34,687 nt of DNA from Acidithrix ferrooxidans (GTDB lineage Bacteria > Actinomycetota > Acidimicrobiia > Acidimicrobiales > Acidimicrobiaceae). How positions within the stretch are numbered: position 1 is the stretch's first letter; every line of letters starts with the position of its first letter. The DNA is taken from contig NZ_JXYS01000017.1 in assembly GCF_000949295.1 (NCBI RefSeq), positions 1-34,687 of the forward strand, in the 5' to 3' direction. A program made the translations under genes and the position numbers. This document shows positions 1 to 34,687 of the stretch, one piece after another. The notes beneath the pieces are model-generated. The model had not been told where the DNA came from, ran no database searches, and saw only the letters and a program-made list of their open reading frames with translations.

Positions 1-868
1 TGAGTTGCGGAGAATACGGAGGGAAATGGACTGCTTCGATGTGATGCTCCCTAATTGCCTCTTGAGCGACGCTCCCTCTGTGCCATCCTGCCCCATCCCA
101 TATAAGCAGAATCTTCTCTCTTGGGTAGATCTTGCGGATCGCCAGCAGTATGGCCGCTGTTTCATGCATAGTCTGGCGCTCTGTTGCAAATGCATGCTCC
201 TTGCCTGTCTTGAGGTTCAAAAACCCATAGATGCTCCGGTTCTTTCTGGTTCCATTGGTCTCAATTACAGCTGGTGTGGTTCCTTTCGGTATCCACACTT
301 TCTGAGTAGTTGTCGCCTGAGTGAGAACCATCTCGTCTTCACAGAGAATCACCGTATCTGGATCAGAGAATGCCTCTTTCAGACGTTCTTGCTGCTCGTC
401 TTTCCATTCAGCTACTGCTTGTGGATCAGCCTTCTCGTACTGTTTGCCCGGCAGATGGAAGCTGAACTTACTTTCCCGAAACAGAACGTAATAGCTAGTC
501 CTAGAGGCATAGAGAACACCGTATCTGCGCTTGAGTACTGTAGCCAGGATCCGTGTTGACCAAAACGGGGAACTGCTATAGCCGTGGTCATTGGGAGTTG
601 TAGTCGTGAGCATGATTGCCACTTCATCTCTTTGAGACTTTGAGAGAAGTACCGGAGCGTTGTTATGGCGCTTGTCATTGAATGCCTCAGTGCCAATGCT
701 GCGGAATGACCGTCGAATTCGCTGTACATGCTTGACAGAGAGGCCTGTCCTGTTGAGGGGACTCCCATCTTCAAGGGTGAGAACTGCCAGCGCCCGCTTA
801 TATTCGTCGATGTTTTCAGTCTTCGCCATGAATGCTTCAATAGTGGCGAGTTCCTCGGGTGTAAGCAT
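1..868 (-). CDS. IS630-family transposase, 3' end cut off by window edge
   Basis: Reading the minus strand from the ATG at 868 gives 289 codons with no stop, running off the window. The product starts MLTPEELATIEAF and has an N-terminal helix-turn-helix region (LNRTGLSVKHVQRIRRSFRS), then a DDE_3-type catalytic domain. The first acidic motif is in VILCEDEMVLTQ, the second in LLIWDGAGWHRG, followed by VHFPPYSPQL, where IS630 proteins normally continue into the third acidic residue, here outside the window. Such proteins cut and rejoin DNA at TA targets. The first two catalytic positions are intact, so the gene is not visibly broken, but the missing end prevents a firm statement. No terminal inverted repeat could be recognised in 869-1015. 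Two shorter frames here, one on each strand, are shadows of this gene. Confidence 0.85.
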   Translation of the reverse strand, partial: MLTPEELATIEAFMAKTENIDEYKRALAVLTLEDGSPLNRTGLSVKHVQRIRRSFRSIGTEAFNDKRHNNAPVLLSKSQRDEVAIMLTTTTPNDHGYSSSPFWSTRILATVLKRRYGVLYASRTSYYVLFRESKFSFHLPGKQYEKADPQAVAEWKDEQQERLKEAFSDPDTVILCEDEMVLTQATTTQKVWIPKGTTPAVIETNGTRKNRSIYGFLNLKTGKEHAFATERQTMHETAAILLAIRKIYPREKILLIWDGAGWHRGSVAQEAIREHHIEAVHFPPYSPQL

Positions 869-1015
869 GTCATGAGAAGATTAACACACCTTACAAGAAA
901 TTAAAAGGGCTCATTGGAGCATTTCAGAGTGTTATGCGAATAAAAGCTAAAGATCTTGTCACCAACGCCAAACCAGGTAAAACCTAATGAGCATTGGGGG
1001 GGGTGAATTTATAGC

Positions 1016-1951
1016 TCAATTGGAGTACTTTGCCAAGATTGTGGCAACTTCATCATATTGAGATTTGGACAAGATAATTTTGTTGGTATTCACATTTCGC
1101 TCTACCTGTTTTGGAGAGGTAGCTCCTGCTATAACGCTCGAAACTGCCTCATTTGCCAAAAGCCACCCAAAAGCTAGGTCGATCAGTTCCATCTCAAATT
1201 GACTGGCACAGCTCTCTAACTCCTCAATCAAGTCAAAATTAGCCCGCGCAAACTCACCTGGACGAGAGGCAAGCCTTGTACCTTTTTGCGCCTCGGCCCC
1301 CCTCTTGAACTTACCCGTGAGCAGTCCTGAGGCAAGCGGGAAATATGGAAGAATCCCAACTCCAAATGCTTTTGCCGCAGGTATCACCTCATCTTCAACC
1401 TTACGATGCAAAAGCGAATAGTGGTTTTGAGCTGAGATAAAACGCTCGTAATTTCTTTCACGGGCGATATGGTCTGACGATGCGATCTGCCAGCCTGCAA
1501 AGTTAGACGATCCCACATAGCGAACTTTGCCTTGCTTGACCAATTCATCTAGTGCCGCCATGGTCTCTTCCAAAGGGGTATTGGGGTCTGGCTCATGGAT
1601 CTGATAGAGGTCGATGTAGTCGGTCTTTAGCCGGCGCAGGCTCGCCTCAAATGCCTTATTGATATATCGCCTTGAACCGCGCGCAATGTCGCCCGTCTCC
1701 ATCGACATTCCAAATTTTGTCGCCAAAATGATAGAGTCGCGCCGTGGGCCGAGGATCTCTCCTAAAAAGGTCTCTGAACCACCAAGATTTCCATAGATGT
1801 CAGCCGTATCAAAAAATGTAATACCCAGCTCGATGGCACGATCAACTACGCTACGACTTGTCTCTAAGTCGCATCGAACTCCAAAATTATTGCAGCCAAG
1901 GCCGACCTCTGACACTGTCAGACCACTATTTCCCAGTTGTCTAAATCTCAT
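1016..1951 (-). CDS. Aldo/keto reductase
   Basis: A 311-residue cytoplasmic NADPH-dependent oxidoreductase of the aldo/keto reductase superfamily (TIM barrel), full length. The catalytic tetrad is visible: D48 and Y53 in FFDTADIYG, K79 in LATKFG, and H119 in DLYQIHEPD. The family signatures GSSNFAGWQ and the C-terminal SSVIAGATSPKQVERNV, which lines the cofactor site, are present. The closest general type is the YajO/Tas-like group acting on aldehydes or sugars; the substrate cannot be read from sequence. It lies 54 bp downstream of larC on the same strand and may be the third gene of a larB-larC transcription unit, but a separate promoter is possible. The ribosome binding site upstream of the ATG is weak. 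Confidence 0.9.
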   Translation of the reverse strand: MRFRQLGNSGLTVSEVGLGCNNFGVRCDLETSRSVVDRAIELGITFFDTADIYGNLGGSETFLGEILGPRRDSIILATKFGMSMETGDIARGSRRYINKAFEASLRRLKTDYIDLYQIHEPDPNTPLEETMAALDELVKQGKVRYVGSSNFAGWQIASSDHIARERNYERFISAQNHYSLLHRKVEDEVIPAAKAFGVGILPYFPLASGLLTGKFKRGAEAQKGTRLASRPGEFARANFDLIEELESCASQFEMELIDLAFGWLLANEAVSSVIAGATSPKQVERNVNTNKIILSKSQYDEVATILAKYSN

Positions 1952-2005
1952 AACTTCTATTCTTACCTAAGAACGGCACCTTTGCGTGCCCATCGCTCCA
2001 AAAAC

Positions 2006-3259
2006 TCAAACTGGAAAAGGCAGTCCTGGATGACATCTAGAAAACTCCGCAGCGACCTCTCGCTTCAATTCAAGAAATGGCTTGTCCAAGATCAAAGCAA
2101 GCGAATACAGATCGTCCGCTTCAATCTTGGAGGCAAAGGGTCCTACCTTTATCGATATCAACCTTCCATATAGCTCCACCTGCATAAAGGATCTTGCCAA
2201 GACCTCTCGATCTACCATAGAACGCCTAATCCCTAAAGTCCCTAACGAGGCAAAGATCTCTCTGGAGAACCTATCCGCCTCATCAACCTTACAGATCAGG
2301 CTAAATAACGAGCCAGAACGAGCCTTTTTCGCAACTATCGGACTAACCCACGCATCAATCGCGCCCTTTGCGATAAGCAATTCAACAACTGAAGCCAAAG
2401 TCTCAGGGCTTTGATCGTCGATATTAGTCTCAAGCAGGCTGGCAACTTCAAAGCTAGAAGGATAGTCATGCGAACCATCCCCCTTGGCCTTAGAGCCGCT
2501 GACGGCAATTTCTTGGCCATAGGAGTATCTCTGGCCAGGGGTAGTGGCCTCTCCAAGGGCCCCCACTACCATATTGGGACGATCTTCCAGGTGAATCGTC
2601 CCACTTCCATATCCGATTTTTTGCGCCCTAAAGGCCATCTTTGGCCATGGCTCAGATGCAAATACGGATAATAGAGCGGCTCCGGTCGGGGTCAAAAGTT
2701 CATTTCCTCTCACCGCTTGAGTGAAGGAAAAGCGTGAAATAAGTTCCAGAGTGGCTGGTGATGGCAGATTTAGCACCCCATGAGAGGTGGCAACTAGCCC
2801 TCCCCCTACTTCGAGGTCAGAGACTATTACCCCCTCCACCTCAAAGTACTCGAGTGCGATCACTCCCACCAAAAGATCAACAATTGTATCCCAAGCACCG
2901 ATCTCATGAAAGACGACCTCTTCGAGCGCAACTCCGTGCAATTTCGCCTCAACTTCACCAAGGCGAATAATGGCTTTTGAGAATCCTTCGATAACCCCAA
3001 GAGATAGACCGCTTTGTTGAACCAATTTGAGGATATCATCCAAGGCTCTTGGAGGTTGCACCGTTTGGGCCACTACCGAAAACGAGGTAGTTGAAAAGTC
3101 ACCCTTCTTTACCTTTTTAACGATGATCTCAACACCCGCCAACCCCAAGGCGCCAATAGCGTCATTGACGATCTTTGGTTCCAAACCAAGGTCAAAGCAG
3201 AGGGCACCGAACATATCTCCAGAAAGTCCCGACGGACACCACAACCGAAGGGCCTTCAA
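2006..3259 (-). CDS. larC: Nickel-pincer cofactor biosynthesis protein LarC
   Basis: A 417-residue LarC (old name DUF111). LarC uses CTP to insert nickel into the pyridinium dithiocarboxylate mononucleotide, the last step in making the nickel-pincer nucleotide of lactate racemase-type enzymes. The start LWCPSGLSGDMFGALCFDLG matches the LarC N-terminus. The central VVFHEIGAWDTIVDLLVG, HGVLNLPSPATLELI and ELLTPTGAALL blocks are LarC1 landmarks. LLETNIDDQSPETLASV, then AIDAWVSPIVAKKARSGS, mark LarC2. In the well-studied Lactobacillus case the two halves are joined by a programmed frameshift; here they are one uninterrupted frame. The usual MKKGRPG segment reads AKKARSG, a mild divergence. It overlaps larB by 4 bp, so the two are probably translationally coupled. 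Confidence 0.92.
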   Translation of the reverse strand: MKALRLWCPSGLSGDMFGALCFDLGLEPKIVNDAIGALGLAGVEIIVKKVKKGDFSTTSFSVVAQTVQPPRALDDILKLVQQSGLSLGVIEGFSKAIIRLGEVEAKLHGVALEEVVFHEIGAWDTIVDLLVGVIALEYFEVEGVIVSDLEVGGGLVATSHGVLNLPSPATLELISRFSFTQAVRGNELLTPTGAALLSVFASEPWPKMAFRAQKIGYGSGTIHLEDRPNMVVGALGEATTPGQRYSYGQEIAVSGSKAKGDGSHDYPSSFEVASLLETNIDDQSPETLASVVELLIAKGAIDAWVSPIVAKKARSGSLFSLICKVDEADRFSREIFASLGTLGIRRSMVDREVLARSFMQVELYGRLISIKVGPFASKIEADDLYSLALILDKPFLELKREVAAEFSRCHPGLPFPV

Positions 3260-3984
3260 TTTTGATGCTCCGCAACTGTTGGTACCTCTTGGGGCTCTTG
3301 GTGTTTAGCTGACAACAAATTGATTATTCGAATCGCGCCACAGGCAGCGCCAAAGCCATTGTCAACACCCACTACACTCACACCAGGAGCACATGAGGCC
3401 AACATCGCCATCATTGCCGTTTGGCCACCCTGAGAGGCTCCATAGCCAGTAGAGGTGGGAACCGCGATAATCGGATTAGAGATCAACCCACCCAAAACCG
3501 AGGTAATAGCACCTTCCATGCCCGCCACCACGATCACTACATCAAATTTTCTAATCTGATCGATCTTAGAAAGTAACCGGTGAATACCCGCCACACCAAC
3601 ATCACAGATCAGATCAAAACCGATTCCACACGCGCTAAGCGTACCGGCCGCTTCATTCGCCACCACAAGATCGGTCGTCCCGGCCGTCACGATTCCAACC
3701 TTCTCGGGCCGATTATCATTAGCTGCAATTACAACGGTCGCTAGAGCATCTGGAAACTGATCTCGTCCCGGATAGACCATAGCACCAGGAAAGGCTCGAA
3801 GAAGGCTAGCGACCGCCGCCGAATTTGCTCTAGTAACTAGAACCGGTCCTTGTCCTTGTGCGTCCATCTCCATGGCCAGCTGAACTATTTGATTTTCGGT
3901 CTTACCTGGGCCATAGATCGCCTCAGGGAGGCCAATTCGGGGAAACCTGCCATGATCAACTTCTGCAAAATCACCTGTCGACAT
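3256..3984 (-). CDS. larB: Pyridinium-3,5-biscarboxylate mononucleotide synthase LarB
   Basis: A 242-residue LarB, related to PurE (AIR carboxylase). It carboxylates and hydrolyses nicotinate adenine dinucleotide in the first step of nickel-pincer nucleotide synthesis. The protein begins with RFPRIGLPEAIYGPGKT, followed by the PurE-like core: VGIVTAGTTDLVVANEAA, CDVGVAGIHRLL, VVAGMEGAITSVLGGL, IAVPTSTGYGAS and SCAPGVSVVGVDNGFGAA. Cys198 in the SCAPG segment sits where LarB proteins carry the nucleophilic cysteine. An AGGAAA ribosome binding site lies 5 bp before the ATG. It is the first gene of the unit and runs into larC with a 4-bp overlap. LarE, the sulfur donor, and LarA are not encoded in this window. 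The family assignment is secure. Confidence 0.93.
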   Translation of the reverse strand: MSTGDFAEVDHGRFPRIGLPEAIYGPGKTENQIVQLAMEMDAQGQGPVLVTRANSAAVASLLRAFPGAMVYPGRDQFPDALATVVIAANDNRPEKVGIVTAGTTDLVVANEAAGTLSACGIGFDLICDVGVAGIHRLLSKIDQIRKFDVVIVVAGMEGAITSVLGGLISNPIIAVPTSTGYGASQGGQTAMMAMLASCAPGVSVVGVDNGFGAACGAIRIINLLSAKHQEPQEVPTVAEHQN

Positions 3985-4566
3985 TATTTCCTAACTTGGA
4001 TAAAATTTCGAATTATCGATAGAGCCAACACGCTGTCTAACTATCTCAATCATGCTATGCGAATTAGCAAATTGAACGTGAACCTCCCCGCCCTTACGGA
4101 AGGGGATTGCGCTCCCGTTGGTTCAAAATGGATCTAAATCCGTCACTTACAAGATACGTCACTGCGCTCGCAATGCTTCACGTGGCCACAAAAGACCAAA
4201 ACCAACAAAAAGATAGATCTTGGAGCCTAACCATATCAACCTCGCCCCTGGGTGAAAAGGACCGACCACATCTAACTTAGGGCTCAAATCACCCCTATAG
4301 CAAAAACCATCCGTTATCTCATTGCGCCGATTGACTCCACTGCTATTGCCTTGGTTACGACGCGTGGTTGTGGCGCGTGGTTGTGGCGCGTGGTTGTGGC
4401 GCGTGGTTGTGGCGCGTGGTTGTGGCGCGTGGTTGTGGTTCACAGCGCCATTGATTAGATTTCACCTGTGCTAAGCCAAGATCTCCTTATCGAACTGGAC
4501 CGACGTAACAACTATTGCTCTGAGAAAGAACGTGCCTATCGATGGTCACTAGGGTAAATTAGATCT
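3985..4566. other. Gene-free divergent region between larB and pheA
   Basis: This 582-bp stretch separates larB (minus) from pheA (plus), so it should hold both promoters, but no confident -35/-10 pair was recognised. The only obvious structure is the 13-bp tandem repeat at 4361-4438. Open frames across the repeat are repetitive and of low complexity and do not look like a gene. Confidence 0.7.
4361..4438. repeat. Six perfect tandem copies of a 13-bp unit
   Basis: The unit CGCGTGGTTGTGG is repeated six times with no mismatch (78 bp), about 130 bp upstream of pheA. Because 13 is not a multiple of three, the repeat cannot be kept in one peptide frame, so it is unlikely to be coding. There are no spacers, so it is not a CRISPR. 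The plus strand is G/T rich and carries no long stem. It is a minisatellite-like tract, prone to copy-number change. Confidence 0.95.
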
Positions 4567-5502
4567 ATGGGTTATCCAAATAAGCGACTGGGATTTCTAG
4601 GCCCCGAAGGTACCTTTACAGAAGAGGCTCTTCTTTCTCAAAAAGACCTCTTGGGATTCGAACTGATTCCATTCATCACTATCGATTCCGTCTTAGATGC
4701 GCTCAATTCTGGCGCGATCGACTTAGGGTTCGTACCAATTGAAAACTCCATCGAAGGCACAGTGTCAGCCACGATCGACTCGCTGGTCTTTGATTACGAT
4801 CTCACAATAGTTCGAGAAGTTATTTTGGACATCCACCTTCAACTTTTGGGACTTCGGGGCGCAACGCTATCCGATATCAAAGAGATCTGGTCGTATCCCC
4901 ATGCACTTGGTCAATGTAGGAAATTCACCGCTAACAACCTTCCAAATGCCGTTACAAATGCAAGCACATCAACTGCCGAAGCGGCAAAGATGGTGGCTCT
5001 AAAGAACGATGGAGCGATCGGAGCGATCGCCCCAAGAGTCTCTGGAAAGATCTACGACCTCTCGGTAATAGCCGAAAACATCGAAGACCACAAGGGCAAC
5101 CAGACTCGCTTTTTTCTTGTCCAAAAAGATGGCATTCCGCCCTCGACCGGCCACGACAAAACTGCTTTGGTATGCTTCCAACTCTCTGATACGCCCGGTT
5201 CTCTTTTTTCAATCCTTGCCGAATTCTACGCACGAACCGTAAACCTAATAAAGCTCGAATCACGACCGTCGAAGGAAGGCCTTGGAGACTATTGTTTCGT
5301 CATTGAACTAGAGGGCCATGTGAGCGATCCAATAGTGACTGACGCACTCATGAGTTTAAAGCGAAAACTACCTGAGATAAAGTTTCTAGGTAGCTTTCCC
5401 AACATGACAGATCCTAAAGGTTTGCCTTTGGAAAGTGACGCTAGCGATCCATCAAGGATATGGATTAACAAAATAATTGACAGGATTCAGGGCAGTTTTT
5501 GA
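4567..5502 (+). CDS. pheA: Prephenate dehydratase
   Basis: A 311-residue monofunctional prephenate dehydratase that converts prephenate to phenylpyruvate in phenylalanine synthesis. The catalytic domain opens with RLGFLGPEGTFTEEAL and contains FVPIENSIEGTVSATIDSL, WSYPHALGQC and the active-site NQTRFFLV motif near residues 178-185. A C-terminal ACT domain (roughly residues 198-275) carries the ESRP signature (LIKLESRPSKEGLGDYCF), which binds phenylalanine in homologues, so feedback inhibition is expected. There is no chorismate mutase domain, the usual actinobacterial arrangement. The ribosome binding site is poor. tRNA-Ser(UGA) begins 14 bp after the stop codon on the same strand and may be co-transcribed. 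Length is typical. Confidence 0.95.
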   Translation: MGYPNKRLGFLGPEGTFTEEALLSQKDLLGFELIPFITIDSVLDALNSGAIDLGFVPIENSIEGTVSATIDSLVFDYDLTIVREVILDIHLQLLGLRGATLSDIKEIWSYPHALGQCRKFTANNLPNAVTNASTSTAEAAKMVALKNDGAIGAIAPRVSGKIYDLSVIAENIEDHKGNQTRFFLVQKDGIPPSTGHDKTALVCFQLSDTPGSLFSILAEFYARTVNLIKLESRPSKEGLGDYCFVIELEGHVSDPIVTDALMSLKRKLPEIKFLGSFPNMTDPKGLPLESDASDPSRIWINKIIDRIQGSF

Positions 5503-5516
5503 TTAGATTGTACTCC

Positions 5517-5603
5517 GGAGGGATGGCAGAGCGGACAAATGCGAAGCACTTGAAATGCTTTGATCCAAAAGATCCGTGGGTTCGAATCCCACTCCCTCCG
5601 CCA
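5517..5603 (+). tRNA. tRNA-Ser (anticodon UGA)
   Basis: An 87-nt class II tRNA with the acceptor GGAGGGA paired to TCCCTCC, discriminator G and encoded CCA. The anticodon arm is AAGCA, loop CTTGAAA, TGCTT, giving TGA in DNA. A long variable arm with GATC/GATC pairing and the T-arm GTGGGTTCGAATCCCAC confirm a serine tRNA. It reads UCA and other UCN codons. Confidence 0.96.
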
Positions 5604-5674
5604 CTTATCTAGTAGCACCTATGTTTTGGTGGGCGTTGATACTTCATCTAAAGATACATGACTCCTGGGTTTTA

Positions 5675-5804
5675 GGCGATAGACATCATCGAGGTTCGTT
5701 GAGGCAAAATCGTCGAGGGACGAGAAGTTCTCACTACTTGGCGATAGACATCATCGAGGTTCGTTGAGGCAAAATCGTCGAGGGACGAGAAGTTCTCACT
5801 ACTT
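5675..5804. repeat. Perfect 65-bp tandem duplication
   Basis: 5675-5739 is repeated exactly at 5740-5804. The second copy overlaps the last codon and stop of the minus-strand cation transporter (stop at 5799-5801), so the transporter's 3' end and trailer were duplicated. No difference between copies is visible, implying a young event or assembly-level duplication. It does not alter the transporter reading frame. Confidence 0.95.
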
Positions 5805-6725
5805 ATTGTCCTGATTCTCTCGCCAAATATCTGGTTCGACAAAGACCAACCGGGCAAAAGGTACCACGGCACGCAAACGCACTTCGGCCAAGTCGATCTC
5901 ATCGGCCACCGTTGAAAAAGCTAAATCACCATCAAATGCTACCTTGATTGCCACCAGGAGATCGGTTGGCCCTAAATGCATCGTCATCAAATATATGACA
6001 CGTCTTATGTGATCACTCTCCAAAACTGCGACTCGGATCGCCTCTTCGACCAGAGGATCCGCCGACTCACCAATCAGCAAGCTCCGAACTTCCAGTCCTA
6101 GAAATATCGAAATTGCACCTAGAAGTATTCCGATCAACAACGACCCTGCTGCATCGAAGCGATCATTTCCTGTGATTGCACTTGCGCCCAACCCAATTAA
6201 AGCTATTAAAAGTCCAGCGATTGCTCCTAGGTCCTCGAAGAGAACGAGTGGTATCTCTGCTACTTTCGTTCGATGTGCAAATTTGAAGATCGACTCGTTG
6301 GCCCTTTGGTCATGGGCCGCTTCGCCTTTTGCGTTACGAAAGGAAAGACCCTCTAAAAAAAGACTCGCCACCAAGACGGCTAAACCAACCAGGGGCGAAC
6401 CAACAGGGTGGGGGTGAACAAGCTTGGTGATACCCTCATAAAGAGAGGCTAGGCACCCTAGCCCAAAAAGCACAATAGCAACCACAAAGGCAACAAGATA
6501 ACGCTCGGTCGCATAACCAAAGGGGTGCTGAGCATCTCCCTTACGCTTCGATCGTTCAAGGCCCACCATTAATAAACCCTGATTTGTAGTGTCCGCCGTG
6601 GAATGCAAGACCTCAGAGAATAGCGATGCTGACCCCGTAATCAAAAACGCAGCCAGCTTTACGATGACGATACCTAGATTGGAGATAAAAGCTACAACAA
6701 CTGTTCGACGCGAAGAACCTGACAC
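5799..6725 (-). CDS. Cation diffusion facilitator transporter, ZnT9-like
   Basis: A 308-residue inner-membrane divalent-metal/proton antiporter of the cation diffusion facilitator family. Transmembrane helices appear as VVAFISNLGIVIVKLAAFLI, then LVAFVVAIVLFGLGCLASLY, VGLAVLVASLFLEGL, LVLFEDLGAIAGLLIALIG and LLIGILLGAISIFLGL. Metal-site candidates are H and D in SEVLHSTADTTNQ (helix 2) and E/D in LFEDLGA (helix 5). The HSTADTTNQ...HPFGYATERY pattern resembles the SLC30A9/ZnT9 branch more than classical zinc exporters, so the transported ion is uncertain. A C-terminal cytoplasmic ferredoxin-like domain follows. The start is GTG at 6725 with only a weak upstream TTAGG. The 3' end lies inside a 65-bp tandem duplication. 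Confidence 0.9.
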   Translation of the reverse strand: MSGSSRRTVVVAFISNLGIVIVKLAAFLITGSASLFSEVLHSTADTTNQGLLMVGLERSKRKGDAQHPFGYATERYLVAFVVAIVLFGLGCLASLYEGITKLVHPHPVGSPLVGLAVLVASLFLEGLSFRNAKGEAAHDQRANESIFKFAHRTKVAEIPLVLFEDLGAIAGLLIALIGLGASAITGNDRFDAAGSLLIGILLGAISIFLGLEVRSLLIGESADPLVEEAIRVAVLESDHIRRVIYLMTMHLGPTDLLVAIKVAFDGDLAFSTVADEIDLAEVRLRAVVPFARLVFVEPDIWRENQDNK

Positions 6726-7029
6726 ACCAAATGAGCCTAACCGAGTTAACTCACAATAAATTTACGATCTTTTCCAATCAGGTTGGCAATCGAAGACCGA
6801 AATCGAATCAACTCATAAAAGTGGTCAAATTATATGTTCATTCACCCAGACTCCAATTAGCCCTGATCTAATAAGCACTAGAGGTAGAAATCACCTGTTC
6901 CTCTAGCGGTTGATCGCTAAAGCCGTCACCAATAAAAATACAAGATAGAAATCACAAACTAGCTCAAAATCTCCTATTAGAGGTCTTATCCATTGGATCT
7001 CTGGAGGCTATAAATTCATCTTTAACGGC
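6726..7029. other. Intergenic gap between hisS and the cation transporter
   Basis: About 300 bp with no gene. It contains a 7-bp inverted repeat, CTAGAGG at 6878-6884 and CCTCTAG at 6900-6906. A small overlapping stem, TAGCG/CGCTA, lies at 6904-6919. These could be part of the transporter's control region or a hisS trailer; no T-run follows, so a terminator is not supported. Confidence 0.45.
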
Positions 7030-8343
7030 TTATGACCGAAAGGAAATATCAAATTCCGGGACCTCACCACCGATTCGGTGGACCCGATTTGCATCTTGGG
7101 CCACCTCAATCAAGATCTCCCAGGGCGGCTTTGTATCCCTTGCGTCATAGTCACTTCGATAGCTTCTAAGCGCCGACTCCAACTTACGAGAACTGCCTTC
7201 AATTTGAGCGGTTGCGCCCATTCCTATCGCACGATCGACAAATTCACTTGCAGGGCCATAGCTAGCCCAATTCTCACAACGTACTCGAACTAGCGGTTTT
7301 ACATCTGGAATCTCAAATTTTTGTTCTGAAAGATAGAGCGCTATCCGCTCAAAGCCTAGAGAAAAACCACAAGCTGGTGCTGGGCGTCCGAAGCGCTCCA
7401 ACATATTGTCGTATCGACCACCGCCGCCAATCGAAAAGCCAAACTCAGAGACTCCTAACTCAAAGATGGCACCTGTGTAATAACCCATACCCCGAATTAC
7501 AGTCGGATCAAACAAAAACCTAACATCGCCGAAACGTCCATTGTGGCCTAAACTTGCGATCGCCGAAATCTCAGACTGAACCGCCTCCGAGAGGTTCATC
7601 TCCTCAAATAGACCATGGGGCAACGCGTCGCTTGTGGAGATCTCCAACAGGGTAGAAACCAACTTAGAGGTCGCCGCTTCATCTACGCCCAACTCTATGA
7701 GTTCGCGCGAGACTCCATCGGCCCCAATCTTGTCGAGCTTATCCAAGATAATCAAGGCGGCTCCGATCAACCCTTGCGCCACACCGCTCCAGGGCAGAAG
7801 CTGATCCAAGAACTTTCTATGGTTATATCGAAGAGTTAAATCATTGATGCCTAGTCGCGACGTAGCGATTAAAGAGGTGGAAATCAACTCGAGTTCAGCC
7901 GTCACATTAGGCTCGGCAATTATGTCGATATCACACTGAACAAACTGTCGAAATCTCCCCTTTTGTGGCCGCTCGGCTCGCCAAACTGGGCCAATCTGGA
8001 TCGATCGAAAGACCGATGGCAACTTTGAGAAGTTTTGGGCATAATATCGGGCGAGAGGAACTGTGAGGTCGAACCGTAGACCCAAATCAGCTAAAGACGC
8101 TTCGTCACTTAGGTCATTTAGCTTTTCGCCGCGCTTTAAGATCTTAAAGACAAGCTTTTCATTATCTCCGCCGCCCGAACCGATCAATCTTTCAAGGTTT
8201 TCCACCGCTGGAGTCTCTATTTGATTAAATCCATGCTCACGGTATGTTCTAAGAATTACCTCCGCAATTTTGGATCGACTTTCGACCTCGCTCGGCAAAA
8301 GATCACGCATGCCACGTGCTGGAGATGTGTCAACCTTGACCAA
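7030..8343 (-). CDS. hisS: Histidyl-tRNA synthetase
   Basis: A 437-residue class II aminoacyl-tRNA synthetase that charges tRNA-His using ATP. The N-terminus has the conserved ARGMRDLLPSE block. Class II motif 2 is in IGPVWRAERPQKGRFRQF, followed by VQCDIDIIAE. HisRS-specific segments LRFDLTVPLARYYAQN and GMGYYTGAIFELG, with GGGGRYDNML, contact histidine. Motif 3 is CGFSLGFERI. An anticodon-binding domain fills the last 100 residues. The start is TTG at 8343, preceded by TGAGGT at good spacing; the next in-frame ATG would remove the conserved RGMRD region, so TTG is preferred. It is a single-copy essential gene in most bacteria. Confidence 0.95.
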   Translation of the reverse strand: MVKVDTSPARGMRDLLPSEVESRSKIAEVILRTYREHGFNQIETPAVENLERLIGSGGGDNEKLVFKILKRGEKLNDLSDEASLADLGLRFDLTVPLARYYAQNFSKLPSVFRSIQIGPVWRAERPQKGRFRQFVQCDIDIIAEPNVTAELELISTSLIATSRLGINDLTLRYNHRKFLDQLLPWSGVAQGLIGAALIILDKLDKIGADGVSRELIELGVDEAATSKLVSTLLEISTSDALPHGLFEEMNLSEAVQSEISAIASLGHNGRFGDVRFLFDPTVIRGMGYYTGAIFELGVSEFGFSIGGGGRYDNMLERFGRPAPACGFSLGFERIALYLSEQKFEIPDVKPLVRVRCENWASYGPASEFVDRAIGMGATAQIEGSSRKLESALRSYRSDYDARDTKPPWEILIEVAQDANRVHRIGGEVPEFDISFRS

Positions 8344-8827
8344 AATATAACCTCAGCTCAAAAATTATCTACAAGTCAAGATAGTAGCAATTTGATAAAA
8401 ATCCATGAGACAAAGGACCACATTTCAATCGACGCTGGCGTTCGCGATCGCATGGGAGATGACAACAATCAAAGTTATGCTCTTAAATCAATAATAAAAT
8501 TGCGACCCAGTTGGACGAATACCCAATCAACTAAAGGCTCTCACAATGTCAAACCTCTAGGTGCGACCCTAGATCAAGTCTTGTCTTTACTCTTGTCCTT
8601 ACTCGCATGACCATTTGGGATTTTAACAACCTTTTTTGCAAAGACTTGTCTTCCTCTCCACAAAGACGCCATTGAAGGAACATCGGGGTCTGTTATTCCA
8701 AAAATCACAAGGCCGACCGGGAAAACTCGCCTTGGAAGCTAGCTCTCATCCAACATTGAGCCCTCTGCTAGATCTAACCATAGCGCCCGCCGACTTAGTC
8801 AGAAAGCTTCCGTTGGCATAATTGCCC
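8344..8827. other. Intergenic gap between hisS and the first IS copy
   Basis: Nearly 490 bp upstream of hisS. Open frames here are short, unlike any family I recognise and without ribosome binding sites. No T-box leader or terminator could be identified. The region ends at the TTAA target duplication of the IS element. Confidence 0.5.
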
Positions 8828-8831
8828 TTAA
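8828..8831. repeat. Target-site duplication TTAA (partner at 10616-10619)
   Basis: TTAA directly precedes the left end of IS copy 1 and recurs directly after its right end. This is a 4-bp duplication of the size expected for IS1380-like elements and marks an independent insertion. Confidence 0.75.
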
Positions 8832-8879
8832 GCCTGGATCCACCGAAAATTTAGCCGCTCAACTTTGATTTTGGCATAG

Positions 8880-8950
8880 AAAAGGTGCTCTGAACATGTT
8901 GAATGATGTTTAAAGACAATTCAAATCTATCAGTTCAAGGAGCACCTTTT
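8880..8950 (+). promoter_or_regulatory. Leader hairpin pairing the transposase ribosome binding site (IS copy 1)
   Basis: AAAAGGTGCTC at 8880-8890 is the exact complement of GAGCACCTTTT at 8940-8950, and TGAAC at 8891-8895 pairs with GTTCA at 8933-8937, leaving a two-base bulge. The right arm contains AAGGAG (8937-8942), the likely Shine-Dalgarno sequence 10 bp before the ATG at 8953. Transcripts starting upstream of the IS would fold this stem and hide the ribosome binding site, a known way for insertion sequences to stay quiet. The function is inference; the pairing is seen. Confidence 0.7.
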
Positions 8951-8952
8951 AG

Positions 8953-10059
8953 ATGCGAGCATCTGCTAGTGCTTTAGAGTGTTTGATAGTCACCTTTGAC
9001 GATTCGAACGCAGTTTCCAACAGTGGGTTAATACTTCCTATCACCCTTGCTGAGAGACTTGGCCTTAGGGATCTCTTTGATTCTCACATTGACCTAGAGG
9101 ATCGTCCTGGACGAGCAAATGCTGGCAGAAGAGCTATGGCTATCATTGCATCTATCTTGGCCGGTGGTGATTGCGTTAATGACACTGCAATCCTTGAAAG
9201 CCCAAATGCGCAAGTGATTCTTGGTCAGATAATGCCAGCACCATCCACTCTTGGTGTCTTCTTGCGTAGTTTTGAGACCAGTGACATCGCAGATGTTGAA
9301 CGAGTTGCAGCTTTGTTGCTAAAACGAGCCTGGCTAGCTGGAGCAGGTCCAGGTGATGAGTCACTCACCATTGATGTTGATTCCACGATATGTCAGGTAT
9401 ATGGAAACAAAAAAGAAGGAGCTGGATTTGGTTATACCAAAGTAAGGGGGTATCACCCACACCTAGCAGCTGTTGGTAAAACAGGTGACATTCTTGGAAT
9501 AGTGACACGTGAAGGCAATGCCAATACCGCCCGTGGTGCCGGAGAGTTTGTAACTCAGGTAATCAACAATGCGAGAGCCGCTGGAGCAACTGGTGAAATA
9601 ACCATGCGTTTTGACTCTGGGTTCTACTCAAGAGCCGTTAGAGACGCAGCTAGTGCGGGTGATGTTCGCATTTGCATTACAACACGGATGTCAAAACGAT
9701 TGAAGCAGGTTATTGCAGCCATACCAGAAGAAACATGGACTTCAATTCCTTATTGGCTTGAAGGTGGAGCTGATGTAGCAGAAGTGAAATATCGCGCATT
9801 TGCAAGAGATAGACAAGACGTTCGTCTTATCGTACGAAGGGTCAAGCCTACTCCAGGGTCTCAGCTGGCACTATTTAGTGACTATGACTATCACGCATTT
9901 ATTACCGATCGACAAGGCGAAACGCTTTTCCTTGAGGCTGATCACCGAGCACATGCCCAGATCGAACTAGTCATCAAGGATCTCAAAGGAGGTTCGGGAT
10001 GGAATCATGTTCCATCCAGATGCATGAACGCTAATGCCGTTTGGTTGGCTCTGGTCTAA
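8953..10059 (+). CDS. IS1380-family transposase (C-terminus cut by TAA)
   Basis: A 368-residue DDE transposase. The catalytic D is in LTIDVDSTICQVYGNKK, the second D in TMRFDSGFYSRAV and the E in HAQIELVIKDLKGGSGWN. An N-terminal part with NSGLILPITLAERLGL is typical of the family. The frame stops at TAA 10057-10059, just after NAVWLALV, where relatives continue with an AIAHNLAR-type segment and a basic C-terminal tail. That tail is still present downstream in the same frame (10144-10356), so full translation through the single TAA would give 467 residues, close to the family length once the extra repeat units are discounted. The same TAA occurs in the second copy. Whether the short protein is active is unknown. 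Confidence 0.9.
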   Translation: MRASASALECLIVTFDDSNAVSNSGLILPITLAERLGLRDLFDSHIDLEDRPGRANAGRRAMAIIASILAGGDCVNDTAILESPNAQVILGQIMPAPSTLGVFLRSFETSDIADVERVAALLLKRAWLAGAGPGDESLTIDVDSTICQVYGNKKEGAGFGYTKVRGYHPHLAAVGKTGDILGIVTREGNANTARGAGEFVTQVINNARAAGATGEITMRFDSGFYSRAVRDAASAGDVRICITTRMSKRLKQVIAAIPEETWTSIPYWLEGGADVAEVKYRAFARDRQDVRLIVRRVKPTPGSQLALFSDYDYHAFITDRQGETLFLEADHRAHAQIELVIKDLKGGSGWNHVPSRCMNANAVWLALV

Positions 10060-10068
10060 TTAGCCATT

Positions 10069-10168
10069 GGTGCAATTGCACACAACCTGGCACGGTGCAA
10101 CTGCACACAACCTGGCACGGTGCAATTGCACACAACCTGGCACGGTGCAACTGCACACAACCGGGCAC
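10069..10168 (+). repeat. Four tandem 25-bp units at the transposase 3' end
   Basis: Units at 10069-10093, 10094-10118, 10119-10143 and 10144-10168 follow GGTGCA(A/C)TTGCAC-type sequence, alternating between GTGCAATTGCAC, a perfect palindrome, and GTGCAACTGCAC. One unit corresponds to the conserved transposase segment GAIAHNLA. A 25-bp unit shifts the frame by one per copy, so only 1, 4 or 7 units keep the tail in frame; this copy has four and keeps it. The second IS copy has two. Confidence 0.92.
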
Positions 10169-10356
10169 AAATAGGTGCTATTGCAGAAACTGTAATAACC
10201 ACACCAAAGCTTCGACGGTGTTACTTTCAGATCGCAGGACATATCACTCGCTCAGCTAGAAAAGTAATACTCCATCTTGAAGAACACTGGCACTATAAGG
10301 ATAAGTTCTTAGAGGCTCTTGATCGGATCAGAAAGTTTGAGATCGCCATCACCTGA
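10144..10356 (+). pseudogene. Detached C-terminal tail of the IS1380 transposase
   Basis: These 70 codons read GATAHNRAQIGAIAET, then VITTPKLRRCYFQIAGHITR and SARKVILHLEEHW, ending in TGA. The basic PKLRR...ITRSARK region matches the tail expected of IS1380 transposases. It is in the same frame as the main transposase gene, separated from it only by the TAA at 10057-10059 and three extra repeat units. There is no convincing independent ribosome binding site. Expression would need stop readthrough or internal initiation. Confidence 0.7.
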
Positions 10357-10691
10357 ACATCTGGTTACCTAACACACTGAATATTACTTGAAACAACTGC
10401 TCTAGAAGACAAGGGATTAGGTCACTATGGCCAAAATGAGATTTCAGAATCTCAAAAATGACCAAAAAGGCTCAATCACAAAGGGAATAGGTCATATTTG
10501 GCACTCTGAAACCAGTTACGAGTCATAGACCCTCCGTCAAACCTAAATCAGTTCCCAAAAACCGACTTGGATTCACACCGAAGGGCTCAAGCTGGTCCAT
10601 TTCTATGAATTCAGGTTAAATCCAACGTGACCGTCGATAAGAGCCTTCATCCTTCTTTTTTCGCAAAAAGTGAAGCCACTCTCGGTTCCAT

Positions 10692-10736
10692 GTGACGGCG
10701 ACTCTCGGTTCCCTTGGAACCGAGAGTCGCCGTCAC
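10692..10736. repeat. Perfect 21-bp inverted repeat with 3-nt loop
   Basis: 10692-10712 is the exact reverse complement of 10716-10736, separated only by CTT. The arm core is ACTCTCGGTTCC, and a degenerate direct copy of the same core lies just upstream at about 10677-10689. There is no T-run on either side, so it is not a typical terminator. It looks like a repetitive extragenic palindrome, a miniature element, or two abutted transposon ends. Confidence 0.9.
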
Positions 10737-10754
10737 GCTAGGCAGTCATCCTGC

Positions 10755-10782
10755 ATGCATGGACATGGCCATATCCATGCAT
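10755..10782. repeat. 28-bp near-perfect palindrome
   Basis: ATGCATGGA at 10755-10763 pairs with TCCATGCAT at 10774-10782, and the centre ATGGCCAT is itself palindromic. Only one base pair of fourteen (C10764 against A10773) does not match. Such full-length symmetry without a loop is more like a protein-binding operator than an RNA hairpin. No gene start is adjacent, so its target is unclear. Confidence 0.8.
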
Positions 10783-10801
10783 TTTCTAATAGCCGTTGAC
10801 A

Positions 10802-10882
10802 CCCTTTTATGGTGTCATGCTCTTGGATATAGTTGAGGACCATCTGCTCCTGCTGAAAAGGGTTGAACTTGGATTGGCGGAT
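10802..10882 (-). pseudogene. Relic fragment of a paralogue of the split regulator gene
   Basis: About 80 bp nearly identical to 11156-11238, inside the 3' part of the regulator gene. On the minus strand it still reads RQSKFNPFQQEQMVLNYIQ followed by EHDTIKG, against RQAKFNPFQQEQMVLNYIQ then KHGSIKR in the intact copy. Nothing before or after it matches, so it is a broken remnant of a second copy or a local segmental duplication about 355 bp away in the same orientation. Confidence 0.75.
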
Positions 10883-10966
10883 CTGCTATTTTCGACACCA
10901 ATGCTCGTCTAATCTGGTTCCACAATCGAAAGCCCACGGCGATTCTGACCCTGGCTCAATCCTAGT

Positions 10967-11019
10967 TATACGCGCATTTACGCGCTGGCGTATAAATTAG
11001 CGCATATATATGCGCTAAT
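10967..11019. promoter_or_regulatory. Two inverted repeats after the split regulator gene, including a perfect 24-bp palindrome
   Basis: 10996-11019 is a perfect 24-bp palindrome centred on ATATAT with arms ATTAGCGCAT, starting 8 bp after the regulator stop codon. Next to it, TATACGC at 10967-10973 pairs with GCGTATA at 10988-10994. On the minus strand the palindrome is followed by a short TTTATA, so it could end transcription. The lack of a loop and the paired GCGC-containing half sites also suit an operator. The sequence alone does not decide. Confidence 0.6.
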
Positions 11020-11027
11020 CGTATTAA

Positions 11028-12257
11028 TTAATGCCCTAGCTCATAAAAAGTCCCTTTTCGAAGGCCGATTTGAACAATCCTATCCTGCTTCTTCAGGCGC
11101 GAAAGAAGTTTATAGGCTTGGTCCTGGTTGAGATAACACAAGTCCATAACATCCGCCCGTTTTATGCTGCCATGCTTTTGGATATAGTTGAGGACCATCT
11201 GCTCCTGCTGAAAAGGGTTGAACTTGGCTTGGCGGATATATTCCGACTTCTTACTTCCTTTGGAGTACAGGCCTGCGCTAAGGCCAAAGGTCTGACCCCG
11301 GCCGGTACCATAGGATTGCAGAAAACCGACTTCGACCAATTTATGTAGTGTTGCACGCACGCTGGCCACCGGTTTTTGGACAGATGGGACGAGATCGCCG
11401 GTGGCAAGATGGCCCTCTTTGCTAAGGCGCGATAAGATGATGAGCGAGTCAATAGGCATGTTTCCCAGCTTTTTCTCTTGATCAATCACCATCTTGAAGA
11501 AATTGAGATCGGCGGCCGAGTTGACCAACTGCAGAGAAACCGTAAATTCGTTAGACATAGAATAATCGGGTGCGCCTCTACCGTAGCGGAGCATTCCTTC
11601 ATATATACGGTCAATGCCCCGCCCGGTGCGTTCCGCCAAACCAATCCGCTTAATCACGTCAGCAAGCAATGGATTGCGGCAACGAGGATCGGCAACGAGC
11701 AGATTGTCCGAGTTAACACCTTCGACAAATCCCCCGGGGCTGCTTATTGAGAGCCCTTCTTCCGTGATCTTGACATGCACTGCGCCCAAGCGGCTGAAGT
11801 CACGGTGAACCAAGGCATTGACGAATGCCTCTCGAAAAGCACGACGGTCATAATTGGGAACAGGCACTCTGAAAAGTCCGACATCAATTTCTTCTTCCTC
11901 GACTCGGGCCTCGAAATGGAGCTCTACTGCCTCGAAAGTCTCCAGAAGTGGTTTGCGGAAGAACTCGTTCACTCTTACATCCGTACCATTCAGCACCTGA
12001 AAGGCAACCTCAAAGGCCGGCAGATTGGCCCGCAGGAGTTCTTCAGTCCCTAGCAACAACAAACCAGCTATGGTTGGTCGCCGTCCGCCTTTCGTCTCCC
12101 GACAAAGCCCAAGTGCACCATCTAGCTCGTTATCCGCCAGTGCCAATAAGGACTGATCACCCCCGTATTTTTTAATAGCTTCGCGAATGCGCCGGCGTTG
12201 CAACGAATCGAGGTCACCTACCTCTATTGCCTCCAGTACCAAGGCTGAAGGATCCAC
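11028..12257 (-). CDS. GHKL-ATPase and winged-helix part of a split AlbA_2-type regulator
   Basis: 409 residues from a GTG at 12257, representing the middle and end of the protein type called 'ATP-binding protein / RecG C-terminal-like transcriptional regulator'. Its ATPase block is visible: YDRRAFREAFVNALVHRDF (N box), then VKITEEGLSISSPGGFVEG and GLAERTGRGIDRIYEGM. Two winged-helix regions follow, LSRLSKEGHLATGDLVPSV and MVLNYIQKHGSIKRADVMD. The N-terminal AlbA_2 DNA-binding domain is encoded immediately upstream in the same frame (12273-12698), separated by one TAA and five codons. Together they would make about 556 residues, a normal length. The GTG lacks a ribosome binding site, which favours a nonsense-mutated gene over two designed subunits. 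Such proteins often sit in mobile or defence-associated regions. Confidence 0.75.
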   Translation of the reverse strand: MDPSALVLEAIEVGDLDSLQRRRIREAIKKYGGDQSLLALADNELDGALGLCRETKGGRRPTIAGLLLLGTEELLRANLPAFEVAFQVLNGTDVRVNEFFRKPLLETFEAVELHFEARVEEEEIDVGLFRVPVPNYDRRAFREAFVNALVHRDFSRLGAVHVKITEEGLSISSPGGFVEGVNSDNLLVADPRCRNPLLADVIKRIGLAERTGRGIDRIYEGMLRYGRGAPDYSMSNEFTVSLQLVNSAADLNFFKMVIDQEKKLGNMPIDSLIILSRLSKEGHLATGDLVPSVQKPVASVRATLHKLVEVGFLQSYGTGRGQTFGLSAGLYSKGSKKSEYIRQAKFNPFQQEQMVLNYIQKHGSIKRADVMDLCYLNQDQAYKLLSRLKKQDRIVQIGLRKGTFYELGH

Positions 12258-12272
12258 AAGGCTAATTGAGGA

Positions 12273-12698
12273 TTAGTGCCCGATAAATTCATGAGGGTAG
12301 AATGGCACTGCTTCAGGCGTTCCATCAAGTTTCAATCGTCTCCTGACAACAAGACCATCGGATGTCGCTACCAAATCTCGTGATTTGGCAACGAAAATAC
12401 GCGCGACGGACCCTTGCTGAAGGTCGTATCGCTCGACTCTCACAGATACGGCTGGGTTGGTTTTGTTAGCGATTAGAGACGGCATACTCGAAACATCTAG
12501 ATGCTTACAGTTCAGCCCCGTAACAGTGCCGTCATCCTCCACGCCAAGCAACAAATCGCCACCATTCGTATTGGCCAACGAAACCACCGCCGTCACCAGC
12601 TCGCGATCCGAGTAGCCTTTCACATCGCTCTTGAACTCCAACGAAAGATTTTCGCCTTGCTGAACCAGTTTCGTGACTTCCCGTTCGCTCGTGTTCAT
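12273..12698 (-). CDS. AlbA_2 (schlafen-like) DNA-binding domain part of the split regulator
   Basis: A 141-residue protein with the AlbA_2/divergent AAA-4 domain: QQGENLSLEFKSDVKGYSDR, then LVTAVVSLANTNGGDLLLGV, EDDGTVTGL and VRVERYDLQQGSVARIFV. This domain binds nucleic acid and is normally the N-terminal part of a longer regulator with a GHKL ATPase domain. The protein ends HEFIGH at TAA 12273-12275, and the next codons continue in the same frame into the ATPase part. The ATG overlaps the stop of a 30-codon upstream frame (ATGA), suggesting coupling. By itself it would be a truncated DNA-binding module, possibly able to repress or interfere. Confidence 0.78.
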   Translation of the reverse strand: MNTSEREVTKLVQQGENLSLEFKSDVKGYSDRELVTAVVSLANTNGGDLLLGVEDDGTVTGLNCKHLDVSSMPSLIANKTNPAVSVRVERYDLQQGSVARIFVAKSRDLVATSDGLVVRRRLKLDGTPEAVPFYPHEFIGH

Positions 12699-12787
12699 TC
12701 GCAGATTAGCTTTCCGTTGCCAATCCGTACCTTAGCCAGCTCTTTGATGCGCTCCTGAAACCGCCATCCAAAATTACCCAGTTCCAT
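12695..12787 (-). CDS. Possible 30-residue leader peptide upstream of the AlbA_2 gene
   Basis: An ATG at 12787 opens a 30-codon frame (MELGNFGWRFQERIKELAKV, continuing RIGNGKLICE). Its TGA overlaps the next gene's ATG as ATGA, the classic geometry of translational coupling. The composition is plausible for a real peptide (mixed charge, W, C), and the AT-rich TATATATA stretch just upstream could contain a promoter. No ribosome binding site is evident and no family is recognised. It might also be the leftover 3' end of a deleted gene. Confidence 0.35.
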   Translation of the reverse strand: MELGNFGWRFQERIKELAKVRIGNGKLICE

Positions 12788-13003
12788 TTTTATATATTAA
12801 CCACCCATAATGCCAGGAGCCGTCCTTTTTTAAAGACTCGAGGGGCGGAAAGCAGCCATTACCATCAACATAAAGCTACAACCCTATAATGCTCGCGTGA
12901 GATAGATACATTTCGCGATAAAGACAATGAGTAGGACAACTGGTAGCACCAACCCAGGACTTACTGGAAGACAGGATCAACCTAAGAGTTCGAGCAATCG
13001 TAT

Positions 13004-13007
13004 CTAA
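13004..13007. repeat. Target-site duplication CTAA (partner at 14777-14780)
   Basis: CTAA precedes the left end of IS copy 2 and recurs directly after its right end. The right-hand copy includes the TAG stop of the minus-strand lipoprotein gene, so the element landed exactly at that gene's end without damaging it. Confidence 0.75.
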
Positions 13008-13055
13008 ACCTGGATCCACCGAAAATTTAGCCGATCGACTTTGATTTTAACATCT

Positions 13056-13126
13056 AAAAGGTGCTCTGAACTGGTAGAATGATGTTTGAATACAATTCAA
13101 ATCCATCAGTTCAAGGAGCACCTTTT
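13056..13126 (+). promoter_or_regulatory. Leader hairpin pairing the transposase ribosome binding site (IS copy 2)
   Basis: AAAAGGTGCTC at 13056-13066 pairs with GAGCACCTTTT at 13116-13126, as in copy 1. The loop differs in sequence and length between copies while both arms are identical, which suggests the stem is under selection or was so until recently. Confidence 0.65.
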
Positions 13127-13128
13127 AG

Positions 13129-14270
13129 ATGCGAGCATCTACTAGTGCTTTAGAGTGTTTGATAGTCACCTTTGACGATTCGAACGCAGTTTCCAACAGT
13201 GGGTTAATACTCCCTATCACCCTTGCTGAGAGACTTGGCCTTAGGGATCTCTTTGATTTACACATTGACCTAGAGGATCGTCCTGGACGAGCAAATGTTG
13301 GCAGAAGAGCTATGGCTATCATTGCATCTATCTTGCATCGCATCTATTTTGGCCGGTGGTGATTGCATTGATGACACTGCAATCCTTGAAAGCCCAAATG
13401 CGCAAGTGATTCTTGGTCAGATAATGCCAGCACCATCTAGGTTTGGTGTCTTCTTGCGTAGTTTTGAGACCAGTGACATCGCAGATGTTGAACGAGTTGC
13501 AGCTTTGTTGCTAAAACGAGCCTGGCTAGCTGGAGCAGGTCCAGGTGATGAGTCACTCACCATTGATGTTGATTCCACAATATGTCAGGTATATGGAAAC
13601 AAAAAAGAAGGAGCTGGATTTGGTTATACCAACCTAAGGGGGTATCACCCACACCTAGCAGCTGTTGGTAAAACAGGTGACATTCTTGGAATAGTGACAC
13701 GTGAAGGCAATGCCAATACCTCTCGTGGTGCCGGAGAATTTGTAACTCAGGTAATCAACAATGCCAGAGCCGCTGGAGCAACTGGTGAAATAACCATGCG
13801 TTTTGACTCTGGGTTCTTCTCAAGAGCCGTTAGAGACGCAGCTAGTGCGGGTGATGTTCGCATTTGCATTACAACACGGATGTCAAAACGATTGAAGCAG
13901 GTTATTGCAGCCATACCAGAAGAAACATGGACTTCAATTCCTTATTGGCTTGAAGGTGGAGCTGATGTAGCAGAAGTGAAATACCGTCAAAAACAGTAAA
14001 TATTGCGCATTTGCAAGAGATAGACAGGACGTTCGTCTTATCGTACGAAAGGTCATGCCTGCTCCCGGGTCTCAGCTGGCACTATTTAGTGACTATGACT
14101 ATCACGCATTTATTACCGATCGACAAGGCGAAACGCTCTTTCTTGAGGCTGACCACCGAGCACATGCCCAGATCGAACTAGTCATCAAGGATCTCAAAGG
14201 AGGTTCGGGGTGGAATCATGTTCCATCCAGATACATGAACGCTAATGCCGTTTGGTTGGCTCTGGTCTAA
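13129..14270 (+). pseudogene. Broken IS1380-family transposase
   Basis: Homologous throughout to the transposase of copy 1 but in three pieces. A 16-bp insertion at 13335-13350, containing an imperfect copy of the neighbouring GCATCTAT, shifts the frame. A 19-bp insertion at 13983-14001 adds an in-frame TAA at 13997-13999 and shifts the frame again. The remaining part ends at the same TAA (14268-14270) as copy 1. The catalytic D, D and E segments survive in separate fragments. A functional product is not expected. Confidence 0.92.
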
Positions 14271-14279
14271 TTAGCCATT

Positions 14280-14329
14280 TGTGCAATTGCACACAACCTG
14301 GCACGGTGCAACTGCACACAACCGGGCAC
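14280..14329 (+). repeat. Two tandem 25-bp units at the broken transposase 3' end
   Basis: Units at 14280-14304 and 14305-14329 match the first and last units of the four-unit array in copy 1. With two units the C-terminal tail is out of frame with the transposase body, unlike in copy 1. Confidence 0.9.
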
Positions 14330-14517
14330 AAATAGGTGCTATTGCAGAAACTGTTATCACCACACCAAAGCTTCGACGGTGTTACTTTCAGATCGCAGGA
14401 CATATCACTCGTTCAGCTAGAAAAGTAATACTCCATCTTGAAGAACACTGGCACTATAAGGATAAGTTCTTAGAAGCTCTTGATCGGATCAGAAAGTTTG
14501 AGATCGCCATCACCTGA
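14305..14517 (+). pseudogene. Detached transposase C-terminal tail (IS copy 2)
   Basis: The same 70-codon tail as in copy 1, ending in TGA at 14515-14517. It is preserved almost without change, though the repeat number puts it out of frame and the body is broken. Its conservation probably reflects recent common origin rather than function. Confidence 0.7.
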
Positions 14518-14776
14518 ACATCTGGTTACCTAACACACTGAATATTACTTGAAGGAACTGCTCTAGAAGACAAGGGATTAGGTCACTATGGCCAAAATGA
14601 GATTTCAGAATCTCAAAAATGACCAAAAATGCTCAATCACAAAGCGAATGGGTCATATTTGGCACTCTGAAACCAGTTACGAGTCATAGACCCTCCGTCA
14701 AACCTAAATCAGTTCCGAAAAACCGACTTGGATTCACACCGAAGGGCTCAAGCTGGTCCATTTCTGTGGATTCGGG

Positions 14777-15328
14777 CTAAGGGGTTGTTATCGGCGTTCC
14801 ATTAGCCGAGACAACGTACCATGTTCCTCCAAAAGCAACGACTCCTTGGCCGTTGGTTGCCCCTGGAGAGGTATCGCCTGCAAACCGATATAGCGGATGG
14901 CCACCATAGACAACCTGGGAAGAGTCGTTGCTTTCCTTTAAAAAGGAAACCTTGGTCTTATTAAGACCCACACCTACTACTAAATGCACTGAAGATACTG
15001 CTGGCCAAGCGCTCAAACAGGCCGAAGAGGTACAGGTGGCCTTGGTGGCAGAATCAGGAGTAAACATATAGAGAGTCTGCCCGCTAGATAGTGCCAAGAT
15101 CGACCCGTACTTAGAAGATTCGGTCGTCAACTTGACCCCTGAGCCCAATGACCCAGAAGAGGCCTCCGTAGTAGATGGAGTCGCTCCATATGCTGAATAT
15201 GCACTAGTAGATGGCGAAGACGAAGCGACCGACGAACCGGTAGCACTGCTAGAAGAGGACCCACAAGAGGCGGCTACTAAAGCTACACTCGAGAGGGCTC
15301 CGATGGAAAATAGACGGCGACTTTTCAT
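14777..15328 (-). CDS. Secreted lipoprotein of the COG4315 / Lipoprotein_15 type
   Basis: A 183-residue lipoprotein. The N-terminus MKSRRLFSIGALSSVALVAA has a basic start and hydrophobic core, followed by the lipobox around AASC with Cys22 as lipid anchor. A Ser/Thr/Ala-rich linker (about residues 23-62) leads to the conserved 'secreted repeat' domain: KYGSILALSSGQTLYMFTPD, CTSSACLSAWPAV, VVYGGHPLYRFAGD and GQGVVAFGGTWYVVSANG. The function of this domain is unknown. GGAGGT lies 7 bp before the ATG, a strong ribosome binding site. A 14-bp inverted repeat sits just upstream. IS copy 2 is inserted at its stop codon. It faces the cell exterior, anchored in the cytoplasmic membrane. Confidence 0.88.
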   Translation of the reverse strand: MKSRRLFSIGALSSVALVAASCGSSSSSATGSSVASSSPSTSAYSAYGATPSTTEASSGSLGSGVKLTTESSKYGSILALSSGQTLYMFTPDSATKATCTSSACLSAWPAVSSVHLVVGVGLNKTKVSFLKESNDSSQVVYGGHPLYRFAGDTSPGATNGQGVVAFGGTWYVVSANGTPITTP

Positions 15329-15345
15329 AGCGCACCTCCAATTAC

Positions 15346-15359
15346 GTGACTCTAGTCAC
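15346..15359. promoter_or_regulatory. Inverted repeat upstream of the lipoprotein gene
   Basis: GTGACT and AGTCAC flank CT, 18 to 31 bp upstream of the lipoprotein ATG and just beyond its ribosome binding site. The position fits an operator or a leader hairpin. No regulator is known from the window. Confidence 0.4.
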
Positions 15360-15659
15360 AGATTTGTATAGGTATAACAAAGCTCATTCATCACCATTCA
15401 TTCCGATTTCTCATGAAATTATGAAAATAAACTGAAGCTAAATGAAATACGGATCAGGCATTACATTTCGGCAGTATCAGTCACGGAGTTCCCCTTCAAC
15501 CACAACCATGCCTTGGCGTGACTAAGTTCTATAAAAAGTAGCACTGGTCCGGTAGAGGCAAATGGGATAAATTCGATAAATCCGATAGCTTTAGTCATCT
15601 ATTACCTATTAGAGTGGTTAGTCAAGACCTTGAGCCATCGAAATGAGTAGGAAACAGCT

Positions 15660-16184
15660 TTGCCAAAACGCCAGACTCTAGATTCACAACAAAAATCCAA
15701 AAGGGCAACCAACTTCTTTACCTTTCCCGATCCGGTAAATGAAGTTGCCGCCCGAAGCGTAGCGCTTGGAGTTGTGATCATGGTTGTGCTCATCATAACA
15801 ACCCACAATCGCCTGCTATTCATACCCCTTTGCTATGGTTTCATAGCTCGTCTAGCCGCTGGACCAAAGATCTCAATCCTAGGACAGATAGCAACTAAAT
15901 TAGTAGCTCCCAACTTGCCCAACCATGAGAAACTTGTGGCTGGAAAACCCAAACGATTCGCCCAAGGAATTGGCGTTGTCTTCTCCATAGCAGCAGCCAT
16001 AGCTGCATTAGCTACGCACTCTGTTCTTCCATCACAGATCATCCTCGCCTTACTTGGAATAGCCGCGGCATTGGAAGCCTTCTTTAGTTACTGCTTGGGT
16101 TGCAAGGCATTCGCACTCCTGTTTCGTTTTGGAATCGTCACATACAACGACTGTCCAAGTTGTGTTGTCCAATACGCTAAATGA
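15660..16184 (+). CDS. DUF4395 membrane protein
   Basis: A 174-residue membrane protein of the DUF4395 family. The family block TFPDPVNEVAARSVALGV is near the start, followed by two hydrophobic helices (VVIMVVLIITTHNRLLFIPL and the GFIARLAAGPKIS region). Then come GKPKRFAQGIGVVFSIAAA and a second hairpin ending FFSYCLGCKAF. Two Cys pairs (CLGC and CPSC) near the C-terminus are typical and suggest metal binding or redox chemistry, but no function is established. The start is TTG at 15660, with AGGAA nearby; no better in-frame start precedes the conserved block. It is isolated, with more than 280 bp on each side free of genes. Confidence 0.8.
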   Translation: MPKRQTLDSQQKSKRATNFFTFPDPVNEVAARSVALGVVIMVVLIITTHNRLLFIPLCYGFIARLAAGPKISILGQIATKLVAPNLPNHEKLVAGKPKRFAQGIGVVFSIAAAIAALATHSVLPSQIILALLGIAAALEAFFSYCLGCKAFALLFRFGIVTYNDCPSCVVQYAK

Positions 16185-16201
16185 CCTCTCTCTCATAAGC
16201 T

Positions 16202-16249
16202 GATAGGTAGAGAGAAACCTATTGCACCATAGATACCTATCTGCTTTTT
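16202..16249 (+). terminator. Possible terminator after the DUF4395 gene
   Basis: GATAGGTA (16202-16209) pairs with TACCTATC (16234-16241), followed by CTTTTT. The loop is long (24 nt), so this is a weak candidate. The remainder up to 16555 holds nothing I recognise besides the adenine deaminase upstream region. Confidence 0.4.
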
Positions 16250-16555
16250 CTTGACCCATATGCTCTAGCTCTCCAGATCTATATCCCTATTCGTTCGAAG
16301 CAGGTGGGTCGAAACAGGTCAACCTCAAGATTCGCCTTAAAATCAATGGGTAGAACCCAACCAAAAAACTCAACCACCATCGACCCCTAGTCCTCAAACC
16401 CCTAGCTGGTAGCGTTAGCATCTTTCACCTGACTATTCCACAACTTGCGAGCACTAAAGCTACAAGCAAATACCAATGTAAAAGATATGAAAATCTTCGC
16501 GGGAAAGGGCGGTCTTTTTGGGTAGCACCACAATCATCTCAATAAGATATTGTCC

Positions 16556-18274
16556 ATGGCACGAACACCAAGATCACAATTAGCAATTGCAATGGCGCGC
16601 GGCGACGTGGAGGCAGATCTCCTACTTGTCGGTGGAAAGGTATTTTCTAGTGCCACAAGAGAATGGGTAGAGACTTCGCTGGCAATTGGAGACGGTGCGA
16701 TCGTTGGTTGGGGCGACCGAGGCGCCAAAGAGGTTGTCGACGTCTCAGGCGCTTACCTCATTCCAAGTTTCATCGATGCCCATATGCATTTAGAATCCAC
16801 CAAACTTTGGGTAGATGAATTTGTCTCTCTTGTTCTAGCAGCAGGAACCACTGCGGTGGTGGCCGACCCACACGAATTAGCAAATGTATTTGGAATTCCT
16901 GGAGTGGCGGAGTTGATCGACGCTGCCTCGGACCTTCCATTCACCTTCAAAGTTGTGGCATCATCTTGTGTTCCAGCTTCACAATTTGAATCGCCTGGCG
17001 CTGAGATATCTGTTGAAGATATAGAAGATCTAATGGATCACTATGGAGCTATTGGGGTGGCAGAAGTCATGAACTATCCCGGCGTAATCGCCGGAGATCC
17101 AATTATGCTCAAAAAAATAGCCAGCGCCAAAGGTAAAAGAGTTGACGGTCACGCTCCCATGGTGCGCGGAAAGTCTCTTGATGCCTATCTAACGGCCGGT
17201 GTTGAGTCAGATCACGAATGCACATCCTTTGAAGAGGCTCACGAAAAGCGACAGAAGGGGATGTGGATCTTCATTCGTGAAGGTTCTGCGAGTAAAAATC
17301 TCAATGATTTGATAAAGACCGTCCTAGTCGGTGGAACCGATCGAATTGCCCTATGCACCGACGATCGCGAACCCTCGAGCCTGATTAGGCGAGGCCATGT
17401 CAATGACTGTGTCGCTATGGCAGTTGCCGCTGGAGTCTCCCCCGAAGATGCAATAATAATTGGATCGACCAACGCCGCACAATACCACAACTTGCACGAC
17501 TTGGGCAGCCTAGCGCCGGGTTATCAAGCCGATCTATTGGTTCTTGATAACCTAGTGGACTTTAAACCCTCAAGAGTTTACGTTCGCGGTTCCCTCGTCG
17601 CTCAAAATGGCACCATCTTAGAGGGAGTCGTCCCCTCGAGGCCGGCACCATCCTGGATGCAATCGAGCGTCCGTCTTGCAAGGCAATTTACCAAAGAAGA
17701 CTTTGAGATTGAAGTTGATCCCGACAAAAGCTACAAAGTAATCGGGGTACATCACGACTCACTCTCCACCACCCATCTGGTTCGATCGGGTTCGCAGGTC
17801 GCCGACTGTGCGAGAATAGCGGTAATTGAGCGCCACCGCGGAACAGGGCGCTTTGGCCTTGGCCTTGTCTCTGGTTTCAACCTCACCCAAGGGGCAATAG
17901 CATCAACTGTCGCCCACGATGCCCACAACATAATGGTCCTGGGTTCGATGGCTCAAAATGGTGCATCCGACATGGCAATAGCGATAGAGACTCTAAACGA
18001 GATAGGAGGGGGTCAAGTGGCGGTACTAGATGGCCAAGTGATAGCAGTCGTACCTCTTATAATCGGAGGTTTGATCTCTACAAAAAGGGCGACCGAAATC
18101 GCTGCGGAACTTGAAAATCTTGAAGCTCAAGCCCACAGTTCCCTTGGCATCACCCTTCCAGCACCCTTTATGGTCCTTTCCTTCCTCGGTCTTTCAGTAA
18201 TCCCGGAGCTACGGATTACAGATCTTGGACTTATCGATGTAGTCTCCTTCACAAAGACGACCTTGACGAATTAA
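16556..18274 (+). CDS. ade: Adenine deaminase
   Basis: A 572-residue adenine deaminase of the amidohydrolase superfamily (AdeC type), converting adenine to hypoxanthine and ammonia for purine salvage. Metal ligands are in FIDAHMHLESTK, with VADPHELANVFGIPGV, VDGHAPMVRG, GVESDHECTSFEEA and LCTDDREPS marking the barrel. The late TSTNAAQYH-like part (IIGSTNAAQYHNLHDLG) and GYQADLLVLDNL are family signatures, and a C-terminal AdeC domain extends from about residue 400 to the end. Length is normal. I chose the ATG at 16556; a TTG two codons upstream (16550) is possible, and neither has a strong ribosome binding site. No purine genes are adjacent. Confidence 0.93.
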   Translation: MARTPRSQLAIAMARGDVEADLLLVGGKVFSSATREWVETSLAIGDGAIVGWGDRGAKEVVDVSGAYLIPSFIDAHMHLESTKLWVDEFVSLVLAAGTTAVVADPHELANVFGIPGVAELIDAASDLPFTFKVVASSCVPASQFESPGAEISVEDIEDLMDHYGAIGVAEVMNYPGVIAGDPIMLKKIASAKGKRVDGHAPMVRGKSLDAYLTAGVESDHECTSFEEAHEKRQKGMWIFIREGSASKNLNDLIKTVLVGGTDRIALCTDDREPSSLIRRGHVNDCVAMAVAAGVSPEDAIIIGSTNAAQYHNLHDLGSLAPGYQADLLVLDNLVDFKPSRVYVRGSLVAQNGTILEGVVPSRPAPSWMQSSVRLARQFTKEDFEIEVDPDKSYKVIGVHHDSLSTTHLVRSGSQVADCARIAVIERHRGTGRFGLGLVSGFNLTQGAIASTVAHDAHNIMVLGSMAQNGASDMAIAIETLNEIGGGQVAVLDGQVIAVVPLIIGGLISTKRATEIAAELENLEAQAHSSLGITLPAPFMVLSFLGLSVIPELRITDLGLIDVVSFTKTTLTN

Positions 18275-18383
18275 AGGACCTCCCGGTTGTCTTTGGCGAA
18301 TCCTTGCCCATGAAATCCTTATTCGGCTATCGACTCAATTGGAATTAACGGATCCCTTTTTAAAGAACGGTGGACACTGACTC

Positions 18384-18416
18384 ATTTAGCCCGAGTTTCT
18401 GATTTAGCTCGAGTTT
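18384..18416 (+). promoter_or_regulatory. 15-bp direct repeat upstream of the thiolase gene
   Basis: ATTTAGCCCGAGTTT (18384-18398) recurs as ATTTAGCTCGAGTTT (18402-18416), 18 bp apart with one mismatch. It lies in the 298-bp gap before the thiolase and could be a pair of regulator half sites. No promoter elements could be assigned. Confidence 0.35.
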
Positions 18417-18572
18417 GACAGATCGCTTCCGTCCCATTTGGAAAAGTTAGCTCACAATGCATGCACATGGCTCATTTGGAGTAAAAAACGGTGGTAATTC
18501 TGGTAACTTTAAGATAGTTTGAGGTCAAACTAAAACACGGCAAACAAAGAATTTTAAAAAGTGAGGAATACT

Positions 18573-19748
18573 GTGACCAATGCAGTGATTGTGGACGTAG
18601 TTAGAACACCGGGTGGACGCCGAAATGGAAAACTCTCTGGTTGGCACCCAGCGGATCTCGCAGCGCAAGTACTTAAGGCGCTCGTTGAACGAAACGACAT
18701 AGATCCAGCTCTAATAGAAGATGTCATCATGGGATGTGTCATGCAAGTTGGAGCACAGAGTTTAAATGTCGCCAGAAATGCTGTCTTGGCAGCGGGTTTT
18801 CCAGAGTCAGTATGTGCCACTTCGATCGATCGCCAATGCGGATCCTCACAACAAGCTGCTGCATTTGCAGCTCAAGGAATTATCTCTGGCTTCCATGACA
18901 TAGTAATCGCCGCCGGGGTTGAAGCGATGTCTCAAGTGCCAATGGGATCGTCGGCTATGAACGGTCCCGGTAAGCCCTTTGGCCCAATGGTTGGAGATCG
19001 CTACCGCGAGCAGGGAGGTCTTGTAAACCAAGGCATCTCTGCAGAGATGATCGCTGACCAATGGAACCTCTCAAGACAAGATCTAGATACCTACAGCTTG
19101 CGAAGTCAAACATTTGCTGCTCAAGCGAGAGCAGAAGGACGGTTCGATCGTGAAATCATTCCAATCGAAATCAAAGATAGCGAAGGCAATCTAACTGGCG
19201 AAGTTCAAAGCTCCGACGAAGGCATCAGGGCCACAACCATGGAAGGCCTAGCCAATCTCAAACCCGCATTCAAAGAAAATGGCAAGGTAACAGCTGGCAA
19301 CTCCTCTCAAATTACCGATGGAGCTTCGGCTGCTCTGATTATGAGCGAAGAGATGGCTAGTCGACTAAATCTCACTCCACGAGCACGTTTTGTCTCATTT
19401 TCGCTGGCTGGGGTAGATCCAGTCACAATGCTCACAGGTCCGATCCCAGCTACCAAAAAGATATTAGAGCGAACAAAGATGACGATGGACGACATAGATC
19501 TCGTTGAAATAAACGAGGCCTTCGCCTCGGTAGTGCTGGCATGGGAGAAGGAGCTTCATCCAGATATGGCCAAAGTAAATGTCAACGGAGGCGCAATTGC
19601 CCTGGGCCATCCACTTGGGGCCTCGGGAACCAAACTTTTGGCTACTCTATTGTGCGAACTTGAGCGAACAAATAAAAGATATGGCCTTCAAACGATGTGC
19701 GAAGGCGGCGGCATGGCCAATGCAACCATCATTGAGAGACTAGGATAG
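18573..19748 (+). CDS. Acetyl-CoA acetyltransferase (thiolase)
   Basis: A 391-residue thiolase of the AtoB/FadA family, catalysing reversible condensation of two acyl-CoA units or thiolytic cleavage in fatty-acid breakdown. The nucleophilic Cys89 is in [13 protein letters not shown], His346 in [14 protein letters not shown], and Cys376 in [19 protein letters not shown] is also present. All catalytic residues match the family. GTG at 18573 is preferred because GAGGA lies 5 bp upstream; the GTG at 18561 would place that site inside the gene. No partner beta-oxidation genes are next to it, so biosynthetic or degradative use cannot be settled. A hairpin with a T-rich tail follows the gene. Confidence 0.93.
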
Positions 19749-19806
19749 TCACCACCGTATTACCCACCCAAAAGGCATCTTTATGGGCGAGTAGACAAAA
19801 GAGCAG

Positions 19807-19887
19807 AACCTCCAACTTGAAATAAATTTAACCAATACCGATCAACTTTCGATCGAGCCTCAATTGGCAAGTTGGAGGTTTCTTTTT
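19807..19887 (+). terminator. Terminator-like structure after the thiolase gene
   Basis: AACCTCCAACTTG (19807-19819) is perfectly complementary to CAAGTTGGAGGTT (19868-19880), followed by TCTTTTT. The 48-nt interval contains a further small stem, CGATC/GATCG. The 13-bp stem and T-run support termination; the unusually long loop could also be the body of a small RNA. The rest of the gap to 20120 shows no gene. Confidence 0.65.
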
Positions 19888-20120
19888 CTCCATTTTCGGG
19901 CTATTTCAGGATCTATTGAATCTCTTATTGAGCGAGATTATCGCTGTCGCCAGCAATAATCGATCTTGCCCAGGACCAACTCCAGGAGACAATTATACAA
20001 TTCAAAATCAATTATTTCGGGTGATATCTTTTGACTCTCATTGCGGTTGCTGTAACTTACATGGCTTGAGGGCAGAACCTAATATCCAAAAAGGTAAAAA
20101 TCCACTAGCTCAATTGCCTC

Positions 20121-22262
20121 CTAGGTCAATGCTTCTAAAAGATATGAAGTCCTCATCCGAGCAATTTGAAGCAAAGTCTCTTGCCCTCTTGGCATATGGC
20201 GTGACTGTGGCAGGATCATCTGATCTACTTTTTTTCCGTGAGCAATAGCTGCCTCTAGGAAATACGCTGTATTTCTAAAGTGAACGTTCTCGTCTATAAG
20301 TCCGTGGATAATAGCGAGCTTTCCTTTCAATGATTCGACGTAGTTAGTCACATCGGCTATCTCATAGGCGGGACCCTCGTTCACGGGGGTTCCCATATAT
20401 CGCTCCGTATAGGCGGTGTCATAGAAGGAAAAGTCCACAACTGGGGCACCTGCTACCCCTACTATAAATCGATCTGGATGTTTGGTCAGTGCACTAAGGG
20501 TCATAAATCCTCCGTAAGACCATCCATAGATCCCAACACGATTCGGGTCAATCCCAAATCGCTCACTTAGATAGTCAATACCACTAATCTGATCCTCAAG
20601 CTCGATCGTTCCGAACTTTCGACTAAGTTTCGCCTCGAAATCTAGGCCCCGGCCATAGCTACCTCGATTATCAATCTTGGCTACGACGACTCCCCTAGAC
20701 GCTAAGTATTGAGCCTCTAAATCTATAGTAGAACTCCATGAATTGGTCACCCGCTGGGCATGTGGGCCTCCATAAACCGAGATCACAAGTGGCAGACCCC
20801 TAGGATTTCGATCCCCAGGAAGGTAAAGATGGCCAATCAATCTGGTTCCATCAACGGCGTCAAATTCAAAACGCAGAGGTGATGTTAGTGCGAGTTGCTG
20901 TGGCGTTAGAGGCTCGTCGCCTAGGTCGAGAAGGACTTCGGAGTCGAAACTCATCACGCGCGAGATATAGGAGTGCGATAGGCAAGAATAGATATCTAAA
21001 AATGCTCTGTTTTGAATCGATACAACACAGTCATGGACGCCCTCGCCGCTGGTCATAAGTTCTGGCGCTCCACCAGATATATGCACTCTCGATAGGTCTC
21101 TAGCGCAGGGATCCACTATTGTACTTACGAAATAGATGTAGCCGCTCTCCGGATCGAAGTCAACCAGAGAGGTCACCATCCACTCTCCGAATGTGACCTG
21201 GTCGACCACGCCATTCGAGTTATAGATCGCGACGTGACTAAATCCCGAACGCTCAGTAGTTGTAATAAAGCGGTTCGCATCAATTGGAAGCACACTTGAG
21301 GGCAAATTGACCCAAGGCTCGAGCTTATCTTCTATCCGCGCCACCACAGCTGCTGTATCGCAGTCAACAAAATGCCAGGTTAAGGTGGTCTGTCTCCTAT
21401 TTAATGTTGCAACTAAGAGCGTTTTGGAATCTAACCAAGAGACCTTGGCTATGTAGTCCTCGCTGTCGGTCTCTAAGTCAATTGCTCTTGGGCTACCCTT
21501 TTTTACCCCTAGCGACTCCACCTCGTCTATCAAGATTCCAACTTTAGCATTTGGCGCTCCTGCAAAAGGGTAGCGATGACTTTCAGCTCGAATCTCTTTG
21601 GCTCCATAGTGAAATATCCAAAATGGCTCGACTCCCGATTGGTCCACAACGCAGTATGCGATGCGACGTCCATCGCCAGAAAGCCAAAAGCCCTCGAGTC
21701 GATCAAGCTCTTCCTGGGCCACAAATTCTGCTACCCCAATGAGTTGACCCTCACCTTTGACTTCATCGATTGTGGTCGATTCACCCCCAGATAGATCAAC
21801 CCGATAGAGTCTTTTTCCATCTGTGCATACCGCAGCATCATTGTCAAGATCCAGTTCAATTCGCTCAATCGATTCACCTTCAAACTCGTAACTGACTCGG
21901 GCGAGATCGGGATCGTAGATTAGATAGTGGCCACCAACATTCACCAAAATAAGCGACTTGGTATCGGATTCAAAGAGGACAAATCCACTCACGCCGTTAC
22001 CCGAAAGACGTAGCCTCTCTCTCCTTAGCTCTTCGGCTAAAGTTGGTGAGGCGGAGCTATCCTCACCATCGATCAAGACTTCGACTCCGCCGCCATCTAG
22101 ATCTCCTCGACAAAGCGAAAGATTATTCGAATCGCTGGATCGCGCCATCAAAAAGTAAAGATATGGCGAATTCTTTGAAAATGTAGGAGAGATTGGAACA
22201 GTCGTTCCTGGATAGGGCCGCTTGGCTAGGGTCTCAAGGTCAAGAACAAATTCATTTAGCAC
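20121..22262 (-). CDS. Dipeptidyl-peptidase IV-like serine peptidase (S9B)
   Basis: A 713-residue prolyl oligopeptidase-family enzyme. The N-terminal two thirds are a DPP-IV-type beta-propeller; the C-terminal alpha/beta hydrolase carries Ser582 (YGWSYGGFM), Asp657 (HGLIDENVHF) and His689 (QSRHMPRG). The pair Glu184-Glu185 in EFVAQEELDRLEGFW matches the double-Glu motif that holds the substrate N-terminus in dipeptidyl peptidases, so release of X-Pro or X-Ala dipeptides is likely. VISVYGGPHAQRV, near residue 490, is the usual oxyanion-side motif. No signal peptide or membrane segment is visible, so it should act in the cytoplasm. The start is GTG at 22262 with AGG spaced upstream. It is convergent with the thiolase gene. 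Confidence 0.93.
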   Translation of the reverse strand: MLNEFVLDLETLAKRPYPGTTVPISPTFSKNSPYLYFLMARSSDSNNLSLCRGDLDGGGVEVLIDGEDSSASPTLAEELRRERLRLSGNGVSGFVLFESDTKSLILVNVGGHYLIYDPDLARVSYEFEGESIERIELDLDNDAAVCTDGKRLYRVDLSGGESTTIDEVKGEGQLIGVAEFVAQEELDRLEGFWLSGDGRRIAYCVVDQSGVEPFWIFHYGAKEIRAESHRYPFAGAPNAKVGILIDEVESLGVKKGSPRAIDLETDSEDYIAKVSWLDSKTLLVATLNRRQTTLTWHFVDCDTAAVVARIEDKLEPWVNLPSSVLPIDANRFITTTERSGFSHVAIYNSNGVVDQVTFGEWMVTSLVDFDPESGYIYFVSTIVDPCARDLSRVHISGGAPELMTSGEGVHDCVVSIQNRAFLDIYSCLSHSYISRVMSFDSEVLLDLGDEPLTPQQLALTSPLRFEFDAVDGTRLIGHLYLPGDRNPRGLPLVISVYGGPHAQRVTNSWSSTIDLEAQYLASRGVVVAKIDNRGSYGRGLDFEAKLSRKFGTIELEDQISGIDYLSERFGIDPNRVGIYGWSYGGFMTLSALTKHPDRFIVGVAGAPVVDFSFYDTAYTERYMGTPVNEGPAYEIADVTNYVESLKGKLAIIHGLIDENVHFRNTAYFLEAAIAHGKKVDQMILPQSRHMPRGQETLLQIARMRTSYLLEALT

Positions 22263-22333
22263 CTAAATAAACCTAATCGCACCATCGACTTTAGGGCCAC
22301 TTACCAATTTCAGTGATTGTGATAGCCATTGAC

Positions 22334-22627
22334 CTATCTATATCGCGTAGCCATATAGAAACCGCCAGCCAAAAAGACCAGTCCAACCAGTAGGTACCAA
22401 TTAGAAGCCCCTCCAGGAAGAACTCCCAAATAGTTGACAAAGAGGAAAATAAAGCCAAGAATCAAAAATGATATCAAAAGATAGGCCATCCATCGAGGAG
22501 ACTTCTTTTGCGAAGTTGGAATTGGAGGCGTGTAGCGCTTTGAGGAGGTCGTGGACCTATTTTTCGAAGAGACGTTATGACCCCCTTTGTTAGCCCCAAC
22601 AGTTTGCCCTTTGCGAGTTCGTGCCAT
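22334..22627 (-). CDS. crgA: Cell division protein CrgA
   Basis: A 97-residue actinobacterial membrane protein that helps assemble the divisome at the septum. A basic N-terminal tail leads into a first helix after SPRWMAYLLISFLILGFIFL and a second, NWYLLVGLVFLAGGFYMATR, ending in TRYR (usually TRWR). Length and two-helix layout match CrgA. GAGAGGA sits 9 bp before the ATG. It is divergent from pabA/trpG and close to pknB, as in mycobacteria, which supports the call. The 85 bp between crgA and pabA must hold both promoters. Confidence 0.9.
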   Translation of the reverse strand: MARTRKGQTVGANKGGHNVSSKNRSTTSSKRYTPPIPTSQKKSPRWMAYLLISFLILGFIFLFVNYLGVLPGGASNWYLLVGLVFLAGGFYMATRYR

Positions 22628-22712
22628 CTAATAAAATCCTCTCGTTCGAAATTAATCATCTTCATCAATGCCTAGAGTCCCTCGCTACAAGATCTCACGT
22701 TAGGATCTAAAC

Positions 22713-23327
22713 ATGTCTAATCCCGCGCGAATTCTCATGATTGACAACTACGACTCTTTCGTCTTCAATTTAGTTCAATACTTCGGAGAACTTGGTGCTT
22801 ACGTAGATGTAGTACGTAATAACCAAATATCAGTTTCGGAAATTGCCGATCTAAATTACGACGGAATCGTAATCTCTCCTGGTCCAGGCAGTCCAATCGA
22901 CGCTGGGATATCGCTTGATCTGGTCGTCGAGCTTGGCCCAACAACTCCAATTTTTGGTGTTTGTCTCGGCCACCAGGTAATTGGACAAGCATTTGGAAGT
23001 AATATCGTACGCGCGCCAATACCAATGCACGGCAAGACATCCATGATAAACCATAGTGGCACCGGCATCTTCGAGGGAATTAAAAGCCCACTAAAGGTAA
23101 CTCGATATCACTCACTGATCGTAGATGGCGCCTCTATCCCTGAAGATAATCTAATCGTAACGGCCACGACCTCTGATGGATTGATAATGGCAATGGCCCA
23201 TAGTATCTATCCCATGCATTCGGTACAATTTCACCCTGAATCTATCTTTAGCGAATCTGGCAAGGAGCTAATTTCGAACTTCCTAACAATTGCAAGAAAG
23301 TTCTCCCTTGCGCCAACTACAAGCTAG
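22713..23327 (+). CDS. pabA: Glutamine amidotransferase of anthranilate/aminodeoxychorismate synthase
   Basis: A 204-residue class I glutamine amidotransferase supplying ammonia to chorismate-using synthases (TrpE or PabB), for tryptophan or folate. The N-terminus ILMIDNYDSFVFNLVQYF is diagnostic of TrpG/PabA. Catalytic residues are Cys84 (FGVCLGHQ), His174 and Glu176 (VQFHPES), with the oxyanion strand ISPGPGSP. Sequence alone does not separate TrpG from PabA; in actinobacteria the copy at this locus often serves both. TTAGGA lies 7 bp before the ATG. It runs convergently towards pknB, with a hairpin between. Confidence 0.9.
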   Translation: MSNPARILMIDNYDSFVFNLVQYFGELGAYVDVVRNNQISVSEIADLNYDGIVISPGPGSPIDAGISLDLVVELGPTTPIFGVCLGHQVIGQAFGSNIVRAPIPMHGKTSMINHSGTGIFEGIKSPLKVTRYHSLIVDGASIPEDNLIVTATTSDGLIMAMAHSIYPMHSVQFHPESIFSESGKELISNFLTIARKFSLAPTTS

Positions 23328-23450
23328 AACTTTGCCACGAGATCAAACTAATCACTAAAGTTGCCATTAAGGTGGGAAAGCGAAAATTCAAAAGCTCACC
23401 TCTTTTGACAACGTCGCCTCGATCATAGCTGAAGATAATTTCTCATCTCA

Positions 23451-23485
23451 ATGGCGGCACCTTGAAAAAGACAAGATACCGCCAT
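23451..23485. terminator. Hairpin between convergent pabA and pknB
   Basis: ATGGCGGCACCTTG (23451-23464) pairs with CAAGATACCGCCAT (23472-23485), with two C/A mismatches and a short A-rich loop. Its place between convergent genes suits a shared terminator, although no clear T-run follows on the plus strand. Confidence 0.5.
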
Positions 23486-23505
23486 GAGCTAGTTTGAAAT
23501 AGCAG

Positions 23506-25311
23506 TTATCCGGCTGCGGTAGTGGTCGTAGTGGTTGCTGGAGCTGCGGTAGTGGTCGTAGTGGCTGCTGTGGTTGTAGTTGACGTCGTTGTAGCTGGGC
23601 TTCCCGGCCCAGTTGAAACCACAATATCCACGCTTGAGTTCGGCGCCACAGCGGTTCCTGCCGGTGGATTTGTTGAGATCACGTCGCCATTTGGAACCGA
23701 ATTGGAAGATTGATTGGTTGTATTCCCAAGGGATAGACCAGCAGTTCCAAGAGCGTTAGCTGCTTGTGCAGAAGGCTTACCAGTCACATCTGGGACACTA
23801 ATGGTCGATGGACCATTAGATACCGTCAAAGTAACCGTTGATCCGGCTGGCACCTTAGAGGCTCCAGTAGGGTTCTGTTTAATTACCGTCCCGTTAGGGC
23901 TAGATGAATTTACATATGTTGTAGTGATTGAAAAGCCAAGGGGTACCAACTGAGATTCTGCATTGCCAATCGTCTGATTGGTCACATTTGGCAACGTTAC
24001 TAAGGCTGCCCCTGAAGAAACCTGTATTGAGACGCTGGTCCCACTCGAAACTGATGAACCAGCCACCGGAGATTGAGAGAGCACGGTTCCAGATGGCACC
24101 GAACTTGACTGTTGGTAGTTTATTTTAAAGCGCAGGTGCGACGCTCCAAGAGAAGTCGTTGCGCTAGAAAGCGTATCACCTACCACACTAGGAACCGATA
24201 CCGAAGCAAGGGTTGTATTAGTGGTAGAGGGGTTATTGCTCTTATGGCCTTGAACCAACCTAAACAAAAAGAAAAAAAGGCCAAGGACAATGATCGCTGC
24301 CAAAATGGCTACCACCGTCCCTGTATTTTCTCTCCTTCTCTTTGGCGGAGCCGGAATTACAGGAATTATGGTCGTTCGTTCAGCCTCATTCGAGGCCATC
24401 ATAGTTGTTTGAGAGTAACCTGAAACCTCAGACATCACCGTAGTGGTATCGCCATAGTCAGGCATAACTCGATCTCGTGCCGCATCGACAGGACGCCCTT
24501 GGATAAACCTAAGCAAATCAGCTCGAAAATCCTGAGCCGTCTCGTATCTATCATTAGGGACTTTGGCTAAGGCTTTATCAATTATCGCTACCAAAGCAGC
24601 CGGAGTCTCACTCCGCAGTCTTGACACCGACGGAGTGGGCTCATTGACTTGCTTCATCGCCACAGAAACGGTCGAATCACCGCTAAATGGCGGCTTGCCA
24701 ATGACCATTTCAAATAGAACTACCCCAAGTGAATAAACATCGCTGCGGCCATCTAGAACCTTACCTTCGGCCTGCTCTGGAGATATATAAGTCGCTGTCC
24801 CCATGACAGATCCGGTCTGAGTTAGATCTTCATTGGCACTCTGGGCTCGAGCGATCCCAAAATCAGTTACCTTTATGTGACCATCCGAGGTAATTAGAAC
24901 ATTTCCGGGCTTGATATCTCTATGAACCACACCATGGCGATGGGCATAGCTAAGCGCGGAAGCGACATCCGCAGCGATAGCTGCAGCATAATCAAACGAA
25001 AGCGTACCGCTCTTTCTGATCAAAGATCCGAGCGTTTCTCCTTCAATCAACTCCATGACTATGAAATAGGAGTTCTCGCTGCGCCCCCAGTCAAAGACTG
25101 AGACAATGTTTGGATGGCTAAGATTCGCTGCGGCTGTTGCTTCACGTCGAAACCGCTCCACAAACGCACTAGACGTACTCAACTCCGGAAATAAGACCTT
25201 AAGGGCAACCAAACGATCTAGTAGCAGGTCGCGGGCACGAAAAACGTCTGCCATTCCTCCACGGGCAATCTTGTCGACGATCTCGTATCGACTTCCATAA
25301 GGCTGAGCCAC
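23506..25311 (-). CDS. pknB: Ser/Thr protein kinase with three PASTA domains (PknB)
   Basis: A 601-residue membrane kinase controlling wall growth and division. The cytoplasmic kinase domain (about 9-270) has the glycine loop IARGGMADVF, Lys38 (VALKVL), HRD at 130-132, DFG at 150-152 and the activation segment MGTATYISPEQAEG. A juxtamembrane linker rich in Thr leads to one helix (331-351). Three PASTA domains outside the membrane (about 371-434, 438-500, 504-568) bind muropeptides or lipid II; mycobacterial PknB has four. A low-complexity Thr/Ala tail ends the protein, encoded by a repetitive tract near 23515-23590. The start is GTG at 25311, 8 bp after pbpA. There is no second kinase (PknA) in the cluster. 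Confidence 0.95.
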   Translation of the reverse strand: MAQPYGSRYEIVDKIARGGMADVFRARDLLLDRLVALKVLFPELSTSSAFVERFRREATAAANLSHPNIVSVFDWGRSENSYFIVMELIEGETLGSLIRKSGTLSFDYAAAIAADVASALSYAHRHGVVHRDIKPGNVLITSDGHIKVTDFGIARAQSANEDLTQTGSVMGTATYISPEQAEGKVLDGRSDVYSLGVVLFEMVIGKPPFSGDSTVSVAMKQVNEPTPSVSRLRSETPAALVAIIDKALAKVPNDRYETAQDFRADLLRFIQGRPVDAARDRVMPDYGDTTTVMSEVSGYSQTTMMASNEAERTTIIPVIPAPPKRRRENTGTVVAILAAIIVLGLFFFLFRLVQGHKSNNPSTTNTTLASVSVPSVVGDTLSSATTSLGASHLRFKINYQQSSSVPSGTVLSQSPVAGSSVSSGTSVSIQVSSGAALVTLPNVTNQTIGNAESQLVPLGFSITTTYVNSSSPNGTVIKQNPTGASKVPAGSTVTLTVSNGPSTISVPDVTGKPSAQAANALGTAGLSLGNTTNQSSNSVPNGDVISTNPPAGTAVAPNSSVDIVVSTGPGSPATTTSTTTTAATTTTTAAPATTTTTTAAG

Positions 25312-25319
25312 TTTTCTGT

Positions 25320-26810
25320 TTACCCTCCAACTACCGAACTGGTATTAACAGCTGCACTTAACATAGCCTTGACTACTGGTCCCGCGTATTGAGCACCAGT
25401 TGAATTCGAACTCATACCTGGTTGTGCGGGAACGACCACCGCGACGGCTATCGTCGGGTGATTAGCTGGAGCAAATGCAACCATCCAATTATCGTTTCCA
25501 TTTGGACTTGACTGGTTCGAAGCCAACAAGTTTAGCTGAGCCGTCCCAGTTTTAGCCGCAATTGCAACACCGGGTATTGCAATTCCACCGGCTGTTCCAA
25601 ATCGAACCACGCCTTCCATTAGCGAAGTAACCTTGGCGGCTGTCGCGGCCGAGGTGGCTACCAACCACGGATGATTTTGATATTTCTTGACAACGTTTGC
25701 TTGCGGACCAGTAATCTCACTCATCAAATGCGGCGCCATAATTACACCATGATTAGCTATGCCAGCAGTTGCCAACGCCATCTCAAGTGGAGTAGCTGCC
25801 ACGTCATACTGACCGATCGCTGAATAGGCTAGCGTCGGTAACCTGGTGGAAAAAGATGCTGCCGAAGGAAAGGTAGCCGATGCTACTCCATAGAGATCAA
25901 GGGGCGGTGTTTGATTAAAACCAAATGACTTCGCTTCACTTGCCAGAGAAGAAGCACCTAGGTCTAATCCGATCTGGCCGAAGCCGGTATCACATGAAAC
26001 CGCCAACAAGATTCCAATTTGGCCACCGCAGACTTCATAGGCATAGTTATGGAGTCGATTAGTAGTGTCTGGAAGAGCAATCGAACTTACATGGGGATAA
26101 GACTTGACGGCAAGAGATGGATTGTGATCGTAAACCGCTGATGAAGTTACAATTTTGAAAGTTGACCCTGGAGGATATCTACGTCGATAGGCTCGGGCGA
26201 GCATAGGTTGGCTGGGATCTTTAATATAGCTATTCCAAGCTTTCGTCTCGGTCGTTCCAGAGTGCGACGAAAGCAGATTGGGATTATACGATGGATTCGA
26301 ATACATCGCTAATATCGCACCCGTAGATGGATCAATCGCAATAACAGCTCCGCGCAACTTACCCAGAGCGCTAGCGGCCACGCTTTGGAGCTTTGAAGAG
26401 ATAGTTAAGGTGACATTATCGGGAGCTGTCGTTGGATTTAACAGAGATGACAAAGAGTTAGGCGTTACACTATGAGGCGTTAGGTAGGAGTTGTAATATG
26501 CTTCAATTCCATCTTTTCCGTACAGAATTGAATCATAACCACTGATATCGGCATAGAGTGGCCCGTTGGGGTACTGTCGTTGATATTTATAGACGTCAGT
26601 AGATTTAACTGTATCAGCCACGACGGCACCATCTGCGGTGAGAATTGCACCCCGGTTTTGTGAAAATTGAGTTGTTATATTTCTAGAATTTCCTGGAGCG
26701 TTAGCTAGAGAGCTTGCATCCAAAAATTGAATTCTATTCAACTGAACAAATAGACCCAGAAACAAGACCATTAAGAAGATTCCAAGAAGGCGAATTCTGC
26801 GCTCCATCAT
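25320..26810 (-). CDS. pbpA: Class B penicillin-binding protein (PbpA)
   Basis: A 496-residue transpeptidase that cross-links peptidoglycan outside the membrane. One N-terminal helix (LLGIFLMVLFLGLFVQL) anchors it, followed by a dimerisation-type region with NRGAILTADGAVVAD. The transpeptidase motifs are STFK at 216-219 (catalytic Ser216) and KTG at 420-422. The second motif, normally SxN (SCNTAF in this family), reads SCD at 272-274, an unusual substitution. The start overlaps the pstP stop as ATGA, and GGAGG abuts the first ATG, so the second ATG (26807) may be the real start. It lies between phosphatase and kinase genes, as in other actinobacteria, but the neighbouring rodA found there is missing. 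Confidence 0.93.
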   Translation of the reverse strand: MMERRIRLLGIFLMVLFLGLFVQLNRIQFLDASSLANAPGNSRNITTQFSQNRGAILTADGAVVADTVKSTDVYKYQRQYPNGPLYADISGYDSILYGKDGIEAYYNSYLTPHSVTPNSLSSLLNPTTAPDNVTLTISSKLQSVAASALGKLRGAVIAIDPSTGAILAMYSNPSYNPNLLSSHSGTTETKAWNSYIKDPSQPMLARAYRRRYPPGSTFKIVTSSAVYDHNPSLAVKSYPHVSSIALPDTTNRLHNYAYEVCGGQIGILLAVSCDTGFGQIGLDLGASSLASEAKSFGFNQTPPLDLYGVASATFPSAASFSTRLPTLAYSAIGQYDVAATPLEMALATAGIANHGVIMAPHLMSEITGPQANVVKKYQNHPWLVATSAATAAKVTSLMEGVVRFGTAGGIAIPGVAIAAKTGTAQLNLLASNQSSPNGNDNWMVAFAPANHPTIAVAVVVPAQPGMSSNSTGAQYAGPVVKAMLSAAVNTSSVVGG

Positions 26811-28081
26811 CCTCCTCCGCTAACCAATGTCGGAGTAGTTGAGGAAAGAGTTGAAGTCGTGGCGGAATAACTCCTAACCTGGGAGGTCAAATTACTGATA
26901 TAGTTTCGCGCAGCCGAGAGAGAGGTCTCTGCCACACCGGCCTTTATTTGGACTACATACGAATTGGGCAAGGCGTTCAGTTTGATCTTTTCAACCTCAA
27001 CCACCTTTGGCTTGAACCACAAAATTCCCCCGGGACGACCTTGATAGATCACAACATTAGAGGTATTGGAAGCACCGACAAAATAACTTCCGTTCACATA
27101 GGAGTTGATGCCATAGGCTCCAACCCCCAGAATGACCAAAAGTAGGATTAAAAAAGCAGCAATCCTAAGGTACATCCCAGATTTATGAAACTCCGACTTA
27201 GATATCGGAATTGGGATAGATTGCAACATTGGACCACGAAGAGATGCGTCCTCGCCTTCGATCTTTACCACATGAGGAGCAAAACGTATCAGCGGCGAAG
27301 CGGCCACTCCTTGACTGTGAGTCTCTAGATCGCGAATCGACTCGTCGCCAATTGGTGCCAACGCAACAACGACAGCGGAGGCGTTATCTACGCCCCCAGC
27401 CAAAACAGCTGCCTCGACAACCTTAGATGCTCCGTCTTGAGCGGATTTGGATCTACGCAAAATTTCTGCGATCTCCAAATCACCTAACTCATTGGTCACC
27501 CCATCCGAACACAAAATAACCTGGTCTCCTGGGTCTAGATGTATCTCCCAGAGATCTGGCCCAACGGTCTCATCTACCCCCACGACCTTAGTCAAGACGT
27601 GACGCGACCTCGAGTGGGCGACTTCATCCTCGCTCATTCGACCGGCACGCATCATCTCTTCAACCCAAGAGTGATCCACGGTCAACTGAGTTATTTCACC
27701 TTTTCTCAAGAGATAGGCCCGCGAGTCGCCAACATTTAGCAGATATGCCTTGCGGGGACTCTTTTCCCCTTGGATTTCCTCCAAGACGAGGCTAACGAAA
27801 GTTGTGCCCATGCCATGGAGGTCGGGGTTGGCCATACCCATCGTAAAAACCATCTCATTTGCATAAAAGAGAGCGCTCTGGATTGCGTCAGAGTCCAGTT
27901 CACTTTGGTTCACTCTCTCAGTAAAGGCGTCGACTGCTATTCGGGCTGCGGTCTCGCCACCATTGGCTCCACCCATACCATCGGCCACTATAAAGATCGA
28001 ACCATCAGCAAAGACATGGTCCTGGTTGTCTCGTCTGACTTTTCCAGTGTTGGTAGCACTACCCCAATCCACAAGGGCCAT
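26807..28081 (-). CDS. pstP: PP2C-family Ser/Thr phosphatase (PstP)
   Basis: A 424-residue membrane phosphatase that reverses PknB-type phosphorylation. The PP2C domain (about 1-235) shows the metal-binding motifs RRDNQDHVF, FIVADGMGGANGG, GMGTTFVSLVL, LLNVGDSRAYLL, ILCSDGVTNEL and GGVDNASAVVVA. A linker leads to one membrane helix (YLRIAAFLILLLVILGVGAY) and an extracellular tail of about 95 residues ending in a Ser/Thr-rich segment. The gene overlaps fhaB by 1 bp (TGATG) and pbpA by 4 bp, so coupling along the operon is strong. All metal ligands appear intact. Confidence 0.94.
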   Translation of the reverse strand: MALVDWGSATNTGKVRRDNQDHVFADGSIFIVADGMGGANGGETAARIAVDAFTERVNQSELDSDAIQSALFYANEMVFTMGMANPDLHGMGTTFVSLVLEEIQGEKSPRKAYLLNVGDSRAYLLRKGEITQLTVDHSWVEEMMRAGRMSEDEVAHSRSRHVLTKVVGVDETVGPDLWEIHLDPGDQVILCSDGVTNELGDLEIAEILRRSKSAQDGASKVVEAAVLAGGVDNASAVVVALAPIGDESIRDLETHSQGVAASPLIRFAPHVVKIEGEDASLRGPMLQSIPIPISKSEFHKSGMYLRIAAFLILLLVILGVGAYGINSYVNGSYFVGASNTSNVVIYQGRPGGILWFKPKVVEVEKIKLNALPNSYVVQIKAGVAETSLSAARNYISNLTSQVRSYSATTSTLSSTTPTLVSGGG

Positions 28082-28614
28082 CAGATCACTTCCATGCTAG
28101 AGTGACCAATCGAGATTCGATCTCCCTTGGAAAGGGGCCTTGGAGTGTTGATCCGACCGGAGTTTACAAAGGTACCATTGGTTGAACCCAAATCCTCGAC
28201 ATAGAGGACGTCGTTGTCTACCCACATTCGAGCGTGCACAGACGAACCAAATTCATCGTCCCCCAAAGAGATCGTGCATCCACTGGAACGACCAATTGTC
28301 GTCAATCCGTTGATATCGAAGATAAGATCTTCCCCAACACCGTCTCTTTTAAACTTCACTTGAAATCCGCTTTTTGCTTGTGACCTTCGTTTTGATCCAG
28401 ATCTTCCCGATGAAGACGAAGTTACAGTTTTCTTAGCTTGATTGGTCTCACCACCGCCTTGTGATAAAACTTCAAATTCGCTCTGTGACTTCTCCTTCCT
28501 TTGTAGATCATTTGTTCTGATTTGAACCCAAACCGCCCTTATAACTCTTAGAAAAAAGAGCCATATAAGGGCAATTAAAACATACTTAAATAGATCCAGC
28601 AGCCCTATCGGCAT
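28081..28614 (-). CDS. fhaB: Membrane-anchored FHA-domain protein (FhaB/FipA type)
   Basis: 177 residues: an N-terminal membrane helix (YVLIALIWLFFLRVIRAVW), a basic Ser/Lys-rich linker (about 35-85) and a C-terminal FHA domain. FHA landmarks are LTTIGRSSGC, SSVHARMWV and DLGSTNGTFVN, the phosphothreonine-binding surface. FHA proteins here read phosphorylation by PknB and connect it to the division machinery. The gene starts 3 bp after fhaA and overlaps pstP by 1 bp. The ribosome binding site is poor, consistent with coupling to fhaA translation. Confidence 0.9.
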   Translation of the reverse strand: MPIGLLDLFKYVLIALIWLFFLRVIRAVWVQIRTNDLQRKEKSQSEFEVLSQGGGETNQAKKTVTSSSSGRSGSKRRSQAKSGFQVKFKRDGVGEDLIFDINGLTTIGRSSGCTISLGDDEFGSSVHARMWVDNDVLYVEDLGSTNGTFVNSGRINTPRPLSKGDRISIGHSSMEVI

Positions 28615-28617
28615 AGG

Positions 28618-29295
28618 TTATTGACGTCCAATTTTAATTCGAACCACTCCGAACTCTATAACATCCCCATCATCTACGGATATCTGGGAAATTCGCCGTC
28701 CATTAACTTTAGTACCATTTGTCGATTCGAGATCTCTAAGCGTCACTACCCCATCCTTATTCAGGGATATCTCCGCATGATTTCGAGATATCTTAGGATC
28801 ATCGATTACTACCGCACAAGAAGGAAGACGCCCTACGGTGATAGTTTTTTCCGTGATCGGCACCCTAAGTCCGTTGGGCATTTCAAGATATAAGTGACCT
28901 AAATAATCTGGATCTTCTATGTATCTTGACTCAATTGCAAATGTACCCCGAGGAAGGTCTTCGTCAATTTCAATTCTCAATGCCGGGAAACCGACGAACT
29001 TATATCTATGTTCTTTAGCAGTCTGTTGAACCAGTGCAAGCAATTCGGAGTTGAGAGCAGTCGCGATATCGGAGAGGCTATGCCAATCCGAAGAACTCAA
29101 CGCAACTAAATAATCATTTGGAACAAGGGGTCCGCGCACGCCAATGCGCTTTTCGAGTTCCATATGGCGCGAAAGCTTCTTGCCAATCTCAGATGGTTGG
29201 ATGCCCTTTCGTGAAAAGCGTCCAAAGGCCCCTTCCACTAAATGTTCGAGCCTATTTTCAATATCGTTTAGCCCCACGGCTATATGATAGTTCAT
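28618..29295 (-). CDS. fhaA: FhaA-type protein (DUF3662 plus FHA domain)
   Basis: 225 residues. The N-terminal DUF3662 region reads DIENRLEHLVEGAFGRFSRK, then GIQPSEIGKKLSRHMELEKR, the part that contacts membrane-linked partners in homologues. A C-terminal FHA domain has ITVGRLPSCAVVIDD, ISRNHAEISL and DLESTNGTKVNGRRI. The mycobacterial protein has a long disordered linker between these domains; here it is very short, so this is a compact version. In mycobacteria FhaA binds phosphorylated MviN/MurJ and restrains wall synthesis. It is the first gene of the operon. The ATG at 29295 lacks a good ribosome binding site, and a GTG at 29277 is an alternative. Confidence 0.9.
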   Translation of the reverse strand: MNYHIAVGLNDIENRLEHLVEGAFGRFSRKGIQPSEIGKKLSRHMELEKRIGVRGPLVPNDYLVALSSSDWHSLSDIATALNSELLALVQQTAKEHRYKFVGFPALRIEIDEDLPRGTFAIESRYIEDPDYLGHLYLEMPNGLRVPITEKTITVGRLPSCAVVIDDPKISRNHAEISLNKDGVVTLRDLESTNGTKVNGRRISQISVDDGDVIEFGVVRIKIGRQ

Positions 29296-29605
29296 AATTA
29301 CAATGACGCCATTTAGTGCAAGATAATACCTGATACTTTGCGAATGATTACTTAATTAGCCCTCATTTATCTAGAGATCTCCTATTAGCCCATAGAGCCT
29401 GTAATCCTCCCGCGATTCCCAAGCGTTCGGGTCTCATCCCAAAAGACTTAAATGTGCTCGCCTTAATCCCTAGCCTGGGAATGAGTTATCTCATAGCATC
29501 TCTATAGAGACAACCAAAGATGAACCTTCGTTTGATAATTGCCAGAGTGAAATGACCACCTGGAATTTGAGGCAAACCTATAATCTTTACAAGTGAAATG
29601 AAATA
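29296..29605. other. Divergent promoter region between fhaA operon and acetyltransferase gene
   Basis: 310 bp upstream of both fhaA (minus) and the acetyltransferase (plus). It contains a perfect 12-bp palindrome, TCTCTATAGAGA at 29499-29510, and a hairpin ATGAG/CTCAT at 29481-29494. Promoters for the kinase operon should lie here, but no reliable -10/-35 pair was assigned. Confidence 0.5.
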
Positions 29606-30229
29606 GTGACGCCAATGACATGCTCCGCCAATCACGACAAAGTCTCTAAAATGACCCTCGTAGTGCCATCTATCGGGCGATTCCCAAGTTACCTGGGCGC
29701 TGTCGATCGCGGATGGGATGGAGAAAAGACCCTTTTTCGCTCATCCAAGGATCTAGTTATCCTGGCGGAACGGGATCCAAACTTAGTGCTTGCCAAAATG
29801 GCTGATCGCTCCAAAGAAGGAGTTCGCTATAACGAAGATGGAAGCACTAGTGCAAGAGCTCCCGCACTTCATCGGTGGATGTGGGATAGAGAATTTGTAG
29901 GGAGAATCACTCTCCGCCTGCCAACTGTTGGCTATGAGGAGTTGCTGCATCAAATAGGCCACATTGGCTATGAAACGATGGAGTGGAAACGAGGTCAAGG
30001 TTATGCAACAAAAGCTCTTTTCCTGATGCTAAATGTGGCTTCCAAAGAGGGGATGACCAACGTGGAATTAGTGACAAAGACCAACAACATCGCTTCGCAG
30101 CGTGTCGTTACAAATAACGGCGGAATACTTATTGAAGAGTTCAACGAGTCGAAGCGTCTTGGCGGTGGAAAAGTATTTCGTTGGCGGATCGACCTCTCGG
30201 AAAGTCCTAGTATCTCCACGAGTGATTGA
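29606..30229 (+). CDS. GNAT-family acetyltransferase (COG3981-like)
   Basis: A protein of up to 207 residues with the predicted-acetyltransferase pattern: LVVPSIGRFPSYLGAVDRGW near the start, FVGRITLRLP, then the acetyl-CoA loop in MEWKRGQGYATKALFLML (RGxGYA), and VTKTNNIASQRVVTNNGGIL. The C-terminal RLGGGKVFRWRIDL is also typical. The substrate is unknown. The start is uncertain: GTG at 29606 gives the longest frame, but homology begins near residue 16, so ATG at 29651 is credible; none has a good ribosome binding site. It is isolated and followed by a long gene-free stretch. Confidence 0.82.
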   Translation: MTPMTCSANHDKVSKMTLVVPSIGRFPSYLGAVDRGWDGEKTLFRSSKDLVILAERDPNLVLAKMADRSKEGVRYNEDGSTSARAPALHRWMWDREFVGRITLRLPTVGYEELLHQIGHIGYETMEWKRGQGYATKALFLMLNVASKEGMTNVELVTKTNNIASQRVVTNNGGILIEEFNESKRLGGGKVFRWRIDLSESPSISTSD

Positions 30230-31191
30230 AGAAATTTACAAACTTCTATTTGGCTAACGCCCCAATAAACCGCAAAGGGCCGAACTTAACTTCGGCGACA
30301 AAGACCAACCAAATCATACAATGAGGTCATCTAAATCGCCGAATTGAACCCAAAAGAGTCGTGGTCCCAATTACGAAGTAGTGTCGGTAGAACATCGCTT
30401 TCCCTGTTGGTCATGGCCCCTATCCACCTAGGTGAGACCACTTGAAGATCAACAATACTTACAGAACGACAAAACAGCGGCGTCAAAGTTGCTAGTGATC
30501 TCTTAGCTGGGAGTCAAAGTTGCCTAGTCGCCAAGTGCGATCGGAGGAGCTAAATCGGTAAATCCAGATTAGCGACTTTAGATCGCCAACCTAATATATC
30601 GATCATGCACCGAGGTCGAACTCTTCACCGGTTCGAACACAGCATAAAAGCAACGAATATCTGCCTCAAAGAAAAAGACAATAAAGATATATCAGGCGGA
30701 CTTCCCTCAGAGCTCGAGATTGCCAACGTGTAGTGCTTAGTGTCGTTTCTTGTGGCATCGATATAAAATCCTATGGGGGATTAGTCAACTATAGTAAAAT
30801 CCAAGCTAAGAGAGTAAGCCTTTGTGGCGCCCGTGCGAAAAGAATCACACGTCTTAATGCACGCTGAACTCTAAGCGACTATTTCCACTAATACGACGCC
30901 ATTAGATCAACAGAGGCGTCAACGAAAAGCCGCCCCTACAACGAAGGGATCCTAGTGAATATGGCAAAATTTATAAGCTATCATTCGCGCTATGGTCCAA
31001 GAGGCATGGCCGTACGACTAGTGACGACACCTTCTTGGCGCTACCTTATTTAGGTGGTTTTAGTTCCTTGATCAAACACCCAGTAAGCGCCAGACATCAG
31101 GCGCCGTCCAGGCTCGGGGCATAGGAGAGCTACCCAAGCATCACCAAAGAGCAAACCTCTCCGAGTGGGTAGTGAGAGACGTAAGCGTCAA
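30230..31191. other. About 960 bp without a recognisable gene
   Basis: No open frame of useful length occurs on either strand. Visible elements are a repeated GTCAAAGTTGC (near 30482 and 30513), a perfect CACCTAGGTG palindrome at 30425-30434 inside a TGGTC/GACCA inverted repeat, and a cluster of stems at 31036-31189 described separately. The base composition resembles the neighbours. It may be decayed sequence, an RNA locus, or both. Confidence 0.6.
31036..31189 (-). other. Cluster of nested inverted repeats next to tRNA-Leu
   Basis: TGGCGCT (31036-31042) pairs with AGCGCCA (31086-31092); CTACCCA (31130-31136) pairs with TGGGTAG (31166-31172), enclosing AGAG/CTCT; and GACG/CGTC forms a four-loop hairpin at 31178-31189. 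All lie directly downstream of tRNA-Leu on the minus strand. They resemble a structured transcript, but no known RNA family (SRP RNA, RNase P RNA, tmRNA) was recognised. Strand is assumed from the tRNA. Confidence 0.3.
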
Positions 31192-31278
31192 TGGTGGGCG
31201 AAGGGGGACTTGAACCCCCACGTCCTTTCGGACACAGGAACCTGAATCCTGCGCGTCTGCCTATTCCGCCACTCGCCC
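31192..31278 (-). tRNA. tRNA-Leu (anticodon CAG)
   Basis: An 87-nt class II tRNA on the minus strand. The acceptor GGGCGAG pairs with TTCGCCC, with discriminator A and encoded CCA. The anticodon stem CAGGA/TCCTG encloses loop TTCAGGT, giving CAG, which reads CUG. A long variable arm with GTCC/GGAC and the T-arm GGGGGTTCAAGTCCCCC confirm leucine identity. Confidence 0.95.
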
Positions 31279-31512
31279 AACTCAACAAAACATGTTAGTT
31301 CCTATCTGGTCCCACTTGCGCACGCCACGATGGCAGATTCCTTTTATCGTAAAAATTCTTTCAGATAGATGCGACGAGAAAGACTAAAATAACGAGCGCA
31401 CTTTTGCAAAACTAGGTCAAAGAGCTAGAAAACTTCATAGATAAACGATTCTCCGTACTACGGGTATCCCTTTGACGGAAATCTCTAAAAAGACTAGGCA
31501 GGGAGGAGAAAG

Positions 31513-31604
31513 TGGCGGAGAGGGAGGGATTTGAACCCTCGGACCCAGTTTCCCGGGTCAACTCATTAGCAGTGAGACCCATTCGACCACTCTGGCACCT
31601 CTCC
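31513..31604 (-). tRNA. tRNA-Ser (anticodon GCU)
   Basis: A 92-nt class II tRNA on the minus strand. The acceptor GGAGAGG pairs with CCTCTCC, followed by G and encoded CCA. The anticodon loop CTGCTAA between CTCA and TGAG gives GCT, reading AGC and AGU. The variable arm GACCCGGGAAACTGGGTC and the T-arm GAGGGTTCAAATCCCTC are clear. It is 234 bp upstream of tRNA-Leu on the same strand. Confidence 0.95.
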
Positions 31605-31768
31605 AAGCCAACTAAAAGTTTAGTAGGTTTTTTCCTAGGTTGTGAAGCCTCTTTAGTCAAAATCGCAATGATATACATTATCTTCTTTCACAATTGGCGA
31701 ATTTGCCAACTAAGATCACCGAAGGTATTGCAGACCCATAAGCATAAAAGCAAGCTTGAAAGGCCAAA

Positions 31769-32665
31769 ATGTCTAGCCCGTTGACTGATCTTCAATCTGT
31801 CGTTATGGGACTCCTTCAGGGAGTCAGTGAGTTATTTCCTATCTCTTCTCTTGGTCATTCAGTAGTTTTTCCCGCACTTTTTGGTTGGAACAACCTAGTT
31901 GCCGCTCAAACCGCAAAGCACTCGTTTTTCCTAACGTTCCTAGTGAGTCTCCATGTTGCCACGGCTTTGGCACTGATTGTCTACTTTAGGAACGAATGGG
32001 TAAAGATAATTTCAGCATTCTTTCGATCGATCAAAAAAAGACGTATTGACGACAAATATGAAAGATTGGCATGGCTCTTGGTGGTCGCCACAATTCCCGC
32101 TGGAATAGTTGGCCTCATCTTCGATCATGTTTTAAAGAGTCTCTTCGCCAAACCCCTTGCGGCCTCAATATTTTTAATTGTAAATGGTGGCATCCTGATC
32201 GCTGGAGAAGCGATCATGAGACGCGCGATTAAAAACAAGGCGACGATATCCGCGGAAGGCAGAGATTGGGCAGAGGGAGAACGGCCCCTAGCAACGCTTA
32301 AGCTCAAAGAAGGCGTAATAATCGGAGTTGCCCAAATTTTTGCTCTCTTTGCAGGAATTTCCCGATCGGGTGTCACCATGGTCGCCGGTCTTGTTCGCGG
32401 TCTGGACCATGAAGATGCCGCTAGGTTCTCGTTCCTTCTGGCAACACCAATCATTCTTGCAGCTGGACTTTATAAACTGCCAGAGGTATTTGGATCCACC
32501 GGCAACGGCGTTAGAGTTCAGATGCTCATAGGTGGCGTAGCTGCATTTATTGCCGCATTTATCTCAGTTTCATTTCTATCGCGATACTTCAAGACCAAAA
32601 ATCTCCTTCCTTTTGCGGTCTATTCAATTGTGGCCGGTATCGCCCTAACAATTAGATTCTATTAA
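31769..32665 (+). CDS. uppP: Undecaprenyl-diphosphatase (UppP/BacA)
   Basis: A 298-residue polytopic membrane enzyme that removes a phosphate from undecaprenyl diphosphate, regenerating the lipid carrier for peptidoglycan; extra copies give bacitracin resistance. The two signature regions are present: GLLQGVSELFPISSLGH near the N-terminus (usually GxTEFLPISSSGH) and FAGISRSGVTMVAGLVRGL, then AARFSFLLATPI. About eight membrane segments are apparent. The first motif has F for L and L for S, so it is slightly divergent. AAAGG lies 5 bp before the ATG. It is a single gene with no operon partner. Confidence 0.93.
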   Translation: MSSPLTDLQSVVMGLLQGVSELFPISSLGHSVVFPALFGWNNLVAAQTAKHSFFLTFLVSLHVATALALIVYFRNEWVKIISAFFRSIKKRRIDDKYERLAWLLVVATIPAGIVGLIFDHVLKSLFAKPLAASIFLIVNGGILIAGEAIMRRAIKNKATISAEGRDWAEGERPLATLKLKEGVIIGVAQIFALFAGISRSGVTMVAGLVRGLDHEDAARFSFLLATPIILAAGLYKLPEVFGSTGNGVRVQMLIGGVAAFIAAFISVSFLSRYFKTKNLLPFAVYSIVAGIALTIRFY

Positions 32666-32750
32666 TAACGAGGGTCGCATTGACTATTGAGTTCAATGGA
32701 TAGATGCGATCTTAATTATCATCGCCTAGGTCGAAGGGAGACCACAAAAC

Positions 32751-33119
32751 GTGAGCGCGCTTTGGATTGCGATATTTGCTCCGCTTGGTGCATTGGCTCG
32801 CTACTATCAATCCAACTTAGTGGCAGGCGCATTTGGAAAATCTTTTCCATATGCAACCCTCTCGATAAATGTCATTGGCTCTTTCCTAATGGGCCTTTTA
32901 TTTTATTTCACTTTGGATCGCCTCAGCGTTTCACCATCTATTAGAGCTGGAGTGCTAACTGGATTTCTAGGTGCCTATACGACGTTTTCGACGTTCTCTA
33001 TCGAAACATTGAGTCTCTTTCAAGAAGGTAAGGTCACCAAGGCAATCTCTTACTCGCTCATGTCTGTTATTTTAGGATTGGGTGCAGTTTATCTTGGAAG
33101 CGTCCTAGGTAAGAAGTAG
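32751..33119 (+). CDS. crcB: Fluoride channel CrcB/FluC
   Basis: A 122-residue four-helix membrane protein that exports fluoride as a dual-topology dimer. Family marks are LGALARYY near the start, ATLSINVIGSFLMGLLF (the pore Asn and Gly) and TGFLGAYTTFSTFSIET, the phenylalanine track (usually GGFTTFSTF). Length is typical. The start is GTG at 32751 with AAGGGAG upstream at about 10 bp. The 85-bp leader shows no recognisable fluoride riboswitch. A DUF190 gene follows after 10 bp, a common pairing. Confidence 0.92.
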   Translation: MSALWIAIFAPLGALARYYQSNLVAGAFGKSFPYATLSINVIGSFLMGLLFYFTLDRLSVSPSIRAGVLTGFLGAYTTFSTFSIETLSLFQEGKVTKAISYSLMSVILGLGAVYLGSVLGKK

Positions 33120-33129
33120 TATTGCCATA

Positions 33130-33432
33130 ATGATGATGATCCATGTCTATCTAACTGAAGGCGACCGCGAAAAAAGGGCTTCCTTGGCCGATGTAGTTCT
33201 ACGCGAGCTGCACGACAACTCTCTGGCAACTGGTGCCACATTGCTACGCGCCGTTGGAGGCTTTGGAGAACACCGAGAGATCCACAAAGCTACAATTTTA
33301 AATCCAGAGGCACACCTTCCTTTGGTCATTGAATTCTTTGAAGAAAACGATGACGCAATGCGAGCCGTCAACTACCTAAAGAAGCACCCGGGCCTTAAAA
33401 TTATCAGTTGGCCCATCACTATTCACCAATAG
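33130..33432 (+). CDS. DUF190 protein linked to fluoride export
   Basis: A 100-residue soluble protein of the DUF190 family, ferredoxin-like and PII-like in fold. Visible family segments are IHVYLTEGDREKRASLADVV, ATLLRAVGGFGEHREIHKAT, LPLVIEFFEENDDAM and KIISWPITIH. Such genes commonly accompany crcB, and a regulatory role is suspected but unproven. It begins 10 bp after crcB and is probably co-transcribed. Three consecutive ATG codons start it, so the exact first residue is uncertain by one or two. Confidence 0.88.
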   Translation: MMMIHVYLTEGDREKRASLADVVLRELHDNSLATGATLLRAVGGFGEHREIHKATILNPEAHLPLVIEFFEENDDAMRAVNYLKKHPGLKIISWPITIHQ

Positions 33433-33907
33433 CCTTTGGTCTGGACAATCTTTCGACAATAAAGAGAAGCCTTGGGTCCTGATACCCATCTAAGGCTCTA
33501 AAACTACAGCGATAGATCCAATACAAAAGATCAAGTTGAACCCTTGTCCACCATCTTTAACTCGGCTCTCCTTACCATCATGTGCGTCACCAAGACCCCA
33601 TAACCGATAAGTAACGCCTGTACGATAAGAACTTTTGGGTCTTTCTGATTTGGCACTGCTAGCGCCTTTATCAGATCAGAAAGACAAGCACCGCACCTCT
33701 GCTACCTGATAACTTTTTTAGGCCTGAGAATTAACACCTGAAATAAAGTTAAATAGTTTGATTAGCATTTTCAGGGAAACGCCACATCAAATGCCCAATG
33801 ATGGATTCGATTGCGGTTCAAAAATCCACCTCTCAAAAAAGCGCCCAATCAAATAATTGTGGTCTGCTTAGCACCATAACCCGACCGTTGCATCTGAATG
33901 ATAAATG
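33433..33907. other. Gene-free stretch between DUF190 and tnpB
   Basis: About 475 bp. A candidate terminator for crcB-DUF190 is GCCTTGGGT/ACCC...AAGGC at 33469-33496, with a bulge. A second, stronger hairpin has perfect 11-bp arms GTCTTTCTGAT (33639-33649) and ATCAGAAAGAC (33675-33685), with a smaller GGC/GCC stem in its loop. CCTGAAA (33737-33743) and TTTCAGG (33769-33775) form a third inverted repeat. No gene was found. Confidence 0.5.
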
Positions 33908-33921
33908 GTGAGTCTACTCAC
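33908..33921 (-). repeat. Small hairpin spanning the tnpB stop codon
   Basis: GTGAG and CTCAC flank TCTA, which contains the tnpB stop (TAG on the minus strand). IS200/IS605-type elements carry subterminal hairpins near their right end and an omega RNA overlapping the tnpB 3' end, so this could belong to either. The element boundary was not located. Confidence 0.4.
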
Positions 33922-34687
33922 TAGATGCACCTTTTTCAAGGTTCTTCCCTCGGGCTTCATTCTCACTCGCCCGAGGGTCGTTCTTGCCTCTTTGAGCACC
34001 GCCAGTATTGCTAGCGGTCTTACGTTCTCTCTTGCGATGATGAGTCATCCCATCATCGCAACTGCCGCCTGTACCAAATGGCCTGGGAACGGGCAGGGCG
34101 CTGGACCCAACTGGCCCACAACTGATAACCGACCAGTCGCGGATATTCAATGAAGCATTCTCATCTCGATCCACCTCAACATGACAAGTATCACAGATAA
34201 GTCTCTTTGCGAGCTTTGCACCCGTGAGTCTGCCTGTGCAGTTGTGGTGGATTTGCGACGAGGGAAAGAAGCGATCTACAACGACTACCTTGACTCCGGC
34301 ACGTTCGGCCTTATAGGTAAGCGTTGGTTTGAAGGCTCCGAGTCCGGCATCAGATACCGAACGGCGCAATGCCCGTCTTCCCATACTTCGACCCATGGCA
34401 GCGATGTTAAGGTCTTCAATCTTAACTTCGCTGTAGTTATCCACCAGGTAACAGGTTAACTGATGGATACTTTCACGACGGACGTATACGGCTTTACGGT
34501 CTAACTTGACAAGCTTGGCTTTCGCTTGCCTGTGACCGTGTGATCCGGGTATCCGTCGGATGAGATTGCGCCCAACCCTACGACGCTCATTCATAGTAGC
34601 TCTGAGCGGAGCGGGGTTAGGAATAGCTGTCATGCTACCATTGCTGTCTGCGATAGTAGCAAGTGACCTTAGTCCTAGATCGACACC
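33914..34687 (-). CDS. tnpB: RNA-guided nuclease TnpB, 5' part beyond window edge
   Basis: The minus-strand frame is open to the window edge and gives 257 C-terminal residues of an IS200/IS605 or IS607-type TnpB. The start of the visible part, GVDLGLRSLATIADSNG, holds the RuvC-I aspartate; KIEDLNIAAM has the RuvC-II glutamate; and CDTCHVEVDRDENASLNIRD has the RuvC-III aspartate, so the nuclease triad looks intact. The zinc ribbon is unusual: the first half reads SSQIHHNCTG with one Cys, the second CDTC. A basic C-terminal extension of about 60 residues follows (HHRKRERK, NEARGKNLEKG). An ATG at 34633 begins an apparent 239-residue frame but is internal, since the RuvC-I motif lies upstream. 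No tnpA is visible. Confidence 0.85.
   Translation of the reverse strand, partial: GVDLGLRSLATIADSNGSMTAIPNPAPLRATMNERRRVGRNLIRRIPGSHGHRQAKAKLVKLDRKAVYVRRESIHQLTCYLVDNYSEVKIEDLNIAAMGRSMGRRALRRSVSDAGLGAFKPTLTYKAERAGVKVVVVDRFFPSSQIHHNCTGRLTGAKLAKRLICDTCHVEVDRDENASLNIRDWSVISCGPVGSSALPVPRPFGTGGSCDDGMTHHRKRERKTASNTGGAQRGKNDPRASENEARGKNLEKGASSE

What the first reader, a model, noticed from the sequence alone, without database searches (positions are those of the whole stretch)
11028..12698. AlbA_2/GHKL regulator split by a single in-frame TAA
The two parts lie in one frame, separated by TAA (12273-12275) and five codons before a GTG that lacks a ribosome binding site. Both halves keep all recognisable motifs. 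It could be a recent nonsense mutation, a recoded stop, or a sequence error.
Basis: partly seen in the sequence, partly recalled or inferred. Interest (0 to 1): 0.5.

Follow-up and report, generated by a model that had tools for sequence, protein, structure and literature searches.

The report
Broken, orphaned phage-defence helper gene
A gene that in other bacteria sits inside an anti-phage defence operon stands alone in this genome and is cut in two by a single stop codon, so it is most likely an ordinary dying gene rather than a recoded one.

Summary
In detail: on the minus strand a 141-codon ORF (12698-12273) ends in TAA, and 414 codons in the same frame stay open to 11028. All 23 close homologues found (64-76% identical) read through that column as one gene, each with glutamine there, so these are not two natural genes. 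No stop-decoding tRNA was found and TAA ends other genes here, so recoding is unlikely. Sequence error is unlikely if the genome is Acidithrix ferrooxidans Py-F3 (size and contig count match); no reads were seen.

All 23 close homologues lie directly behind a BrxC match, and 20 of 23 have a PglX match downstream: it is the Schlafen (AlbA_2)-GHKL-wHTH accessory of BREX phage defence, an association already in print. In this genome BrxC and PglZ gave no match, PglX none above cut-off, and the gene lies alone between two IS1380 copies that inserted independently. Best reading: a horizontally acquired BREX accessory, stranded without its operon and recently inactivated by a nonsense mutation. A working split protein is not excluded. 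Interest is modest.

The parts
12273..12698 (-). ORF1: Schlafen/AlbA_2 domain, 141 codons ATG to TAA
   Evidence: Pfam SLFN_AlbA_2 E 4.5e-16; the only PF04326 match in the genome at E <= 0.001
12273..12275 (-). in-frame TAA; the column is glutamine in 23 of 23 close homologues
11028..12272 (-). rest of the gene in the same frame: linker, HATPase_c_4 (GHKL) domain, probable winged-helix C terminus; first start GTG at 12257
   Evidence: HATPase_c_4 E 1.6e-16, DIP2311-like_C below its cut-off
10802..10882 (-). relic: 81-nt copy of the 3' coding part (matches 11157-11237, 94%)
8832..10615 (+). IS1380-family insertion sequence, copy 1, TTAA on both sides (edges to within a base or so)
   Evidence: edges read from the sequence
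13008..14776 (+). IS1380-family insertion sequence, copy 2, CTAA on both sides (edges to within a base or so); transposase frame disrupted
   Evidence: edges read from the sequence

Best explanation
This is a pseudogene, or one in the making: a horizontally acquired copy of the BREX-associated Schlafen-GHKL-wHTH accessory gene, now stranded without the BREX core genes and broken by one nonsense mutation at a position that is glutamine in every close homologue found. In intact form the protein probably senses infection through its GHKL/wHTH part and unleashes the Schlafen domain as an RNA (tRNA) nuclease, as a backup to BREX (inferred from the literature, not shown here). In the window, translation would end after the AlbA_2 domain, uncoupling nuclease from sensor; the C part is probably hardly made. 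Shown: single in-frame lesion, uninterrupted homologues, BREX neighbourhood of homologues, no BrxC or PglZ match in this genome, flanking IS copies. Inferred: loss of function, transfer, order of events, mechanism of the intact protein.
For: 23 of 23 close homologues read through the junction with Gln at the TAA column; no gap column against the nearest one, L026. All 23 have a BrxC match upstream and 20 a PglX match downstream; in L027 these neighbours score 767 and 1074 bits on NCBIfam BREX_BrxC and BREX_1_MTaseX, cut-offs 400 and 500. Own genome: no BrxC match, no PglZ match, PglX only two matches far below cut-off. In the other genomes of the relatives search (60 with the own) and of the class sample (296 with the own; the sets overlap) the best identity is 39%, against 76% in a Desulfobulbaceae genome, which points to transfer. 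No tRNA with a stop anticodon. Window N part: 16 of 81 private changes at invariant columns against 22 of 236 in the C part, Fisher p 0.017; the window's terminal branch is 0.30 of the N tree and 0.20 of the C tree. Relic copies at 10802-10882 and on contig C82 show decay of this sequence in the genome.
Against: Apart from the one stop the frame is intact over 1,671 nt. A simulation of random substitutions gives a 7% chance of no further stop after 5% neutral divergence and 58% after 1%, so the break must be young or the parts still under some constraint. Third-position excess is kept in both parts, though that mostly reflects the time before the break. The C part is well conserved (75% to L026). 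The excess of changes in the N part could come from faster lineage evolution or recombination. No second strain of the species was available, expression was not tested, and the genome is a draft (183 contigs, about 98% complete), so a missing BREX gene is not strictly excluded.
Confidence: 0.83

Rival explanations
1. A working two-polypeptide version: ORF1 makes a free Schlafen domain and the GHKL-wHTH part is made by reinitiation at the GTG 15 nt after the TAA or at a later start, and the two act as a pair or the C part acts alone.
For: The stop falls after the AlbA_2 domain, both domains stay intact, and the C part is open for 414 codons. Two Marinobacter loci (L029, L043) have lost most of the AlbA_2 domain in frame and keep the rest between BrxC and PglX matches, so the C part may be useful without it; the two are 439 of 458 residues identical, so this may be one event. 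An internal TTG at 12203 has AGGTGA 10 nt upstream.
Against: No ribosome site before the GTG; 23 of 23 close homologues are not split; no BrxC or PglZ match in the genome; the residues next to the stop and the N part have diverged more than the C part.
Confidence: 0.09
2. Sequence or assembly error: the gene is intact in the organism.
For: Only one lesion; draft genome of 183 contigs.
Against: No gap is involved, and the stretch 11928-12698 is found only once in the genome, so repeat collapse is not the cause; the published assembly that matches in size and contig count combined 203-fold Illumina and 18.4-fold 454 reads. The two residues before the stop also differ from all 23 close homologues, so the spot is divergent anyway.
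Confidence: 0.06
3. Recoded or read-through stop: TAA is decoded as an amino acid here.
For: One frame, conserved on both sides.
Against: No tRNA with an anticodon for TAA, TAG or TGA in ARAGORN calls that cover 46 of 48 Rfam tRNA matches; 2 gave no call, and 150 of 213 first-look candidates were scored. TAA ends 8 of 24 ORFs examined, HisS among them; the 23 homologues have no stop there.
Confidence: 0.02

Closest known systems
[quoted passage not shown] passages and section 35 part 1 of 2 read)
   Same: Same domain order; all 23 close homologues lie behind a BrxC match
   Different: The window copy is interrupted, has no BREX gene beside it, and the genome gave no BrxC or PglZ match. Whether the survey counted these homologues was not checked
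3lmm, uncharacterised protein of solved structure
   Same: Profile match E 1.3e-19, best stretch positions 249-553, that is HATPase and C-terminal part
   Different: The AlbA_2 part is matched only insignificantly; its gene neighbourhood was not examined
Ordinary nonsense pseudogenes stranded among insertion sequences (general knowledge)
   Same: One in-frame stop, orphan gene, IS copies on both sides, partial relics
   Different: Nothing of substance

Membership tests
BREX-linked Schlafen-GHKL-wHTH proteins | N-terminal SLFN_AlbA_2 domain | tested here: met
   Pfam PF04326 59.9 bits, cut-off 25.3; E16, E21 and D55, invariant in the 8 rows aligned, are kept; their role as catalytic residues is recalled from Schlafen work, not tested
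BREX-linked Schlafen-GHKL-wHTH proteins | HATPase_c_4 (GHKL) domain | tested here: met
   60.5 bits, cut-off 26
BREX-linked Schlafen-GHKL-wHTH proteins | C-terminal winged helix | tested here: inconclusive
   Only DIP2311-like_C, 21.2 bits against a cut-off of 27; an intact homologue shows sub-cut-off ArsR- and Csa3-type HTH matches
BREX-linked Schlafen-GHKL-wHTH proteins | one continuous polypeptide | tested here: not met
   TAA at 12273-12275
BREX-linked Schlafen-GHKL-wHTH proteins | location in a BREX locus | tested here: not met
   Flanked by IS1380 copies; no BrxC or PglZ match in the genome. Met by homologues: BrxC match 23 of 23, PglX match 20 of 23
Functional BREX system in this genome | BrxC and PglZ present | tested here: not met
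   No match at E <= 0.001; each family rang in 2 of 14 control genomes; draft genome
Stop-codon recoding | a tRNA reading the stop | tested here: not met
   2 of 48 Rfam tRNA matches gave no ARAGORN call
Composite transposon carrying the gene | matching target duplications at the outer ends | tested here: not met
   Copy 1 has TTAA on both sides and copy 2 CTAA on both sides, so each inserted on its own (sequences printed)

The most novel reading that the evidence does not exclude
The break is tolerated or selected because it uncouples a self-harmful Schlafen nuclease from its sensor once the BREX core is gone, leaving a free GHKL-wHTH regulator made by reinitiation. The AlbA_2-less forms in two Marinobacter BREX loci would be a parallel case of nuclease loss with the regulator kept.
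Probability: 0.08. Interest if true: 0.45.

Novelty: new member of a known kind. Interest (0 to 1): 0.2.

Why it matters
It settles an apparent 'recoded stop' as most likely ordinary gene death and gives the gene a proper identity. It also shows a BREX accessory effector surviving, for a while, outside its operon in what is probably an actinobacterium. That bears on whether such backup nucleases act alone or become useless, or costly, without BREX.

Tried and rejected
Two separate genes: rejected, 23 of 23 close homologues are uninterrupted at the junction. Recoding: see rivals. Composite transposon: rejected by the target duplications. BrxC remnant upstream: a 30-codon ORF whose TGA overlaps the start of ORF1 was compared with 8 BrxC C termini; shuffles reaching the score ranged from 5 to 413 of 500, so it is not convincing.

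Other BREX pieces in the flanks: 201 six-frame ORFs of the 23 homologous loci were searched against four flanking stretches. The only clear match was the 81-nt relic of this gene; the rest were short matches of E 0.002 to 0.01, from reverse-frame ORFs or unidentified, and were taken as chance. Viral contigs: no relative for either part. Plasmids (96 records) and phages (24 records): matches to the C part, all below 60% identity; one plasmid neighbourhood looked at (Miltoncostaea, 12 features) names no BREX gene. The 1.5-kb flanks of the more distant unnamed relatives gave no BrxC or PglX match at E 1e-8, so the BREX link is shown for the close homologues only.

Structure prediction of the intact homologue L026 with 12 rows was poor (mean pLDDT 53, pTM 0.31) and was not used; no fold search was run. 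PADLOC matches the C part to two pAgo-associated models (Aga_SIR2 types, best E 2.2e-15); I take this as shared sequence around the GHKL region rather than membership, and did not follow it. L049 (25% identical, archaeal) was left out of the junction counts. Synteny of the HisS region in the genus was searched but not evaluated. Paper searches added nothing used beyond PMC12839542.

Full report
Observation. On the minus strand, 12698-12273 is a 141-codon ORF ending in TAA; the same frame then stays open for 414 codons to TAA at 11028-11030, with GTG at 12257 as the first start. Such an open frame is not chance (about 2e-9 from base composition alone). ORF1 carries SLFN_AlbA_2 and the rest HATPase_c_4. 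It is the only SLFN_AlbA_2 match in the genome.

One gene, one lesion. A scan of the genome collection gave 24 loci: 23 close ones at 64-76% identity (best segment) and one distant archaeal one (25%), which was dropped. Of the 23, 20 are single frames of full length, two (L029, L043, Marinobacter) lack most of the AlbA_2 domain in frame, and one (L048) is cut by its contig end. All 23 cover the junction, and all have glutamine in the TAA column; the two residues before it also differ between the window and all 23. Against the nearest, L026, there is no gap column. Among the more distant relatives in other genomes, 15 of the 21 loci listed lie in open frames of 554-649 aa; I did not read the junction residue there.

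What the gene is. In 23 of 23 close homologues the stretch just upstream matches BrxC. In 20 of 23 a PglX match lies downstream: within about 0.3 kb of the gene in 11, and starting about 1.7-1.8 kb further on in 9, where the stretch between was not examined. It is missing in L033 (full flank held), L042 and L048 (short flanks). For L027 the neighbours pass the NCBIfam cut-offs of BREX_BrxC and BREX_1_MTaseX. A 2026 survey of BREX (PMC12839542; [quoted passage not shown] The domain order and setting of the homologues fit this. The association is therefore known; the tRNA-cleaving role is stated there with reference to other work and was not tested here.

The window copy is an orphan. The genome has no BrxC match, no PglZ match, and only two PglX matches far below cut-off (perhaps other methyltransferases, not followed). 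It is a draft, about 98% complete. The gene lies between two IS1380 copies, 8832-10615 and 13008-14776. The first has TTAA on both sides and the second CTAA on both sides, so each came on its own. The element has many copies and fragments in the genome (38 matches including the window's own). An 81-nt relic of the gene's 3' part lies at 10802-10882 (94%), and a more decayed one on contig C82. In other genomes of its class sample the best relative is 39% identical, against 76% in a Desulfobulbaceae genome, so transfer from afar is likely. A short upstream ORF was tested as a BrxC remnant without a clear result.

Age of the break. At columns invariant in 7 other representatives the window differs at 16 of 81 in the N part and 22 of 236 in the C part (Fisher p 0.017). 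The other seven, counted the same way, lie at 0-6% in both parts, L044 highest; the window is the most diverged row, which by itself raises its count. In trees of 12 sequences the window's terminal branch is 0.30 of the N tree and 0.20 of the C tree; for L026, L041, L046 and L044 the fractions are 0.07/0.06, 0.06/0.08, 0.05/0.06 and 0.11/0.19. This fits relaxed constraint on the N part, but faster lineage evolution or recombination could give the same, and private changes also cluster towards the end of the C part. The absence of further stops makes long neutral decay unlikely: 7% chance at 5% divergence.

Recoding and error. Rfam finds 48 tRNA matches, with 150 of 213 first-look candidates scored. 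ARAGORN calls cover 46 of them, with none reading a stop; two matches gave no call. TAA ends 8 of 24 window ORFs examined, a set that includes the C part itself and the IS1380 ORF. Size (4,019,867 bases) and contig number (183) agree with the published draft of Acidithrix ferrooxidans Py-F3, which reports 4.02 Mb, 183 contigs, 46 tRNA genes, and 454 and Illumina reads at 18.4- and 203-fold coverage (PMC4417699, whole text read); the identity of the genome is inferred from this agreement. Reads were not available.

Verdict. Most likely an ordinary nonsense-broken gene, with a more interesting identity than first thought: an orphaned BREX accessory effector.

Noticed in passing
L029 and L043, about 2853-4227: Two Marinobacter BREX loci keep the GHKL-wHTH part in frame but lack most of the Schlafen domain, while BrxC and PglX matches stay in place; the two are near-identical, so perhaps one event.
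   Followed up: partly
window 10044-10170 and 14255-14330: The IS1380 transposase frame seems to end early (TAA at 10057-10059, 98 open codons follow) and a 25-nt unit is repeated in tandem in its 3' part, in different numbers in the two copies.
   Followed up: partly
window 14777-14780: IS1380 copy 2 sits at the very end of the ORF 14777-15328 (lipoprotein-like by eye, name from no call); its CTAA duplication overlaps that ORF's stop codon.
   Followed up: no
window 28081-29295: Two neighbouring ORFs (FHA-like by eye, name from no call) lie in one frame with TAA at 28618-28620 between them, so an in-frame stop alone does not show a broken gene.
   Followed up: no
window 10675-10736: A perfect 21-nt inverted repeat with 3 nt between the arms (10692-10736) and a further partial copy beside it.
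   Followed up: no
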